Source: Methylotuvimicrobium alcaliphilum 20Z
GTDB lineage: Bacteria; Pseudomonadota; Gammaproteobacteria; Methylococcales; Methylomonadaceae
DNA length: 64,000 nucleotides
Assembly (NCBI RefSeq): GCF_000968535.2
Contig: NC_016112.1
Coordinates: forward strand, 4,588,001-4,652,000
Direction of reading: 5' to 3'
Positions 1 to 64,000 of the stretch are shown here, one piece after another (positions within the stretch are counted from its first letter, which is position 1; the number at the start of each line of letters is the position of its first letter). The notes beneath the pieces are model-generated. The model ran no database searches. It was not told the origin of the DNA and saw nothing but the letters and a program-made list of their open reading frames with translations. Made by a program: the position numbers and the translations under genes.

Positions 1-3000
1 CAGCTCCGAGCCGGTATGCTTGATCGCGCGGTCGAAGTTGTAAAGATGCTGATAAAAGGCATTGACACCGGTCGCATGCAGTTCGATCTGTTGCGCGGTG
101 GCTTGCCTGACGTGTTCGACCATTTGCAGCACATCGATCAACGGCTGTTCGATCTCCAAGGCCTCGTTCTGAAAAAACGGCCCGCTATTCCCCGGCGCGG
201 CCAGCGCCTGTTGCCAGGCTTCGGCCAACTGGCTGCGGTGATGTTTGCCGAACAATTGCACGAGAATCTGCTTGCCGCTGTGGATCGCATGCTCCTGACG
301 CTTGCGATCCTTGACCGTCTCCTGGGTTAGACGCGGCAGCGTGTCGGCCGCGTATGCATGCAGCTCTTCCGCATAGGTCGGCGGACTGCTTTTCAACAGC
401 TCCATGCATTGCTCCAGTTGATTCAACAAACCGAGACGCTTTTTCAGTTGTTCCTGCTGTGCTGCGATCTGTTGATTCAACTGCGTTCGTCGACGCTTGA
501 ATTCCTGCTTGAGCTGCTCGATCGCATCGTTCAGTTGCCGGCTTTTACTCTCCCAATCGCCGCGCCGGCGGCATAGATCGGGATGTTCCTTCCAACGTTG
601 CTGCAGCCACGTCTGGTATTCTTCATGCTTACGTTGGAATTCTCTTGATTCTTTTTCGAGACCCTTCGCCTTGTTGAGCTGTTCCGACAATTTCACGATC
701 GTGTCGTCGGCGCCGCTGTCCTTCAGCTCGCTGTTCAGTTGCTGCTGTATGCGGCGTTTTTCCTGTTCGAAGCGTTCGGTATCGGCGGCGATTTGTTCTC
801 TGATCGTCGCAATCAGACGTTGGCCGTCCGACTCGATGACGCCTTTCCGGCCCAGATGTTCGTCATGCAATGCATGCATCGCCTGTTCGTGTTCCGCCTC
901 AATCGCGGCGATGGTTTTATTACTGCCTTCGATGTCGCAAGACAAGCGCTGTATATTCAATTCGATGTCGCGGCGCGCTTTTTCGGTTTCGACCTTGATC
1001 CGGTCCGCCAGCGCATTCGCTTCGTCTTGCAGATGCGCTTCGTTTTTTTCGACGCGCTTGACCCGTTGCTGGGTCTTGTCGAGCTCGGCCTTGGCATGCT
1101 CGCGCTGCTTGTTCGCGAGAGCCAGACTCGCTTCGAGGTCTTCGATTTCTCCACCGAGCACGTTCAATTTGTCGAACAGATTTTTTTCCTCTTGCTCCAG
1201 ACGCAGTTTGTCGGCGGTCAAATAGCTTCGCTCGGCCAACGCATCGAGCGCGATCCGTAGTCCGTAGAAATCGTCGCTTGCGTTTTCATTCCACTGAGGG
1301 TCGAGGCCGGTATGATCGAGCAGTTCCGGCGCAATCACGCGTCCGATGGTGTTTTGCCAACCTTCGACTTCATTGTCGAGATAATGCTGCAGCGTGCCGG
1401 ATTCCGGTCTCAAGCGTTTCAGGCACTGCGCATGGCGCTCGCGCAAGTTTCTGAGTTCGGTATTTTTGTCCTTGAGCTTTTGTTCGATCTGCCGGAATTG
1501 ATCGAGCTTGCTCTGGTAGTCATTTTGCGCGTCATGCCGTGCCTGATAGGCGAGTCGGTTTTCCATGACGGCTGCTTCGAGCGCCTGCCGGTTTTTGGCT
1601 TGCTGTTCGGTCAAAGCTTCCGGAATCGGCGGATTCCTCAAACGGCTCTTTTCGACTTCGAATTCGGTCAGCCATTGCGTTTGCTGCGCCTTGACTGGGT
1701 GCAACCGGCTTTCCTTAGCCTGCCGCAATTGTTCTTTGCGTTGCTGAAACGCCTCATCGGTCTCACGCAGACTCTTTTCTTGCGATAACTGCGCTTCTGC
1801 GCATTGCCGCTCGAAGGTCTGGATCTGGCTGTCGTGAGTATGCCGTAATTCGTCGAGTTGTTTCTCGTAGTAAGCCTTGATTTCCTGCGTCTTGCTTTCC
1901 AGCGCTTCGATCTCGCTCTTGATTTTCACCTGTCTTTCGACATGCTGTTCGAGTAACGAAGCCTTGAACGCAAAGCTTTCGGCATCCTGCCGTTCATAAT
2001 CGAGTTTCTGCATTTCGAGCGCGTCGATCTGATAATTCAGTTCTTTCAGCCGCTCGTTACATTCGATCAGCTCGTCGGTTTTCGGGTCCAACTGGCTATC
2101 GTGCTCCTGCTGCAATCGGTCGCGCTGTTCGTTAAGTTCGCTCAGGCTTTGTTCGAGCGCGTCTTTTTCCTTCAGGCCGGTTTTATGACTTTCGAGCGCG
2201 AGCGCGTGAATATGCGATAGGGTCTTGAGCGTTTCCTTGTACTCGCCTATCGTCTGCAACAATTCGTCGAAATCGCCGCGCTTGGCCTCGATTTCCCGCG
2301 CCGCAGTCAAGTCGGACAGCCACGCATCGATGTGCTGTTTGTTCAGTTGAAAGGGCTGCTGCTCGTCTTCGTTCTGCAGGAAGGTCTGGCTGAGTTTGTT
2401 GCGCGAGATATCGATCAGCATTTGTTTGATCACGTCGAAATCGCCGATTTTTTCGATGACCGAACCGATGACCTTCTCGATATGCGTCATCGGCGCGAAA
2501 CCCATCGCAAAGCGTTGTTGCAGCGGACGCAACCAGCGCTTGCCGCTACTGACCTGATGGCACTGGATGATGCTGCAATAATCGTCGACCGCGACGAAAC
2601 GGGAAGCCTCGGCGTTCAGCGTCTTGTAGAGGCGTTCGATGCTGTGGCTGTCGCGCGGCAGACCGTTCTCGCCGATATAAAAATCCTGCCGATAAGGGGC
2701 GTCGATGAACTTGTATTTGGCGCCGCGCCCGTCGCTCTGTACCATGACATGACAGACCTGACCGTGCGGACGTTGATATTCGTAGACCAGACAGCTGCTT
2801 CCGCGCGGCAGGTAATAATCCAGAAAGCCTTTTTTGCTGCCGCTGCCGCCGACGATATTGCTCGGCCGCTCGCCCCAGAACAACTGCATCAAACGCAGGA
2901 AAGTGGTCTTGCCGGCGCCGTTCGTGCCGCTCAGATTGGTGTGACCATCCAGCTTCAGCAAAACGGACTTGCCGGGCCAAAAGCTGTCGATCAGAATAAT

Positions 3001-3027
3001 TTTTTGCAGTCGAAAACTATCAGACAT
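1..3027 (-). CDS. SMC-like coiled-coil ATPase, 3' end outside the window
   Basis: An open frame of 1009 codons starts at ATG 3027 on the minus strand and is still open at position 1, so the C-terminus is missing. The N-terminus carries a Walker A motif GTNGAGKT at residues 34-41, followed by an RLMQLFWGERP segment typical of SMC/RecN-like heads. Most of the rest is rich in Gln, Glu, Leu and Lys with the heptad character of long coiled coils. The last visible residues (YNFDRAIKHTGSEL) look like the approach to the C-terminal head, so perhaps 100-250 residues are lost. Family assignment is uncertain; DUF3584-type P-loop proteins are my best guess. It is neither canonical SMC nor clearly JetC/MksF. 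The REP-associated transposase lies directly upstream on the same strand. Confidence 0.75.
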   Translation of the reverse strand, partial: MSDSFRLQKIILIDSFWPGKSVLLKLDGHTNLSGTNGAGKTTFLRLMQLFWGERPSNIVGGSGSKKGFLDYYLPRGSSCLVYEYQRPHGQVCHVMVQSDGRGAKYKFIDAPYRQDFYIGENGLPRDSHSIERLYKTLNAEASRFVAVDDYCSIIQCHQVSSGKRWLRPLQQRFAMGFAPMTHIEKVIGSVIEKIGDFDVIKQMLIDISRNKLSQTFLQNEDEQQPFQLNKQHIDAWLSDLTAAREIEAKRGDFDELLQTIGEYKETLKTLSHIHALALESHKTGLKEKDALEQSLSELNEQRDRLQQEHDSQLDPKTDELIECNERLKELNYQIDALEMQKLDYERQDAESFAFKASLLEQHVERQVKIKSEIEALESKTQEIKAYYEKQLDELRHTHDSQIQTFERQCAEAQLSQEKSLRETDEAFQQRKEQLRQAKESRLHPVKAQQTQWLTEFEVEKSRLRNPPIPEALTEQQAKNRQALEAAVMENRLAYQARHDAQNDYQSKLDQFRQIEQKLKDKNTELRNLRERHAQCLKRLRPESGTLQHYLDNEVEGWQNTIGRVIAPELLDHTGLDPQWNENASDDFYGLRIALDALAERSYLTADKLRLEQEEKNLFDKLNVLGGEIEDLEASLALANKQREHAKAELDKTQQRVKRVEKNEAHLQDEANALADRIKVETEKARRDIELNIQRLSCDIEGSNKTIAAIEAEHEQAMHALHDEHLGRKGVIESDGQRLIATIREQIAADTERFEQEKRRIQQQLNSELKDSGADDTIVKLSEQLNKAKGLEKESREFQRKHEEYQTWLQQRWKEHPDLCRRRGDWESKSRQLNDAIEQLKQEFKRRRTQLNQQIAAQQEQLKKRLGLLNQLEQCMELLKSSPPTYAEELHAYAADTLPRLTQETVKDRKRQEHAIHSGKQILVQLFGKHHRSQLAEAWQQALAAPGNSGPFFQNEALEIEQPLIDVLQMVEHVRQATAQQIELHATGVNAFYQHLYNFDRAIKHTGSEL

Positions 3028-3031
3028 CTCT

Positions 3032-3048
3032 AAAAGGGGTCAGGTTAC
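3032..3048. repeat. REP-like 17-mer, left flank of the RAYT gene
   Basis: AAAAGGGGTCAGGTTAC lies between the SMC-like start codon and the transposase stop. Its exact reverse complement lies at 3795-3811 on the other side of the transposase gene, and a third copy lies at 5763-5779. Flanking REP-type sequences are characteristic of REP-associated tyrosine transposases. Confidence 0.75.
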
Positions 3049-3749
3049 TTTTTATTGCCATCTCTGGCTTTTTTGGGGCGACCTTGCGGCGCAATTTTGA
3101 CGCGTCGACCCAAAACAGCCTCGATTTCATGCTGAAACTTGTCCGAACCCAGCGCACAATCTTTGTTCAAATGCGCACGTATCGCTCGAATATCATTGTC
3201 ATCCAAGACTTGCTTGCAGAGTTCACGGTAGGCCATTGCTCGGGCTTTGGGTTTCGGAGCCAGCAGGCGATATTCCGGCGGCTCCTCCAACCATTCCATG
3301 CCGATTCCGGTCACATGATGCCGGCAACTGGACCACCGGTAATCCCAAGGGTAGTCCACCATGCCGGCACGCACCGGATTCAGTTCAATATAACGCATGC
3401 AAGTCAACAAGTAACGCTCGCTGTCGATCAAACTCGATTTGAAACGCCCTTCGAAGAGCGTTCCGGTGCGCTGGTAGGTCTTATTGATGTAACGGACATA
3501 CCGCCGGCCGACCGATTGCATCAAACCGGAAATCCCGCCCGGAGCCTCGCTCACTGCCAACAAATGAACATGATTCGTCATCTGAACGAAAGCGTAAAGC
3601 TTGCAATAGTTCTTCGCCAAGGCTTCACACAGATATTCGAGATAGATCGAATAATCATTTTCATCAAAGAAAATGGGTTGGCGATTATTGCCGCGTTGCA
3701 CAATATGCTGCGGGATATTAGGCAAGTCGAGGCGCGGGAGGCGGGGCAT
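3045..3749 (-). CDS. REP-associated tyrosine transposase (RAYT, Y1_Tnp/TnpA_REP family)
   Basis: A 234-residue protein beginning MPRLPRLDLPNIPQHIVQRG, a hallmark RAYT N-terminus. The HUH motif is HVH at residues 60-62, and Tyr84/Tyr87 (GRRYVRYINKTYQRTGTLFEGR) are the candidate nucleophiles. Members of this family nick and join single-stranded DNA at REP sequences. The frame is open a further 66 codons upstream, but the MPRLPRL start is chosen because it matches the conserved family N-terminus. The C-terminal basic tail (GRPKKARDGNKK) is probably DNA-binding. The gene sits between perfect inverted 17-mers at 3032-3048 and 3795-3811. It looks intact. Confidence 0.92.
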   Translation of the reverse strand: MPRLPRLDLPNIPQHIVQRGNNRQPIFFDENDYSIYLEYLCEALAKNYCKLYAFVQMTNHVHLLAVSEAPGGISGLMQSVGRRYVRYINKTYQRTGTLFEGRFKSSLIDSERYLLTCMRYIELNPVRAGMVDYPWDYRWSSCRHHVTGIGMEWLEEPPEYRLLAPKPKARAMAYRELCKQVLDDNDIRAIRAHLNKDCALGSDKFQHEIEAVLGRRVKIAPQGRPKKARDGNKK

Positions 3750-4081
3750 GGCTTTGGTATGTTTAAAGGACGAACGAAATAATAGCACAAGAATGTAACC
3801 TGACCCCTTTTTCCCTTGATGAGGTCTCGCGGGCGCCTGCAAAGTGTTCGAACGGGGCAGCCGCAAATGTTGTGACGCGTTCACTACTGATGGTTTCCGC
3901 CGGAAACTTATGGTTCTGGTTGTTCCAACAGGTCGAGCCGCATACAATATCTGCCAGGGGAATGCCGATTTAATCCGTATTTTCTGGAACGCAGGGATGC
4001 GCGGTACTGGACAAATCCTGTATGGACGTTCCGCGCTTTTTTGTTAATCAATCGAATTTATCTCGACCTGGGTACCTCGAT
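3750..4081. other. Intergenic region between RAYT and the 272-aa gene
   Basis: It holds the right-hand REP-like 17-mer (3795-3811) and otherwise no recognisable gene. Short open frames here encode nothing family-like. Confidence 0.6.
3795..3811. repeat. REP-like 17-mer, right flank of the RAYT gene
   Basis: GTAACCTGACCCCTTTT is the exact reverse complement of the copy at 3032-3048 and is identical in orientation to the copy at 5763-5779. Confidence 0.75.
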
Positions 4082-4900
4082 ATGGGAATACTCGAACAAC
4101 TTCGCACCGAAGCCGCCAAGAAACAACAGGATCAGTTTTCGCAAAAGGAACTCGACCAGCAATTGGCCGCTAATTATCGACGTGACATCCTGCCTCGCAT
4201 GCAGCAGGCTTTTCGTTTCATGAAAGAGCTGGTCGATCATCTCAATTTTTTGGAACACGCGATCGAAGTCGAAAACTACAGCGATCTGTATCCGCAATTC
4301 GGCAGGCTGAAGCAGACCAACTATAAAATCAATACCGATGGCATCATGGGTTTTACCGATATCAATAAGCTGATGCAGATCAATGTGTCGTATTCCTGTG
4401 TCGGTGAAGGCGAATTTTATCTGCCGCGGGAAGGAAAGGGCGCGATCGAGCGGGAAATTTCCTTCCTGCATGAAAAAAAACTCAATTTCGACTGGAAACC
4501 CTTGCCTATGCGAGAGGGCCGCGTTTGTACGCAATTTCGAATACAACGATCTGTTCCAGTATTTCTGCGGTTTGAAGTCGATTATCAGCAGTCCAAAATC
4601 AAACTGCAAATACGCAATCATTTCAATTTCGATGTGTTTGACAAGGTTTTCTTGCCCGAGGAAATCAATTACGAATTGCTCGATGAAGTAACCAGATTCA
4701 TGCTTCGCAAGGATCATGACTTCATTCGTCTATCTATTTCAAGTGAGCACCTGCAAGACATCCGGCAGCGATTGGAGCAGCACAAACGCGAGCAGGATGC
4801 ATTGCAGCGGCGGATTCAGCAGGAAGATTCTGAATTTAAACCCCGTGAGGACAAGCCTTGGTTGGCGCGTCTGTTACCGTCCAAAAAACGCGATGGATAA
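4082..4900 (+). CDS. Conserved-looking hypothetical protein, 272 aa
   Basis: I do not recognise this family. The chosen start (MGILEQLRTEAAKKQQDQ) gives 272 residues; an alternative start 20 codons upstream at 4022 is in frame but adds an unpromising leader. No signal peptide or membrane segment is visible. The N-terminal half is a mixed helical region. The C-terminal 60 residues form a charged helical or coiled-coil stretch (DIRQRLEQHKREQDALQRR) ending in a basic tail (PWLARLLPSKKRDG). A cytoplasmic protein is likely. It stands alone, with repeats on both sides. No strong Shine-Dalgarno sequence is seen. Confidence 0.7.
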   Translation: MGILEQLRTEAAKKQQDQFSQKELDQQLAANYRRDILPRMQQAFRFMKELVDHLNFLEHAIEVENYSDLYPQFGRLKQTNYKINTDGIMGFTDINKLMQINVSYSCVGEGEFYLPREGKGAIEREISFLHEKKLNFDWKPLPMREGRVCTQFRIQRSVPVFLRFEVDYQQSKIKLQIRNHFNFDVFDKVFLPEEINYELLDEVTRFMLRKDHDFIRLSISSEHLQDIRQRLEQHKREQDALQRRIQQEDSEFKPREDKPWLARLLPSKKRDG

Positions 4901-5060
4901 TAAATTTAGAGCGATAACCACATACATCAAATTTCTACGCTTTTTGCTCGCTCCCAAACTCTTGTTTGGGAGTCTCTACCGTCAAGCTCCGCTTGGCGAA
5001 CGATAAGCAGAGCTTAAAGGTAGGTATTCCCAAGTAGAACTTGAGAATGAGACACAAAAG

Positions 5061-5305
5061 TATACCCATCGTAGATCAAAATTCGGCACCGGGGTGTCCG
5101 TCAAAGGACGCCGCGAACCCAGCACCTAAATTATCTAAGACTATTAACCATGGTCAATGGGCTAGGGAATTTAGGTGCTGGGTGAATACGTCCATGTAGA
5201 CTCTATGCCAGCTCCATGCTGGTCCCTCACCTAGCGTTAGGTAAGGGATCGGACACCCCGGCGCCTCCTCGGGCACTGCCGAAATTTGAAGTGCGAAAGG
5301 TATAT
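5061..5305. repeat. RptA copy 1, with nested palindromes
   Basis: The ends are TATACCCATCGTAGATC and GTGCGAAAGGTATA. Internally it has the shared RptA segments (GGGTGTCCG, GGCGCCTCC, and an AAATTTGAAGTGCGAAAGG end). The 67-bp palindrome Pal-1 lies at 5117-5183. The palindrome Pal-2 (TCCCTCACCTAGCGTTAGGT core) lies at 5223-5248 and replaces the internal stem found in the copy at 35249-35453. Confidence 0.8.
5117..5183. repeat. Pal-1 palindromic element, copy a
   Basis: The 16-bp arms ACCCAGCACCTAAATT and AATTTAGGTGCTGGGT are perfect inverted repeats around a loop of about 35 bp. Other copies lie at 28274-28340 and 47058-47123. Confidence 0.8.
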
Positions 5306-5762
5306 ATCAATTAATTTGCATCTAACCTTAATCTTAAGTTTACGAGTATGCTACATTTTTTGTTCAATTTATTCATGGGGTTTCGGAGTTTTGCATGGCA
5401 TGTTTTTCCGGCGTTAGTGCTGGTCAGGCTGCTTTATAAAGCCAATTGATTATGCAAACCGTTACCTGATTAGCAAGATGCTTCAGCTTGCCGAAGCCAA
5501 CTGTCCGAGCAGTGACCAGTCGTAGCCACTTCTGCGGGACGGGTTATTTAACCCGTCCCCAACGTTTCGGTTTGCCCTAAACATTTCGGCTGACTTCGGC
5601 CAAAGTCAAAACGTTTAGAACGGGGTTGCAAACCCCGTCCTGCTAGGGATATGCTGGTTTTTGGGCTTTAGCTGAAGAAACTTGCTAATCAGGAACCGTT
5701 AAATAAATCGACCATGATATTGCCGATCACCTAAACGTCCAGACCACCTTTGATCCTAAAAA

Positions 5763-5779
5763 GTAACCTGACCCCTTTT
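5763..5779. repeat. REP-like 17-mer, third copy
   Basis: GTAACCTGACCCCTTTT is identical to the right-hand flank of the RAYT gene, about 2 kb away. A stand-alone REP half suggests mobilisation or deletion of a RAYT-linked REP. Confidence 0.7.
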
Positions 5780-6033
5780 CCCCGACGTTATGGCTTACGC
5801 CGACAGGGACTTACACCCTGCTGATTTTGTGCCCTCCTGGGCGCACTGGGAGCGATCCCCAGATCGCGATTTCGGAGCCACTGATGTTCAATATCCGCAG
5901 ATTTATCAAACAGCACCGTTGCCGGGTATACGATGACCTTTGTTTAGCAAGTTTACCGATATTTGTGTATAACGATAAGAGCTGGAGCTTGGGAACGAGA
6001 CAACGAAATCCTAAGTTGCAGTACAGTTTTGTT

Positions 6034-6654
6034 TTACGACGGTTTGCCGTCAATACGCCATTGCGTTTGATCGCGGCTCGGCAAGTGCCGGTCTCGATCG
6101 TAAGGAGGCTCTTCATGAGGAGGGATGAGATCTTCCGGCCAATCTTTCGCCCAGTTGCGACGTTCTTCTTTATCCGCATAAAAGCGAAGGTAAAGCATCA
6201 TATCTGTCTCGCTGCCGCTGCCCAATATGTCGATATGGAAGGCAGAGTCGTTGTCTAACGGCATGACCGGGCCTTCCTCGCGCAACACGTCATGCCAAAG
6301 CATTTCGTAGAGTTCGCGGTCGTTAAGGTGATCCGTGCAGTAGAGAAACATGCGCAGCATCGCTAACCCATTAATGACCTCCCACAATTTGGCGCTGAGT
6401 TGCGTATCGTCCAACTCTTCCGGGTTCGGCAAGGTCATGCCGCATTGCAACAGTAAGTCGAAGGTCGCTACCCATTTCGTATCCTCGTACGCATCGATAT
6501 AGTCCATAAACTTTTTATTCAATGCTTCGGACGACTCGTCCATTTCACCGGATATGAACCCTTCATTGATGAATTCATCGGCGCGGCGTTGCAAATCCCG
6601 CAGCGTTTCTTGATTTTCATCGTTTTTTTGCTTCTTCGCGGTTTTTTTAGGCAT
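6034..6654 (-). CDS. Hypothetical acidic cytoplasmic protein, 206 aa
   Basis: I do not recognise this family. The start MPKKTAKKQKND is chosen because AAGGAG lies about 7 nt upstream; a longer frame from 6714 would bury that site. The protein has a basic N-terminal tail of about 12 residues and then a mostly helical acidic body (RRADEFINEG, YIDAYEDTKWVATFDLLLQCG, HLNDRELYEMLWHDVLREEGP). There is no membrane segment or signal peptide. The C-terminus is rich in Pro, Arg and Asp. It is flanked by repeats and shows no operon partner. Confidence 0.7.
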   Translation of the reverse strand: MPKKTAKKQKNDENQETLRDLQRRADEFINEGFISGEMDESSEALNKKFMDYIDAYEDTKWVATFDLLLQCGMTLPNPEELDDTQLSAKLWEVINGLAMLRMFLYCTDHLNDRELYEMLWHDVLREEGPVMPLDNDSAFHIDILGSGSETDMMLYLRFYADKEERRNWAKDWPEDLIPPHEEPPYDRDRHLPSRDQTQWRIDGKPS

Positions 6655-6847
6655 CGCGGTCTCCTTAAATAAATCGGTCAAAAATGTTTTCATGACGCGG
6701 ATGTGGTTCGCCATGTCTCTTGTTTCATTATTTCAGCACAGACTTATGCCGAGATATTATGTATGCCCCTCTTCAGGTTATGCAACCTTGTGGAATTTGC
6801 CAACTTTAGTATGCATTCCCAGGCTGGATCGGTGGGAACGAAGAATT

Positions 6848-6905
6848 TATACCCGTCGTAGATCAAAATTCGTCGCCTCCTCTGGCATGAAGTGCGAAAG
6901 GTATA
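6848..6905. repeat. RptA copy 2, internally deleted to its two ends
   Basis: Only the terminal parts remain (TATACCCGTCGTAGATC at one end, AAGTGCGAAAGGTATA at the other), joined by about 20 bp. This is what a deletion between the two halves of a long stem would leave. Confidence 0.7.
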
Positions 6906-6935
6906 TGCCCGTTGTTGAACTCTATTTCACCGAAG

Positions 6936-7130
6936 CTAATTCAATGACTTATCATCCCGTTCCTTAGCCTTCGGCTCGTCCGCTTGATAAAGCTCCAGCA
7001 CCAGGTTTTTAAACCAAAGCGGCTTTTTCCAGACGATATAGACCGCAACCAATGTCGTAATCGGCAACGGAATGATATCGATCGTTTCCAATAAAACGAA
7101 ACCGGCGATTAGTTTTAATTTGGCTTTCAT
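6936..7130 (-). CDS. Small membrane protein, 64 aa
   Basis: A 64-residue protein with a hydrophobic stretch from about residue 7 to 34 (LIAGFVLLETIDIIPLPITTLVAVYIVW), probably one long or two short helices, followed by a basic KKPLWFKN segment and a charged C-terminal tail. AGGA lies about 11 nt before the ATG. I assign no family or function. It could be a stand-alone inner-membrane micropeptide. Because it is short, coding status is moderately certain only. Confidence 0.5.
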   Translation of the reverse strand: MKAKLKLIAGFVLLETIDIIPLPITTLVAVYIVWKKPLWFKNLVLELYQADEPKAKERDDKSLN

Positions 7131-7548
7131 GTGTGCAATGTCCTGGTGCCATCGATGTTGATATTCCGATTAAGAATGAGCACAAAATAACTTAAACTTT
7201 TGATGCCATCTTAGCCAATACGACCTCGATAGCATTTATTGCTTACTGACGTTTGCGGCTTTCCCTCACCTAGCGTTAGGTGAGGGACGATCTGGGAATC
7301 GCTCCCACAGAGCATACAGTCATAGGAGCGATAACCTGTCTAGCAAGTTTACCGATACTTGTGTATAACGTTGAGCACTCTGCCCTCTGTGGAGATCTAA
7401 ACCGGTCTTGCCTCGACAGCCAAGGTATGGGTTCCCACGGAGGACCGTGGGAACTAGAAATGCAACCCGAATCGCTTTGCGATTAGGAACCCCAGGCGGG
7501 GACTGAATATTTACATTCAGCTTGTTTCTTAGCGAATTGAATACTCGA
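7131..7548. other. Intergenic region with palindromic repeats
   Basis: It contains a stand-alone Pal-2 (TCCCTCACCTA, GCG, TTAGGTGAGGGA) at 7262-7287 and the second copy of the 30-bp repeat GCAAGTTTACCGATAYTTGT at about 7341-7371. No gene is supported. Confidence 0.6.
7262..7287. repeat. Pal-2 palindrome, stand-alone copy
   Basis: A near-perfect palindrome of about 26 bp. The same sequence with one change is nested in the RptA copy at 5223-5248, so it occurs both alone and inside another repeat. Confidence 0.7.
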
Positions 7549-8325
7549 TTAACGCCGTCTATCGAGCCGAAAGCTGATTTCCTGGACTACTCTCTGTTCG
7601 ACTGCGCGGCCGTCCTTGTATGTCGGTTTGAATCGCCAGCGCCGGATCGCTTCGAGGGCCGCCTGATCGAAAATTTGTTTCGGGTTAGCATCGATGACTC
7701 GGGCATCGCCGACCGTCCCATTCGGCTTCACGACGATTTCTAGGCGAACCCAGCCTTCGATACCGCGTTCGCGCGCCCGACGCGGGTAACGCGGCATCGT
7801 GCGCGATAACACCACCAAGGCTCGATCGCCCGCGCCGCTGTTTCCCGCGCCGCTGCCGTCACCGCTTGCCGCCGCTTCGGTCTTGTCGGTCGACCAATCC
7901 GACGGCGGCGCGGTCACGCGTGAGTCGGTGCCCGGCACGGGTGCCAATTCAGGTCCGTCTCCTTGTTTGGGAATATCGATGCGGGGGGCCGGAACGCTTG
8001 GCGATGGCGTTTTTTTGGGGGCCGATTTCCTTGGAGCGGCACGCTTGACCGGTTTCGGCGTGACGGCTTTGGGCTTGGGCCTTACCGGTTCGGGCTCGGC
8101 TTTAGGCTCCGGTTCGGGAGGCTCGATCGGTTTGGGCTTTGGTTTCGGCTCTTCGACCTTCGGCGGCATGCGAATGAATTCGATCGCTTGCGGTTTCGCT
8201 TTCGAAATCAATGCGGCTTCTCGCCGGCTGATCAATGCGCCGATCAAGAGCAGCAAAGCTAGGTTAATAATCAAGGCCGCGACAAACGACGCCGACAACA
8301 CCCGGCCCGAATGCGCCGGTTTCAT
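7549..8325 (-). CDS. tonB: TonB energy-transducing protein
   Basis: A 258-residue protein. A single N-terminal membrane anchor lies at about residues 11-31 (SFVAALIINLALLLLIGALI). It is followed by a Pro/Lys/Glu-rich periplasmic spacer (about residues 53-130) and a TonB C-terminal domain (about 180-258) containing YPRRARERGIEGWVRLEI and QAALEAIRRWRFKP. It would transmit proton-motive force from the ExbB/ExbD complex to outer-membrane TonB-dependent receptors. Its ATG overlaps the exbD stop (ATGA), so the two are translationally coupled. It is the last gene of the five-gene TonB2-type operon. No Fur box was recognised, so the transported substrate is unknown. Confidence 0.95.
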   Translation of the reverse strand: MKPAHSGRVLSASFVAALIINLALLLLIGALISRREAALISKAKPQAIEFIRMPPKVEEPKPKPKPIEPPEPEPKAEPEPVRPKPKAVTPKPVKRAAPRKSAPKKTPSPSVPAPRIDIPKQGDGPELAPVPGTDSRVTAPPSDWSTDKTEAAASGDGSGAGNSGAGDRALVVLSRTMPRYPRRARERGIEGWVRLEIVVKPNGTVGDARVIDANPKQIFDQAALEAIRRWRFKPTYKDGRAVEQRVVQEISFRLDRRR

Positions 8326-8756
8326 GAAGGGTCCGGCTCCGTACTGGCCGCCACCGAGATTGTGGCCAAGCCGGCTAAGCGCAGTTGGTCCATGACCTTG
8401 ATCAACAGCCCTGTGCTGGTCTTTTGATCGGCCAAAATGACCACGGACCGGCTCGGTCCCGAGAGTCCTTGTTGCTCGATCCGGGCGCGCAGCATGCGTA
8501 TATCCACCGAGTCGTTGTTCAGCCAGATTTGTTCATCCGAGCCGATCGTTACGATCAAATCGGTATTTTGCTGAGGTGTGGCCGTCGCGGCTCTCGGGCG
8601 CTGTACCGCAACCGTCGATTCGCGGATAAACGAGCTGGTCACCAGAAAGAAAATCAACAGAATGAAGACCATGTCGATCAACGGTGTCATGTTGATCGTG
8701 TCGGAATGATCCTCGTTGTTGTCGTTACGGCTTTTGAATATACTTCGTACGGTCAT
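8322..8756 (-). CDS. exbD: ExbD/TolR-family biopolymer transport protein
   Basis: A 144-residue protein starting MTVRSIFKSRN. It has one transmembrane helix at about residues 23-44 (NMTPLIDMVFILLIFFLVTS) carrying Asp28, the equivalent of the proton-conducting aspartate of ExbD/TolR. A small periplasmic domain follows (VVILADQKTSTGLLIKVMDQ). It works with ExbB to energise TonB. An in-frame extension to 8816 is rejected because it would run into the palindrome at 8781-8860. It is unusually separated from exbB by 168 nt, while its 3' end overlaps tonB by 4 nt. Confidence 0.95.
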   Translation of the reverse strand: MTVRSIFKSRNDNNEDHSDTINMTPLIDMVFILLIFFLVTSSFIRESTVAVQRPRAATATPQQNTDLIVTIGSDEQIWLNNDSVDIRMLRARIEQQGLSGPSRSVVILADQKTSTGLLIKVMDQLRLAGLATISVAASTEPDPS

Positions 8757-8780
8757 GTTTGCGGCTTTTATGGCAATGCT

Positions 8781-8860
8781 ATTTTGTTCGAGAGCAAGGC
8801 GCGAAAACAGGCGCATAGCAAGCTATGTAACTGTTTTCGCAACGCAGCTATCGAACAAAA
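8781..8860. repeat. 80-bp imperfect palindrome between exbB and exbD
   Basis: Nested arms share one symmetry centre at about 8820.5: TTTTGTTCGA/TCGAACAAAA (8782-8791, 8851-8860), GCGAAAACAG/CTGTTTTCGC (8801-8810, 8831-8840) and CATAGC/GCTATG (8814-8819, 8822-8827). In RNA this would form a long hairpin in the only wide gap of the operon. No second copy was noticed in the window. Confidence 0.8.
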
Positions 8861-8924
8861 GAGCGAGTTAGCTTACCAGCAAATGTGGCCGCGCGAAGTA
8901 TAATTTGTTTCGATTCATGGCAAT

Positions 8925-9452
8925 CTATTCATAACGACCGATTTGACTGCGAAACCGGCGCTCGCCTGTGCGCGCCCGCCGAGTGAGATCGTAACCGACC
9001 GCGACGCCGAATAAACCCAACACCAATCCGGCCATCGTCGTGATCAGTGCCTGAGAGACCCCGCGCGCGACGATGCGTGGTTCGGCGCTACCGAACACGC
9101 GAATCAAATCGAAGGTTTCGACGATGCCGGTCACGGTGCCCAATAAACCCAGCATCGGCAGAATACCGGACAATGTTTTGATGAGCCGCAGATGGCGGCG
9201 CAGTAAAAAAGTGACTTCAGCAGTCTCGATGATCAACGCGGCACGCGAGCGCAAGACCGGAAGATTGTTTTCGATATAGGCGGGAAAGACACGCAGCAAA
9301 TACCAATAACGCTCCAAAACCAATGTCCACAATACGAGCGAAACGGCCAGCAGCGGCCACATGACAGGCCCGCCCATCGCGATCAAATCCTCGATGTGCT
9401 GTTCGGCGCGCTGCAGCGAAATGATCAGGCTTTCGATAATATCGCCGTTCAT
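8925..9452 (-). CDS. exbB: ExbB/TolQ/MotA-family proton channel
   Basis: A 175-residue MotA/TolQ/ExbB protein. A first membrane helix lies at about residues 31-53 (VMWPLLAVSLVLWTLVLERYWYLL). The conserved proton-channel core follows (GILPMLGLLGTVTGIVETFDLIRVFG and the helix GVSQALITTMAGLVLGLFGVAVGYDL). It forms the inner-membrane motor with ExbD. At 175 residues it resembles the short ExbB2 of Vibrio-type TonB2 systems rather than E. coli ExbB (about 244). It lies 19 nt downstream of the TtpC-like gene. Confidence 0.95.
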   Translation of the reverse strand: MNGDIIESLIISLQRAEQHIEDLIAMGGPVMWPLLAVSLVLWTLVLERYWYLLRVFPAYIENNLPVLRSRAALIIETAEVTFLLRRHLRLIKTLSGILPMLGLLGTVTGIVETFDLIRVFGSAEPRIVARGVSQALITTMAGLVLGLFGVAVGYDLTRRARTGERRFRSQIGRYE

Positions 9453-9471
9453 CGCTGTTTACCGTTAGGTT

Positions 9472-10635
9472 TTATTCGGCGGCATGCCGTTGCTCGAGAC
9501 GTAAAGCCAGAGCCGCCGCGACATGGGCTTCCAATAAATTGCCCAAATTTTGGCATCTGCCAAGCAACAAGCTATGGAATAACAAAATCGGAATCGCGGC
9601 TACCAGCCCCAGCACGGTTGTAACCAGCGCCTGCGAAATCCCCCCCGACATCAATTTCGGATCGCCCGAGCCATGCAGTGCAATGGCTTGAAAGGTTTCA
9701 ATCATGCCGGTGACGGTACCGAGCAAACCCAACATCGGAGCAATCGCCGCCACTAATTTCAAAAAGGCCAGGGCGCGCTCCAGTTTGATCCGCTCGCCGG
9801 TTAAGGCTTCCTCGACGGTCAAATACAAAGCCTCTTCATCGCATGCGGTCTCCTGTTCCAGCTTGGCGAGAACCCTACCCAAAGGGTTGTCGAGCCGCAA
9901 ATCGGTCGTTTGCAGTTGCTGTTTGATGCGTTTACCGACCAGGCTCAGATCCACGAAACGGTATCCGCTGAGCGCGTAAGCGAAGCCGGCCAGGAACACA
10001 ATCAAACAACCGACGATGCCGCCTTGGGCGATGCGTTCTTGCAAATTCGGAATTTGCACCAATAACTGCAAGGTCTGCCCGCCGGATGGGTCGAGCGCGA
10101 CCGGCGCCAGCGTATCGGCATTCACTTGCTGAAATCGGCGCGCCGAATTGAGCAGGCTCGACGCCGGTTGGCGCGGCAATTCGACCAATCGGTCGATCTC
10201 GGGCGAATACGCCAGATAACGCCCATCGGCGATGAAGCTGAAACCGCCGAGCCTTAGTACTTCCTTGTCGACGGCCTGACCGCTAGGTTCATAAACCGGC
10301 GCCTGAATAATAGACACACTCCCTAAGGCATCGAGTTGCTGCTGCAAACTGGCGAATAATGCCTTTAGATCGTTTGTGGCCGGTATCTGTTTGGAGTCGG
10401 CCAATTGTTTGAGCAAGGCCCTCTGCCGGGCGGCATCGCCGCCTAAAAAAAGCTGCTGGTATAAGGGCTTGAGGTCCGAAGCGCTTTCGCGAATCGCCGA
10501 AAACAATGCGGCCTTGGCCGCCAGCTCTTCGTCCAAACGGGTTTCCAATTCCGGCGGCGTCAATACGGCTTCGGTTTCGGCTTGGGCGAGTGGGACCAAA
10601 GCAAGCGCGAGGCATAAGACAAACCAAAACTTCAT
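9472..10635 (-). CDS. TtpC-like large ExbB-domain protein of a TonB2 system
   Basis: A 387-residue protein with a clear signal peptide (MKFWFVLCLALALVPLAQA), a periplasmic helical region (about residues 20-200), a transmembrane helix (GIVGCLIVFLAGFAYALSGY) and a C-terminal MotA/TolQ/ExbB domain (APMLGLLGTVTGMIETFQAI). This architecture matches TtpC, the extra ExbB-like component of the Vibrio TonB2 system. The ATG at 10635 is preferred because AGGAAG lies 8 nt upstream; an in-frame GTG at 10641 overlaps the stop of the preceding gene. Gene order TtpC-ExbB-ExbD-TonB matches the Vibrio cluster. Confidence 0.88.
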   Translation of the reverse strand: MKFWFVLCLALALVPLAQAETEAVLTPPELETRLDEELAAKAALFSAIRESASDLKPLYQQLFLGGDAARQRALLKQLADSKQIPATNDLKALFASLQQQLDALGSVSIIQAPVYEPSGQAVDKEVLRLGGFSFIADGRYLAYSPEIDRLVELPRQPASSLLNSARRFQQVNADTLAPVALDPSGGQTLQLLVQIPNLQERIAQGGIVGCLIVFLAGFAYALSGYRFVDLSLVGKRIKQQLQTTDLRLDNPLGRVLAKLEQETACDEEALYLTVEEALTGERIKLERALAFLKLVAAIAPMLGLLGTVTGMIETFQAIALHGSGDPKLMSGGISQALVTTVLGLVAAIPILLFHSLLLGRCQNLGNLLEAHVAAALALRLEQRHAAE

Positions 10636-10637
10636 AG

Positions 10638-11345
10638 TCACGGCTTCCTAGGTCCCGGCAGCGGCAGTTCGATCAATTGCGGCGGCTCCAATTTCCGCGC
10701 GGTGCGCAGCCCTTGAGTAATCGCTTCGTTGCCTTCCCCGGACAACCGCTGCCAACGGCGACTATCGTTAAGCCAAATGCCCGATTCGCGGCCATTGAGG
10801 GTTTGGTAATACAAAGCCAAGCGCCCGATGCTGAGGAAGTCCACCAAGCGCTCGTTTCCGTCGGTTTTCAGCAGAGCTCGATAGGCATCGATGGTCTTCG
10901 CATAATCGAGCTCGACCCGGTACGCTTCGACGACGCGCCGATATTGTTCCGGCAAATCGGCATCGGGATCGTTCAGCAAGATTTCCAGCCGGGCTATACG
11001 CTTTTGACGCTCTTCGAGTTGGAAGGGCGGACCCTGTTCGATACGCTGTTTCAATTCGGCAAGGGCGTTTTTGAGCTGTTCTCGTAACTCGGACTCGAAC
11101 CGTGACAATACATCAAGCAAAACGGCCTTATCTTCGGGCTCGCCAGACGGACTTATTTTCGTTTGTGCCGAGGCTTGCGCTTCCTTTTCGACTGGCTCGG
11201 CCGCATCAACGAACGGCATCAGTGAAATGAAAACGGTGATTGAAATCAATCGGAGGGGGAAATATGGCACTGCGAAATTTTCAAGAAACAACTGAAGAAA
11301 GAGAGATATGCTGGTCGAAGACTCTAGCAGGTGAAGGTCGATCAA
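10638..11345 (-). CDS. DUF3450-family periplasmic protein of the TonB2 operon
   Basis: A protein of up to 235 residues, consistent with DUF3450, the partner usually found next to TtpC-type TonB systems. The mature part is helical and coiled-coil (FESELREQLKNALAELKQRIEQG), with YRRVVEAYRVELDYAKTIDAYRA and a C-terminal RRWQRLSGEGNEAITQGLRTARK segment. A signal peptide (LRLISITVFISLMPFVDA) begins about 30 residues into the frame, so the true start is probably a non-ATG codon downstream of 11345, such as GTG 11270. The end overlaps the start region of the TtpC-like gene. Its role is unproven. Confidence 0.8.
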   Translation of the reverse strand: MIDLHLLESSTSISLFLQLFLENFAVPYFPLRLISITVFISLMPFVDAAEPVEKEAQASAQTKISPSGEPEDKAVLLDVLSRFESELREQLKNALAELKQRIEQGPPFQLEERQKRIARLEILLNDPDADLPEQYRRVVEAYRVELDYAKTIDAYRALLKTDGNERLVDFLSIGRLALYYQTLNGRESGIWLNDSRRWQRLSGEGNEAITQGLRTARKLEPPQLIELPLPGPRKP

Positions 11346-11425
11346 GGCAATGGGAAAAACTCCCGAAAAACACCCCTGTTAAATGGCCAATCTACCGTAT
11401 GGTTGGCAATGTCCTAGTCCGTGCC

Positions 11426-11462
11426 AAAAAATCGGATGCTATTGTAGCGACAATAGCATCCG
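11426..11462 (-). terminator. Rho-independent terminator of the PepSY gene
   Basis: A perfect 13-bp stem (11433-11445 with 11450-11462) and 4-nt loop AGCG. On the minus strand it is followed by a run of six T (complement of AAAAAA around 11425-11431). It lies just after the PepSY gene and upstream of the TonB operon. Confidence 0.85.
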
Positions 11463-11480
11463 TAATTACGACTCGCCTTA

Positions 11481-11993
11481 TCAATCCAAGCCGATTTGAT
11501 AGACCACTTCTTCCGGGTCGCTGAGCTTGCCGTTGATTGCATCGACTTCAACTTCAAGCAGCTTGCCGTCGGCGGTTTTGATATCGAACTCATAGGCAAC
11601 GCCGCCGTCCGCTTCGATTTCATATTCGATTTTCATGACGCTGCCCGGATACTTGTCCAATGCCGTTTTTAACGCCGCATCCAATCTGACTTTAGCCTTC
11701 GACGTAAATTCCGGATCGTCGGCCGCAACTTCGCGCTCGGTTTCGGTTATTTTACCGCTTGCGGCATCGCATTCGACTTCCCAATGCTTACCATCCTTGC
11801 CGTGGATATCCAATTCATACTGAGGCTTACCGTCTTCGATTTCGGCCCGCATTGATACTATATCCCCAGGATGAGCATCGAGCGCCGATTTCACGCAACT
11901 ATCGACAGGTCCTTTGTGATGTTCGAATTGCGCATAAGCAGCCGGAGCAAAAAACAACGGTGCCAACAACGCAATTATCATTTTCTTGTTCAT
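11481..11993 (-). CDS. Exported protein with two PepSY-like domains
   Basis: A 170-residue protein starting MNKKMIIALLAPLFF, with AAGGAG 7-8 nt upstream. A signal peptide ends at AYA-QF. The mature part has two tandem PepSY-like units, each a helix (SALDAHPGDIVSMRAEI; ALKTALDKYPGSVMKIEYEI) followed by a beta segment (KPQYELDIHGKDGKHWEVECDA; VAYEFDIKTADGKLLEVEVD). PepSY modules are periplasmic and are often associated with protease inhibition or metal handling; the specific role here is unknown. It is a single-gene unit with its own terminator. The IS3 element lies about 70 bp upstream of its start, so its promoter region is close to the insertion. Confidence 0.85.
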   Translation of the reverse strand: MNKKMIIALLAPLFFAPAAYAQFEHHKGPVDSCVKSALDAHPGDIVSMRAEIEDGKPQYELDIHGKDGKHWEVECDAASGKITETEREVAADDPEFTSKAKVRLDAALKTALDKYPGSVMKIEYEIEADGGVAYEFDIKTADGKLLEVEVDAINGKLSDPEEVVYQIGLD

Positions 11994-12033
11994 AATCATT
12001 CTCCTTGTCATATGGACGAGTTCTTTATAAACA

Positions 12034-12065
12034 TATACCTTTCATACTTCAAATTTCGGCAGTGC
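12034..12065. repeat. RptA copy 3, left fragment, split by the IS3 element
   Basis: The RptA end TATACCTTTC through CGGCAGTGC stops abruptly at the IS. The rest of the copy resumes at 13697 with GTGCCTGAGGAG. GTGC is present on both sides, consistent with a 4-bp target duplication. Confidence 0.75.
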
Positions 12066-12122
12066 GGTATATGTCAATGATTTTGAGACACCCATAATAA
12101 AAAATTAGTGTAGATTGTGAGT

Positions 12123-13136
12123 TTAGTTTTCCTGGTCGAGAGCCTCATTTGCCGTCCGTGAAGGGGGCGGGTTAATCCAAGCGGCTTCAGGTACGGCTTG
12201 GGCATGGGGTTGGCGGTTTTTGAAGCGTTCCGGATTGCGCTCGAATGCGGCATGCAGGACTTGCGTGCGCTGCGTAACTATCTCGACGGCTTGGCCGCTG
12301 TGAACGCTGGCCGGGGTTAACAGTGCAATGCCGGAGTGATAGTGGTCATGGTTGTACCAGTCGAAGAACGTTCCGCAAAAGCTTCTGGCATCTTCGATAG
12401 CGCCGAATTGAGCCGGAAAGCCCGGTCGGTATTTCAAGGTCTTGAACTGCGCCTCGGAATACGGGTTGTCGTTGGAGACATGGGGCCGTGAATGGGTTTT
12501 GGTCACGCCCAGGTCAGCCAGCAGTTGCTCGACGCCTTTGGAGGTCATACTGCTGCCGCGGTCGGCGTGAATAGTCAATTGGCCTTCACGGATAGTTTGC
12601 CGAGTACAGCTTTCGCCAATCAGTCGCTTAGCCAGCTCGGTGGATTCGCGGTGCGCTACCATCCAGCCGACCACGCAGCGGCTGAAAATGTCGATAATGA
12701 CGTAGAGGTAGAAATACGTCCATTTGGCCGGGCCTTTGAGTTTGGTGATATCCCATGACCATACTTGGTTGGGCGCAGTGGCGAGTAACTCGGGCTTGGT
12801 GTAGTTGGGACGACGAAGCTGGTTGCGGCGCTCGCGCACTTCCTGGTGGCGCACCAGGATGCGATAGAGGGTGCTGATGGAGCACAGGTAAACGCCCTCG
12901 TCGAGCAGCGCCGCATAGACCTGATAAGGCGAGCAATCCATGAAACGCTCGCTGTGCAGATGCGCCAGGACGTGTAGCTCTTCGTCCGTACTCAGTGCCA
13001 GCGGCGGGCGCGGACGTTCGACCGGCCACGAAGAGCGATCTTGTTGTGCGCGATAAAACGAGGCACGGTTGAAGTTGAGCGCCTCGCAGGCGGCCTTAAC
13101 GCCAACCTCACGGCTGAGTTCAAGCGTGGCCTTCAT
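12123..13136 (-). CDS. IS3-family transposase OrfB (DDE integrase core)
   Basis: A 337-residue rve-type transposase. The DDE residues can be seen in WSWDITKLKGPAKWTYFYLY (first Asp), IHADRGSSMTSKGVEQL (second Asp) and NPYSEAQFKTLKYRPGFP (Glu). An N-terminal HTH_21-like region (ASFYRAQQD) precedes them. The ATG at 13136 overlaps the OrfA stop in an ATGA arrangement, favouring translational coupling. The frame itself extends upstream to 13232, so a -1 frameshift fusion with OrfA is also possible. No interruption is visible. Confidence 0.93.
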   Translation of the reverse strand: MKATLELSREVGVKAACEALNFNRASFYRAQQDRSSWPVERPRPPLALSTDEELHVLAHLHSERFMDCSPYQVYAALLDEGVYLCSISTLYRILVRHQEVRERRNQLRRPNYTKPELLATAPNQVWSWDITKLKGPAKWTYFYLYVIIDIFSRCVVGWMVAHRESTELAKRLIGESCTRQTIREGQLTIHADRGSSMTSKGVEQLLADLGVTKTHSRPHVSNDNPYSEAQFKTLKYRPGFPAQFGAIEDARSFCGTFFDWYNHDHYHSGIALLTPASVHSGQAVEIVTQRTQVLHAAFERNPERFKNRQPHAQAVPEAAWINPPPSRTANEALDQEN

Positions 13137-13627
13137 GATGCTCTCCCGGTGTGGGCTGGAATCTCGCACAAGCCCAGCAGTTGCGAAAGTTTTTTTTGGA
13201 CATCGATGATAGCCTCCGCCTGTGTTAGGCATGCCTGCAAACGCTGAATTTCGGCTTGCAGACGAGCATTTTCAGCGGCTAACGGATTCTTGTCCGAAGG
13301 TTTGCGGCCACGCGGCTTGGATAGACCGGCGCGGATGGCCTGCTCACGTTCGCTGCGCCATTTGCTGAGATGTGAGGAATATAATCCCTCTGTGCGCAGC
13401 AACTTGCCGATGCAGCCCGGTTCGCTACACGCATCAGCCTGGGTCAAGATGCGCTCTTTGTATTCGGCGGTAAACGTCCGGCGGGCGGCCTTTTCAAGCA
13501 CTTCGCTGGTGATGCGGGAAGGTTCCGCGGCGAACGCGGAGGACACTTCAGCCGCCCTACGGGCGTCTTGCGTGTCCTCCGCGTTCGCCGCGGCATGAGG
13601 AATAGCTTGTACGGTTGTGTCAGTCAT
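13133..13627 (-). CDS. IS3-family transposase OrfA (HTH, leucine zipper)
   Basis: A 164-residue OrfA with an HTH region (RRTFTAEYKERILTQADAC, SHLSKWRSEREQAIRAG) and a C-terminal leucine-zipper coiled coil (ENARLQAEIQRLQACLTQ) for multimerisation. It is longer than the usual OrfA of about 90-110 residues because of an N-terminal extension of about 45 residues. Part of that extension is encoded by a perfect 22-bp inverted repeat (13525-13546 with 13572-13593). It overlaps OrfB by 4 nt. Confidence 0.9.
   Translation of the reverse strand: MTDTTVQAIPHAAANAEDTQDARRAAEVSSAFAAEPSRITSEVLEKAARRTFTAEYKERILTQADACSEPGCIGKLLRTEGLYSSHLSKWRSEREQAIRAGLSKPRGRKPSDKNPLAAENARLQAEIQRLQACLTQAEAIIDVQKKLSQLLGLCEIPAHTGRAS
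13525..13593. repeat. Perfect 22-bp inverted repeat inside transposase OrfA
   Basis: Two 22-bp GC-rich arms (13525-13546 and 13572-13593, beginning CCGCGGCGAACG) are exact reverse complements around a 25-nt spacer. The hairpin lies 34 nt after the OrfA start codon, within coding sequence. Confidence 0.85.
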
Positions 13628-13696
13628 GAGATTTTCTCCGAAAATGTTCCCTAATTAATGCATGGGGCGGTGTCTCAGGTATATTGACACAGAGGG

Positions 13697-13828
13697 GTGC
13701 CTGAGGAGACACCGGGGTGTACGGCAAAGGCTTTGCCAGCATGGAGCTGGCATAGAGCCTACAGGGATGTATTCACGGCGTCCTTTGACGGACACCCCGG
13801 TGCCGAATTTTGATCTACGATGAGTATA
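13697..13828. repeat. RptA copy 3, right fragment
   Basis: It resumes with GTGCCTGAGGAG directly after the IS and runs through the RptA core (GGCTTTGCCAGCATGGAGCTGG, in part) to the end CGAATTTTGATCTACGATGA and GTATA. It ends about 180 bp upstream of rpe and may carry or disturb its promoter. Confidence 0.75.
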
Positions 13829-14006
13829 AAAGAACTACGACTCGATTATAGTCCTCGTCTATCCGACTCTACAATAGCTCCAGAGTTGTTTTTTGAACTT
13901 AAACTTGATATCGCTTGCGTCACTGAATACACTTATAAATCAATGCGGGATCAATTAATAAAAAAAGACTATAATCGCTTGTTTTGTTTTAATCGAGGAT
14001 AAAAAA

Positions 14007-14678
14007 ATGGCCCAAAACTGGATAGCTCCTTCCATTCTCTCTGCCGATTTCGCTCGCTTAGGCGAAGAAGTCGATAACGTTTTAGCGGCCGGTGCCGATG
14101 TTGTCCATTTTGACGTCATGGACAATCATTTCGTACCCAATTTAACGATCGGCCCATTGGTTTGCGAAGCATTAAGAAATCATGGCGTTACCGCTCCAAT
14201 CGACGTACATTTGATGATCGATCCGGTCGATCGAATCATCCCGGACTTCGCCAAAGCCGGCGCCAGCTATATTACCTTCCATCCTGAAGCTTCGGTTCAT
14301 CTGGATAGAACCTTGCAATTGATCAAAGACCAAGGTTGTAAAGCCGGCTTGGTATTCAACCCGTCGACTTCGCTGCATTATCTGGATCATGTGATGGATA
14401 AACTCGACATGATTTTATTGATGTCGGTCAACCCGGGCTTCGGCGGACAATCGTTTCTGCCGTCGGCATTAACCAAACTGCGCGATGCAAGAAAACGAAT
14501 CGATGAAAGCGGTTTCGATATTCGTTTGGAAATCGACGGCGGCGTCAAAGTCGACAATATTCGTGAAATCAAAGCGGCGGGCGCCGATACCTTCGTTGCC
14601 GGTTCGGCGATTTTCGGCAAACCGGACTACAAAGCAGTCATCGACCAAATGCGCGCGGAAATTGCAAAAGCCGAGTAA
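14007..14678 (+). CDS. rpe: Ribulose-phosphate 3-epimerase
   Basis: A 223-residue TIM-barrel enzyme interconverting ribulose 5-phosphate and xylulose 5-phosphate in the pentose phosphate pathway (and the ribulose monophosphate cycle, if this is a methylotroph). The metal-binding residues are present: His34 and Asp36 ([14 protein letters not shown]), His68 (DVHLM) and Asp177 (LEIDGGV). The phosphate-binding NPGFGGQSF loop (residues 142-150) is intact. Its length is normal. The ATG has AGGAT about 7 nt upstream. It is not followed by gph or trpE as in many proteobacteria; it converges on the glucan phosphorylase. An RptA end lies about 180 bp upstream. Confidence 0.97.
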
Positions 14679-14725
14679 AAACGACTTTTTTGTAAATCTC
14701 TACTGCAAGCGAGGCAAGATTTAAT

Positions 14726-17257
14726 TTACCCTTGTCGCGCTTGCACCCAGTAAATCTGATTGGCTTCCAACGGCAAACTGCAATCCGGATTGCTAGGTCT
14801 AATTCTCGGCGTATAATCGCTTATCGGCCTAGTTTTCGGTATCGTCGCGCTATAGATATAACCGTTTATCGCGCCGGCCAACACTTGTTCTATCGCCATC
14901 GAATGAATCTCAAATCGTCCTTCGCCTGAAGGTTCCGCGAATAATTCCACACAAACATCTTCCTCGCTAAGCTCCCCAAGATAAACCTGCATACTGAACG
15001 CGTAGTCGTTCTCCCGGGTTTCCGTCACTACATTATCGACATGGATTTTAGCCCAAAGATCATCGATGCGTTTCAACCATTCGATCAACTGCTTACCCGG
15101 CTGCATATTTCCGTCCAACCTTTTGCAATAGCTTTCGGCTAGAGGTAAATAAAACTTGGACGTATACTCCCTGACCATGCGATTGGCCGAAAAATAAGGC
15201 GTCAGCGTCGCCATGCTTTCCCGCATGATAGCTAACCAGCGGCGCGGCAAGCCTTGTTGATCACGCTCATAAAACATCGGCACAATTTCCTGTTCAAGCA
15301 GGCGGTAAAGTATCTCGGCTTGTTCATGATCGGCTTGCTCGACCTCTTGCCCGTTCAATGACCAGCCGACTTCGGGGCGATACGCTTCCGCCCACCAGCC
15401 GTCGAGTTCGGATAGATTCAAGCCGCCGTTAACCAGAATTTTCATGCCGCTAGTCCCGCAAGCCTCCCAAGGACGTCTTGGCGTGTTGATCCAAAGGTCG
15501 ACCCCTTGAACCAAATATTCGGCGGTAATCATATCGTAATCGCTCAAAAAAATTGCACGCTCCCTGATTTCAGGCCGACGGATAAATTCATGCCAAGCTC
15601 GAATCAATACTTGACCGGGCAAATCGGCCGGGTGAGCTTTACCCGAGATAACCAATTGTACCGGACGATTGGGATTGGTTAGTATCGCAGCCAAACGATC
15701 GGGATCGGTCAACAGCAGGTTAGGGCGCTTATAGGTTGCAAACCGACGGGCAAAGCCGATAATCATGACATTAGGGTCGAACAAGCGAAGCACTTGATCT
15801 TTACGCTCGGTTTTCGAGATATTGCCTTGAACATCGAGTTCCCGGTTGTATTCATCCCGGACGAACTCGACCAAGCATTTTCGGTTTTGCGCACGCAGAT
15901 TCCATAACTGCTCATCCGTAACCTGCTGGAATTGTTCCGGCAAATCGCCGTATTCGCAAACCCAGCGGTTTTTACCGCACAAACCGGTCCATAACTCGTC
16001 GGCTTCCTGCGAATCCCATGCCGGAACATAGACGCCATTAGTGATATGGTCGATCGGTATTTCTTCCGCCGGCCAATTCGGAAACAAAGGGCTGAAAATA
16101 CGCCGACTGACCTCACCATGCAAACGGCTCACCCCATTAACCGCGGCGCTGCCGTGAATAGCCAGATAAGCCATGTTGAACGATTTATCGTAGGTTTTTA
16201 AATCCGGATTGCGGCCGAGATTCAATAAAGTTTCGATATCGATATCGAGTTTTTGCGCATAATTGCCGAGCCGTTTTCCAATCAATTCCGGACTGAAACG
16301 ATCGAAGCCGGCTTCGACCGGCGTATGCGTGGTAAACAGATTACCGGCCCGCGTAATGGTCAGCGCGGTTTTAAAATCCAGCCCGGTTTCTTTCATTAAA
16401 TCGCGAGCTCGCTCCAGTACTAAAAATGCCGCGTGACCCTCATTCAAATGGCAAACTTCAGGCTTGATGCCTAAAGCTCTCAACACTCGCCAGCCACCGA
16501 TGCCCAATAAAATTTCTTGAGCCAAACGGATTTCGAGTCCGCCGCCGTACAACTCGCTGGTAATACAACGATCGACCGGATGATTAACCGGATCGTTACT
16601 ATCCAATAGATAAAGCGTAATTCGACCGATTTGCGCTTGCCACACTCTGATCCACAATTTCGACGGCGTATTGAGTTTTATCCGAAGCCATTCGCCGTTA
16701 TCCTTGCGTACAGGGCAAATCGGTAAATCGCCGGTATCGGCATTGGGATAGAGCGCGATCTGATTGCCGTCATCGTCGAAAGCCTGACGAAAATAGCCGT
16801 TTTGATACAACAAGCCAACGCCCACGAGGGGGATGCCCAAATCATTGGCGGCTTTTAGATGATCGCCGGCCAATAAACCCAGGCCGCCGGAATAAATCGG
16901 CAAAGCTTCGCTAAGGCCGAACTCCATGCTGAAATAGGCAATTTGCGCTAGCTTAGTGCTTTGTTCGAGTTCGTTCTGGTACCAACGGGGTTCGGCCAGC
17001 GAGGCACGATGCTCGGCCACGATGCTTTGCAGTTTTCGGCAAAATTCTTCATTATCGGCGAGCTCTTGCAACAAGTTTGCCGAACAGGCTTGCAACACTA
17101 GCCATGGATTACGGGATTGCTCCCATAAGGAGCTATTCAATCGATGCCAGATTTCGTCGGCCCGGTGACTCCAGGAAAAATTACAATCCAGCGCCAATTC
17201 GGATAAGCCATCCAGTTTTTGACTCAATTCGGGCGTAAAAAAACGAGGTGCGGTCAT
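14726..17257 (-). CDS. glgP: Alpha-glucan (glycogen) phosphorylase, DUF3417-containing type
   Basis: An 843-residue GT35 phosphorylase releasing glucose 1-phosphate from glycogen or maltodextrins. It has an N-terminal DUF3417 region (about residues 1-110, with NFSWSHRADEIWHRL), then the catalytic core with YFSMEFGLSEALPIYSGGLG, the HLNEGHAAF segment, and the pyridoxal-phosphate lysine in EACGTSGMKILVNGGLN. It belongs to the TIGR02094-type subfamily, distinct from E. coli GlgP/MalP. Its length is typical. No glycogen-synthesis genes adjoin it, so it is a stand-alone unit convergent with rpe. Confidence 0.95.
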   Translation of the reverse strand: MTAPRFFTPELSQKLDGLSELALDCNFSWSHRADEIWHRLNSSLWEQSRNPWLVLQACSANLLQELADNEEFCRKLQSIVAEHRASLAEPRWYQNELEQSTKLAQIAYFSMEFGLSEALPIYSGGLGLLAGDHLKAANDLGIPLVGVGLLYQNGYFRQAFDDDGNQIALYPNADTGDLPICPVRKDNGEWLRIKLNTPSKLWIRVWQAQIGRITLYLLDSNDPVNHPVDRCITSELYGGGLEIRLAQEILLGIGGWRVLRALGIKPEVCHLNEGHAAFLVLERARDLMKETGLDFKTALTITRAGNLFTTHTPVEAGFDRFSPELIGKRLGNYAQKLDIDIETLLNLGRNPDLKTYDKSFNMAYLAIHGSAAVNGVSRLHGEVSRRIFSPLFPNWPAEEIPIDHITNGVYVPAWDSQEADELWTGLCGKNRWVCEYGDLPEQFQQVTDEQLWNLRAQNRKCLVEFVRDEYNRELDVQGNISKTERKDQVLRLFDPNVMIIGFARRFATYKRPNLLLTDPDRLAAILTNPNRPVQLVISGKAHPADLPGQVLIRAWHEFIRRPEIRERAIFLSDYDMITAEYLVQGVDLWINTPRRPWEACGTSGMKILVNGGLNLSELDGWWAEAYRPEVGWSLNGQEVEQADHEQAEILYRLLEQEIVPMFYERDQQGLPRRWLAIMRESMATLTPYFSANRMVREYTSKFYLPLAESYCKRLDGNMQPGKQLIEWLKRIDDLWAKIHVDNVVTETRENDYAFSMQVYLGELSEEDVCVELFAEPSGEGRFEIHSMAIEQVLAGAINGYIYSATIPKTRPISDYTPRIRPSNPDCSLPLEANQIYWVQARQG

Positions 17258-17420
17258 CAGCCTTCTCCTGTAAAAATACGACTATGCCCTTAGCAAACCG
17301 AGTTTCGTAATGCGATGAGCATAAAGCAGCGGCACAATATATATAATCTTAAATTCGGCAGGTCATCCATGAAGTTCATGAAGTATTTCAGGAGATTACC
17401 TAAGCAGGTTCGCCAATCTT

Positions 17421-17584
17421 AGGGTGTGGGGTTGCCTGTCGAGGAACGCCGTAAACCCATCCATGGAGACTTGGCAGCACCTAAGCGCCAAGGATGGCGT
17501 CTAGTAGGGCTATGCGGGAGCAATTGCCGAGGAGAAAAAACCTGTCCCGCTGCCGACATCCTCGCCAAGCACGCCCCACACCCT
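17421..17584. repeat. RptB copy 1 (164 bp)
   Basis: Perfect 11-bp terminal inverted repeats AGGGTGTGGGG (17421-17431) and CCCCACACCCT (17574-17584). The interior shares GCTGCCGACATCCTCG and CAATTGC blocks, in opposite orientation, with the copy at 28141-28373. Confidence 0.75.
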
Positions 17585-17743
17585 TTTTGATCCCCAAATT
17601 GGGAATTGCTGTGAATCTTTATGATGAAATGCTTTTTCTAGGATAATGAGTATTGTCGCTTTGAATTATGACAGCATTGAGACGGCTCTATACCAATCTA
17701 AATTCAAATTTCGTCGTTGATTCGAGGGGCTCTACCATTTGAT

Positions 17744-17946
17744 TATACCTTTCGCACTTCAAATTCCGGCAGTGCCTGAGGAGGCGCCTGGGTGTCCGGT
17801 CGATTTTCGCTCCTGCAAAATCGACATTCACGCCATCCATGGCGTTCATAAAGGCTTTGCCGGCATGGAGCTGGTAGAGTCTGGACGTATTCACGGCGTC
17901 CTTTAGCGGACACCCAGGCGCCGAATTTTGATCTATGACGGGTATA
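17744..17946. repeat. RptA copy 4, full length (203 bp)
   Basis: A canonical copy with ends TATACCTTTCGCACTTC and TTTTGATCTATGACGGGTA/TATA. It has a perfect 16-bp internal inverted repeat GGCGCCTGGGTGTCCG (17783-17798) and its complement (17907-17922), so the whole unit can fold into a long stem. It ends 20 bp before the mgtE stop codon. Confidence 0.85.
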
Positions 17947-17965
17947 GCAAAGAGCCTAATGATTA

Positions 17966-19303
17966 TCACAACAAAAAAACGGTCCCTAAACCCAAAAAAG
18001 CAACAAAACCGACAACATCGGTCACGGTTGTCAGTATGACCGAACCGGATAAGGCCGGGTCGATATCGAGCGTGTCCAAGACCAACGGTATTACGACGCC
18101 TGCGAAAGCTGCAATGATAATATTCACGACAATCGCGGCCGCAATCACCGAACCGATTGACAGACTACCGAACCAAATGCCTGCAATAGCACCGATCACT
18201 AAAGCCCATAACAAGCCATTGAGTATGCCGACACTGACTTCTTTAATTAAAAGCGGCTTAAAATTCCCCTTGCTGATTTGACCCAATGCAATGCCTCTGA
18301 TGATCAAAGTCAAGGTCTGACTACCGGCTATTCCGCCCATTGATGCGACAATCGGCATCAACACCGCTAATGCAACGATTTGCTGTAATGTACCTTCAAA
18401 TAAGCCGATTGACCAAGAAGCCAGAAAAGCCGTTAACAAATTGATTCCTAACCAGGTGGCTCGGCGTTTTGAACTACGAATCACAGGAGCGAACAAGTCT
18501 TCGTCTTCATCCATACCTGCGGTCGCCATCAATTGGCTTTCATATTCTTCGCGGGTAATTTCCAAAGCCAAGCGCAAGGTGATTCTGCCTAATAACAGTT
18601 GATTGACATCGATAACCGGTAATGCGGTAAGCCCCGAATGCTCCATCTTTTCCGCAGCATCGGTTAAATAACTATCCGCTGAAACAGTAACGGGATCGTC
18701 TATACATAATTCGACCAATGGCGTAAGAGGATCCGCGGCGTACAATTTATGAACGAGAACGGTGCCGACGAAAGCACCATTACGCTGAATCAGATAAATG
18801 CAATCGGTATACTCGGGCAGGTTTTTGCGGATCAAGCGCATCGCCTGTCTAACCCTTGCTGTCCTTGGTAAAATCAATAACTCGTGATCGACATAGCGGC
18901 CGATTCGTTCATCGTCATATTGCGCCGATAACTGATAATGTTTACGCTGACTAGCATCCATATTGCCAAGCGCGGTATCTATCACCGATTCCGGCAATGT
19001 TTCCGCCAGCTCGATCAAATCCTCGGCATGTAAGCCGCTTAGTAAACTCTGCAATTCCGATTCTTCGAAGCTTTCGATGATGGTCTGCCTTGGCTCGGCA
19101 CGCATCGCAACCAAAACATCGACACGATCTTCGTCAGGAACCTGCTGCCAACGCTCCAAACGTTGGTGCAAGGGCAGGGATTCCAACAATAATGCCAACT
19201 CGGTACTTTCCAGTTCTTCTATGGCTTGTTCAAAAACAGTTTTTTGATCTTCATTTTCAGCTTCGTTAAGACGCTCGACCAATTGACTGATTTCTTCGTT
19301 CAT
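17966..19303 (-). CDS. mgtE: Magnesium transporter MgtE
   Basis: A 445-residue MgtE channel importing Mg2+ (and possibly Co2+). Domains in order: N-terminal MgtE_N helical repeats (about 1-125, with LLSGLHAEDLIELAETLP), two CBS domains (about 130-255), and a five-helix membrane domain (about 285-445) containing MPIVASMGGIAGSQTLTLI. Cytosolic Mg2+ is known to close the pore through the N/CBS domains. AGGGGG lies just upstream of the ATG. An intrinsic-terminator-like hairpin lies about 50 nt upstream in the leader. An RptA repeat lies 20 bp beyond the stop. Confidence 0.96.
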   Translation of the reverse strand: MNEEISQLVERLNEAENEDQKTVFEQAIEELESTELALLLESLPLHQRLERWQQVPDEDRVDVLVAMRAEPRQTIIESFEESELQSLLSGLHAEDLIELAETLPESVIDTALGNMDASQRKHYQLSAQYDDERIGRYVDHELLILPRTARVRQAMRLIRKNLPEYTDCIYLIQRNGAFVGTVLVHKLYAADPLTPLVELCIDDPVTVSADSYLTDAAEKMEHSGLTALPVIDVNQLLLGRITLRLALEITREEYESQLMATAGMDEDEDLFAPVIRSSKRRATWLGINLLTAFLASWSIGLFEGTLQQIVALAVLMPIVASMGGIAGSQTLTLIIRGIALGQISKGNFKPLLIKEVSVGILNGLLWALVIGAIAGIWFGSLSIGSVIAAAIVVNIIIAAFAGVVIPLVLDTLDIDPALSGSVILTTVTDVVGFVAFLGLGTVFLL

Positions 19304-19772
19304 TGCTGCCCCCTAATTGGGTCCCTTAAACGGGACTGTGTAAACGTTAAGCCAAAAAAAAGGGCCCATCCGGGCCCTTTTCATATTATTATTCGGCAAC
19401 CCATTTTAAGCATATCGTTGATTATTAAATATATTTAATGCCATGTATTTCATAAAACTAACCCTACACTCCAAAATAACCACGCACGGCCTCGGGCGAT
19501 AAATCATCCGCTCGGACGATATTCGGCCAAAACAACCATGCATTGGATTTGAGAAAGTAAAAAAGAATCTGAGCATCGAATCAACAATAACAGGCAATAG
19601 TCCTGTGTTAAATAAGCCTAGAATTATGAAAGCCATTTGCCGTGAATGCAATAAAAACCTCGTCTTCATGTCATTTGAACGACTAGATTAAAAAAACCTA
19701 CTGAAATCATAAGATATTAAGAACTTTTCATGCATTGAAAAGTCAGACCTTAAATCAATTGATCGAGAATCG
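19304..19772. other. mgtE leader / intergenic region
   Basis: About 470 bp between the MerR-type gene and mgtE, both on the minus strand. It contains the terminator-like hairpin at 19354-19381 and a short GTCCC/GGGAC hairpin at 19321-19336. An 87-codon frame on the minus strand has no family features. I could not recognise a known Mg2+ riboswitch. Confidence 0.5.
19354..19381 (-). terminator. Intrinsic terminator or attenuator upstream of mgtE
   Basis: Stem AAAAGGGCCC (19358-19367), loop ATCC, and GGGCCCTTTT (19372-19381). Read on the minus strand it ends in a run of eight T. It lies about 50 nt before the mgtE ATG, so it either ends transcription from the MerR-type gene or acts as an attenuator in the mgtE leader. 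Confidence 0.75.
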
Positions 19773-20687
19773 CTAAAACGGCCGCGAGAGCGGACGACTT
19801 TGAATCAAGCGACCGATTCGATGGTAAAAGTCGTCGAGACTAGCGGTAAAAACCGACCGTTCCGGCAATTGATTCGACTTGAACAAATACTGTGCACCGG
19901 TACCGCCGACCCATAACTGGATATCTTTCGGCAACGCCTCGGCCAGATAGTTTAGGTTTTGAATCATAGCTTGTTCAGGCGGCGTATTTGCGAGACTCAT
20001 CACGATAACAGAAGGCTTGAGCCGGTTTCCTGCGTTTAACAAGTCTTCCCATGGCAAATCGGGGCCGATGTAATAGCATTTACATCGCTGGTTAGCAGCC
20101 AACCAGCAGCTCAGTAATATTCCGAATTCGTGATGTTCTCCGGTCATGGTTGCGAACATCACGCCGGGATTAGTTCCGGAAAATGGCTGTTCGTGATTCA
20201 CCATGCTTAACACGATTCGTTTAACACAGGCGGAAAATAGATGCTCTTGAGCAATTGTCAATTTACCTTCATGCCAAAGATTACCGACTTTTTCCAGAGT
20301 CGGCAAAAGAACCTCCCGGGCATAGCAGAGGGGGTCCATTGCGATCAGCGCCCTCCTAAGCAAGTCTTCGCAAACATCCATGCGAAACTGCAGCAGAGCA
20401 TCGACAATCCGCACAAAAAACAATTCCTGATTGGCATTAGGCGCATTTTGATTGGCGTTCAACAGATTCTGTAACTCATCGTTACTCAAATCTGCGATTT
20501 TGCTAATCGTAAAACCTTGCTTAGTGGCCGCCAGCAAGAGCGTCAAACGCTCAACATCTTGCTGAGTATAAAGACGCCGGCCTTTGCTGTCCCTAACGGG
20601 ATTAACGGTTCCGTAGCGCCTTTCCCAAGCTCTAAGTGTTTCGGTATTTATGCCTGTGAGTGAGGTCACAGTTTTTATTGTATACAT
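19773..20687 (-). CDS. MerR-family regulator with cobalamin-binding domain (CarH/LitR-like photoreceptor)
   Basis: A 304-residue protein with an N-terminal MerR winged helix (residues 1-70: TETLRAWERRYGTVNPVRDSKGRRLY), a four-helix cap domain (about 85-170) and a Rossmann B12-binding domain (about 172-300). The photoreceptor signature W-x9-EH is present as Trp138, Glu148 and His149. His139 matches the upper axial ligand of Thermus CarH (His132). The E-x-H-x-x-G motif at 184-189 supplies the lower axial ligand His186. In CarH/LitR, adenosylcobalamin holds a DNA-bound tetramer in the dark, and light breaks the Co-C bond and releases DNA. The gene is divergent from a sigma factor, with a palindrome over that promoter. 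Light sensing is inferred from residues, not shown. Confidence 0.9.
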   Translation of the reverse strand: MYTIKTVTSLTGINTETLRAWERRYGTVNPVRDSKGRRLYTQQDVERLTLLLAATKQGFTISKIADLSNDELQNLLNANQNAPNANQELFFVRIVDALLQFRMDVCEDLLRRALIAMDPLCYAREVLLPTLEKVGNLWHEGKLTIAQEHLFSACVKRIVLSMVNHEQPFSGTNPGVMFATMTGEHHEFGILLSCWLAANQRCKCYYIGPDLPWEDLLNAGNRLKPSVIVMSLANTPPEQAMIQNLNYLAEALPKDIQLWVGGTGAQYLFKSNQLPERSVFTASLDDFYHRIGRLIQSRPLSRPF

Positions 20688-20714
20688 TTATGCACAGGTT
20701 TTGTTTATGATTTA

Positions 20715-20746
20715 TGTTTGACAAACATTGTACTCAGGAGTAATGT
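20715..20746 (+). promoter_or_regulatory. Promoter of the sigma-factor operon with overlapping operator candidate
   Basis: -35 TTGACA (20718-20723), a 17-nt spacer and -10 TAATGT (20741-20746) make a strong sigma-70 promoter 80 bp before the sigma gene. A perfect palindrome TGTTTGACAAACA (20715-20727) covers the -35 box. A second palindrome, TGTATACA (20679-20686), overlaps the start codon of the divergent MerR-type gene. Both are candidate operators for that regulator. Confidence 0.75.
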
Positions 20747-20824
20747 TTAATCCAAGCTTTAGTTGACTCAACAAAGTATTTACTCAGGGTATATAACCAG
20801 TTACCTGGTAAGGGGCAATCCACT

Positions 20825-22270
20825 ATGACCCAAATGAACTATTCAATGCTAAACAATCAGTATCGTTCCGGCAGTTTTCGAGGCTTTTATAAGGAAGCTT
20901 CTCTGGAAACGGATTTAATGCATTCAAGGCGACCGCAAATCGACAACCTAAACAACGATTCCGATGAAATCGAATCGGAACCTGCCGATGCCGAATTATT
21001 TGCGGAAACCGAAGTGCTGTCCTCATCGAATGATGCAATGACATTCGTGCAGAATGGAGGCGACGAGTTATTGATCCATCAGCAAAATGCATCGGTTCTG
21101 ACTCCCGAGGAATTAACCTCGCTAGCCCAACAAATGGAACAAAGTCGCTTGAATTTATCGCATTTGATGATTTATTCGGATTCGGGACTATCGGTTATCG
21201 CCGGCGAATTTGTTAGTGCTATCGGTGATGGCATCGACTTATCCGAGCTTATCAGAAAAAACAGTCTCGAACCTGTACAAAAGGACAATGCTGCACAGGA
21301 TACCGCTAAACAGCTCGCAAGCAAGTTATTAGAGTGTTTTCAGCAAGTGATCAACGCCAAAGGTAACACGCATTCAAGTGCCGTATTTACTGAATGCAGA
21401 CAATTACTGGACGATCTTCATCTTTTACCTAATTTCCTGCAACAAATCGTCAAGGTCTTAACTTGCCGGCTCAAGGATCGAGCACTCAACGGTGATGACT
21501 TGGAGTTGTTGAAATCCGCGTCGATAGAGCAACAACGAATGATTTCCGCAAGACGTGCGATGATCAGCGGCAACCTTAGGCTAGTCACGTTCATTGCCCG
21601 TCAATATCATCATTCCTCGGTGCCGTTTACCGATTTAATTCAAGACGGGACTGTGGGTTTGATCAAGGCGGTTGACCGTTACGATTGGCGACGCTCGGTG
21701 CGCTTTTCTACTTATGCGATTTATTGGATCAAGCAAAGCATCACTCGGGGCATGGTCAGACAGGAAAAAATGGTCCGCCTGCCTTACAACATCGCGGCAA
21801 AAGCGGCCGCGGTGTTCGAGACGATGAACGATTATCTGGTCAAACACAACCAATGGCCAACCAATAAAACACTAGCCGAAATCTGCGCCTTGCCCGAAGA
21901 GGAAATCAAAGCCATCGTCAATAATTATCAACCGACCATTTCGCTCGATAACAATATCAATGATGATGAAGATTTACCGGCGATCGTCGATTCGATGGAG
22001 CAGAACCATTTTCCGCAACCGATCAGTATATTGGCTAATTCGGCATTGAAAAACTGTTTGAGAAAGGCAATAGAAACCCTACCTGAACGCGAAGCCGACA
22101 TCATTAATTGCCGCTTCGGACTCGACAGCGATACCGAAATGACGCTGCAAGACATTGCCGACCGGATGTCGTTAACGCGGGAACGGGTCAGACAAATTCA
22201 GAACAGTGCGCTATTGAAATTAAAAAATAAATTCAGCAGTGATTTAGTCGATTTTCTCGAGCCCGGTTAA
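20825..22270 (+). CDS. RNA polymerase sigma-70-family factor (RpoD/RpoS-like, group 2)
   Basis: A 481-residue sigma factor. An acidic N-terminal part of about 230 residues is not recognisably region 1.1. Region 2 follows (NLRLVTFIARQYHHSSVPFTDLIQDGTVGLIKAVDRYD, then the -10-binding RFSTYAIYWIKQSITRGM), then region 3 (LPYNIAAKAAAVFETMN) and region 4 with its HTH (MTLQDIADRMSLTRERVRQIQ). The housekeeping rpoD is normally about 600 residues and lies near dnaG, so this is probably an alternative factor. It is transcribed divergently from the cobalamin-binding regulator and heads a run with hflK, hflC and ftsH. Confidence 0.92.
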   Translation: MTQMNYSMLNNQYRSGSFRGFYKEASLETDLMHSRRPQIDNLNNDSDEIESEPADAELFAETEVLSSSNDAMTFVQNGGDELLIHQQNASVLTPEELTSLAQQMEQSRLNLSHLMIYSDSGLSVIAGEFVSAIGDGIDLSELIRKNSLEPVQKDNAAQDTAKQLASKLLECFQQVINAKGNTHSSAVFTECRQLLDDLHLLPNFLQQIVKVLTCRLKDRALNGDDLELLKSASIEQQRMISARRAMISGNLRLVTFIARQYHHSSVPFTDLIQDGTVGLIKAVDRYDWRRSVRFSTYAIYWIKQSITRGMVRQEKMVRLPYNIAAKAAAVFETMNDYLVKHNQWPTNKTLAEICALPEEEIKAIVNNYQPTISLDNNINDDEDLPAIVDSMEQNHFPQPISILANSALKNCLRKAIETLPEREADIINCRFGLDSDTEMTLQDIADRMSLTRERVRQIQNSALLKLKNKFSSDLVDFLEPG

Positions 22271-22361
22271 AACGACCAAATTAAAGCGACATTGCACCGA
22301 ACAATAAGAAGGCGGAATAAAAAATAAACCGACCTTTACACACGAGTATCAGGAGTCTGCT

Positions 22362-23522
22362 ATGACCTGGAACAATAAAAATAATGACCCGGAGGAACTA
22401 GGTGAAAATCCTAAGTCCGATTGGGAAGCTCAATTCGAAAATATATGGCGAAGCATCAATAAGAAGCCACAAAACTTTCTGAGCCGTCATTACAAACCAA
22501 TATTCGCTTACTCAAGCGCCGCGTTTTTGATTGCCTGGGTTGGCAGCGGCGTTTATATCGTGGATCAAGGCAACCGGGGTGTTGAAACCCGCTTCGGCGC
22601 CTATCAAGCCACCACAATGCCTGGCCCACATTGGCATTTACCTTTTCCAATTGAAGACGTCTCTATAGTCAACGTCGAACAACAACGCTTCATTGAAATC
22701 GGTTATCAAACCGGAGGTCGTCAGCTTGGAAGCGGATCTGACTTACCCGAATCGCTAATGCTAACCAAGGATGAAAACATTATCAGCGTTAGGTTAGCCA
22801 TTCAATATCAAATTAAAGATGCCAGGGATTATTTATTCAACGTCAAAAATGCCGAAGCCACGCTTAAGCAAGTGACCGAAAGTATCGAGCGGGGCGTAAT
22901 CGGCAAGAATAATATGGACTTCATCCTAACCGAAGGCCGCAGTCAAATTGCCACAGCAATCAAGGATCAGGTGCAGGACGCGATGGACCAATATCAAACA
23001 GGTCTGCGCATTGCCAGTGTCAACCTACAGGATGCCCAACCACCAGAGGAAGTTCAAAATGCTTTCGAGGATGCCATTCGGGCACGAGAAGACAAACAAA
23101 GACTGATCAATGAAGCCGAAGCTTATGCCAACGAGGTGATTCCTAAAGCTCGAGGTGCAGCGGCAAGATTGATTCAGGAGGCCGAAGCTTACGAAGCTCA
23201 AGTAGTCGCCAGAGCAACCGGCGAGACGCAACGCTTCGATCAATTATTGGTCGAATATGAAAAAGCACCCAAAATAACCCGCAAACGCTTGTATCTCGAA
23301 GCTAAGGAAAAACTTTACAGCAATACCAACAAAGTGATTGTAGCAGTTGAAAACGGGAATAATATGTTCTACATGCCGATCGACTCGATGCAGAAAAATG
23401 GCGATCAAAAAGCCGGTGGTCCTAACCTAAGCTCTATTGCGCAAATCGAAAAAGCCGCCCAAACCGATACCCGAAAACCAATTCATGCTTCTACCATCCG
23501 TTCCAGCAGGAGCAGACTATGA
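22362..23522 (+). CDS. hflK: HflK-like SPFH/prohibitin membrane protein
   Basis: A 386-residue HflK-family protein. A short cytoplasmic N-terminus is followed by one membrane helix (about residues 46-68, PIFAYSSAAFLIAWVGSGVY) and an SPFH/Band 7 domain (GVETRFGAYQATTMPGPHWHLPFPIE), then a coiled-coil region (EAYANEVIPKARGAAARLIQEAEAYEAQ). With HflC it forms a large periplasmic cage around FtsH and modulates its membrane-protein proteolysis. CAGGAG lies 7 nt upstream. The stop overlaps hflC (ATGA). hflK/hflC usually follow hfq-hflX; here they follow a sigma factor and precede ftsH, so this may be a second copy. Confidence 0.93.
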   Translation: MTWNNKNNDPEELGENPKSDWEAQFENIWRSINKKPQNFLSRHYKPIFAYSSAAFLIAWVGSGVYIVDQGNRGVETRFGAYQATTMPGPHWHLPFPIEDVSIVNVEQQRFIEIGYQTGGRQLGSGSDLPESLMLTKDENIISVRLAIQYQIKDARDYLFNVKNAEATLKQVTESIERGVIGKNNMDFILTEGRSQIATAIKDQVQDAMDQYQTGLRIASVNLQDAQPPEEVQNAFEDAIRAREDKQRLINEAEAYANEVIPKARGAAARLIQEAEAYEAQVVARATGETQRFDQLLVEYEKAPKITRKRLYLEAKEKLYSNTNKVIVAVENGNNMFYMPIDSMQKNGDQKAGGPNLSSIAQIEKAAQTDTRKPIHASTIRSSRSRL

Positions 23523-24385
23523 ATTCATTACCTAAACAGTTATTAGTTCCTACCGGTTTATCTGTGCTGATTCTTGGTTATATGTCGGTGTTTTATGTTG
23601 GTGAAAGTGAAAAAGCGATAAAATTTCGCTTGGGCGAAATCGTCGAATCCGATTATCGGCCGGGCCTTCATTTCAAAATGCCCTTGATCAATAACACCAG
23701 TGCGTTCGATGCGCGAATCCAAACCCTTAATGCCAAATCGGAACGTTTCCTGACTTCGGAAAAGAAAAATGTGATTGTCGATTCTTTTGCCAAATGGAAA
23801 ATTGGCGACGTCGGCCTGTTTTATACAACGGTCAGCGGCGATTCTTTTCAAGCCAACCTTCGACTCGATCAAATTATGAAAGATGCGATGCGCGGCGAAT
23901 TCGGCTTAAGAACAATTAAAGAGTTGGTTTCCGAGGATAGAGGTAATTTACGCAAGGTGCTGATGGAAAAATTAAGCCCGGTTGCTGAACAATACGGCAT
24001 CGAGTTGGTCGATATACGCATAAAGCGCATTGATTTGCCGGACGAAGTCAGCAGCTCTGTATTTCGTAGAATGGAAGCCGAACGCGAAAGAGTTGCCCGA
24101 GAATTCCGCTCACAAGGCGCGGAACTTGCAGAACAAATTAGCGCGCAGGCCGATAAGGAACGCGAAATTATTTTGGCCAACGCTTATCGAGAAGCCGAAC
24201 AAATACGAGGACGTGGCGATGCCAAGTCGGCCGAGATCTATGCGGTCAGCCATGGCAAAAATGAAGAGTTTTATGCATTCCACCGAAGCTTGAACGCCTA
24301 TCAAAAATCGTTCGAAAATACTCAAGATACTCTGTTATTGGAACCGAAATCGGATTTCTTCAGGTATTTTTCGAAAGAAGAATGA
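23519..24385 (+). CDS. hflC: HflC-like SPFH/prohibitin membrane protein
   Basis: A 288-residue HflC-family protein. An N-terminal membrane helix (about residues 7-27, LLVPTGLSVLILGYMSVFYVG) precedes an SPFH domain (EKAIKFRLGEIVESDYRPGLHFKMP) and a charged coiled-coil (MEAERERVAREFRSQGAELAEQ, in part). It is the partner of HflK in regulating FtsH. Its start overlaps the hflK stop and its end lies 35 nt before ftsH, so the three are expected to be co-transcribed. Length is slightly under E. coli HflC (334), mainly at the C-terminus. Confidence 0.93.
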   Translation: MNSLPKQLLVPTGLSVLILGYMSVFYVGESEKAIKFRLGEIVESDYRPGLHFKMPLINNTSAFDARIQTLNAKSERFLTSEKKNVIVDSFAKWKIGDVGLFYTTVSGDSFQANLRLDQIMKDAMRGEFGLRTIKELVSEDRGNLRKVLMEKLSPVAEQYGIELVDIRIKRIDLPDEVSSSVFRRMEAERERVAREFRSQGAELAEQISAQADKEREIILANAYREAEQIRGRGDAKSAEIYAVSHGKNEEFYAFHRSLNAYQKSFENTQDTLLLEPKSDFFRYFSKEE

Positions 24386-24420
24386 TATCCTCATACATCT
24401 CTAAAGAGGAGAAAATTTAA

Positions 24421-26319
24421 ATGAAATCAAATGCACTTAAAATCGTCATCTGGATAGCGGTAGGGCTTACGCTATTCACGGCATTTAGCCGAATGGGCCC
24501 GCAAAACGACAGTAACTATGCCTTGTCATACTCTGACTTTATCGAAGACATACGCGCCGGCGTCGTTGCTGAAGTCACGATCAACGGCGAGGAAATCAAT
24601 GGTCGTCGTCGTAATGGGGAAAGGTTCATGACCTATAACCCAAATGATGCCAAAATGATCGACGAATTATTGGAATACGGCGTCAAAATCAAAGTTGCTT
24701 CGCCGCCGAAACAATCGATGCTGATGCAGATCTTTATCTCATGGGCACCGATGTTACTGCTGATCGCAGTCTGGGTTTATTTCTTCCGCAAACAGCAAGG
24801 CGGCGGCATGGGCGGCCAGATGAATTTCGGTAAAAGCAAGGCCAAATTGCTCGAGGAAAACCAAATCAAAGTCAAATTCACCGATGTCGCCGGCGTCGAA
24901 GAAGCCAAGGAAGACGTCGTCGAAATGGTCGATTTTCTGAGAGACCCCGCCAAATACGAATTCCTCGGCGGTCAGATACCGCGTGGCGTATTGATGGTCG
25001 GTCCTCCGGGAACCGGTAAAACGCTGCTAGCTCGGGCCATTGCAGGTGAAGCGGGTGTACCGTTCTTCTCGATATCCGGTTCGGATTTCGTTGAAATGTT
25101 TGTCGGTGTCGGTGCCTCTCGCGTTCGCGATATGTTCGAACAAGCCAAGAAACGCGCACCGTGCATCATCTTCATCGACGAGATCGATGCGGTCGGCCGT
25201 CATCGCGGCAACGGCATGGGCGGCGGCAATGACGAACGCGAACAAACCTTGAACCAATTGCTTGTGGAAATGGACGGCTTCAACGGCAACGAAGGCATTA
25301 TCGTTATCGCCGCGACCAACCGCGCCGATGTACTCGATAAAGCCTTGCTGAGACCGGGCCGATTCGACCGACAAGTCACGGTCAGTTTACCCGATATCAA
25401 AGGCCGCGAGCAGATTCTCGGCGTTCATATCAAAAAAGTACCGCAAGCCGCCGATGTCAACATCAACGATCTGGCCCGAGGCACGCCCGGCTTTTCCGGT
25501 GCGGAACTCGCGAATCTGATCAACGAAGCAGCTTTATTTGCGGCGCGTAAAAACAAACGCGAAGTGAACATGGAAGATCTCGATAAAGCCCGCGACAAAA
25601 TGCTTATGGGCGCCGAAAGAAGAAGCATGATGATGCGCGAAGAAGATAAGTTGATGACCGCCTATCATGAAGCCGGTCATGCCATCGTCGGTCGCATCGT
25701 ACCGGAACACGATCCGGTCTACAAAGTCAGTATCATGCCCCGTGGTGGTGCATTAGGCATCACGATGTTCCTACCGGAACGGGATTCCTACAGCGCCAGC
25801 CGGGATAAACTGGAAAGCCAAATCGCCAGCTTATTCGGCGGTCGGGTTGCCGAGGAAATCATATACGGCAAAAACAAAGTGACCACCGGCGCTTCCAATG
25901 ACATCGAGCGCGCCACTCAATTGGCCCGCAACATGGTGACTAAATGGGGTCTCTCCGATCGCCTCGGACCGATGGATTACGGCCCGGATCAAAATCAAGG
26001 CTATTTCGGACCGCAAAATAAAGCGATGTCAGAACAAATGGCACGCTTGATCGACGACGAAATTCGCTCGCTGGTCGACAAAAACTATGAGCGTGCCAAA
26101 CAGATTCTCACCGATCGCATGGACATCCTCCATAATATGGCGGAAGCATTAATGCAGTGGGAAACCATCGATAAGTTTCAAATCGATGATTTAATGAATG
26201 GCAAAAAAATTGCCCCTCCGGTACCGGAAGATGATGACAAGGACGAACACCCCCCTGTCACGGTGACTCCGGATACAACGGGCGGCGGCAACATAGGTCA
26301 AGGCGGCCTCGCAACCTAG
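24421..26319 (+). CDS. ftsH: ATP-dependent zinc metalloprotease FtsH
   Basis: A 632-residue FtsH. Two membrane helices (about 6-24 and 104-122) flank a periplasmic loop. The AAA+ domain has Walker A GPPGTGKT (194-201), Walker [14 protein letters not shown] (around 248-260) and the second region of homology ([20 protein letters not shown]). The zinc protease site is HEAGH (416-420). It degrades damaged or unassembled membrane proteins and some regulators. GAGGAG lies upstream of the ATG. It lies directly behind hflK and hflC and not next to rlmE/folP, the common place for the main ftsH, so it may be a second, regulated copy. Confidence 0.96.
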
Positions 26320-26343
26320 CCGCTGTCAATGTCCTCCTCTATA

Positions 26344-26382
26344 AAGTCCTCCTGTTCGGTTCTTTCAGGAGGACTTTTTTTA
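26344..26382 (+). terminator. Rho-independent terminator after ftsH
   Basis: Stem AAGTCCTCCTG with CAGGAGGACTT around a loop of about 11 nt, followed by a T run. It ends only about 12 nt before the next start codon, so the downstream gene's ribosome-binding site abuts it. Confidence 0.85.
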
Positions 26383-26393
26383 AGGATAATCTC

Positions 26394-26837
26394 ATGAATA
26401 GTTTTGCAACAAAAAGCTTAACCAGCTTCAAATATGCGTTGGAAGCTAATTATTATGTCTCTCTGGCCGTCAGTGTCGCAGCAGCAACCCTATCCTTTAC
26501 GACTAACCAAACGTTTTTCGAGCTCAACACCGACCTTTACGGCCCTTTGAGTAATAACATCAAAATCATGATGATTTATATTGTACTAGCGGAATTATCG
26601 ATGTTCGCCTATTGTTTCATGAAGCAAAGCTATAAAGAATTGACAGCTGTCGGTCTTTTTTTGATTTTGTTAAGTGGAGCTCTCGAATTTTATGGTCGCG
26701 TCAATCAAATTCCGATCGATCATACTTACCGCTTGTTTTTTCTCTATGCCGGTCTTTCACATATTGCTTATGGTTTATTATCATTCCTACCCGTAAAACT
26801 GGAACACGACGGTCAACATGTCGAGGAATCCCGATAA
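26394..26837 (+). CDS. Four-helix inner-membrane protein, 147 aa
   Basis: I do not recognise the family. Four hydrophobic helices are visible: about residues 20-37 (YYVSLAVSVAAATLSFTT), 57-76 (KIMMIYIVLAELSMFAYCFM), 82-100 (LTAVGLFLILLSGALEFY) and 112-133 (YRLFFLYAGLSHIAYGLLSF). The C-terminal tail is hydrophilic. AAGGA precedes the ATG. It follows the ftsH terminator immediately and lies 50 nt before the YfcH-like epimerase, probably forming a two-gene unit served by read-through or by a promoter not recognised here. Confidence 0.8.
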   Translation: MNSFATKSLTSFKYALEANYYVSLAVSVAAATLSFTTNQTFFELNTDLYGPLSNNIKIMMIYIVLAELSMFAYCFMKQSYKELTAVGLFLILLSGALEFYGRVNQIPIDHTYRLFFLYAGLSHIAYGLLSFLPVKLEHDGQHVEESR

Positions 26838-26886
26838 GCAAACCGGCTAATTTTGTTGTTGTCACTCTCACTACGGAGCCCGAGTC

Positions 26887-27798
26887 ATGAATATATTATT
26901 AACAGGCGGCACCGGTTTTATCGGAACTCTTTTGACCAGACAATTGAGCGGTCAGGGTCACCAGCTGACGGTACTTAGCCGGAATCCCGAACACGTTCCG
27001 TCAATTTGCGGCCCCGGCACAAAAGGCCTGGGCCGCCTCGAAGACATCACACCGGACCAACGATTCGACGCGGTCATTAACCTAGCCGGCGCGCCAATTT
27101 TCGACAAACGATGGACCGAGACACAAAAACGTATTATCTGGGATAGCCGCGTCTTATTGACAGATCGTTTGTTTGAAACGCTGGAACGGTTGGTCGTAAA
27201 ACCGGAAGTCTTGATTAGTGGGTCGGCGATTGGCTATTACGGAAACCAAGGCGACACGGTTCTCGATGAAGAGACGCCCGCCAAAGACGATTTTTCACAT
27301 CGATTATGTTTGGCCTGGGAAAACAGCGCGCTGCAAGCCGAACAACTCGATATCCGAGTTTGTTTAATACGAACCGGTTTGGTTATAGGTCACGAAGGGG
27401 GACTGCTACAACGTATGCTCTTACCCTTCAAGCTTGGCCTGGGCGGTCGAATCGGCGCCGGCACCCAATGGATGTCTTGGATACATAGGCAAGATTGGAT
27501 CAACGTCGCCTGCGCCATGTTGAACGACGACTCGATGCGCGGCCCTTACAATGCTACCGCACCAAACCCCGTCACCAATCGCGAGTTCACCGAAACGTTA
27601 GCCGCCTGTTTGAAACGTCCTGCCTTATTGCCGATTCCCGTTTGGGCTTTGAAGCTACTGCTCGGTGAAATGTCGGAACTAGTACTTGGCAGCCAACGCG
27701 TTATGCCATTAAGACTCATTAATGAACTTGGCTTCAGTTTTGAATATAACGACTTGGAGTCGGCGCTTACCGAGGCCTTATCACCCCACCGTGATTGA
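26887..27798 (+). CDS. NAD(P)-dependent epimerase, TIGR01777/YfcH-like
   Basis: A 303-residue extended short-chain dehydrogenase. The Rossmann motif GGTGFIG (residues 7-13) lies at the N-terminus. Further features are DAVINLAGAPI, SGSAIGYYGNQGD with the conserved Tyr, and a C-terminal DUF1731-like segment (RVMPLRLINELGFSFEYNDLESAL). The substrate of this family is not established. It follows the four-helix protein in the same direction, downstream of the FtsH block. No hydride-transfer motif appears disrupted. Confidence 0.92.
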   Translation: MNILLTGGTGFIGTLLTRQLSGQGHQLTVLSRNPEHVPSICGPGTKGLGRLEDITPDQRFDAVINLAGAPIFDKRWTETQKRIIWDSRVLLTDRLFETLERLVVKPEVLISGSAIGYYGNQGDTVLDEETPAKDDFSHRLCLAWENSALQAEQLDIRVCLIRTGLVIGHEGGLLQRMLLPFKLGLGGRIGAGTQWMSWIHRQDWINVACAMLNDDSMRGPYNATAPNPVTNREFTETLAACLKRPALLPIPVWALKLLLGEMSELVLGSQRVMPLRLINELGFSFEYNDLESALTEALSPHRD

Positions 27799-28140
27799 TG
27801 GCTCTCTTTTGAACGAGAAGCCGTCTAAGAATAAGAAGTTATTTCAATAGCTTATTATGCCTATGCAAATCACTACTAAGCAGGATGGGGTTTACAACCC
27901 ATGCGCATCAAGCTTAACACCGCTCTCCGCCCCAGCTAAATCGCTATTGACAGTAAGGTCATGAGCGCCATTGTGACAAATCGCGTGCTTGATTAATGGT
28001 GGCGTTACCGCATCTGTACCTAAGCCCAAACAAAGCGACGGGTTTCCGCTTCGCTGCTACCCATCCTACGGCGCCGTAAACTTTATAGGCAGCTAAGGTA
28101 CTCCCTTTATACTCAAAAAATGGCTAACTTTATGAAGGAA

Positions 28141-28373
28141 GGTATGGGGTGTGGCTAGCGAGGATGTCGGCAGCAAGGCAGATTTTTGCTCCTCGGCAAT
28201 TGCTCCTGCATTGCCCTAATACACGCCATCCCTGGCGTTCGATTGCTGCCGTCAAGCCCCAATGGAGGGGGTTACCCAGCACCTAAATTCCATAGTTCAT
28301 TGGCTATGATTAACTATCTAGGATAATTTAGGTGCTGGGTGAACGGCGGTCCTCGATAAACACATCCCATACC
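28141..28373. repeat. RptB copy 2 (233 bp) with nested Pal-1
   Basis: Terminal inverted repeats GGTATGGGGTGTG and CACATCCCATACC match at 12 of 13 positions. The interior GAGGATGTCGGCAGC matches copy 1 in opposite orientation. A full Pal-1 lies at 28274-28340. Confidence 0.75.
28274..28340. repeat. Pal-1 palindromic element, copy b
   Basis: Arms ACCCAGCACCTAAATT and AATTTAGGTGCTGGGT. Here it sits inside RptB rather than RptA, showing it is shared between repeat families. Confidence 0.8.
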
Positions 28374-28526
28374 TTTTATTCTTAGACGGTTTTTCGATCA
28401 AAAGGGAGTAGCATCGTAGCGCAATCCGGCAAGTTCGAAATCACGCCACTCCCGTATTCCGCTACGATGCATAAGAGCTACATGCTATACATAAGTCATG
28501 CATCTTTTTGCAATCTTAGTCTTTGC

Positions 28527-28557
28527 GGGCATGCGCTATTACTTGACGCGCATGCCC
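28527..28557 (-). terminator. Hairpin overlapping the metG stop codon
   Basis: A perfect 10-bp stem, GGGCATGCGC (28527-28536) with GCGCATGCCC (28548-28557), whose loop contains the metG stop. No T run follows, so it may be an mRNA 3'-end stabiliser rather than an intrinsic terminator. Confidence 0.5.
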
Positions 28558-30557
28558 GGCACGGCTCCTTGATCCGGATTCAGCAACCAGATGTCCTTGC
28601 CGCCCGGCCCGGCGGCCAGCACCATGCCTTCGGATAGGCCGAAACGCATTTTCCTTGGTTTTAAATTCGCGACGACCAATGTCAATTTGCCGATCAGATC
28701 TTCCGGCGCGTAGGCTGATTTAATTCCGGCAAAGATATTGCGTGTTTCATCGCCGATATCGACGGTCAGTTGCAACAACTTGTCCGCGCCTTCGACATGT
28801 TCGGCTTTGACGATGCGCGCGATGCGAAGATCCAGTTTGGCAAAATCGTCGAACTCAATCGCCTCGGCGATCGGGTCGAAACGTTTCGGTTTCGGCTCCT
28901 CGGTTTTTTGCAAGTTTTCCTTTGAGGCTTCGACCACCGCAGCGATCTTGTCAGGATCGACCCGAGTCATCAACGGCCGAAACACGTCAATCTGATGATC
29001 GAGCAACGGCTCGGCTTTATCCGGCCAGGCCTCAGGTTCCAGGTTCAAAAAAATTTCGGCTTGATGGGCCATTGCCGGCACAACCGGTTTTAAATAGACG
29101 ATCAATAATCTAAACAAATTGATGCCCATCGAGCAAATTTCATGCAGCTCCTCATCGCGGCCTTCCTCTTTCGCGATTAACCAAGGTTTTTTCTCGTCGA
29201 TATACTGATTGGCGCGATCTGCGAGCGCCATGATTTCACGCATTGCCTTGCCGAATTCGCGCGTTTCATAACAACGCGCAATACCTTCATTTGCCTCGAT
29301 GAAATAATCGTATAGTTCCGGCTCCACGCAATGTTTCGAAAGCATACCGTCGAAACGTTTATGAATAAAACCGGCGCAACGGCTTGCAATATTGACAACC
29401 TTACCGACTAGATCGGAATTAACGCGTTGGGTAAAATCGTCGAAGTTTAAATCGATATCGTCGACGCCGGAACCGAGTTTCGCTGCAAAATAATACCGCA
29501 GATATTCCGGGTTCAGGTGGTCGAGATAGGTGCGCGCTTTAATGAAAGTACCGCGCGATTTGGACATCTTTTCGCCGTTCACGGTCAAAAAACCGTGCGC
29601 GAATATTGCGCTCGGTGTTCTAAAGCCTGACCCCTTCAACATTGCAGGCCAGAACAATGCATGAAAATAAATGATGTCCTTACCGATGAAATGATACAAC
29701 TCGGCATCGCTTTCCTCGGCCCAGAAATCATCGAAATTCAAGTCTTCCTCGCGCTCGCATAGATTTTTGAAACTAGCCATGTATCCGATCGGCGCATCGA
29801 GCCAGACATAGAAATATTTGCCTGGCGCATCCGGTATTTCGAAACCGAAATACGGCGCGTCACGCGAGATATCCCATTCCTGCAGACCATTTTCGAGCCA
29901 TTCGTTCATTTTGTTACCGACTTCATTCTGTAAATGGCCTTCGGCTATCCATTCGCGCAACATATTCTCGAAATCCGGTAACTTGAAGAAATAATGCAGC
30001 GATTCTTTTTCGATCGGTTTTTCGCCGGAAACGACCGACACGGCATTTTTCAATTCGGTCGGCGAATAGGTCGCGCCGCACGCCTCACAGCTGTCACCGT
30101 ACTGGTCCTTTGCGCCGCATTTCGGACAATCGCCCTTAATGAAGCGATCAGGTAAAAACATGTTTTTGACCGGATCGAAAGCCTGCGTGATGCTGCGCGA
30201 TGAGATATGCCCGCCCTCGCGCAAACGTCTATAGATCAACTCGGCGAGCGACTTGTTCTCTGCAGAGTGCGTACTATGAAAATTGTCGAACGCAACGCCG
30301 AACTCGGTAAAATCGGCCAAATGCTCTTCGGCGGAGCGGGCGATTAATTGTTCAGGCGTAATGCCTTCGCTGTCGGCCCTAAGCATGATCGGCGTACCGT
30401 GCGTATCGTCGGCACAAACGAAATAGCATTGCTGATGCCGTTGTTTCTGAAACCGTACCCAAATATCGGTTTGAATATATTCGACCATGTGTCCTAAATG
30501 AATCGGACCATTGGCATAAGGCAGGGCACTGGTAACAAGAATTTTTCTGTCTGACAT
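28539..30557 (-). CDS. metG: Methionyl-tRNA synthetase
   Basis: A 672-residue class I aminoacyl-tRNA synthetase charging tRNA-Met. The HIGH motif is HLGH at residues 20-23 and the KMSKS motif appears in [13 protein letters not shown] zinc knuckle [18 protein letters not shown] is present, giving the long, E. coli-like MetG1 form. The C-terminal tRNA-binding EMAP/OB domain (about residues 560-672, [20 protein letters not shown]) mediates dimerisation and tRNA binding. Its length is usual. Its promoter lies in the repeat-containing region upstream. Confidence 0.98.
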
Positions 30558-30964
30558 GGCTTAACCGGCGAAAATATGATGGAAACAAACGCGCTATTAT
30601 GGCATAAAACCACATTTTATTGGGACTCGCTAAACAACGATAACCGATATCTTACCCATGTATTGACTTTCAAGATCCTGGATGGATGAAAAACGGAGAA
30701 GGGCAGGCTTTTACTGTGAAAGTTCGCAATTCCTCTGGTGAAGCAGAGCGTAGGAACAAGAAATATGAAAAACAATGTCGGTTCCGAAGAGGGTGCGGTT
30801 GCTCGATCGGCAGGCGTCGGCGGCAAGGACAGCCGCCGTCGAGCCTACAGGGACGTATTTACGGCGTCCTGTCGGGCGAGTGACCGTACCCTCCCCACCA
30901 GAGAACTTTCATTTGCCGGGGCGATGGCTAGACCTTCATGAACGTTATTTTGAAACACGCTGCC
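30558..30964. other. Intergenic region with a third repeat type
   Basis: It contains the 105-bp element at 30789-30893. Open frames across it on the plus strand show no family features. Confidence 0.6.
30789..30893. repeat. 105-bp element with 11-bp terminal inverted repeats (RptC)
   Basis: The ends are GAGGGTGCGGT and ACCGTACCCTC (one mismatch). The interior has TACAGGGACGTATTTACGGC, which matches part of RptA, so it may be a distant relative. Confidence 0.6.
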
Positions 30965-32164
30965 TTAAGAACCAAATGACGCAACGCGCGTGCCTTCGTC
31001 TATCGCATCATCGGGATGGTCGATTACCTTCTCGCCTAGTACGAGTCCTTCCAAAATTTCGGTCAATAAACCATTACTCTGGCCTGTCCGTACCGATCGC
31101 AATCGAGCACGCCCATTTTCAACAACAAATACGGCCCTGCCGTCGTTGTGACGGAATAATGCATTACTGGCAACGGTCAGTGCTTCTGGTTGTTCCCAAA
31201 CGATGAATTTTGCTTCCACTCGGTAACCGTCTCCTAAGCGCCGCCAGATTTCAGAGGCAGAACGAATGTCCGCGACAACCACTACACGTTGCTCTTCGAC
31301 TCCTAGCGCACTGATTTTAGTAAATCCCGTCGGCTTGATGATCCGCACGATGCCTTCGAGTATGTCATTGCCTCCCCAACGCTCCAATAATACACGCCCA
31401 CCGGGTTCGATACGTATCGCATCATGAGATAACACCTCAACTTCGATTTCCAGATTATGCGTATCGCCGACTTCCAACAACAAGTGTCCGGCAGGCACTA
31501 CGCCGGCGCTTTTCTGTTCGATGTTTAAAACGCGTCCACCGATAGGCGAGCGCACTTGTACGGTTTCAACCGGCTTTGAAGTATCCGCTACAGCCGAATA
31601 ACGAAGCGCCGCTTGCGCAGCCTCTAAGTCGAAATGGGCCACCTCGATTGCCGAATTAGCCGCTTGCGCTGCGGCTTTCAAAGCCAACATACGACTGCGT
31701 GCTTGGTCGAATTCCGAACGCGATATTAAACTACGCGTCATCAATTCTTCGCGGCGGCGAAATTCTACCGAGGCATGTTCGGCCTCGGCACGGGCTTGTC
31801 TGGCTGAAGCCTTGACACGCGCTAAGGCTGAGCGTGCCGCGGCAACTCGTGCTTCCGCTTCCGCTCGGCTGCGGGGGTCCAATACTGTCGGCGGCAAGGG
31901 ATCAATCAAGGCCAGCGGTTGACCTAGCTCGACAACATCGCCAACTTCCAGATCGATGCGTCTAAGGTAACCCGCCACTGGCGCATAAAGCATGTAACGG
32001 TCTTTAACTCGTGTTTTGCCTTCTTCTTCTATAGTAATCCGCAACGGCCTGCGCGCAACGATGCTCGTTTCGACCAATACCGGTCTAGGCCAGAAACCCC
32101 ATGCAATCGCCAGTATAACAAGCGCCATTAGTGCCGATATCCCTACAAAACGTCCTGACGGCAT
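30965..32164 (-). CDS. Periplasmic adaptor (membrane-fusion protein) of a MacAB-like efflux system
   Basis: A 399-residue HlyD/RND-type adaptor. An N-terminal membrane anchor (about residues 7-25) is followed by a lipoyl half-motif (LYAPVAGYLRRIDLEVGDVVELGQPLA), a long alpha-helical hairpin (about 100-200, Ala/Arg-rich), the second lipoyl half (VRSPIGGRVLNIEQKSAGVVPAG) and a beta-barrel. It would connect the inner-membrane ABC permease to an outer-membrane channel, which is not encoded here. It follows the permease by 4 nt in the order ATPase, permease, adaptor. The substrate is unknown. Confidence 0.92.
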   Translation of the reverse strand: MPSGRFVGISALMALVILAIAWGFWPRPVLVETSIVARRPLRITIEEEGKTRVKDRYMLYAPVAGYLRRIDLEVGDVVELGQPLALIDPLPPTVLDPRSRAEAEARVAAARSALARVKASARQARAEAEHASVEFRRREELMTRSLISRSEFDQARSRMLALKAAAQAANSAIEVAHFDLEAAQAALRYSAVADTSKPVETVQVRSPIGGRVLNIEQKSAGVVPAGHLLLEVGDTHNLEIEVEVLSHDAIRIEPGGRVLLERWGGNDILEGIVRIIKPTGFTKISALGVEEQRVVVVADIRSASEIWRRLGDGYRVEAKFIVWEQPEALTVASNALFRHNDGRAVFVVENGRARLRSVRTGQSNGLLTEILEGLVLGEKVIDHPDDAIDEGTRVASFGS

Positions 32165-32168
32165 TAGT

Positions 32169-34535
32169 TTACTCCCGTGTTTTTAATACTTCGATAAGAT
32201 CGAGACGACTCAACTGCCGCCAGATCAACGCAGCAGTCACTGCAAAAGAAATCAAAACGATGGAAGCCGCTAAAGCATAAGTCGACGGAACTACGATCAT
32301 CGGAATGCGGTAAAGATCCGATGAAAATGACTTTGCAATGTAACTCGACAGACCGATTCCAACCAGAAAACCGGGAGGAATGGCCGCTAGGGTCAGCAAG
32401 CCTATTTCACCCAGCAAGATGTAACCGACTTCGGCGCGGGTAAAACCCAATACTCGTAACGAGGCTAGCTCCCGACTTCGTTCCGAAAATGCGATACGGG
32501 CCGAATTATACACGACGCCAAAAGCGACAAAGGCGCCCAGCAGGGCAGTGATAAAGGAAAACCATAGAATCGTTTTTTCCATCATTTCATTGAACTGTTC
32601 GATTGCCGTATCGCGAACGATGGTTCCAGCAACGCGCGGCATGTCTCGGAGTTGGTGATAGAGGTTGATTTGATATTCGGGATCCACAGACAATCGCACA
32701 CCGGAAATCGCGGGGCCTTCATGCATCAAACGGTTGAGTGTCGAGCGATTCATATATGCGTTGACACCAAGATATTGCCGCGAAGTACCTACGACAGGGA
32801 CCTTAAATACAGACCTATTGCCCTCGAGAACTTCAATCGTCAGTAATTGACCGGGTGCGATTTGGAGAATCTCCGTTGCCAGGTAGTCGGACAATATAAT
32901 TCCTTCCTGGGGAATATCGATAGCCTCAAGCGATGGGTTCAATATCCTATGGAGTTTCCCGCCGGGTTCTATGCCGTCGACTTTAAAACGGTAGCTGCGA
33001 TGACCATGTACCAAACGAGCGGAAACGGAGCGGAAACCTTCAATATTATTTACTCCCTCTAATGCTCCTAACGAATAGAGCGCACGGTACGGTGTCGGAT
33101 CATTGAACATGACGGTTAAATCTTCACGGCTACTCAAGCCATACTGCACTTCGATAATCCAATTGATTGCATCCCGTTGAAAATTAGTCATCATCAAAAT
33201 ACCGCATGCGGCTGCGATACCCAATATCGTTAATCCTGCCTTGACGGGCTGCCGCGCGATGTGGCGAATTATCATACGCGACGGTTCGTCAAGATGCTTT
33301 TGTAAACCGATACGCTCGATAAGCGTAGCTCGATAGTTTAGAGGCGGTTCCGGTCGCATACCTTCTGCGGGTGGAAGTTGAGCGGCTCGCCGAACGGCAA
33401 AGGCCGTACCTGCCAGCGCTGCAAATAGGGTAACAAACACGGCTTGCGACATGACGGCAGGATTCAATATGAAATGAAGATAGGGAAAACTATAAAGCTG
33501 TTGATACATGCTGCATAAGGCGTCTGCAAACCAAAGCCCGAGTGCGACTCCTAACACTATCCCAAAAGATGTTATGCTTATAATCAATTTGACATAGTGC
33601 ATGGCAATTTGCGACGTTGCATAACCGAATGCCTTCAGTGTCGCAATTTGTTCACGCTCTGTAGACACCAATCGACTGATGACGATATTCAATAGAAACG
33701 TCGCCACGCTCAAAAAAATCACTGGAAAAATGGTTGCCATGATTTCAAGGGCATGCAATTCATCGGTAATGAATCGATGGCTGAACTGATCTTTACGACT
33801 GTAAGCGCCTAACCCGCCATAACGAGCAAGAATAAGATCGATTCCATCAATAACATCGCGCTCGAATGCATCCGACTGAAGCGAAAAAACTACATTGTTG
33901 AAAGCGCCATCCATATTGTAGGCTGTAGCAAGCGCCTTACGGTTCATCCATAAAATTCCGTAACGTTGATAATCCGGAAATAGTCCTCCCGGCGGAATCG
34001 CATACATATACTCAGGCGTTAAAACAATGCCGACAATATTAAGACGTTTGCGATGTCCTCGGATAATTACCTCGATACGATCACCCGGCTTTAAACGATG
34101 CGCATCGGCAAAGGCTTCGCTAATCGCCACTTCGTTTCCGGCACCCGCCACCGGCAATCGTCCGCGCCGCACATATGGCACATTGAGCCGAGGCGCACCA
34201 AAATCGGGTAATGAAACGATGCGACCGGTAATGGGATCGTCGAAACCTTCTACCTGGATATTGATAGCCGCCACGACGCGAGTTTCGACTTGGTTGATGC
34301 CCGGCAATTCCGCAAAACGCTCCGCCGCTGCTTCGGGAGCCCGTACCAAACTTACGAATACTTCGGCGAAACGCTGATTAATGTAGTAACTCGTTTGAGT
34401 TAATTTTAGCGATTCGTAGGTAACCCGCGACATTATAAAAGTCGAAATACCTCCGATGATGACCAGAGATATCGCCAAGGTCATACCGCGCATTAGCCAG
34501 AGATCGCGTAGTAATTTACGGTTGAGCGCCCGCAT
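32169..34535 (-). CDS. FtsX/MacB-like ABC transporter permease
   Basis: A 788-residue permease with two FtsX repeats. A first helix (about residues 14-35) leads to a periplasmic MacB_PCD domain. Three helices follow around residues 260-390 (EIMATIFPVIFLSVATFLLNIVI, in part). A second periplasmic domain follows after RMIIRHIARQPVKAGLTILGIA. Four terminal helices end in VLKTRE. This size is typical of lone long permeases that work as a dimer with a separate ATPase, as in LolCDE/MacB-like exporters. It overlaps the ATPase gene by 1 nt. Confidence 0.93.
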   Translation of the reverse strand: MRALNRKLLRDLWLMRGMTLAISLVIIGGISTFIMSRVTYESLKLTQTSYYINQRFAEVFVSLVRAPEAAAERFAELPGINQVETRVVAAINIQVEGFDDPITGRIVSLPDFGAPRLNVPYVRRGRLPVAGAGNEVAISEAFADAHRLKPGDRIEVIIRGHRKRLNIVGIVLTPEYMYAIPPGGLFPDYQRYGILWMNRKALATAYNMDGAFNNVVFSLQSDAFERDVIDGIDLILARYGGLGAYSRKDQFSHRFITDELHALEIMATIFPVIFLSVATFLLNIVISRLVSTEREQIATLKAFGYATSQIAMHYVKLIISITSFGIVLGVALGLWFADALCSMYQQLYSFPYLHFILNPAVMSQAVFVTLFAALAGTAFAVRRAAQLPPAEGMRPEPPLNYRATLIERIGLQKHLDEPSRMIIRHIARQPVKAGLTILGIAAACGILMMTNFQRDAINWIIEVQYGLSSREDLTVMFNDPTPYRALYSLGALEGVNNIEGFRSVSARLVHGHRSYRFKVDGIEPGGKLHRILNPSLEAIDIPQEGIILSDYLATEILQIAPGQLLTIEVLEGNRSVFKVPVVGTSRQYLGVNAYMNRSTLNRLMHEGPAISGVRLSVDPEYQINLYHQLRDMPRVAGTIVRDTAIEQFNEMMEKTILWFSFITALLGAFVAFGVVYNSARIAFSERSRELASLRVLGFTRAEVGYILLGEIGLLTLAAIPPGFLVGIGLSSYIAKSFSSDLYRIPMIVVPSTYALAASIVLISFAVTAALIWRQLSRLDLIEVLKTRE

Positions 34536-35257
34536 TACCAGCTCAGTTCCGACGGCGATTTTCGCGCTTGATTAAAGTCGGATCCTATAATTTGACCATC
34601 GGCTAACCGAATCACATGATGCGCCATTTCTGCAATGACTATGTTGTGGGTGATAACCACTGTTGTGGTGCCGAGTTCACGATTTGCGCGCTCGAGCGCT
34701 TCCAAAACGACGATTCCGGTCGATGAGTCGAGCGCGCCGGTCGGCTCGTCGCACAATAATACAGACGGATTTTTAGCAATGGCCCGAGCGATTGCAACCC
34801 GCTGTTGTTCTCCGCCGGAAAGTTGGGCCGGAAAATGATCCAACCGTTTACCCATGCCGACAAGCTCGAGCGCATCTTCCGGTGTCATCGGTTGCGAAGC
34901 AATCTCGGTGACCGCGGCAACGTTTTCACGCGCGGTTAGGCTCGGGATTAAATTGTAAAACTGAAATACAAAGCCGACATGGTCGCGACGAAATGCGGTC
35001 AACTCTCTCTCATTGACGACGGTAAGATCTTTATCACTGTATAGCACATGGCCGGAAGTCGCGGAATCCAGACCGCCTAGAATATTCAAGAGCGTGGATT
35101 TGCCACTGCCCGATGCGCCGAGTAATACGGCGAATTGGCCTCTATACAGATCAAGATCGACATTGCGCAATGCGACAACTTCAACTTCTCCCATGCGATA
35201 AATCTTGGTGAGTCCGCGAGCCTGAAAAACAATTGACGATTGTTTGACTATACCCAT
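34535..35257 (-). CDS. ABC transporter ATP-binding protein (LolD/MacB type)
   Basis: A 240-residue ATPase. Walker A is GASGSGKST (residues 47-55), the Q-loop is in [15 protein letters not shown], the signature is LSGGEQQR, Walker B is [12 protein letters not shown], and the H-loop is VVITHN. It powers the FtsX-like permease for export. The only reasonable start, ATGGGTATAGTC, is formed by the end of an RptA repeat (35249-35453), so the repeat provides the start codon and first codons. No Shine-Dalgarno sequence is evident before it. The original start may have been replaced when the repeat inserted. Confidence 0.94.
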
Positions 35258-35453
35258 CGTAGATCAAAATTCGGCACCGGGGTGTCCGTCAAAGGACGCC
35301 GTGAATACGTCCATGCTCTATGCCAGCTCCATGCTGGCAAAGCCTTTGTGAACGCCATGGATGGCGTGAATGTCGATTTTGCAGGAGCGAAAACCGACCG
35401 GACACCCCGGCGCCTCCTCGGGCACTGCCGAAATTTGAAGTGCGAAAGGTATA
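35249..35453. repeat. RptA copy 5, full length (205 bp)
   Basis: The ends TATACCCATCGTAGATC and GTGCGAAAGGTATA are present, with a complete internal stem. It is in opposite orientation to copy 4. Its left 9 bp overlap the start of the ABC ATPase gene. Confidence 0.85.
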
Positions 35454-35688
35454 CATCTTTACCGATCGATCCTTTTTTAACGACTTCGTTCGAAAAGGAT
35501 CGAAAAGATAGGCTTTTTTCATCGTCGAAAATAGATTGCATGCTTATTTGTCAAATATTATCGCATTAAAGTGTTTAAATAGAGATTATATAAAAGGAGT
35601 AATCTATGCTGAATTTCTCTATTGATCTACGATAAGTATAAACTGCATTACACTTGTACCTCAGTAATAACTAGCATTTATTCCGCTT
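35258..35688. other. Intergenic region between the efflux operon and the PfkB kinase
   Basis: It holds RptA copy 5 and a solitary RptA end (TTGATCTACGATAAGTATA, 35622-35640). The divergent promoters were not identified with confidence. Confidence 0.6.
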
Positions 35689-36579
35689 ATGAATCAACCT
35701 ACTACTTGTATCGATGTCCTTTGCGTAGGACAAGCCACTTATGATCTTATTTTTTCGGTACCGGCCCACCCCGGCACCGATGAGAAAGTGTTTGCCGACC
35801 GCTTTGCCGGTTGCGGCGGAGGGCCTGCCGCTAATGCCGCGATAACGGTTGCCCGGCTCGGTTTCAAGGCGGCTTTTGCCGGTTATTTAGGCGATGACTT
35901 ATTCGGTAGCAAACATTGGCAGGAATTGCTTGATGATGGCGTCGACACCCGTTTTATCGTTAGAGGCAAGGCACCGACACCCCTCTCTGCAATACTGGTC
36001 AAACCCGACGGCCGGCGCGCGCTGATCAATTACAAAGGCGCAACCCGCCCCTTGAACGCCGGTGCGGTCGATTATTCGAACCTCGAAGCCAAGGTCATGC
36101 TGTTCGACGGTCACGAACCGAATATTTCCTTACAACTGGCACGCTATGCAAGATACAACGGTATTCCGACCGTGCTCGATGCCGGCTCGGTTCACGAGGG
36201 CAGCATCGGCTTATTGGACTTATCGGATTATTTGGTTGCTTCGGAAAAATTTGCGCTGCAATACGCCGGAGACATACACACGGCATTGAGGCGACTGGCG
36301 GAAACCGCACCTGCTGCCGTGATCACCTTGGGCGAAAACGGCTTGATTTGGCAACGCGGTAATGAACAAGGCGAGCTGCCGGCCTATCCTGTGATCGCTA
36401 TCGATAGCACTGGTGCCGGCGACGCTTTTCACGGCGCTTTCGCCACTGCATTGGCCGCCGGCCAAGACTGGTTGGATATTTTGAATTACGCCAGCGCTGC
36501 CGGTGCGCTATGTTGTACCAAAACCGGCGCCAGACCCGGATTACCGACGCAGGAAGAAGTGCAAGATTTCTTACGTTAG
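35689..36579 (+). CDS. PfkB-family sugar kinase
   Basis: A 296-residue ribokinase-like kinase. The N-terminal signature GGGPAANAAITVARLG carries the sugar-binding glycines. The C-terminal PfkB signature 2 is DSTGAGDAFHGAFATALAAG, where the Asp of GAGD is the catalytic base. TLGENGLIW is the usual nucleotide-site strand. The substrate cannot be told from sequence; ribokinase, fructokinase and 2-keto-3-deoxygluconate kinase share these motifs. It lies upstream of the peptide-type ABC operon but 128 nt from it, so co-transcription is uncertain. Confidence 0.92.
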   Translation: MNQPTTCIDVLCVGQATYDLIFSVPAHPGTDEKVFADRFAGCGGGPAANAAITVARLGFKAAFAGYLGDDLFGSKHWQELLDDGVDTRFIVRGKAPTPLSAILVKPDGRRALINYKGATRPLNAGAVDYSNLEAKVMLFDGHEPNISLQLARYARYNGIPTVLDAGSVHEGSIGLLDLSDYLVASEKFALQYAGDIHTALRRLAETAPAAVITLGENGLIWQRGNEQGELPAYPVIAIDSTGAGDAFHGAFATALAAGQDWLDILNYASAAGALCCTKTGARPGLPTQEEVQDFLR

Positions 36580-36707
36580 ATTTGCTTTATTTGTTATAGC
36601 TGGATTAGCTGTTTGACATTGCTTTTTTTAAATCATAGCATGCCCGACATGCACAATCTCCGTGTCAAACGAATGCTTTCCATCCACTTTACCGATGCGT
36701 GCAGCAC

Positions 36708-39242
36708 ATGAACAAACTCGTTCTTGCCATGATTGCCCTATCGGTTCTCACGGCGCTTATTTTCATTTTTTACTTGAAAAACGAGGGCTCGGCACCAGCC
36801 TTCGTCGAAACCGGTCGGCAATCTTCCGAAGAACGACAAAACGATGGTCGCCGCGGCGCCTTGGTCGACCAGGTCGTCTTTACCCAGCAAGGCGATATCG
36901 GGCAGGTAGTCAGCCTGATCGAGAGCGGCAGCCATCATATTTTCACGCAGGGCATCACCAGCACCACGGTTTTTCAGCGTCTGCGCGATTCGAAAAACGC
37001 CGACTACGATATTTCCTACGGTAGCTCGGTAGAACTGACCCTCAATCCGACAGGTCCCCATTTCGCCAATGGCGAACTCAATCCCTTTCATGTTCCGGCG
37101 ATACGCGAAGCCCTCAATCAACTGATCAACCGCCGCTATATTGCCGAAGAAATCTACGGCGGATTGGCTGTCCCACGTTTTCTCCCACTGAGCACCGCAT
37201 TTCCGGACTATGCGCATTTGGCCGACGTTGCCAGAGCTTTAGAACTACGTTATCAACACGATCCCGAAGCCGCCAGACAAATCATCGATAGGGAAATGCA
37301 GTCTTTGGGTGCTCGATTCGAACAAGGCCGCTGGTGGTATCAAGACAGGCCGGTACGTTTGCGTCTATTGATCCGAACCGAAGATGCACGCAAAAATATC
37401 GGCGACTATATTGGCGCGCTGCTCGAGAATCTCGGGTTCGAAATCAGCTACCTCTATCGCACTGCCGCCGAAGCTTCACGAATTTGGCTTGCCGGCGATC
37501 CCCATGCCGGCCATTGGCATCTGTACACTGGCGGTTGGGTTGCCAGCCGGATTGAGCGCGATCTAACCGATAATTTCAGCTATTATTACACGTCCAAAGG
37601 GCGCGCCGACCCTTTATGGCAGGCTTATCGCCCTTCGGCTGAATTCGACGAGATTGCCGACCGCTTGCAACGCCGCGATTATCGCACTTGGCCGGAGCGT
37701 CGGGCTTTAATGAGCCGGGCATTGCAATTGGCTCTGGAAGATTCCGTACGGGTATGGCTGGTGGATCAAATCAATGCCTGGCCCCGGGCTCATAATGTTA
37801 GACTGGCGGTGGATCTAGCCGGCGGTGTTTCCGCCTCTGCACTGTGGCCCTATACCTTACGATTCGACGATCGAGTCGGCGGAAACATGGTGATCGGCTC
37901 GCCCGGCTTGTTAACGGAACCTTGGAATCCGGTTGCCGGCAGCAATTGGATCTTCGACCAAAAAATCATCCGTGCCCTACAAGACCCGCCTTTGTTGCCG
38001 GACCCATTCACCGGCCTGTATTGGCCCCAGCAGATCCAGTCGGCCGACGTCACAGTCCAATATGGCGTGCCTTTGATCATCAGTCACGATTGGCTGACGA
38101 TACACCGAGCCGAAACCATAAACGTTCCCGGCAATGCCTGGATTGACTGGAATAGTCATGACAAGCGCTTCATCACGGTCGCCGAAAAACACCCCGATGG
38201 CCTTGAGGCGCGCGGCCGCATTCGTATTCGCTATAAGGACGATTATTGGCAACGGCGCTGGCACGACGGAAGCACGTTATCCCTGGCCGATTTACTGCTA
38301 CCGTGGATTCTTAGCTTCGAGCGGGCCGATCCGAACAGTCCGTTGTACGACATCGCGCATGTGCCCAATTTCGAATCCTTTCAGCGTCATTTCCGGGGAT
38401 GGCGTATCGTCTCGAAACAACCGCTGATTATCGACATCTATAGCGATCAAATTCATCCCGACGCCGAAGTTACGGTTGCCGACAAGAGTCCTAGCGTCTT
38501 GCCTTGGCATAGCTTGGCGCTGGGCATTTTAGCCGAACAAAACGAGCGTCTGGCTTTTTCCTCGCACAAGGCCGACCGGTTGCAAGTCGACTGGTTGAGC
38601 CTAGTATCCGGCCCCAGCTTGCCGATCTTGCAGCAATTGCTCGAATCGGCTAGGCTTGAAGGCTTTATTCCTTTTGCCTCGCTGCTGAAACACTATTTGA
38701 GCTCCGGCGAAGCGGAAGAACGTTATCAAGCATTGAAAGACTGGTATGCCGAACGCGGTCATTTTTGGGTTGGCAATGGGCCTTTTTATCTGCATTCGGT
38801 GCATCCGCTCGAAGGCAGTATCGTGCTTCGCCGTAACGAAGATTTTCCGGACCCCGCCGACAAATGGCTGCGCTTCGTTCAACCGGAAATCCCCGAATTG
38901 GTCATGGACGGCCCGATTCTCGTCAATGTCGGTCAACCTGCGACATTCGACTTGCAAGTCACATTTCAAGGAAAGCCCTATCCGTTAAACGCCATCGACG
39001 AAGTCATCTTTTTATTGTTTGACGGCGATGGCAAACTTTCGTTTAAAGGTAAGGCTGAACCGTCCGAGAACGGCATTTGGCGAGTCAATTTGACGGCAAG
39101 GCAAATTTCTCGGCTCGGTGCCGGGGCCAATAGTCTGGAACTGGCGGTTAAATCCAACCGTATCGCGCTGCCGTCGTTCGCTTCTCACGGCTTCGCAACC
39201 TTACCCGCCGACGAATCGATTCCCGAAGGTATCGAACCATGA
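36708..39242 (+). CDS. ABC-type peptide/nickel transporter substrate-binding protein (SBP family 5), large and rearranged
   Basis: A protein of about 844 residues with an N-terminal membrane anchor (LVLAMIALSVLTALIFIFY). Family 5 features are present but in unusual order. A segment like the normally C-terminal lobe (VPAIREALNQLINRRYIAEEIYGG, in part) comes at about 120-145. Features of the normally N-terminal lobe (LLTEPWNPVAGS; RWHDGSTLSLADLLLPWILSF) come at about 400-550. WVGNGPFYLHSVHPLEGS follows near 690. It is much longer than OppA/DppA (about 540). ATG 36708 is used; an in-frame GTG lies 9 nt upstream. Its stop overlaps the permease start. It presumably binds peptides or a similar ligand. 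Confidence 0.85.
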   Translation: MNKLVLAMIALSVLTALIFIFYLKNEGSAPAFVETGRQSSEERQNDGRRGALVDQVVFTQQGDIGQVVSLIESGSHHIFTQGITSTTVFQRLRDSKNADYDISYGSSVELTLNPTGPHFANGELNPFHVPAIREALNQLINRRYIAEEIYGGLAVPRFLPLSTAFPDYAHLADVARALELRYQHDPEAARQIIDREMQSLGARFEQGRWWYQDRPVRLRLLIRTEDARKNIGDYIGALLENLGFEISYLYRTAAEASRIWLAGDPHAGHWHLYTGGWVASRIERDLTDNFSYYYTSKGRADPLWQAYRPSAEFDEIADRLQRRDYRTWPERRALMSRALQLALEDSVRVWLVDQINAWPRAHNVRLAVDLAGGVSASALWPYTLRFDDRVGGNMVIGSPGLLTEPWNPVAGSNWIFDQKIIRALQDPPLLPDPFTGLYWPQQIQSADVTVQYGVPLIISHDWLTIHRAETINVPGNAWIDWNSHDKRFITVAEKHPDGLEARGRIRIRYKDDYWQRRWHDGSTLSLADLLLPWILSFERADPNSPLYDIAHVPNFESFQRHFRGWRIVSKQPLIIDIYSDQIHPDAEVTVADKSPSVLPWHSLALGILAEQNERLAFSSHKADRLQVDWLSLVSGPSLPILQQLLESARLEGFIPFASLLKHYLSSGEAEERYQALKDWYAERGHFWVGNGPFYLHSVHPLEGSIVLRRNEDFPDPADKWLRFVQPEIPELVMDGPILVNVGQPATFDLQVTFQGKPYPLNAIDEVIFLLFDGDGKLSFKGKAEPSENGIWRVNLTARQISRLGAGANSLELAVKSNRIALPSFASHGFATLPADESIPEGIEP

Positions 39243-40357
39243 ACCCTAGCCAAAACCCAAGTATTCCGAACAAAGCGGAGGGATTGCTTCGCGATCTCAA
39301 ATTGATGCTGTTATTGACCGGCAAACGCATTATTGCGTTGGTGCTGATGGTTTTGATCGGCGTTTATCTGACCATATTGATTGCCAACATGGGAGGGCGC
39401 GTGGACGAATTGCGCCTGGTGCAAATCCGCAGCGAAATTTCCGAAGCCGTGCGCGGCAACTTGTCTTTCCGCGAACTCGACAGCGAGGAGCGCAATCGGC
39501 TGATACAAAGCCGCGTCGACTTGGAAGTTCAAAGGCTGAATCTGGACCGGCCTTTCCTGCTGCGTAGTTTCAATTATCTTTACCGTGCAATGCTGCTGGA
39601 TCTGGGGCGCGCCGAACAAATGCACAGCGACAAGGGTTCGCGCGAAGTCCATGCTATCATCCTCGAGCGCTTGCCGGCCACCTTGCTGCTGTTCGGCACG
39701 GCTAATCTGCTGATTTTTTTCTTGTCCGTCTATATCGCCTTATGGCTGTCCCGGCACTACGGCAGTTTCATGGATCGCATCGTCATTGTTTTGGCTCCGA
39801 CTTCAGCGGCACCGGCTTGGTTTTATGGCATCTTTTTGATTCTATGCTTTGCTTTCCTTTTACCGATTCTGCCTGCCGGCGGCATGGTGCAAGCACCGCC
39901 GCCGGAAAACAATTGGAACTATACGCTCAGTGTGTTGAAACACATGGCTTTGCCGGTTCTGGCCATGCTGCTGTCGCAAATTTTCATTTCAATCTATTCC
40001 TGGCGAACCTTCTTTTTAATTCACTCCAGCGAAGATTACGTGGAAATGGCCAGAGCAAAAGGCCTGCCTTCCCGGATGATCGAGCGTCGCTATATCTTGC
40101 GGCCGACGCTCGCGCCGGTCATTACTAGTTTCATGCTAATGCTGATCAGCATGTGGAGCGGCGCAATCATTTTAGAACGAACCTTCAGTTGGCCGGGTCT
40201 CGGCACCTTGATCTTTCAAGCTATCGGCCATCATGATACTCCGGTCATCATCGGTTCGGTGGTGATCTTCGCATATTTGCTGGCCTTCTCCATCCTGGTG
40301 CTGGACATCGTGTACGGCATCGTCGATCCGCGCGTACGTATTGGAGCCTCCCGATGA
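39239..40357 (+). CDS. ABC transporter permease, DppB-like
   Basis: A 372-residue permease of the OppB/DppB type. A first helix (IALVLMVLIGVYLTILIANMGG) is followed by a long periplasmic or cytoplasmic insertion (about 45-130) and then the five-helix BPD_transp_1 domain with the coupling-loop motif EDYVEMARAKGLPSRMIERRY. GAIILERTFSWPGLG near the end is characteristic of DppB. Start and stop overlap the neighbouring genes by 4 nt, so translation is coupled. Confidence 0.95.
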   Translation: MNPSQNPSIPNKAEGLLRDLKLMLLLTGKRIIALVLMVLIGVYLTILIANMGGRVDELRLVQIRSEISEAVRGNLSFRELDSEERNRLIQSRVDLEVQRLNLDRPFLLRSFNYLYRAMLLDLGRAEQMHSDKGSREVHAIILERLPATLLLFGTANLLIFFLSVYIALWLSRHYGSFMDRIVIVLAPTSAAPAWFYGIFLILCFAFLLPILPAGGMVQAPPPENNWNYTLSVLKHMALPVLAMLLSQIFISIYSWRTFFLIHSSEDYVEMARAKGLPSRMIERRYILRPTLAPVITSFMLMLISMWSGAIILERTFSWPGLGTLIFQAIGHHDTPVIIGSVVIFAYLLAFSILVLDIVYGIVDPRVRIGASR

Positions 40358-41682
40358 GATACTGGAGCGAACGACTGTGGGAACTGCGCCGTTATCCTTC
40401 CGCGTTACTCGGCATGGCGATCATTTTCTGTTTAGTCGGTTTATCGATTGTTACGGTTATCGCAATACCTTATGACGAAGCCCTCGATCGTTGGCGCGGA
40501 GGCGACTATTGGCGCATGCATCCGCGAAATGCCGAACCGGTATGGCTGGATCGACTGAAAGGCGGTAATAAGCCTAAAACGTTGATTATTTCCAGCCATG
40601 ACGCCGAAACCGAATCGGTGACTTTCTCCGGCGGTAGACGCTTGAGAATACCCTTACATTTCGACTACGATTTTTCCGAATTCCCGAGTGAAATCAACTT
40701 GTTTCTGAAGTCAGAAAAGCACACCCGGGAACCCTTTGCCCGACTGACTTGGCATACCCCCGACGGGCGCGAAATTCCCTTAGGAGGACGTCGTATCACG
40801 GCCAACGACCGTTTTTCGCTATCCCAGGATTGGGCATTGGAACGCCGCCTTGGCCTACTCCCCCATGTGGGTTTGCTGGCGCGGCCCGGCACCGATTCGC
40901 CAAAAGTTTTACCCGGACGCTACACGCTGGTCTTGGATGCAGTATTATTCGACGAAGCCGCCGAAATCACCGCCGAACTGGTTGTTTATGGGCGCGTTCA
41001 CGGCCTCGCCGGTACCGATCATCAGCGCCGCGATTTGCTGCTCGCGCTGCTGTGGGGTACGCCGATCGCGCTGGCTTTCGGCCTCTTGGCGGCAGTCGGC
41101 ACGACGCTGACGACCTTAGTAATCGCAGCGGCCGGGGTTTGGTTCGGCGGGCGCCTCGATGCCGCCATACAACGGCTCACTGAGATCAACATGATTTTAC
41201 CGCTGCTGCCGATACTGGTCATGGTCGGAACGCTCTATTCAACCAGCATTTGGCTGATGCTGGGCGTCGTGGTGCTGCTCGGCATCTTCAGCGCCAGCGC
41301 CAAAATGTACCGGGCCATGCTGCTGCCGATACGCGAGTCTCCCTACATTCAGGCCGCGCAAGCCTACGGCGCCAGCGATAGCCGCATCATCTTGCATTAC
41401 TTGGTCCCGCGCATCCTGCCGGTGCTGATTCCTACCTTTGTGACGCTGATCCCAGCCTTCGTTTTTTTGGAGGCCTCGTTGGCGGTGCTAGGGCTCGGCG
41501 ATCCGGTGCTGCCGACTTGGGGCAAAGTGCTCAATGACGCGCAAAACGAAAGTGCTCTGTACAATCACTATTATTATTGGGTGCTGGCTCCGGCTTTGCT
41601 GCTGATGCTGACAGGTCTCGGTTTTGCCTTGCTCGGTTTTGCGCTGGATCGCGTGTTCAACCCCAGGCTACGGCGGATCTAA
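40354..41682 (+). CDS. ABC transporter permease, DppC-like, with a large extracytoplasmic insertion
   Basis: A 442-residue permease, well above the usual 280-300 for DppC. After the first helix (LGMAIIFCLVGLSIVTVIAI) an insertion of about 160 residues precedes the transmembrane domain. It contains a beta-rich segment (GRRLRIPLHFDYDFSEFPSEIN, in part; GRYTLVLDAVLFDEAAEITAELVVYG). The C-terminal BPD_transp_1 domain has the coupling loop AAQAYGASDSRIILHYLVP and LEASLAVLGLGDPVLPTWG, typical of DppC. It pairs with the DppB-like permease. The inserted domain has no function I can assign. Confidence 0.93.
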   Translation: MRYWSERLWELRRYPSALLGMAIIFCLVGLSIVTVIAIPYDEALDRWRGGDYWRMHPRNAEPVWLDRLKGGNKPKTLIISSHDAETESVTFSGGRRLRIPLHFDYDFSEFPSEINLFLKSEKHTREPFARLTWHTPDGREIPLGGRRITANDRFSLSQDWALERRLGLLPHVGLLARPGTDSPKVLPGRYTLVLDAVLFDEAAEITAELVVYGRVHGLAGTDHQRRDLLLALLWGTPIALAFGLLAAVGTTLTTLVIAAAGVWFGGRLDAAIQRLTEINMILPLLPILVMVGTLYSTSIWLMLGVVVLLGIFSASAKMYRAMLLPIRESPYIQAAQAYGASDSRIILHYLVPRILPVLIPTFVTLIPAFVFLEASLAVLGLGDPVLPTWGKVLNDAQNESALYNHYYYWVLAPALLLMLTGLGFALLGFALDRVFNPRLRRI

Positions 41683-41684
41683 CG

Positions 41685-43694
41685 ATGACAGAACCCCTGC
41701 TCAAAGTCGAAGATCTGCGGCTTGCCTATCAAACCGAACGCGGCATCGTCACTGCAGTAGACGGCCTGAACTTCGAAATCCAGCGCAACGAAGCACTGGT
41801 GGTGCTGGGCGAGTCGGGTTGCGGCAAAAGCTCGTTGGCCAAGGCCCTGTTGCGGGTACTACCGCGCAATGTCAAACACCATTCGGGCCGGGTGCTGCTC
41901 GACGGCATCGACATCATGGCCCTGAGTCCCGAGCGCTTTCGCCGTGAAATCCAATGGCTGCGTATTTCGCTGGTGATGCAGGCTTCGATGAACGCTTTGA
42001 ATCCGGTCATGCGAGTCGGCGAGCAAGTGGCCGAACCCTTGTGTGTGCATCGCGGCTGGTCCCCGCACAAAGCCATGGCCCGCGCCGGGGAAGTGTTCGA
42101 ACTGGTCGGTGTGTCCGGCGATTTTTTAAGGCGTTATCCTTTCGAACTTTCCGGCGGCATGCGCCAACGGGTAGTGCTGGCGATGGCCTTGGTCGCGGAA
42201 CCGGAACTGGTGATCATGGACGAGCCGACTTCGGCGTTGGACGTTCTGACGCAGGCCGGCATCATGAATCGATTGAAACGCATCAAGCGGGAACTGGGCA
42301 CCAGCTTCATGCTGATTACTCACGACGTCGCCACGTCCAGCGAAATCGCCGATCGCATCGCGCTGATGTATGCGGGTCAAATCGTGGAACTTAGCAGTAC
42401 CGCGCAGTTTTTTGCAAAACCGGCCCATCCTTACGGAAAGCTGTTGATGAATAGTGTCCCGCGCCTGCATCAGACCCGGCAACCCGATCACATTCCAGGT
42501 CAACCGCCGAATCTGATGCTGCTGCCTTCGGGCTGCCGTTTCGCCGATCGTTGCCCCGTCCGATTCGACCGCTGCGATGAAGACCCTATGCCGATAGCCT
42601 TGTCGAAACGAAACGAAGTCCGTTGTTGGCTTTATGCGGACCCTACCGAAACAACCAACCCTCGGGAGTTGATTAAAACCCCGACTCCCGTTTTGGAAAC
42701 ACAGCCGTTAAGCAAAGAGGTTTTGGTTACTGCACAAGACCTGCATACCTGGTTCGAATTAAAGCAATGGGGATTTATCCGGGCGGGCTATGTCCGCGCG
42801 GTGAATGGCGTAAATTTCCATCTCTATCGCGGCGAGGCGGTTGCCTTCGTCGGCGAAAGCGGTTGCGGCAAAAGCTCCTTGGCGCGCACCTTACTCGGTC
42901 TGCATAAGCCGACTCAAGGCGAAGTCGTCTTCGAAGGCCGACACATGCATACCTTAAATAAGCATGAACTCAAGCAATACCGGGCGCGAGTCGGCTATGT
43001 GCAGCAAGACCCTTTCGGCGCGCTACCGCCCTTCATGACGATCCGCCGCGCCTTGAGTGAGCCGCTGATCATTCACGGCGTCAAAGACCGCCAGGAACGT
43101 GAAACGCGGATACGGGCTGCACTGGAAGAGGTGCGCTTGTCGCCAGCCGACGATTATTTGCCGAAGTTTCCGCACATGCTCAGCGGCGGTCAGCAACAGC
43201 GAGTCGTCATTGCCCGGTCGTTGATTTTACAACCAGCGATGATCATCGCGGACGAACCGGTCTCGATGCTCGACGCCTCGGTGCGCGTCGAGATCCTGCG
43301 CCTGCTCCGTACGATACAAAGCAAGCGCGAGCTGACGCTGGCCTTCATCACGCACGATTTATCGACCGTGCGGCATTTCGCCGACCGCATTTTCGTGATG
43401 TACGGAGGCCGCATCGTCGAAGCAGCCACTGTTGACGACCTGCTCGACTTTCCTCAGCATCCCTATACGCAAGCCTTGCTAGCGGCCACCGCCGACCCCG
43501 ATGCCGAGAATGCCGCTCAAGAACGAGAACTACCGGGCGGCGAACCGCCCAGTCTGCTGCACCCGCCGCCTGGTTGCCACTTTCATCCGCGCTGCCCGCA
43601 TGCCATCGAAGGGCTGTGCGATGTAGAAGAACCGCCGGAGTTCGAACCGCGCGCCGTTCACTATTCGGCGTGTTGGTTGCATAAGGATACATAA
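41685..43694 (+). CDS. Fused DppD-DppF-type ABC ATPase
   Basis: A 669-residue protein with two complete ABC modules. Module 1 has Walker A GESGCGKSSLAKA, signature LSGGMRQR and Walker B LVIMDEPTSALDV, followed by an oligo_HPY-like Cys-containing tail (GCRFADRCPVRFDRCDE). Module 2 has Walker A GESGCGKSSLARTLL, signature LSGGQQQR and Walker B MIIADEPVSMLDA, with a similar tail (GCHFHPRCPHAIEGLC). The start MTEPLLKVEDLRLAY lies 2 nt after the DppC-like stop; a longer frame from 41577 inside the permease gene is rejected. It powers the importer as a single-chain heterodimer equivalent. Confidence 0.94.
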   Translation: MTEPLLKVEDLRLAYQTERGIVTAVDGLNFEIQRNEALVVLGESGCGKSSLAKALLRVLPRNVKHHSGRVLLDGIDIMALSPERFRREIQWLRISLVMQASMNALNPVMRVGEQVAEPLCVHRGWSPHKAMARAGEVFELVGVSGDFLRRYPFELSGGMRQRVVLAMALVAEPELVIMDEPTSALDVLTQAGIMNRLKRIKRELGTSFMLITHDVATSSEIADRIALMYAGQIVELSSTAQFFAKPAHPYGKLLMNSVPRLHQTRQPDHIPGQPPNLMLLPSGCRFADRCPVRFDRCDEDPMPIALSKRNEVRCWLYADPTETTNPRELIKTPTPVLETQPLSKEVLVTAQDLHTWFELKQWGFIRAGYVRAVNGVNFHLYRGEAVAFVGESGCGKSSLARTLLGLHKPTQGEVVFEGRHMHTLNKHELKQYRARVGYVQQDPFGALPPFMTIRRALSEPLIIHGVKDRQERETRIRAALEEVRLSPADDYLPKFPHMLSGGQQQRVVIARSLILQPAMIIADEPVSMLDASVRVEILRLLRTIQSKRELTLAFITHDLSTVRHFADRIFVMYGGRIVEAATVDDLLDFPQHPYTQALLAATADPDAENAAQERELPGGEPPSLLHPPPGCHFHPRCPHAIEGLCDVEEPPEFEPRAVHYSACWLHKDT

Positions 43695-43714
43695 TGGTGA
43701 AATGCTGTTTGAGT

Positions 43715-44344
43715 TTAATTGCTCAAACGGTCACCAATAGCCTCGATTGCAACAGTCAGCGCTCGAACGACCGTTTCTTCGGTCATGCTTGGCAGCAGTC
43801 CGGCTCGTTTTGTATTGGCGACTTGTTCCGGCAAATAAGGGACATGAATAAAACCAACTCGTATCGGCAGGTTTTGGCATTCGACATAATGGAGTGTCGA
43901 ATAAAAAAGTTCGTTACAGACAAAAGCTCCCGCTGAATTGGAAAGATACGCTGAAATACCCTCTGTTTTGATCTGCTCGACCATGTTTTCAACCGGAATC
44001 GAAGCCGGGTAGGAGGCAGGACCTTCAATGGCAATCAATGCATTCTTAGGTTGATTACCTTCATTATCCTGTTTTCTGGCGTTAATCCGATTTTTGGCCA
44101 AACATTCCATACGAATGGCATTGCTACCGCCCGCTTGACCAACACCGATCACGACAGAGGGTTGATGGTGCTCAATTTGACTTTGCACGATCGCCGACGC
44201 TTTTCCGAACACGGTCGGAATTTCGTGGGCAATCACTTCAAAGCCACCGATGATCGTATTATTTAAATGGCGAACGGCTTTCCATGAAGGATTAATGATC
44301 TCTCCTGCAAAAGGATCGAAGCCTGTTATTAATAACTTAGCCAT
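43715..44344 (-). CDS. pcp: Pyroglutamyl-peptidase I
   Basis: A 209-residue cysteine peptidase C15 removing N-terminal pyroglutamate from peptides. The catalytic triad Glu80 (IRMECLAKN), Cys143 (SAGAFVCNELFY) and His167 (GFIHVPYLPEQ) is intact and spaced as in the family. The ATG at 44344 sits at the tip of a degenerate RptA end (TTTTGATCTGTGATGG), as with the ABC ATPase at 35257. A GTG codon lies 3 nt upstream in frame. The gene converges with the peptide transporter operon, a sensible functional neighbour. A short GTTTGAG/CTCAAAC hairpin lies at the convergent stops. Confidence 0.95.
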   Translation of the reverse strand: MAKLLITGFDPFAGEIINPSWKAVRHLNNTIIGGFEVIAHEIPTVFGKASAIVQSQIEHHQPSVVIGVGQAGGSNAIRMECLAKNRINARKQDNEGNQPKNALIAIEGPASYPASIPVENMVEQIKTEGISAYLSNSAGAFVCNELFYSTLHYVECQNLPIRVGFIHVPYLPEQVANTKRAGLLPSMTEETVVRALTVAIEAIGDRLSN

Positions 44345-44436
44345 CACAGATCAAAATTCAGCGCCGGGGGCCCGCGTCAAAGGACGCCGTAAATACGTCC
44401 CTGTAGGCGCTATGACAGCATCCATGCTGTCATAGC
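44342..44436. repeat. RptA copy 6, truncated
   Basis: One end (CATCACAGATCAAAATTC) through GTCAAAGGACGCCGTAAATA and CATCCATGCTGTCATAG is preserved; the other half is missing. It overlaps the start of pcp. Confidence 0.65.
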
Positions 44437-44469
44437 CTAAGCCGATCATCCCGGCCAATAGAGACAAAT

Positions 44470-44486
44470 GGTGCGCGATGCGCACC
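44470..44486. repeat. Perfect hairpin downstream of zwf
   Basis: GGTGCGC-GAT-GCGCACC, a 7-bp stem with a triloop, 15 nt past the zwf stop. No T run follows, so it is not a clear intrinsic terminator. Confidence 0.5.
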
Positions 44487-44500
44487 CTACAAGATTGAGC

Positions 44501-45970
44501 TTACTCTTCCCAAGCCCGTCCGTCACGCGCCAACAATGCCACCGACGCGACCGGCCCCCAGCTTCCTGCGGAATAGGGTTTTGGCGCAATTTTTCTACGC
44601 GCCCAAGCATCTTGTATTGAATCGACCCATGCCCAAGCCTGTTCGATTTCCTGCCGACTCAGGAACAAGGTCGGGTCGCCCCGCATTGCTTCCAAAATCA
44701 GCCGCTCGTAACCGCCGAAAAACGGGCTGTTTTTGAACGTTTCAGAAAAGCTCAAATCCAGTTTATTCTGCTGTAACGTGATACTACCGCCGATTCCGGG
44801 TACCTTATTGAGCATTTCGATTTCCACGCCTTCTTTCGGTTGCAAATGAATGATCAATTTATTCGGCGGCAATTCGCGGTAACTGTCCTTGAAGATATTG
44901 TGTGGCAAACGCTTGAAATAAACGACGATTTCGGTGCGCTTATTTTGCATGCGCTTGCCGGTACGCAGATATATCGGCACTCCGGCCCAGCGCCAATTAT
45001 CGATATCGACACGCACCGCGACGAAACTTTCGGTGGTACTCTCCTTATCGGCACCTTCCTCCTCGGTATAGCCCGGCACGGCTTGTCCTTTCATATAACC
45101 GGCGGTGTATTGCCCGCGCACGGTGACTTCTTCGACATTGTCGGCGGTAATCGGACGCAAGGCTTTCAACACCTTGATTTTTTCGCTATGAATGCTTTCG
45201 GCTTCCAGCGACGCGGGCGGTTCCATTGTGATAAAGGTCAGGATCTGCAATAAATGATTTTGCAGCATATCCCGTAGTTGCCCGGTTTTATCGAAATACT
45301 CCCAACGGCCCTCGATTCCGACTTCCTCGCCAACGGTAATTTGAATGTGGTCGATAGTATTGTGATTCCAATTGGTCGTAAAAATCGAATTGGCAAATCG
45401 TAAGGCCAACAGATTCAGAACCGTTTCCTTGCCTAAATAATGATCGATACGGAATACCTGATCCTCGTTAAACACTTCAGCAACGGCATCGTTGATTTCC
45501 CGATTGGATTTCAGATCGTTGCCGATCGGTTTTTCCATCACCACTCGCGATTCTCGAGTCAAAATTTTTGCTTTATCGAGACCCTGGCAAATATTTTTGA
45601 ACAAAAACGGCGCGACAGCTAAATAATTGACCAGCACTCTGGATTTGGAATCGATGACCGCATTCAATTGTTTATATTGATCGAGCTGAGTTAGGTCGAT
45701 CATGAGATATTGCATTCGAGCCGAGTAACGCTGCCAGACTTCATCCTCGATCGTCTCATTAAGATAAGACTGTAAACTTTTCCTAGCAACTTTAACGAAG
45801 CCGCCCTCTTCGAGAGCATGCCGGTCAATACCGATGATACGAGTCTCGGGCTCGATCAATTCGGATTTTTCGAGCCGATATAACGAAATTAATAATTTGC
45901 GTGTCGATAAATCGCCTAACGCGCCATATATGACCAGGTCGCAAGGTTTGAATTTTTGATTTGATTTCAT
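44501..45970 (-). CDS. zwf: Glucose-6-phosphate 1-dehydrogenase
   Basis: A 489-residue enzyme oxidising glucose 6-phosphate to 6-phosphogluconolactone with NAD(P)+. The coenzyme loop is YGALGDLSTRKLL (a variant of the usual GASGDLAxRKL, with Leu for Ser). The signature RIDHYLGKETV carries the catalytic His/Lys region. EKPIGNDLKSN and RTGKRM, for substrate binding, are present. The length is standard. pgl, edd and gnd are not adjacent. In ribulose-monophosphate methylotrophs this enzyme starts the dissimilatory cycle, an inference about the host rather than something shown here. Confidence 0.97.
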   Translation of the reverse strand: MKSNQKFKPCDLVIYGALGDLSTRKLLISLYRLEKSELIEPETRIIGIDRHALEEGGFVKVARKSLQSYLNETIEDEVWQRYSARMQYLMIDLTQLDQYKQLNAVIDSKSRVLVNYLAVAPFLFKNICQGLDKAKILTRESRVVMEKPIGNDLKSNREINDAVAEVFNEDQVFRIDHYLGKETVLNLLALRFANSIFTTNWNHNTIDHIQITVGEEVGIEGRWEYFDKTGQLRDMLQNHLLQILTFITMEPPASLEAESIHSEKIKVLKALRPITADNVEEVTVRGQYTAGYMKGQAVPGYTEEEGADKESTTESFVAVRVDIDNWRWAGVPIYLRTGKRMQNKRTEIVVYFKRLPHNIFKDSYRELPPNKLIIHLQPKEGVEIEMLNKVPGIGGSITLQQNKLDLSFSETFKNSPFFGGYERLILEAMRGDPTLFLSRQEIEQAWAWVDSIQDAWARRKIAPKPYSAGSWGPVASVALLARDGRAWEE

Positions 45971-46060
45971 TGAATTTGATGAAGAATAAACCGATTTTCG
46001 GCTACTTAATTAGATTTGAAAAAAAATGAAAGAAAAATTGGAACCGTTTCCCTACGTTCA

Positions 46061-46621
46061 TTAATCTTTCCATTTAATATTGCAGCCTATACTCGGAATT
46101 TGCTGCGAATCGATAGACTTTCCAGCCAGTAAATTATCCAATGCCGCGCGTAAATCGCTGCCGGTCAGCGGTACATCGTTTTTAGGGGTCGATCCGTCCA
46201 AGCGCCCGCGATAAACACAAGATAGGGCTGCATCGAATACATAGATATCCGGCGTACAAGCGGCTTGATAAGCTTTTGCAACAGACTGGCTTTCATCGTA
46301 AAGATAAGCGGCGAAAGGGTTACCCCATTCTCGCATCATTGTGTGCATTTTATCCGGCGCGTCCTGCGGATAATTGATAATGTCATTGGCGCTAATTGCA
46401 ATCGTGCTAATGCCTTGTTGCGCATATTGCTTGGCAATAGCGATCAATTGATCTTTGACATGCAGAACATAAGGGCAATGATTACACATGAAGAGAATCA
46501 CCGTACCTTTTTCTCCTTTCAATTCTTGAAGCGTTTTACTCGTTCCGGTCACGGTATCGGGTAATTTGAAATCCGGCGCACGGGTTCCTAAAGGCATCAT
46601 ATTAGATTCGGTCGCTGCCAT
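46061..46621 (-). CDS. Thioredoxin-like peroxiredoxin/redoxin family protein
   Basis: A 186-residue AhpC/TSA-redoxin fold protein. APDFKLPDTVTGTSKTLQEL begins the domain. A CxxC site lies at Cys46 and Cys49 (MCNHCPYVLHV). CTPDIYVFDAALSCVYRGRLDGS follows and carries the cis-Pro-type region. It matches the cytoplasmic thioredoxin family proteins with CNHCP motifs; there is no signal peptide. Two further ATG codons at residues 8-9 (MMPLGTRAPDF) could be the true start. It is a single-gene unit. Probably a thiol-disulfide reductase or peroxidase; the substrate is unknown. Confidence 0.9.
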   Translation of the reverse strand: MAATESNMMPLGTRAPDFKLPDTVTGTSKTLQELKGEKGTVILFMCNHCPYVLHVKDQLIAIAKQYAQQGISTIAISANDIINYPQDAPDKMHTMMREWGNPFAAYLYDESQSVAKAYQAACTPDIYVFDAALSCVYRGRLDGSTPKNDVPLTGSDLRAALDNLLAGKSIDSQQIPSIGCNIKWKD

Positions 46622-46844
46622 TCTATACTCTCCTATGTCTTACTTGGATAATCTTAAACCATTTCGAATACGGAATTATAAAGCCTTAGACTAAGTATGG
46701 ATAGTTAGGCCGCTTTGCAAATGACCGGTTTTACTTTATGAACCATTAGACGGCATACTACTTGAATCATCTATGAAATATCCGGTCTAATTGGCTTTTA
46801 ATCCCTTCCTAATGAGGGATCGTTCAACTTTGTAAGCTATGGGG

Positions 46845-46925
46845 AATACCTTTCGCACTTCAAGTTTCGGCAGTGCCTGAGGAGGCGCCCGGATGGCGCG
46901 AGTCAGCAGACACCCGGAGGCCCAG
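46845..46925. repeat. RptA copy 7, left part
   Basis: AATACCTTTCGCACTTCAAG, then CGGCAGTGCCTGAGGAGGCG, matches the canonical end; it diverges after about 45 bp. Confidence 0.65.
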
Positions 46926-47027
46926 GGAAGGGTTCCATAAGTTAAACTGAATTGACTAAGCGTTCTAAGCAACAGGATAACATATTGATATGTTGATTAT
47001 TTTAATGCGTTTGCCCTGCACCGGGGG

Positions 47028-47180
47028 GGCTGGCATAGAGCCTACAGGGATGTATTTACCCAGCACCTAAATTCCATAGCCCATTGGCCATGGTTAATTG
47101 TCTTGGATAATTTAGATGCTGGTTTCACGGCGTCCTTTGACGGACACCCTGGTGCCGAATTTTGATCTACGATGGGTATA
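47028..47180. repeat. RptA copy 7, right part, with nested Pal-1
   Basis: GGCATAGAGCCTACAGGGAT leads to Pal-1 (47058-47123), then CACGGCGTCCTTTGACGGAC and the end TTTTGATCTACGATGGGTA/TA. Pal-1 sits at the same internal position as in copy 1, marking a subfamily. Confidence 0.7.
47058..47123. repeat. Pal-1 palindromic element, copy c
   Basis: Left arm ACCCAGCACCTAAATT and right arm AATTTAGATGCTGGT (one substitution, one deletion). Confidence 0.75.
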
Positions 47181-47232
47181 ACTGACTTTTTGAGTTATCT
47201 TAGCAGCTGACAATTTCACCCCTATTACAAAA

Positions 47233-47940
47233 ATGACAGTAACAATGGACTACGAAACATTATGCCAAGACTGCAGGCTAGTCGAGCTATGTCTTCCTTA
47301 CGGCTTACCGAAAACCGAGCTGGAACAGTTCGAGACAATCGTAAAAAACAAAGCGCCACTGTTAACCGATCAATATCTCTATCAACAGGACGACAAATGC
47401 CGAAGTTTATTCGTCGTTAAAACTGGATCGTTCAGAAGTTTTATATATAGTGAGGATGGCGCCGAACAAACAATTGGATTTTATTTACCCGGGGAATTAA
47501 TGGGGTTTGACGCTTTTCAGCATGGGCGCTTCACAAGCTCGAGCATAGCGCTTGAAACAAGCAAGGTATGCGAATTGCCATTATCGAAGCTTAATGATTT
47601 ATGCCGATTGATTCCTAGTTTGCAATCTCAAATGCTGCGCGTTTTAGGTAAGGAAATCGAGTCCGATCATAATCAGATATTATTATTAAGTCATCGTTCC
47701 GCCAAAGAAAAAATGGCGACTTTTTTATTAAGGCTATCGCATCGATACAACGCCTTAGGGTTTTCGAAAACCGAATTTAATTTAACGATGAAACGGCAAG
47801 ATATCGCTAATTTTTTGGGGCTTACTAACGAAACCGTTAGCCGCTTGCTTGCCGAACTGAATCATCAAGGAATCATTACCATCAATCGACGCAACGTCAA
47901 AATTAATAACATAGACTCTTTAAAAGTCATCGTCGAATAA
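47233..47940 (+). CDS. FNR-type Fe-S oxygen-responsive transcription regulator
   Basis: A 235-residue Crp/Fnr regulator. Cys11, Cys14, Cys20 and Cys113 are each exactly nine residues before the four [4Fe-4S] ligands of E. coli FNR (20, 23, 29 and 122). A cyclic-nucleotide-binding-like beta-roll (about 45-125) and dimer helix follow. The C-terminal HTH has ETVSRLLAELNHQG; the Glu, Ser and Arg correspond to the FNR residues that read TTGAT. It is expected to dimerise and bind DNA when oxygen is low. A perfect FNR box lies 305 bp after its stop. It is a single-gene unit. Confidence 0.94.
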   Translation: MTVTMDYETLCQDCRLVELCLPYGLPKTELEQFETIVKNKAPLLTDQYLYQQDDKCRSLFVVKTGSFRSFIYSEDGAEQTIGFYLPGELMGFDAFQHGRFTSSSIALETSKVCELPLSKLNDLCRLIPSLQSQMLRVLGKEIESDHNQILLLSHRSAKEKMATFLLRLSHRYNALGFSKTEFNLTMKRQDIANFLGLTNETVSRLLAELNHQGIITINRRNVKINNIDSLKVIVE

Positions 47941-48244
47941 TTGTTATTGAACCGAAGCTACCGCGTAATTGCAACCTCGGCTCAACTCGCAACGGAAAGT
48001 ACTTATTTCAACATCATTTGCGCTGAATTTGCAGAGTCGGACGGCCGGCTAGGGCCTTGGCCGGATTCGCTGCAAGCGGCTAAGGCTGAAACTGCAATAA
48101 TGGCTAAAAACAAACGGCTAATAAATTTCATAATAAACTTTTCTCAATTGTGAGTTAAAACGTATTGTTCTATTGTTCGATCGAACAACAAAACTTAACA
48201 CCCTTATGGGTAAAGCCATTATCACATGATTACTTAATCGTTTA

Positions 48245-48258
48245 TTGATATAAATCAA
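48245..48258. promoter_or_regulatory. Perfect FNR-binding site
   Basis: TTGATATAAATCAA matches the TTGAT-N4-ATCAA consensus exactly. If used as a class II site (centre at -41.5), transcription on the plus strand would start near 48293, where no coding gene follows for 300 bp. Confidence 0.8.
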
Positions 48259-48496
48259 TTATTAAGGAACATGCGCAAAATAACTACTACAAGGTAACTG
48301 TTCAATCCCCGTCAATTCTCGTTTCCATGCTCTGCGTGGGAATGCCTAAGTACCGCTCCAGCGGAACGTGACGCTAGAGCGCACAACCATTAAGTTAAGC
48401 CATCACAGAAATATAAGTAATGCTTGCATTCAGGCTCTAATGCATCTAAAAAACTTGCCATCTATGGAGCTTGACGGCAGCATTCGAACGCCAAGG

Positions 48497-48526
48497 ACGC
48501 CGAATTTTGATCTACGATAGGTATAA
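48497..48526. repeat. Solitary RptA right end
   Basis: CGCCGAATTTTGATCTACGA and TAGGTATA match the canonical right end; the rest of the copy is unrecognisable. Confidence 0.6.
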
Positions 48527-48601
48527 ACAATAATATTTTGAACATTTGGCTAGAATGCTTATCTTAAAAACAAATAGATGAACATATGAGTAGATATTGA
48601 T

Positions 48602-48973
48602 ATGATTATTTCACCTGAACTAGCCGCCAAGGATTGCTGCGATGAACAAGAGACGCACCCCGACTTGTTGGCCAGGGCCATACCGGACTTGCCTGACGAG
48701 TACGAAGCCGGTCGACTAGCCGACTTATTTAAAGCTTTAGCCGACCCTACGCGGGTAAGGATTATTGCCGCACTGCTGCACACCGAGTTATGTGTGGACG
48801 ATTTGGCCAATTTATTGGATATGAGCCAATCGGCTATTTCACACCAGCTGCGATTGCTCCGTAACTTGCATCTGGTACAGTTCCGTCGATCCGGAAAACA
48901 TGCATTCTATCGACTGGTTGACGACCATGTTCGAGACTTGTTTCAACGCAGTCGAGAACATTTGGATTGTTAA
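48602..48973 (+). CDS. SmtB/ArsR-family metal-responsive repressor
   Basis: A 123-residue winged-helix ArsR protein (FKALADPTRVRIIAALLHTELCVDDLA, in part; MSQSAISHQLRLLRNLHLV as the recognition HTH). The alpha-5 dimer-interface site is Asp107, His109, His120 and Cys123, spaced like SmtB Asp104, His106, His117 and Glu120 but with Cys in the fourth position. Cys12-Cys13 near the N-terminus and Cys64 in ELCVDDLA could form an alpha-3N-type site as in CadC/ZiaR. Zinc, or a thiophilic metal such as cadmium, is the likely inducer. The His-rich protein starts 41 nt downstream and is probably co-regulated. Confidence 0.93.
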   Translation: MIISPELAAKDCCDEQETHPDLLARAIPDLPDEYEAGRLADLFKALADPTRVRIIAALLHTELCVDDLANLLDMSQSAISHQLRLLRNLHLVQFRRSGKHAFYRLVDDHVRDLFQRSREHLDC

Positions 48974-49014
48974 AATCAAGGCGTTATCGCCCTTTATCTT
49001 TAGGAGATTGCTCC

Positions 49015-49341
49015 ATGAAACATCACATTCATACCGAACACAAGCACGTTCATAACGAATATTGCGGTCATATGCGTATCGAACATGACGGTCATGTGGA
49101 TTATTTACATGACGGCCATTTGCATCATGCGCATCAAGACCATTACGACGAACACGTCATTGCTGTAACAGAAACCAACCCGGCCGTTTGTGCGCCGTTA
49201 GACTGCGCTTGCGGTCATGAAGGATGCGGACACGCGGCCATTCCGCATGGCGATCACATCGATTACATCGTCAATGGACGTTTACATCACCCTCACGGGG
49301 ATCACTGCGACGATCACGGACCCGTAACGATAATCAACTGA
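49015..49341 (+). CDS. His-rich metal-binding protein with an internal duplication
   Basis: A 108-residue His/Asp/Cys-rich protein without a signal peptide. TAGGAGA lies about 8 nt before the ATG. Residues 17-47 and 71-101 are two 31-residue repeats aligning without gaps (pattern C-G-H-x2-I-x-H-x2-H-x-D-Y-x3-G-x-L-H-H-x-H-x-D-H-x-D-x-H), offset by 54 residues, with ALDCACGHEG-type Cys between them. Such density of His, Cys and Asp points to zinc or other divalent metal storage or delivery in the cytoplasm. Operon position behind an SmtB-like repressor supports this. No named family is assigned. Confidence 0.88.
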   Translation: MKHHIHTEHKHVHNEYCGHMRIEHDGHVDYLHDGHLHHAHQDHYDEHVIAVTETNPAVCAPLDCACGHEGCGHAAIPHGDHIDYIVNGRLHHPHGDHCDDHGPVTIIN

Positions 49342-49385
49342 CGATACGGAAGTTTTTGTCGAGTTTTCGATTTCACTCTCTCCAG

Positions 49386-49435
49386 ACCCGGCACCAAGAA
49401 AGATTATTGAATGGCATCGGTTTTAGGTGCCGGGT
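49386..49435. repeat. Inverted repeat after the His-rich gene (possible diverged Pal-1)
   Basis: ACCCGGCACC (49386-49395) and GGTGCCGGGT (49426-49435), loop 30 bp. The arms resemble Pal-1 (ACCCAGCACC) with a compensating change on both sides, and TTTTAGGTGC matches the Pal-1 right arm. It sits between convergent genes and may end transcription. Confidence 0.55.
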
Positions 49436-49451
49436 AGTAAACATTCGGTTT

Positions 49452-51161
49452 TTACACGCGATACAAAGGTTCCAACTCATTGTCTAGCGGCTTATCGCCA
49501 AGTTGCTCCCTGGCTTTATGCTCGGAAAAGGCTTGAAATAACTTTTTTCCTTGCCAGTCTTTCCGGTCGGCACTGTAAAGGCATGCATTTAGATACATAA
49601 TCTCGTCTCTTAACCTAGCCTCGCAATGATTGGCCAAATCACCTAGACTGGCGACCTTGTATTTTTCCCGCCCCCAACCGATCAAGGCATTCTTAGCCGC
49701 TTGAGAATCGTTTTCGGCACAGGCTTTTTTCAAGGTTTTGACATATTCAGACAAGGACTGTTGAATCGGGTCTTGCGGTTTTACTTCGGACTTTACCGAA
49801 CGGCGTAAACCGAAATAAAGTCCGGTTGCCAGCCAACCGACTGCACAAAATAGCGCCGCCCACATCCAATAATCGGATTGCTTGGATGACTGCGGTGGGC
49901 TGTTAGAACTTGCGGTTTCTGCCTGAACTTTAAACTCGGCATCCGATGCTGGAGGCGGCAACTCGTTTGCCGTCATTGCGCCTTCGGCAATCACCGTTGT
50001 TTCCGGTAATTTAGCGATTTCGACTTGTCTGGTACGGGTATTGAACCACGGTATTTCAACCGCCGGCAGCGTGTATTGACCGGCTTTTCCGGGAATAAAC
50101 GCGATTTTTTCTTCGCGTAGCGCCTTAATGCCTTCAGGACCTTTATTTTCATTCAACACCGGTTGATCCGGATAAGTTTTTAGATCGGTTTGTTTCGGCT
50201 GCTTATGCAACTCGGGCAATTGGCCAACCGTCGCGCCTTGAGCGGCAATGCGTAACGTTCGGGTGAGCGGTTCGCCGACTCTCATTCGAGCAATATTGCC
50301 GGACCACTCCTGACTCAGACTCAACTTTTCGGCAGCCAACCAATGAGCGCCGGTAAAGGTTTCCGGAATCGGTTTAATCTCGAGGGTAATCGGTTTTGAG
50401 TTAATACGTTTTAACTTTGTACTTTGCCGATTAAAAAAACCGTTGAATCGAGGCTGGCCTCCTGTAATCACTTCGGCATCGAGCTGCAACGGCGCTATCG
50501 TTAGCGTTCCGCTTTGCTGCGGAAAAATCGCGTATTTACGCTCAGTGACTTGATAACCGATACCGCCGATTTGAGTTGTGTAATTGCTATCCTCGCCAAG
50601 CTTTTCGATGACCGCATTGTCTAATTCCGGTTCGGATAACCGGGCTTGCGTGATTGACACTCGACGATAGAAACGCAAGGTATAGAGAACTTGGGATTGG
50701 ACATAAGGATTTTCCGGCGTGGCTTCGACTTCCAAAAACAACTCGTCATCGACGGCCTGAATCTCACGGCTACCGGCTTCGGTCACCATCAAGGAAACCT
50801 CATTGCTACGATCTTTGCCGAAAGCAATAGCCGGTATCGTCAATTCGCCCGCGTGTTTGGCCATAACCGACAATTTCCATTGCTGCGTCTTACTGTATTG
50901 ACCGTTTATGATCGATGTACTACTGCTTTGACTCCGGCCGAGTATCTCGAAATCTTTTTCGAGCGGTGCGAAGTCGGGCTGATCGTCCGGCGTTTCATCG
51001 GCAATAAAAGTAATCTGGAACGATTCGTTCAAGCCGACCGGGCTGCGATCGACCGTTACATCGATGTTTGCGGCCTGTGCCTTGAAAGCCGCGAATAGAC
51101 TAAACACTATCAGCATCAAGAAGCTCTCTATCGAGAGTCTTTTTTTTGTCGTTATCCTCAT
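49452..51161 (-). CDS. batD: BatD-family protein
   Basis: A protein of about 569 residues with a signal peptide (SIESFLMLIVFSLFAAFKAQA), a large beta-rich BatD region (ANIDVTVDRSPVGLNESFQI; LFLEVEATPENPYVQSQVLYTLRFYR, in part), a membrane helix near residue 440 (YWMWAALFCAVGWLATGLYFGL) and a cytoplasmic C-terminal helical tail. Bat proteins accompany MoxR ATPases; their action in oxygen tolerance or envelope stress is described for Bacteroides and Leptospira but is not settled. GTG 51173, overlapping the previous stop, is an alternative start. It is the last gene of the operon. Confidence 0.9.
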   Translation of the reverse strand: MRITTKKRLSIESFLMLIVFSLFAAFKAQAANIDVTVDRSPVGLNESFQITFIADETPDDQPDFAPLEKDFEILGRSQSSSTSIINGQYSKTQQWKLSVMAKHAGELTIPAIAFGKDRSNEVSLMVTEAGSREIQAVDDELFLEVEATPENPYVQSQVLYTLRFYRRVSITQARLSEPELDNAVIEKLGEDSNYTTQIGGIGYQVTERKYAIFPQQSGTLTIAPLQLDAEVITGGQPRFNGFFNRQSTKLKRINSKPITLEIKPIPETFTGAHWLAAEKLSLSQEWSGNIARMRVGEPLTRTLRIAAQGATVGQLPELHKQPKQTDLKTYPDQPVLNENKGPEGIKALREEKIAFIPGKAGQYTLPAVEIPWFNTRTRQVEIAKLPETTVIAEGAMTANELPPPASDAEFKVQAETASSNSPPQSSKQSDYWMWAALFCAVGWLATGLYFGLRRSVKSEVKPQDPIQQSLSEYVKTLKKACAENDSQAAKNALIGWGREKYKVASLGDLANHCEARLRDEIMYLNACLYSADRKDWQGKKLFQAFSEHKAREQLGDKPLDNELEPLYRV

Positions 51162-51169
51162 CGTCGTCG

Positions 51170-52954
51170 TCACCAAGCTTCGTCTTGTTGTTGCTGCCGG
51201 CCGCGGCGGCCGTATTGATATTGGAATTTACGTTTCAACAAACCGGCAGGATCGTCCGGGATGCGTTTCAGCCATTGTTCGCTGGCTTGTTTGGCTTCAT
51301 CGGCCGGCTCGGTTTCTTGGATTGCCACTTCTTCTTTTCCTTGATCGTCCGGCGTTTCGTCGTTTTGCTCTTGAACTTGACCTTCATCTTGTTCCGGATC
51401 GTCTTGTCCTTCTTCAATGTCTTGAGGTTCGGGCGATGAGCGTTGCCGATCTTGATCGTCCGTTTGTTCGTTTTGATCTTGCGCTTCGTCGTCGCCGGAC
51501 TCTTCCGAAGGCTCGCCTTGATCGTTTTGTTCGGAATCTTGCTGATGATCCTTATCGTTTTGGTCTTGGCCTTGTTGCTGTTCTTGCTGTTGTTTTTCCA
51601 ATTCTTTTTCGACAACGGATTTGTTGAAAGCCGCGTCTTCGTGATCAGGATCGAGCTTCAACGCTTCCTCATAGGCCGTGACGGCATCGGCCAAACGTCC
51701 CGATTGCGCCAGTGCATTGCCACGGTTGTAATGAGCGCGCGCGCTATCGCTATCTTTGAGTGTTTCAAGAACTTGTTCGTACGATCCTAACTTATATTCA
51801 GCGGCAGCTTTCCATTCCAGATCATTAAACAAACCGGCCGCTCGTTCGTAGTCTCCGGCCTCGAAAGCCTGTTGCGCTTGTTGATTCGGCGTTTTCCACA
51901 AACTTTGCCAGTCCTGCGCCTCGGCCCGATTCGGAAAAGGCAAAACCAGCAGCATCGCAATCGATAATACGCCTTTTCGGAAACTTAATGCCGCCAACGG
52001 CAAAATCAGTAACAGTAGCCAAGGTCCGCGTTCCGCCCATAATTCCAGTAATAAGTCATCGTCCCCGGCATCGCTTTGAACCTGCCGGTTTTCAAAACCG
52101 CTTAGCAGGGTTTCTATATCGCTGTCGTTCGGGCTTATCGTCCGGTAGATACCGTTACCGAGTGCAGCTAATTTTTTCAATTCGCCGGCATTCAATTTCG
52201 GAACGACGATGTTGCCTTGTCCGTCCTTGACGAAACCGCCGCCCGGCGCACCGATTGGAGCGCCTTCGGCCGTGCCGACTCCGAGTATCGATAAGGAATA
52301 AGTGCCCAGATTTTTTACCGTGGCCTCAGTTTTATCGATATCGGCGCCATCGGTTACCAAGAGAATATGGCCTTTTTGCATGCCGGCTTGTTTCAGCAAA
52401 TCGATCGCATGATTTATCGCCGCAACAGAATTGCTGCCTTGTACCGGCATGATGTCGGTCGTCAATGCCGACAATTGACTGGCAATCGTTTGCGTATCGG
52501 CTGTCAACGGAGTCACGGTAAAGGCATCGCCGGCATAGACCAATAACGCGGTCTGGCCGTCCTTGCGTTGTTTCAGGATGTCGGCGATTTTGAAACGGGC
52601 GCGCTGCAGCCGGCTCGGTTTTAGGTCGGTCGCATCCATCGAAAGCGATAAATCCAAGCCGATCACCAACGCCGAATCGTCGCGGAAAACAGGGGAGGGT
52701 AAGCGTTCCCAGGCGGGTCCGGCCAAGGCGAAAATCGTAAGCAAAGCCGCCAATGCTCCGGCGGTCAAGGTCATTCTGCTGCGATTTTGTACTTTGTCCT
52801 GCAGGATATGGGGTAACAACGGCTCGTCGCAAACCGTCGACCAATTACCCCGTTGTAGTTTATGTCTTAGCGTCAACAATAAAGCCGCAAACCAAGGTAT
52901 TAGCGCCAACAGCCACCACGGCCGGATAAAATGAAAGTATTGCCAGTCGATCAT
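51170..52954 (-). CDS. BatB/BatC-type protein: VWA domain fused to TPR repeats
   Basis: A 594-residue protein. Two N-terminal membrane helices (about 10-28 and 58-76) precede a VWA domain with MIDAS residues DLSLSMDAT and LLVTDGAD. A third helix (LLLLILPLAALSF) follows. TPR repeats come next (ARAHYNRGNALAQSGRLADAVTAYEEAL, in part). The C-terminal tail of about 130 residues is extremely Gln/Glu/Asp-rich and low in complexity. The start ATG 52954 overlaps the batA-like stop (ATGA), so an upstream extension to 53017 is rejected. It combines BatB (VWA) and BatC (TPR) in one chain. Confidence 0.92.
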   Translation of the reverse strand: MIDWQYFHFIRPWWLLALIPWFAALLLTLRHKLQRGNWSTVCDEPLLPHILQDKVQNRSRMTLTAGALAALLTIFALAGPAWERLPSPVFRDDSALVIGLDLSLSMDATDLKPSRLQRARFKIADILKQRKDGQTALLVYAGDAFTVTPLTADTQTIASQLSALTTDIMPVQGSNSVAAINHAIDLLKQAGMQKGHILLVTDGADIDKTEATVKNLGTYSLSILGVGTAEGAPIGAPGGGFVKDGQGNIVVPKLNAGELKKLAALGNGIYRTISPNDSDIETLLSGFENRQVQSDAGDDDLLLELWAERGPWLLLLILPLAALSFRKGVLSIAMLLVLPFPNRAEAQDWQSLWKTPNQQAQQAFEAGDYERAAGLFNDLEWKAAAEYKLGSYEQVLETLKDSDSARAHYNRGNALAQSGRLADAVTAYEEALKLDPDHEDAAFNKSVVEKELEKQQQEQQQGQDQNDKDHQQDSEQNDQGEPSEESGDDEAQDQNEQTDDQDRQRSSPEPQDIEEGQDDPEQDEGQVQEQNDETPDDQGKEEVAIQETEPADEAKQASEQWLKRIPDDPAGLLKRKFQYQYGRRGRQQQQDEAW

Positions 52955-53931
52955 GATGCTCTCAATCTCGCCATCGCGATGATGCCGGCCAAAACCAGAG
53001 AAATTGACAGAGGCCAATGGAATAATTCGCTACGAGGCCGAAAATACTGTTTGTCTTTCTCGACCGGTTCGAGTCGATCGAGAATATCGTAGATTTGCTC
53101 GAGCTCTTCGGTGTTTCTAGCGCGAAAATAACGTCCGCCGGTTTTTTCCGCAATCTCAGTCAAGGTCTTTTCGTCTAAGTCCATCGATGGATTGACTTTA
53201 CGGGAACCAAAAAAACTGCGCACGATCATTTCGTCTGCGCCGATGCCGATGGCATAAATTTTAAGATCATATTCGGCAGCCAATTCCGCCGCTTTCAACG
53301 GCGTAACTTCACCCGCGGTATTCGCTCCGTCGGTCAGCAAGATCAATACGCGGCTCGTATCATCTTGGTTTCTTAGCCTTTTGACCGCCAAACCGATCGC
53401 ATCGCCGATCGCCGTCATTTCGCCGGCCAGACTAATCACCGATTCGTTTAATAAAGTCACGACCGTTTTACGGTCGAAGGTCAACGGCACTTGTAGATAA
53501 GCTTGAGTTCCGAACAGAATCAAACCGATTCGATCGCCGGTTCGGTGCGCGATGAAATCGCCGGCGACCCATTTCGTCGCGGTGAGCCGGTCGACCCGTT
53601 GTTTGTTGATGATAAAGTCCTGTTCTTCCATGCTCCCCGATAAATCGACCGCCAGCATCAAATCGCGTCCGCTAACCGTTTGTTCGACCGGTTCGCCGAG
53701 CCATTGCGGACGCATGCAGGCAAATACCAACAAGACCCATGCGACTGCCGCGACCATTAACGGCCAGCGCGCCGACTTCATCGATGCCTGCGCTGCGCAC
53801 ACCGAAAAATCTTCCAAAAAAGGAACTTTGAGCGCGGCTTGCTGTTGTGGCGAATCTTGCGGCAACAACCAACGGACCAACAAAGGCAAAGGTAGTGCTG
53901 CAATTAACCAAGGCCATTCAAAATGTATCAT
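52951..53931 (-). CDS. batA: BatA-like VWA-domain membrane protein
   Basis: A 326-residue protein. An N-terminal BatA segment with two helices (WPWLIAALPLPLLVRWLL; LMVAAVAWVLLVFACM) precedes a VWA domain with a complete MIDAS (AVDLSGSMEEQDF; ILLTDGANTAGEVTPL) and a C-terminal helix (SISLVLAGIIAMARL). It is thought to act with BatB and MoxR as a metal-dependent assembly complex at the inner membrane. It overlaps both neighbours by 4 nt. Confidence 0.93.
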   Translation of the reverse strand: MIHFEWPWLIAALPLPLLVRWLLPQDSPQQQAALKVPFLEDFSVCAAQASMKSARWPLMVAAVAWVLLVFACMRPQWLGEPVEQTVSGRDLMLAVDLSGSMEEQDFIINKQRVDRLTATKWVAGDFIAHRTGDRIGLILFGTQAYLQVPLTFDRKTVVTLLNESVISLAGEMTAIGDAIGLAVKRLRNQDDTSRVLILLTDGANTAGEVTPLKAAELAAEYDLKIYAIGIGADEMIVRSFFGSRKVNPSMDLDEKTLTEIAEKTGGRYFRARNTEELEQIYDILDRLEPVEKDKQYFRPRSELFHWPLSISLVLAGIIAMARLRAS

Positions 53932-54404
53932 CGTTTATTTCGTTTTTGAGCTTTCAGCCAACGCTCGCACAGTTCAAATAATGCCAAGACATCGGTGTCC
54001 GGTGGTAATTCATTACGGTACGGAATTTCGATCAATTGCCGGCCAATGCCGTTACTAAAGGGTTTGTCCGGCAGCGAGGCGTCCAGATGGTCCAACCAAG
54101 CTTGTCCTGTTAAACCCGCGATTTGCTCTCGCGATGCCAAGCTGATCGTTACTCGGCGAAGCAAGACCGACAGACGACTGACCTTTTCGGCAGGATCCAG
54201 GCTCGGGTCTTGTTTTAAATCCGCCAATAATCGGCGCGCCGATTTCAGCGCGGTTTTACGAGTCAAACGCCGAATCAACCAAACCATCGACACGAGTAAA
54301 ATCACAACCCCCAAAGCCGCCAACCACCAGCCGAGCGCGGGCGGCCAAAAACCGATCGGTTCCGGCAGATGAATGTCGCGTAACGGAAGCGGCTGCGGAT
54401 TCAT
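53928..54404 (-). CDS. DUF4381-family membrane protein of the MoxR/Bat operon
   Basis: A 158-residue protein starting MNPQPLPLRDIHLPEPIGFW, typical of DUF4381. One membrane helix (LGWWLAALGVVILLVSMVWLI) is followed by a cytoplasmic helical domain (PAEKVSRLSVLLRRVTISLAS). Its ATG overlaps the DUF58 stop as TAATG. It is always found between DUF58 and BatA-like genes in such operons; its function is unknown. Confidence 0.9.
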   Translation of the reverse strand: MNPQPLPLRDIHLPEPIGFWPPALGWWLAALGVVILLVSMVWLIRRLTRKTALKSARRLLADLKQDPSLDPAEKVSRLSVLLRRVTISLASREQIAGLTGQAWLDHLDASLPDKPFSNGIGRQLIEIPYRNELPPDTDVLALFELCERWLKAQKRNKR

Positions 54405-55315
54405 TAACGTAAACTCTGCACCGGATCTTGTACGGTGCTGCATTGAATAAAAGTCATTCGGAATTTTTTCGCAAGGTTTTCCAAATAGCGGCATCGCGCA
54501 TTGAAACGTTGCTGATAATCACTCAAACGATTCCGGTCCCGAGTATCGATGACCACATCGCGCCGGCTATCGGTCAGTCGAAAATGTCCCCCCGAAGGCA
54601 GGCTGCTTTCCAACGGATCGTAGACTTGAATCAATACGACATCGTTATGTTGGGCGAGCCGCCTTAAATGATGTTCGGCGTTGCTTTCAAGACCGCGAAA
54701 ATCGCTGATGATATAAATCAAGCTGCCGGGCCGCGCGTGTTGCGACAATCTTGCCAAACCGAGTTCGAAATTGAATTCGACCGGATGGCCTTCGCCGGTT
54801 TGCACCAGGCTGTGAAAAAACCGCAAAACCGCATGCCGGCCATGTTGCGGCTTCATCTCCATACAGGTGCTATCGGAAAAGACTTGCCCACCGATGCGGT
54901 CGCCGTGTTGCTGCGCGGTCCAAGCCAAGAGCCCGGCCAGCTTGGCGGCCTGTACCGACTTGAATACGCCCCGCGTCGCAAATTGCATTGCCATGCGTTT
55001 ATCGACCGCAATAAATACCGGCCGTTCCCGTTCTTCGCGAAACAACTTGGTATGGGTTTTTCCGGTACGGGCCGTCACTCGCCAATCGATGCTGCGAATA
55101 TCGTCTCCGGGTTGATAAAGCCGAGCTTCATCAAATTCCATACCGCGTCCCTTCGAGCGCGATACATAGCCGCCGGTTTGCCGACTGCGGATTGACCAAC
55201 GATGCAATTTAAGCGACCCAGCCGTTCGTGCCAGATCGACCAAGCTTTTCAAACTTACCGCGACTCGTTCGTCGGCAGCTGATGAGGGAGTGTCGGTTTT
55301 GTTCGATAGCATCAA
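54404..55315 (-). CDS. DUF58-family protein
   Basis: A 303-residue soluble DUF58 protein. The signature region GRGMEFDEARLYQPGDDIRSIDWRVTARTGKTHTKLFREERERP (in part) contains the conserved GDD-x-R-x-IDW. The C-terminal half has a VWA-like fold (SLIYIISDFRGLES). It usually partners MoxR. ATG overlaps the moxR stop by 4 nt. Function is inferred from context only. Confidence 0.93.
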   Translation of the reverse strand: MMLSNKTDTPSSAADERVAVSLKSLVDLARTAGSLKLHRWSIRSRQTGGYVSRSKGRGMEFDEARLYQPGDDIRSIDWRVTARTGKTHTKLFREERERPVFIAVDKRMAMQFATRGVFKSVQAAKLAGLLAWTAQQHGDRIGGQVFSDSTCMEMKPQHGRHAVLRFFHSLVQTGEGHPVEFNFELGLARLSQHARPGSLIYIISDFRGLESNAEHHLRRLAQHNDVVLIQVYDPLESSLPSGGHFRLTDSRRDVVIDTRDRNRLSDYQQRFNARCRYLENLAKKFRMTFIQCSTVQDPVQSLR

Positions 55316-56292
55316 GGAACAGCAATCCGGTTGATCAATTCGCGAATGAAATAATCGGGTGTGATGCCTTCGGCTTCAGCCTCATAGGATAGAATCAGGC
55401 GATGCCGCAAGACATCGAAAGCAATATCCTGGATATCCTCGGGGCCGACGAAATCGCGTTGCGCCAGCCATGCCTTGGCTCTCGCGCAACGGTCCAATGC
55501 AATGCTGGCTCTTGGACTTGCGCCGTATTGTAGCCACGAGGCCAAATCTTTGCCGTAGGCACCGGGATTACGGGTCGCCAAAACGATTTGCAGCAAATAA
55601 TCTTCAAGATTATCGGCCATATAAATATCCAAGACTTCCTGACGGGCTGCAAATAAATTGTGTTGCGTCAACGGTATAAAAGATTCTGTTGTACCGTTCT
55701 TAGCGTTTTTAGCTTCGTTTCTTGCGAGATGCAAAATACTTTTTTCGTGTTCGGCTTCAGGATAATCGATTTTGATATGCAATAAGAACCGGTCCAATTG
55801 CGCTTCCGGCAGGGGATAGGTGCCTTCTTGTTCAATCGGGTTTTGCGTGGCCATGACCATGAACAAGGCGGGTAGGGGATAAGTCGCGCCGCCGACGGTA
55901 ATCTGCCTTTCGGCCATCGCTTCGAGTAATGCCGCCTGCACTTTGGCCGGCGAACGATTAATCTCATCGGCCAAAATCAAATTATGAAACAAAGGCCCTT
56001 TTTGAAATTCGAATGTGCCTTGTTGAGGCCGGTAAATTTCGGTCCCGGTCAAATCGGCAGGCAATAAATCCGGCGTAAATTGCACGCGATGAAAATCGCC
56101 TTCGATACCCTTGCTGAGTACATTGATTGCCCGTGTCTTAGCTAAGCCCGGCGCGCCTTCAACAAGAATATGACCGTCGCTCAACAACGCAATCAGCATT
56201 CTTTCTATCAATACATCCTGTCCGATAATTTGCTTGCTGATAAAGCTTTTTAGCTTTTGCATCGCACTTTGATTGGTAATGTCTACGCTCAT
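55312..56292 (-). CDS. MoxR-family AAA+ ATPase
   Basis: A 326-residue MoxR ATPase. Walker A is EGAPGLAKTRAINVL, Walker B is NLILADEINRSPAKVQAALLEAM, sensor 1 lies in VMATQNPIEQEGTYPLPEAQLDRF, and the lid has GASPRASIALDRCARAKAW. It is thought to act as a chaperone with the VWA-domain proteins, aiding maturation of an envelope or metalloenzyme target. It is the first gene of the six-gene operon (moxR, DUF58, DUF4381, batA, batB/C, batD), all with 1-4 nt overlaps or short gaps. Confidence 0.95.
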   Translation of the reverse strand: MSVDITNQSAMQKLKSFISKQIIGQDVLIERMLIALLSDGHILVEGAPGLAKTRAINVLSKGIEGDFHRVQFTPDLLPADLTGTEIYRPQQGTFEFQKGPLFHNLILADEINRSPAKVQAALLEAMAERQITVGGATYPLPALFMVMATQNPIEQEGTYPLPEAQLDRFLLHIKIDYPEAEHEKSILHLARNEAKNAKNGTTESFIPLTQHNLFAARQEVLDIYMADNLEDYLLQIVLATRNPGAYGKDLASWLQYGASPRASIALDRCARAKAWLAQRDFVGPEDIQDIAFDVLRHRLILSYEAEAEGITPDYFIRELINRIAVP

Positions 56293-56666
56293 GATCCTGA
56301 ATGAATAAAATTTAAAATCCTACATTCGACAAGGCATGCAGTTAATACTTTGCCGAATTGCTTTAACAACTTTTATGCCGAAAGGTTCCCATTGTATCCG
56401 TATGAGGACTGGCATAGAAGTGCGTAACTTTGCGAACAAACGGTGAGTTTCTTGTGTATTGCTGTGTATAAATCAACCGGTCCGATTTTATCCACAAGCC
56501 CTCCACATGTTGAACCGAAGTTTACAAGCAGTTTAGTCATAGAACTAAAGTATTGATAAAAAATATTAAAAAAGGCTTATCCACAGATTTTAGCTTGACT
56601 AATAGTAATAATAATTTTAAATCTTTTAATTTGTTATGATTATAGGTAACCGATTCTTTCAAAATC
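56293..56666. other. AT-rich intergenic region with DnaA-box-like 9-mers
   Basis: It lies between divergent moxR and the POT gene. It holds two perfect TTATCCACA 9-mers (56488-56496 and 56577-56585) and, on the opposite strand, TTATACACA (56463-56471), next to A/T runs at 56550-56575 and 56598-56640. It could bind DnaA, for regulation or as an origin-like site. Confidence 0.55.
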
Positions 56667-58007
56667 ATGTCCAAATATCGTAAAAAACCCCTTAAAACAA
56701 CCGAACTGCCCTCGGGCATTCCCTTCATCATCGCCAATGAAGCCGCCGAACGGTTTAGCTACTACGGTATGCGCGCAATTTTGGTCGTTTTCATGACTCA
56801 ATATTTAGTCGATGCATCGGGACAACCCGATCTTATGTCCGAGCATGAAGCCCAAGGCTATTTTCATTTGTTCGTTTCTGCGGTTTATTTGATGCCTTTG
56901 TTCGGCGCATTACTGGCCGATAGCGTGCTCGGTAAATACCGGACCATTCTTTTTTTATCGTTTTTTTATTGTTTCGGTCATTTGACCTTGTCGATCGACG
57001 ATACCCGCTTGGGACTTTTGATCGGACAAGCGTTGATAGCGTTTGGAGCCGGCGGTATCAAACCCTGCGTGTCTTCACACTTGGGCGATCAATTCGGTAA
57101 TACGAACCGCCACTTGATGACAAAAGTCTTCGGTTGGTTTTATTTTTCGATTAATCTCGGCGCTTTTGCCGCGATGCTGTTGATTCCCTGGCTACTGCAT
57201 AACTATGGTTCGTCGCTTGCTTTCGGCGTACCCGGAATATTGATGTTGTTGGCCACAATAATTTTTTGGGCGGGACGTTATCGTTTTGTACATATTGATC
57301 CGGCCGGCATGGGCTTTATCAAGGAAATGCTTGGCTATGACGGATTGAAGATCCTTGGCAAATTGACCTCAATCTATATATTTATCGCGATTTTCTGGGC
57401 TCTATTCGAACAGATTGGCTCATCATGGGTTTTACAGGCACAAAAAATGGATAGAGTCATATTCGGTATCGAGATATTACCGTCACAGATTCAGGCAGCT
57501 AACCCTTTGCTGATCATGATCTTGGTGCCTTGTTTTTCCTATGGCTTGTACCCATTCTTGAATCGTTATTTCGACTTGACTCCCTTGAGAAAAATCGCGA
57601 TCGGCTTGTTTTTAACCGTCTTCGCATTTGCGATACCGTCGGTAATTCAAGTGCAATTGGATGAGGGGCTAACGCCGCATATAGGTTGGCAGTTATTGGC
57701 GTATTTGTTATTGACCGCGGCCGAAGTCATGGTTTCGATCACTTGTCTGGAATTTTCCTATACGCAGGCGCCGAAATCGATGAAATCCTTTATCATGGCT
57801 TATTATTTCGTGTTTATCGCCGCCGGTAATTTATTGACCAGTGCAGTCAATTTTTTAATGATGAGTTCGGATGATTCCAACCAATTATCAGGCAGTGCTT
57901 ATTTTTGGTTTTTCACCGGACTGATGTTGATTACTGCATTACTATTTTTAGTCGTAAGCCGGAACTATCGAGAACAAACTTTTTTACAGGATGAGCAAAG
58001 CATTTAA
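56667..58007 (+). CDS. POT/PTR-family proton-dependent oligopeptide transporter
   Basis: A 446-residue MFS transporter of the POT family. The TM1 signature ExxERFxYYG is present as EAAERFSYYG. The second signature appears in GQALIAFGAGGIKPCVSSHLGDQFG. About twelve helices are visible, the last being YFWFFTGLMLITALLFLVV. It would import di- or tripeptides with protons; the related substrate spectrum in bacteria is broad. It is slightly shorter than E. coli DtpA (500), which has two extra helices. It is a single-gene unit. Confidence 0.93.
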   Translation: MSKYRKKPLKTTELPSGIPFIIANEAAERFSYYGMRAILVVFMTQYLVDASGQPDLMSEHEAQGYFHLFVSAVYLMPLFGALLADSVLGKYRTILFLSFFYCFGHLTLSIDDTRLGLLIGQALIAFGAGGIKPCVSSHLGDQFGNTNRHLMTKVFGWFYFSINLGAFAAMLLIPWLLHNYGSSLAFGVPGILMLLATIIFWAGRYRFVHIDPAGMGFIKEMLGYDGLKILGKLTSIYIFIAIFWALFEQIGSSWVLQAQKMDRVIFGIEILPSQIQAANPLLIMILVPCFSYGLYPFLNRYFDLTPLRKIAIGLFLTVFAFAIPSVIQVQLDEGLTPHIGWQLLAYLLLTAAEVMVSITCLEFSYTQAPKSMKSFIMAYYFVFIAAGNLLTSAVNFLMMSSDDSNQLSGSAYFWFFTGLMLITALLFLVVSRNYREQTFLQDEQSI

Positions 58008-58108
58008 GAGTGACTTATAATTAACATATATTTTCACTGATGAATTGCTTTCATTCGATTTGCTGCGGCTATGTGATTGTCAGGTAATAACAATACGACG
58101 AGAATACC

Positions 58109-58684
58109 ATGATGCGACTTACAATTTTTATACTGGCTATTTCGGTCTCAACTATCGCTCACGCCGATGCTTTTAAATGTGTCGATTCCTTGGGGAAAAC
58201 CATTTATCAAGCCAAGCCTTGCGATGAAAATCACCAAAGTGTCCAGATCAATTTTAAAACCGGCGGAGCGATTGATAAAAGCGAACAACTAAAGAGGCAA
58301 GCTCAGCAACGTGAATTGCAAAAACAACAGGAACTAACCGAACAGCAATTACAGCAAAAACAAGAGCAATTCTTAGCGAATGCCAAAGAAGAAACCGAAA
58401 TTAATCAAACCTTAATTAAAAATAATCCGGTTCAATTTACCGCTTATGCCATTCCGCCTTACGAATACGACAAATTAAAGCCCTTGGTACAAAGCTTTCA
58501 ATCGCGTCTCCCGGAAATTGAGCGTATGAGAAGATTGGCCGCACAAAAACAACTGGCATCGGGACGCTGCGATCGTGTCGAATCCTCGGAGCTGAATGTT
58601 AGAAGTACTCTGGAAAACTTGGTTTTTTTGGTGGATTGTAGTAACGGCGAATCGGCTTATTTTAATGAAACCGAACTCCAATAA
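58109..58684 (+). CDS. DUF4124-domain exported protein
   Basis: A 191-residue protein with a signal peptide (MMRLTIFILAISVSTIAHA) and a DUF4124-like domain at the mature N-terminus (DAFKCVDSLGKTIYQAKPCDENHQSV). A Gln-rich coiled coil follows (about 65-105). The C-terminal domain has two Cys (GRCDRVESSELN; LVDCSNGES) that could form a disulfide in the periplasm. Function unknown. It lies 6 nt upstream of the SDR gene, so they are probably co-transcribed. Confidence 0.88.
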   Translation: MMRLTIFILAISVSTIAHADAFKCVDSLGKTIYQAKPCDENHQSVQINFKTGGAIDKSEQLKRQAQQRELQKQQELTEQQLQQKQEQFLANAKEETEINQTLIKNNPVQFTAYAIPPYEYDKLKPLVQSFQSRLPEIERMRRLAAQKQLASGRCDRVESSELNVRSTLENLVFLVDCSNGESAYFNETELQ

Positions 58685-58689
58685 TCTTA

Positions 58690-59520
58690 ATGTCTAACAG
58701 TAAAATAATTTTAATCACCGGTTGTTCGTCCGGAATCGGTTATACGACAGCGCACATACTCAAACAACGAGGTCATCGTGTTATTGCTTCGGCTAGGCAA
58801 CAACACGATGTCGACCGACTCAGAGAGGAAGGCTTTGAAACGATAAAGCTCGATCTTGCCGATAGCGCGTCGATTCGACAAGCCGTTTCCGAAATGTTGA
58901 TCATGACCGAAGGTAGAATCGATGCATTGTTCAATAATGGCGCCTTCGGCCAACCGGGCGCGGTCGAAGATTTAAGTCGTGATGTATTACGGTTTCAATT
59001 CGAAACTAATTTTTTCGGCACGCACGAACTGACCAATTTACTCATTCCGATCATGCGCCGACAAGGGCAGGGCAGAATTATTTATAATAGCTCGGTATTG
59101 GGATTTGTCGCCATGACTTACCGGGGCGCATATAACGCCAGTAAATTTGCTTTGGAAGGTTTAGCCGATACGTTACGACTGGAGCTTAAAGGTACCGGAA
59201 TTGATTTATCGATCATTGAACCCGGACCGATACTGAGCGATTTTCGTAAAAACGCCTTCGCGCTTTTCAAAAAAAACATCGACCCAAGCAATAGTTTTCA
59301 TAAGGATCGCTATGCTGCAATGGAAACCCGCTTGCAAAAAGAAGGGCCTGCCGTACCTTTTACATTGCCGCCAGAAGCCGTAGCCGAAAAGGTAATTCAT
59401 GCTTTGGAATCGAAACGACCCAAAATCCGTTATTACGTGACTTTTCCTACTTATTTATTTGGTTATCTCAAACGTATTTTACCGATGTCCTGGCTCGATA
59501 CTCTGCTACTTAAAGTTTGA
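58690..59520 (+). CDS. Short-chain dehydrogenase/reductase
   Basis: A 276-residue classical SDR. The cofactor motif is TGCSSGIG (residues 10-17), NNGAFGQPG corresponds to NNAG, and the catalytic Ser and YNASK lie in IIYNSSVLGFVAMTYRGAYNASKFALEG (in part). It has a C-terminal hydrophobic segment (YYVTFPTYLFGYLKRILP). It resembles YbbO/retinol-dehydrogenase-like SDRs; the substrate is unknown. Its stop overlaps the next start. Confidence 0.93.
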   Translation: MSNSKIILITGCSSGIGYTTAHILKQRGHRVIASARQQHDVDRLREEGFETIKLDLADSASIRQAVSEMLIMTEGRIDALFNNGAFGQPGAVEDLSRDVLRFQFETNFFGTHELTNLLIPIMRRQGQGRIIYNSSVLGFVAMTYRGAYNASKFALEGLADTLRLELKGTGIDLSIIEPGPILSDFRKNAFALFKKNIDPSNSFHKDRYAAMETRLQKEGPAVPFTLPPEAVAEKVIHALESKRPKIRYYVTFPTYLFGYLKRILPMSWLDTLLLKV

Positions 59521-59714
59521 TGTTTAGCGATTTAGAAGAATTGTCGATTCAATGTCCTTACTGCGGCGAAACGATTTCATTATTGTTGGATATCCCTTCC
59601 GGTTCACAAAGTTATTACGAAGACTGCTCGGTTTGCTGCTCTCCTATTTACGTGCAAATCGAAGTCGATGATAACGGTCAAGCACATGTTGCTTGCAAAC
59701 GCGACGAGGATTGA
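59520..59714 (+). CDS. CPXCG-motif cysteine-rich protein
   Basis: A 64-residue small protein with IQCPYCGETISLLLD and DCSVCCSPIYVQIE, two Cys pairs forming a zinc-ribbon-like knuckle, matching the CPXCG-motif family. Its ATG overlaps the SDR stop (TGATG). A TTG codon 3 nt upstream is in frame but less likely. Function unknown. Confidence 0.9.
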   Translation: MFSDLEELSIQCPYCGETISLLLDIPSGSQSYYEDCSVCCSPIYVQIEVDDNGQAHVACKRDED

Positions 59715-59815
59715 ACCTATAACGTAATCATATTCGATAAACTTTCTAAGCCAAGCATCAGCATTACCCTACAATTATACTTGGTTGAATTGATACGCTT
59801 TGTTTTAATTTGAGT

Positions 59816-59843
59816 TTGATATTGCGGCAATCTACGTTAGAAT
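59816..59843 (+). promoter_or_regulatory. Sigma-70-like promoter of the small exported protein gene
   Basis: -35 TTGATA (59816-59821), 16-nt spacer and -10 TAGAAT (59838-59843), about 90 bp before the start codon. Confidence 0.6.
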
Positions 59844-59930
59844 AGCCAGCGCTAAGTAGCTTTAATTTGATGGAATTTCTGCTGCATTGCTGAATAATAG
59901 TTACTATGACAACATGAGGACAAGTTAGAC

Positions 59931-60317
59931 ATGAAATTTTTAAGAAAGGTATTGTTATCTCTGGCTATTGCTAGCTCTATGGGCGCTTTTGCTACCCCTG
60001 TAATGGCTGAAAGCGATCCAGGCAGAATTTCATATGAGCCTGCAGAAGCAATCAAATTGACTTCCGAAAAAATTCAAGCTGCGATCGACGCAGTTGCAGC
60101 CGGTTCTTCGGCCGATGAAGTGGCTGCTTTAGTCAAAGAAGCTCTGGATATGAGCAAAGAAATTAATGCCAATGACAAGGTTGACGTTGCTCGTGCACGC
60201 GCGAATCGTCCACTGAAAAAAGCTCGCAGTGCCTCTAGAAAAGGATCTTTGGATGGTGTCGATGAAGCTCTGCAAAGCGCTTTGAAAAAGTATAGCGAAT
60301 TACCTGGCTTAATTTAA
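59931..60317 (+). CDS. Small exported helical protein, 128 aa
   Basis: A 128-residue protein with a signal peptide (MKFLRKVLLSLAIASSMGAF to VMA-ES) and a mature domain that appears all-helical and charged (AIKLTSEKIQAAIDAVAAGS, EVAALVKEALDMSKEINAND, GVDEALQSALKKYSEL). A short basic stretch (RARANRPLKKARSASRKGS) lies in the middle. No family recognised; a periplasmic protein is likely. GAGGA lies about 10 nt upstream. It has its own promoter and terminator. Confidence 0.85.
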   Translation: MKFLRKVLLSLAIASSMGAFATPVMAESDPGRISYEPAEAIKLTSEKIQAAIDAVAAGSSADEVAALVKEALDMSKEINANDKVDVARARANRPLKKARSASRKGSLDGVDEALQSALKKYSELPGLI

Positions 60318-60341
60318 TTATTTAAATTATTAGCTGTATAG

Positions 60342-60367
60342 AAAGGGCGCTTTTAGCGCCCTTTTTT
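60342..60367 (+). terminator. Rho-independent terminator of the small exported protein gene
   Basis: Stem AAAGGGCGC (60342-60350), loop TTTTA, GCGCCCTTT, then a T run. It lies 25 nt after the stop. Confidence 0.9.
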
Positions 60368-60511
60368 ATGACTTGAATTCAAGATTTAATTAATCACCGA
60401 TGGTGTCTATCTGGTGAAATTGGCTGAAGCTTTCTTATTAATGATTTGAACGGATAAAGACCTTAAATGCCGCTGTTTGTAGACATCAGCGTCTAAATTA
60501 AAATGTTGAAA

Positions 60512-60534
60512 TGGCGGAGGGAGAGGGATTCGAA
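60512..60534 (-). other. tRNA-Ser-like 3' end: attachment-site candidate of a prophage/island
   Basis: Read on the minus strand, the 23 nt parse as T-loop TTCGAAT, T-stem CCCTC, acceptor strand TCCCTCC, discriminator G and CCA, exactly a tRNA 3' end. G73 and this acceptor fit tRNA-Ser. The rest of the tRNA is missing on the right-hand side, where phage genes begin. This is the short direct repeat expected at one end of an element integrated in a tRNA gene; the intact gene should lie beyond 64000. Confidence 0.8.
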
Positions 60535-60855
60535 TAATAAGTTATTTTAAATATAAAACAGTATATTACAGACTTTAACAAAGCAATATACCGTTGCTTA
60601 TACCGTCTATTAAAAATGCCGAACATGTTCGGCATCTGCGTATCTGTCAGCTTAACGCACAATGCACACCTCATGTGGCGCATCACACACCTAGACAATA
60701 ACGGTTCAGGGCAAAATTTTATTGTTCACGATTAGCGAATAATCAAAACGCTAGCATGATTTCGTGCCAACTTGCCGAAAGCCACGAATAACAAGGCTTA
60801 CAGCTAGGCATAAATGTTGATATGGGTATCGTTTCCATTAATGAAACAATAATTG
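60535..60855. other. Island-end non-coding region
   Basis: AT-rich, with the phage terminator at 60609-60635. It also carries a short sequence (GGCATAAATGTTGATAT near 60808) that recurs at about 63545 next to the endonuclease gene end. No gene is supported. Confidence 0.55.
60609..60635 (-). terminator. Terminator of the phage gene block
   Basis: A perfect 20-bp palindrome, arms ATGCCGAACA/TGTTCGGCAT (60616-60635), followed on the minus strand by TTTTTA. It would end transcription coming from the tape-measure operon. Confidence 0.75.
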
Positions 60856-61011
60856 CTAAGTTTGTTTGTTGTCCGATTTTCGCCGGCGACGCCCATGCAG
60901 CGGATCGAACCCAATTAAGTTCGGCATCGCGGCGCGCGCGGTGCCAATGCTGGTTTTCATTTGCTTGACCGTTGCTTGATCGTTCCCCATCGCGCGCGCG
61001 ATTAAATTCAT
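60856..61011 (-). CDS. Small phage protein whose C-terminus duplicates the endonuclease tail
   Basis: A 51-residue frame starting MNLIARAMGNDQATVKQ. Its ATG overlaps the tape-measure stop (TAATG), suggesting translational coupling. The last 17 residues, FDPLHGRRRRKSDNKQT, are identical to the C-terminus of the AP2/HNH endonuclease encoded at 63565 onward, and the DNA is nearly identical through the stop codon. The first 33 residues are unrelated to it. It may be the remnant of a phage tail gene whose 3' end was replaced by the endonuclease tail. I cannot assign a function. Confidence 0.65.
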   Translation of the reverse strand: MNLIARAMGNDQATVKQMKTSIGTARAAMPNLIGFDPLHGRRRRKSDNKQT

Positions 61012-63485
61012 TATTGCATTACGCGACTGGCACGCTCGAGTTCTCGAAGCATTTCGCGGGTTTGTTCGTTGTCGTCGAATTGTCCGGATATTTTTTGATT
61101 GCCGAGTTTCAAATCAAGCGTGATCGTTTCTCTCGCGCGTGTCTCCACGCTCATTTTCTGCGTGTTTTCTGGTAGACCGGACGCTAATTTCTGTATTCTG
61201 TCCTCTAGCGTAAATTCGCTGCTCTTTATTCCGATGCCGGTTTTTATAGCTCTAAAAACTTCTTGATTGTATTGCGCAATGATTTTGTTGATATCGCGGC
61301 CTGCAGCCTCTAGCTGATCGATTGCGTCTTTAGTTTCAGCGCTAAACTGATATGAGAATCCAGCGCGTGTCTGCTTATTCTCATGCGGGACATTCATGAC
61401 CGATTGCATGTCGGCTTGCTGCTGAGCCATGCTCATGTAAGCCATTTCGAGTTTGGATAGCGATTGCGCATGCTGGTTGGCGCCGTCTCTTCCTTTATTA
61501 TGGAAATCATCCAGTGCATTGGTCGCGGTAATGATCGCGCGGCCGGTTTCATCGTAAGCGATCTTGACGCCGTATTGTGCCGCTTCGTGTTGCAGCGCGG
61601 CCGGGACCACGCCGTTATTCGCATCGATGACGGTTTTCGCGTATGACGTGAACGAGCGTTGTAGGTCTTCGGTAGTCGCAATGCCGCTGGATCTTATTTT
61701 CTCGAATGCCGCTTTTGCTTTGTCCGCTGCTGCCTGCAATTGAGCGGCGGATTCTACTCCAAGGTCTGAAAATGCGCGTCGAATCTCTTCGGTTTCGATG
61801 TTTTTTAGCGCCTGATTTAGCTCGTCGGTTTTATTGATCCCCGCGTCAAAAGCGTCGATTAATGCTTGTTTAAATGCAGACAAATCGGTGTCTCTGAGTT
61901 TTTTTAGTCCTTCAGTTACCGACGTAACCGACTCGTCAGTCCCATCGGACCAAGCCCTAAATTTTTGCAGCGTTATCTCAGCCTCGTTGCCTATTTTCGT
62001 TAATTCGCCGACGGTTTTACCGGATTCACCAACAAATTCAGCCTGGCTAACGGTCGCTGCAAGCACTTCTGCATTGTAATCGCGTAATTTTTGCGCCGCC
62101 GCTGCGATATATCCCTGCTGCTCATCAAAAACGATCGATCCATCTTTAACTGCCGCGTCTAAGCCGGCCATGCTCGTGATAGTTATGCCTGTGGCAGCAG
62201 ACAATTCCTTGAAACGATCTTGAAGACGTTGGGAGCTGTCTGCTGCGCTAGATTCGGCGTCGGCTAATTTTTCCTTTGCGGTAACCAACTGCAATATTTT
62301 CCCACCAACATCGATAATCGAGGCGGCTAATGCCGCATAAGGGATCGCTTTAATTGCCAAACCTAGCCTAGATGCAGCGGCCGCCGCTGCGGTATTGGCT
62401 GCTGCCGATGCACTGGTCGCTACTGAATAAGCGGCAGTCGCCGACGCACCCGATAAAAACGCTTTCGTCGTCGTAACGACAGCAGTTGCGACATTTTTGA
62501 ACCCGGCGATATATTCGCCGAATTTCAGCATCAACCAAACTTTTGCTAAATTTGTTATAGCCCCGGCGTATTCTTGAATAAACTGGACGGTGCCATTGAA
62601 TGTGGCGGTAGATGCCTCTGCAAATCCTCGCAAGCTGTTGATCAATGTATCGAAATCTATTTTTTCGACGAATGATAAAAATGCATCACCGGCATTTTTT
62701 AACGCCGATGCTAGCAATTCACTGAATCGTGTGATTGCTCCGGAGTCCGAAAGTCTTTGAATAAAATTCGCAAACCGCGTGTTTAAATCAGTCAGTACCG
62801 GGATTATTGCGCCCCCGATTTTTTCGCGAACGTCGGTGAAGCGTTTGGACACTAAATCCAGCGCCCCGGCCAAGCCTTTGCCCGCCGCTTCGGCGACACC
62901 GCCGACTTGCCCGGACACCGCTTCGAGAATAACGCCCTGCGCCTCGGCTTGCCGGCCAGTCTCGACGAGTGATTTGATCAGCTCTTTTTGCTGGTCGGTA
63001 AATGTGACGCCCGAACGGCTCAGAGCCGTTAGCCCTTTAACGGGATCTTCCAGCGCTTTGCCGAGCTGCACCGCGTTTGTTTCTACCGAACCGAAACCAG
63101 CCTCAGCCAAGTCCAACGCTAGCATCAAGGTCGTTTCAAACGCGTCTTTACCGACTTTTTTGAAGGTCAGAAGCTCATTAGCCGCGTCCCGAATTTCCTC
63201 AGCATTGCCGTTCGTCGCCTCGTCGAGCCGCTTCGACATTTCGACGATTTCATCGGCTGTAAGCCCGGCCGCTCCGCCGGTGGCTTTGATGGTCTGATCG
63301 AGCTTGAGGTATTGTGTTTCGAGGTTTTTAGCGTCCTCGATCGAGGCCGATAGAAATTTACCCGAGAAAAAGCCGGCTATCGCGGTAGCGATCTTGCCGG
63401 CATTGTTTTTTATCGAGTCCAGAACAGAAGATGCTTTATCCTCCGCATTAATTCTAATTTTGAGTGCAAGATCTCGAACAGACAT
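61011..63485 (-). CDS. Phage tail length tape-measure protein
   Basis: An 824-residue protein with the features of tape-measure proteins of long-tailed phages. The N-terminal start is MSVRDLALKIRINAEDKASS. A conserved central block follows (LTADEIVEMSKRLDEATNG, ANELLTFKKVGKDAFETTL, AVQLGKALEDPVKGLTALSRSG). Ala-rich hydrophobic helices lie around residues 310-410 (AASRLGLAIKAIPYAALAAS) and a helical C-terminus ends the protein. AAGGAAA precedes the ATG. It sets tail length and helps DNA delivery. The gene is intact, but distal-tail genes that normally follow are absent: only one small frame lies between it and the island end. Confidence 0.92.
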   Translation of the reverse strand: MSVRDLALKIRINAEDKASSVLDSIKNNAGKIATAIAGFFSGKFLSASIEDAKNLETQYLKLDQTIKATGGAAGLTADEIVEMSKRLDEATNGNAEEIRDAANELLTFKKVGKDAFETTLMLALDLAEAGFGSVETNAVQLGKALEDPVKGLTALSRSGVTFTDQQKELIKSLVETGRQAEAQGVILEAVSGQVGGVAEAAGKGLAGALDLVSKRFTDVREKIGGAIIPVLTDLNTRFANFIQRLSDSGAITRFSELLASALKNAGDAFLSFVEKIDFDTLINSLRGFAEASTATFNGTVQFIQEYAGAITNLAKVWLMLKFGEYIAGFKNVATAVVTTTKAFLSGASATAAYSVATSASAAANTAAAAAASRLGLAIKAIPYAALAASIIDVGGKILQLVTAKEKLADAESSAADSSQRLQDRFKELSAATGITITSMAGLDAAVKDGSIVFDEQQGYIAAAAQKLRDYNAEVLAATVSQAEFVGESGKTVGELTKIGNEAEITLQKFRAWSDGTDESVTSVTEGLKKLRDTDLSAFKQALIDAFDAGINKTDELNQALKNIETEEIRRAFSDLGVESAAQLQAAADKAKAAFEKIRSSGIATTEDLQRSFTSYAKTVIDANNGVVPAALQHEAAQYGVKIAYDETGRAIITATNALDDFHNKGRDGANQHAQSLSKLEMAYMSMAQQQADMQSVMNVPHENKQTRAGFSYQFSAETKDAIDQLEAAGRDINKIIAQYNQEVFRAIKTGIGIKSSEFTLEDRIQKLASGLPENTQKMSVETRARETITLDLKLGNQKISGQFDDNEQTREMLRELERASRVMQ

Positions 63486-63564
63486 TTTTTTTCCTTTATG
63501 TAAAAATTTTATTTAATGAATTGGCCTTTATGCCGCTTGATCTGGGCATAAATTTTGATATAGG

Positions 63565-64000
63565 TTAAGTTTGTTTGTTGTCCGATTTTCGCCGGCGGCG
63601 CCCATGTAGCGGATCGAACCCAAGATCACGATTAGCCTTTGACCTTGCGGCTATTGCATCGAGCTTGTCGTCAAAGTAACCAAGGTGGATTGTTTTGTAA
63701 CGCACCATTATCGAGGCATGCCATTTGTTTTTGTGCCGGTCCCAAGAGACACCCACAAAGCCAGAGCTATTGCGTTTAGTCATGGCCAGGCTTCGCATAT
63801 TTTCGATTCTGCTCACCTCTTTTAGGTTGGACCAGGCGTTATTGGTCCCATCTCTGTCTCGGTGCATGATATCGCCGACAGGCCAACGTCCAGTCATGTA
63901 GAAAAAAATAAGTCGGCTAAGCATGTAAGCTTTACCTAAAATAGATACTCGTATGTAAGTATGCCCCCTTTGATTAGTAAAAAATGCGCCTATAGGTTTG
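63565..64000 (-). CDS. HNH endonuclease with AP2-type DNA-binding domain, 5' end outside the window
   Basis: The frame is open to the window edge, so the N-terminus is missing (about 145 residues visible). An HNH_3-like core is present (RLIFFYMTGRWPVGDIMHRDRDGTNNAWSNLKEVS, in part), in which the usual IDHxNG has become IMHRDRDG. It is followed by an AP2-like domain (SSGFVGVSWDRHKNKWHASI; KTIHLGYFDDKLDAIAARSKANRDLG). Such proteins are phage-borne homing-type endonucleases. An internal ATG at 63924 is probably not the true start because conserved sequence (YIRVSILGKAYM) precedes it. Its last codons are duplicated at 60856-60910. Confidence 0.9.
   Translation of the reverse strand, partial: KPIGAFFTNQRGHTYIRVSILGKAYMLSRLIFFYMTGRWPVGDIMHRDRDGTNNAWSNLKEVSRIENMRSLAMTKRNSSGFVGVSWDRHKNKWHASIMVRYKTIHLGYFDDKLDAIAARSKANRDLGFDPLHGRRRRKSDNKQT

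Follow-up and report, generated by a model that had tools for sequence, protein, structure and literature searches.

Tail manipulation by phage satellites was, as its authors state, first shown in 2026, in the PLE satellites of Vibrio cholerae (PMC12987554). That report proves that a satellite tape-measure protein (TMP) acts in helper tails: the PLE11 TMP is present in the particles, and transduction falls when tmp is deleted from PLE1, PLE4 or PLE11. Putative TMP satellites of E. coli were already noted in 2023 (PMC10448857), and these and the cf-PICIs, with predicted TMP genes, also encode capsid genes (PMC12987554, PMC10448857). The P4-like satellite family is described by seven components, among which delta/Ogr is almost never missing (PMC8628076).

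The window, which is the whole 64,000-nt stretch analysed from Methylotuvimicrobium alcaliphilum 20Z, ends inside an integrated element that carries a TMP gene. Its features are given below in window positions, except for the last.

60345-60361, outside the element: strong hairpin GGGCGCTTTTAGCGCCC
60501..60534, no strand: attL, a direct repeat of 34 nt from the 3′ end of tRNA-Ser(CGA) (repeat search)
60856..61011, minus strand: relic frame of 51 codons, whose start overlaps the stop codon of the TMP gene (TAATG)
60857..60914, no strand: 58-nt direct repeat, copy 1 (HNH 3′ end; repeat comparison)
61011..63485, minus strand: intact TMP of 824 aa (Pfam TMP_2 PF06791, 43.2 bits, cut-off 30.2)
63565..64000, continuing to 64155, minus strand: HNH_3 + AP2 homing-type endonuclease of 196 aa (Pfam, AP2 below cut-off)
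63566..63623, no strand: second copy of the 58-nt direct repeat, within the HNH gene 3′ end (repeat comparison)
G000:C2:4663339-4663428, minus strand: intact tRNA-Ser(CGA), right of the window

The preliminary description took a 23-nt tRNA-Ser-like 3′ end at 60512 for the mark of a truncated prophage or island, and looked to the right for an intact tRNA-Ser, the same repeat and an integrase. All of these are there. Positions 60512-60534 are identical to the last 23 nt, CCA included, of the intact tRNA-Ser(CGA), which has the element as its neighbour. The similarity reaches 34 nt (32/34 identical), the second copy at G000:C2:4663328-4663361 overlapping the intact gene at a spacing of 14,827 nt. 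In a search of the own genome with window positions 60400-64000, this tRNA repeat was the sole non-self match at E ≤ 0.001 (E 1.3e-6). A tyrosine integrase lies near the intact tRNA, 14.8 kb rightward and outside the window, as do most of the genes; the right end of the element is position 75361, or G000:C2:4663361.

The interval is an att-bounded 14.8-kb element and not a shortened prophage. The preliminary description was right in seeing an integrated element with a duplicated tRNA 3′ end as its border; its truncation is not supported, the att copy being intact. Against a shortening at the left end, the sister species L035 carries a colinear copy with the same end in the same tRNA, bounded by a 23-nt repeat.

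The TMP and HNH genes point toward the junction, as the preliminary description had it, but the strong terminator at which their transcription was said to end is the hairpin outside the element. It adjoins the same chromosomal gene in two (L139, L140) of the three sister genomes with only a scar of an element, and was not matched in the third, L138. It is therefore read as the probable terminator of that host gene. A terminator scan of 60250-61100, which did not list this hairpin, gave one weak site inside the element (60771-60750) versus 1.3 expected in shuffles.

From the TMP and the HNH nuclease, the element continues beyond the window with a 63-aa ORF, an Ogr/Delta late activator, a DUF927-type primase, an AlpA-like protein, a C4 immunity RNA, a BRO antirepressor, HicA with a putative partner and the integrase, up to 75361; an int-alpA RNA is a further part. 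The integrase scores 48.8 bits with PF00589 and 120 bits with PF22022. Ogr/Delta scores 44.8 bits with PF04606 (cut-off 26.3) and has the cysteine spacing C-X2-C-X22-C-X5-C, compared with CX2CX22CX4C in P2. The AlpA-like protein is below the PF05930 cut-off (18.9 bits, cut-off 21) and matches a PHROG excisionase/regulator at 5.8e-5; the primase is below that of DUF927 (19.1 bits, cut-off 22.6), with a VapE-like match of 14.1 bits. The C4 and int-alpA RNAs score 60.3 and 51.5 bits, and the C4 RNA lies upstream of the BRO/Ant-type antirepressor with a DUF7673 gene in between.

Among the 20 element proteins scanned with Pfam and PHROG, the TMP, which matches seven PHROG tape-measure families, is the only structural protein, and no terminase, portal, capsid, packaging or lysis gene was found. 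The alpha primase family PF03288 is absent from the Pfam matches of the element proteins, and psu (PF07455) and epsilon (PF10554) from those of the 20. No PHROG match was of the sid kind; the profiles used were without the custom Sid profile of PMC8628076. No relative was found of the late-gene coiled-coil protein g5014 in viral contigs or phages, or of g6025 in viral contigs. Of 10 element proteins run through PADLOC, g5014 alone matched, twice and weakly (E about 0.009), and megablast of the element DNA against plasmids and phages gave no match.

Phage satellites as a rule lack tail and lysis genes from the outset. The preliminary description saw a sign of shortening in the missing distal tail and lysis genes, but the genes present are those of a satellite, so their absence is no loss and the odd feature is the one tail gene carried. 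At a probability of about two in three, we regard the element as a complete phage satellite of P4 logic in the 3′ end of tRNA-Ser(CGA), one whose TMP would be built into the tails of a helper.

The TMP is 83–84% identical to the sister-species copy. Over residues 1–645 the two species differ by 17 nonsynonymous changes per 1464.5 sites and 30 synonymous per 470.5 sites (Fisher p 6.6e-9), with an omega of 0.18; judged by these counts, this part is under purifying selection. The following ~150 residues are swapped, the frame staying open with in-frame length changes, and the last ~25 are conserved past the swap. Twelve shared genes have a dS of 0 to 0.11 (the TMP over residues 1–645) against 0.19 and 0.35 in two chromosomal neighbours, which means that some of the element was transferred or recombined once the species had separated. 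The int, g5014 and g9552 genes show no less divergence than the chromosomal flanks.

The TMP gene lies between the 58-nt copies, which are 97% identical. The relic frame consists of about 31 codons and a last ~20 copied from the HNH 3′ end, and has no significant family match. Its ~31 codons may stem from the tail gene that came next in the phage of origin. Since the TMP stop codon overlaps a frame ending in the HNH 3′ copy, the captured phage segment itself looks cut.

A lone TMP, followed by what may be the remains of the next gene, might also be debris of a full prophage that lost its head, distal tail and lysis genes at this tRNA, where three sister species carry deletion scars of an element. 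In the scars, however, the genes recognised are int, HicA together with the putative partner, and an HNH end, using this element's own proteins as the only queries. The replication, immunity and late-activator functions here are of the satellite type, parts of the element moved between species recently, and the intact TMP is under purifying selection across the two species, whereas the relic frame next to it has decayed in the sister element. Moreover, related elements fall in the same size class, at 11.7–18.3 kb between repeats. Six further repeat-bounded TMP elements occur in two other genera of Methylomonadaceae. We hold such a remnant to be distinctly improbable.

The TMP could instead be a passenger, brought in by HNH homing or ordinary recombination and having no role in the satellite. 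The copies of the HNH 3′ end on both sides of it are as expected from this, and HNH-3 nucleases have been described within TMP genes, as have nuclease genes at the borders of exchanged segments (PMC10448857). A passenger would hardly keep the omega seen over residues 1–645 or an open frame through the C-terminal exchange, and the presence of different TMPs in other satellites of the same bacterial family speaks against it as well. We give this origin very little credence.

Beside the TMP, no baseplate-hub gene was recognised and the neighbour, HNH, has no TAC family match; TACs are poorly conserved, so that a divergent one could escape. A tblastn search of L003 with three candidate TACs found none. 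A lone TMP of this kind fits an interference weapon, a non-productive competitor that poisons helper tail assembly and has no place in the particles of the satellite. Mobile-element proteins disturbing tail assembly are published (PMC11364771; Rta in PMC12987554). The selection over 645 residues and the C-terminal end kept past the swap, however, look like those of a working structural protein, and the PLE deletions reduce transduction (PMC12987554). We consider the weapon unlikely.

The satellite with a working TMP would operate in five steps. The integrase would insert the element at the tRNA and restore the tRNA 3′ end. The C4 RNA is the immunity RNA type of P1 and P4, and here it would silence the antirepressor operon in antisense. 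On helper entry, the AlpA-like protein and the antirepressor would release the element and the primase/helicase replicate it. Ogr/Delta of the helper or the satellite would then switch on the late genes via a motif upstream of HNH-TMP. Finally, the satellite TMP would replace the helper TMP in tails made of helper proteins; such chimeric tails would fit the particles of the satellite, perhaps with another length or another tip. The layout and borders of the element, its intact TMP under purifying selection, exchange between species and the TMPs of similar repeat-bounded elements in two other genera are shown; that the first step still works, and all the later ones, we infer.

The P2-type late-activator motif TTGT-N12-ACAA occurs in the 331-nt gap upstream of HNH-TMP, with a chance of about 1% by shuffling of the gap. 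P4 has two matches, one just upstream of sid. In the present element the motif occurs twice more, elsewhere. The exact pattern was not found in the satellites L191, L199 and L196, the single L191 match being outside the element, and none of the three annotated P2 activator stretches matched it or TGT-N12-ACA. The motif may point, weakly, to late control. As to the helper, searches of the own genome found no second Ogr, no P2-type capsid and no second TMP (this last with the own sequence, PF10145 and PF20155).

The TMPs of the six other elements, one of which (G061) also has an HK97-type capsid gene, belong to other groups than this one, which suggests that satellites of this family may have captured TMPs repeatedly. 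Among phages, 126 records match our TMP, the best 30 being confined to residues 1–322 and none of the 126 covering 80% of it. Its middle part weakly matches one phage only, Pseudoalteromonas HS6 (2 records), and has no relative in viral contigs. Of the viral loci, 52 encode a relative, the similarity being confined to residues 1–363 among the matches listed; no full-length relative of the 824-aa TMP was found in the phage and viral searches. Two scans of genome contigs gave none and then seven remote loci. A TMP profile of a two-row alignment found 4/237 family genomes at E 1e-10, only two of them close, and 1/369 class genomes at 1e-30, the source genome itself (G037 being outside this draw).

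A separate idea, that satellites always carry a TMP far shorter than the related one in phages, was rejected: the 579-aa copy is shorter than the four relatives checked, of 592, 636, 640 and 956 aa, but three of the four differences are small. The satellite TMPs of 546–549 aa compare with 611 aa (SfV) and 687 aa (L279).

Tentatively, and at somewhat less than even odds, the Ogr/C4-type satellites here may have repeatedly and separately taken single TMPs from unrelated phages, keeping the N-terminal part and exchanging the C-terminal segment. The TMP would then be an interchangeable ruler and plug that refits stolen tails and may set the usable helper or host. If so, the re-engineering of tails would rank with the redirection of capsid size as a strategy that satellites use in general. 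An intact, selected TMP is now found in a satellite type unrelated to PLE, and TMPs in similar elements of two further genera, and whether satellites generally rebuild tails becomes directly testable. A single tail gene next to a piece of a tRNA is not necessarily what is left of a prophage.

The immI locus of P1 is a C4-ant operon. Likewise, this element has the C4 RNA ahead of an antirepressor, a likeness in gene order, with the DUF7673 gene interposed here. With the cf-PICIs and the E. coli satellites it shares a predicted TMP, but not, among its 20 proteins, their own capsid and packaging genes. The tyrosine integrase and Ogr/Delta are shared with P4 and the P4-like family (PMC8628076), as may be the weakly matched AlpA-like protein and a primase/helicase. 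The C4 RNA is of the type of P4 and P1, and P4 has a similar size of 11.6 kb. This element differs from that family by having no psu or epsilon match, by its DUF927-type primase and by carrying a TMP. PLE is likewise an integrated satellite with its own TMP, a likeness in gene presence. Rta, TAC and BhuB are not recognised here, whereas PLE11 is reported with a TAC and a baseplate hub (PMC12987554); unlike PLE, the present element has Ogr/Delta and a C4 immunity RNA.

The element is bounded by a direct repeat of tRNA-Ser(CGA). In the genome of the window (two contigs, 4.8 Mb; window at G000:C2:4588001-4652000), window 60512-60534 is the exact 3′ 23 nt of this tRNA. The preliminary description predicted an intact tRNA-Ser, an integrase and a second copy of the 23-nt repeat to the right of the window. 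Both genes are present there, and the 23-nt repeat is exact and forms part of a longer one (32 of 34 nt identical, spacing 14,827). It is the sole non-self match of window 60400-64000 in the whole own genome at E<=0.001 (E 1.3e-6). The strong terminator taken for the end of the phage block did not hold up, as its hairpin (60345-60361) falls outside the element; of three sister genomes with scars only, two have it next to the corresponding chromosomal gene (L139 and L140; no match in L138).

Near the tRNA-Ser but beyond the window, there is also an interspersed repeat of ~40-60 nt at L003:15508-15566 (window position 75508-75566; L003:n is window position 60000+n). A search of the six genus genomes gave at least 22 to 43 matches in each, nearly all of them to this repeat. 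The features of the element, leftward from the tRNA, are these.

L003:15339-15428, minus strand: intact tRNA-Ser(CGA) gene
L003:14012-15187: integrase, 391 aa, adjoining the intact tRNA-Ser (PF22022, 120 bits; PF00589, 48.8 bits)
Next leftward: putative HicB, 117 aa, named by position (Pfam only PHD_like, E 0.067; PHROG 12841, no function label)
Next to putative HicB: HicA (PF07927)
L003:12436-12517: C4 antisense RNA (RF01695, 60.3 bits)
Next: DUF7673, BRO/antirepressor and small unknown genes
L003:10393-10461: int-alpA RNA (RF02996, 51.5 bits)
Left of int-alpA RNA: AlpA-like protein, score below the Pfam cut-off
Left of the AlpA-like gene: DUF927-type primase/helicase, score below cut-off
Next: g6436, g6025, g5694 and g5014, four genes without named function
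Next, on the opposite strand: Ogr/Delta (PF04606, 44.8 bits)
Next: 63-aa ORF, then HNH+AP2 nuclease
Window 61011-63485, minus strand: tape-measure protein (TMP), 824 aa (PF06791 above cut-off; seven PHROG tape-measure families)

Pfam and PHROG scans took in 20 element proteins, with the reading frames chosen by hand. The TMP is the sole structural protein among them, and capsid, portal, terminase and lysis have zero matches in these 20. Immediately upstream of the C4 RNA, a palindrome cluster (GGAACACAG-CTGTGTTCC, L003:12697-13026) perhaps comprises immunity-operon operators.

The TMP gene lies between two 58-nt repeats, each a copy of the HNH 3′ end. A 51-codon frame, whose start overlaps the TMP stop codon, consists of ~31 codons and the HNH-end copy. 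This relic frame has no significant family match. We read the flanks as a capture scar, in which recombination at the HNH copies would have imported the TMP gene and the presumed beginning of its next gene. PMC10448857 describes nuclease genes at exchange boundaries and an HNH-3 nuclease within the ICP1 TMP gene.

The P2 late promoters have TGT-N12-ACA sites and require Ogr (PMC3931495). The longer form TTGT-N12-ACAA has three matches within the element, where simple shuffles predict 0.21, and four in the 20-kb L003, where dinucleotide shuffles predict 0.34. One site (L003:4307-4326) falls within the 331-nt gap preceding HNH-TMP, with a chance of ~1% by shuffling the gap. It is the only one common to the sister species G037, where the stretch is 97% identical regardless. 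Of the two remaining sites, one falls among the palindromic repeats that precede the C4 RNA, the other within the integrase gene. In P4, one of two matches lies just upstream of sid; in P2, the single TTGT-N12-ACAA match and the five TGT-N12-ACA matches miss all three annotated activator stretches. With the controls so mixed, the motif is suggestive, and no proof, of a candidate late-activator site upstream of HNH-TMP.

The element's TMP is present in two of the six genus genomes searched, and a match covers the tRNA-Ser in five, all except G093 (79% complete). G037 carries a colinear element in the same tRNA, with all 20 own queries found, and its far end carries a 23-nt repeat of the tRNA. 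Three genomes keep scars: the int start with putative hicB and hicA in G010, putative hicB and hicA with the HNH end in G060, and a decayed hicA in G078. The hicA remnants are at L138:6291-7288, L140:6130-6702 and L139:11157-11304, with the putative partner kept in two of the three, and the G010 HicA and partner are still 98% and 94% identical. The pair may be an addiction module outliving the satellite.

Between the own element and that of G037, dS is 0 for ogr, the 63-aa ORF and hicA, 0.007 for putative hicB, 0.011 for g6025, 0.013 for g10590, 0.036 for HNH, 0.057 for g5694, 0.067 for TMP residues 1-645, 0.092 for bro, 0.097 for g6436 and 0.113 for DUF7673, single values being rough since several of these genes are short. 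Two flanking genes exceed these twelve, at 0.19 and 0.35. Other element genes diverged like the flanks or beyond (g10840 0.18, g5014 0.36, int 0.43, g9552 0.51), and the AlpA-like gene, g8778 and the primase give no finite dS. The TMP C-terminus diverged, too. Thus, the element is a mosaic of low- and high-dS genes, some of which were transferred or recombined once the two species had separated.

TMP residues 1-645 have 17 nonsynonymous (1464.5 sites) versus 30 synonymous changes (470.5 sites), with an omega of 0.18 (Fisher p 6.6e-9). Residues ~650-800 are replaced between the species, sharing few identities and differing in length at three points, each time in frame; only two differences fall in the last 25 residues. 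The TMP frame stays open through this exchange while the neighbouring relic frame after it is decayed in G037, which speaks for a working protein.

Another six TMP elements are each framed by direct repeats, with one copy located in a tRNA or next to it.

G014:C34, 12.7 kb: repeat of only 17 nt, ~30 nt outside tRNA-Leu
G202, 14.3 kb: repeats of 17 nt, inside tRNA-Leu, and of 22 nt, past it
G193, 18.3 kb: repeats of 30, 47 and 17 nt, extending into tRNA-Leu
G187, 11.7 kb: repeat of 22 nt, ~50 nt outside tRNA-Leu
G014:C38, 13.1 kb: repeat of 46 nt, tRNA-Met
G061, 13.3 kb: repeat of 48 nt, tRNA-Met

PHROG scans took in 61 of their 97 ORFs. Those of G014:C34, G202 and G193 gave no more structural genes apart from the gpS gene of G193. 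Among G187, G014:C38 and G061, head-protease and major-head-protein families matched in one member each (25 of 41 families listed); we ascribe both to G061, where tblastn locates an HK97-type capsid gene. C4 and int-alpA RNAs are each in four of the six loci; another scan of seven loci, including the G037 element (L035), gave C4 in all seven and int-alpA in three.

L264:6194-11221 (G061) encodes a major head protein of the HK97 type, a potential tail chaperone and a TMP of 549 aa, as do L263, L265 and L266; these four look like capsid-forming satellites, their tRNA-Met repeats being examined in G061 alone. Directly after the G202 satellite (L287, from ~position 4700) come a second integrase and a repeated att-side sequence, so there may be tandem elements in one tRNA-Leu. 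In G193, a stretch of at least 1257 nt (L196:6136-7392) recurs without mismatch 12.6 kb off, outside the satellite. It overlaps a 444-aa frame, transposase-like as judged by eye, and is probably an insertion sequence within the satellite.

In the bacterial family, relatives of the element primase are in 23 of 151 genomes, and among 20 neighbourhoods fetched, the 19 besides L035 hold no relative of the own TMP or other TMP queries. G125 holds one DUF927 satellite core twice (L045, L046), with different integrases and at different sites. Ogr/Delta has 29 matches in 28 of 237 genomes, and we examined 20 fetched loci and those of G000 (own), G037 and G106. In three of the 20 (L185, L186, L193) it neighbours P2-type capsid genes; the family therefore includes P2-like prophages with Ogr.

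Relatives of g6025, g5694 or g5014 are in 11 of 60 mapped loci, 12 with the own element. Five of the 12 have a TMP (own, L035, L191, L196, L199), counting query-set TMPs only and with some loci ending at contig or fetch ends, and two (L194, L196) have a gpS-like tail-completion gene (PF05069). The TMPs belong to three Pfam families: PF06791 (own; G037 copy assigned by 84% identity), PF10145 (L191, 83 bits; L199, 133 bits) and PF20155 (L196, 102 bits). Over 439 residues, the L191 TMP (579 aa) shares 64% identity with that of the P2-like prophage in G169, and beyond the aligned part is without the latter's ~10 tandem 36-residue repeats; its phage relatives include Peduoviridae, e.g. phiO18P and C5a.

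Family-wide, PF10145 is in 41 and PF20155 in 31 of 237 genomes. Of 20 PF10145 regions, picked mostly for short frames, 11 lie in Mu-like prophages, one comes from the P2-like prophage L185/L282, and six are satellite-like (L263-266, L270, L273); L275 has an integrase fragment only on a 5.4-kb contig, and L279 is left without class. A related ~100-aa gene immediately precedes the TMP in these six and in L275 and L279. By position, as in the tac-tmp pair of the Vibrio cholerae satellites PLE, it may be a tail-assembly chaperone (TAC); its L270 member has no PHROG family among the matches listed.

The PLE encode TMP and TAC, with a baseplate-hub protein in addition in PLE11; virions of PLE11 carry the TMP of the satellite but not that of the helper, and tmp deletion lowers transduction by 96% (PLE1), 99% (PLE4) and ~99.9% (PLE11) (PMC12987554). 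PMC10448857 had earlier noted putative TMPs in E. coli satellites that carry capsid genes. In titles and abstract openings, subscription papers and preprints outside, we recognised no description of a TMP in an Ogr/C4-type satellite.

The capsid-forming cf-PICI have a capsid gene and the PLE a TAC, whereas neither a capsid gene nor a PLE-type TAC is recognised in the element. It would work like the P4-type satellites, yet departs from the P4-like list of PMC8628076 on alpha, psu and epsilon. Most likely, the element would substitute its TMP in helper tails in the manner of the PLE.
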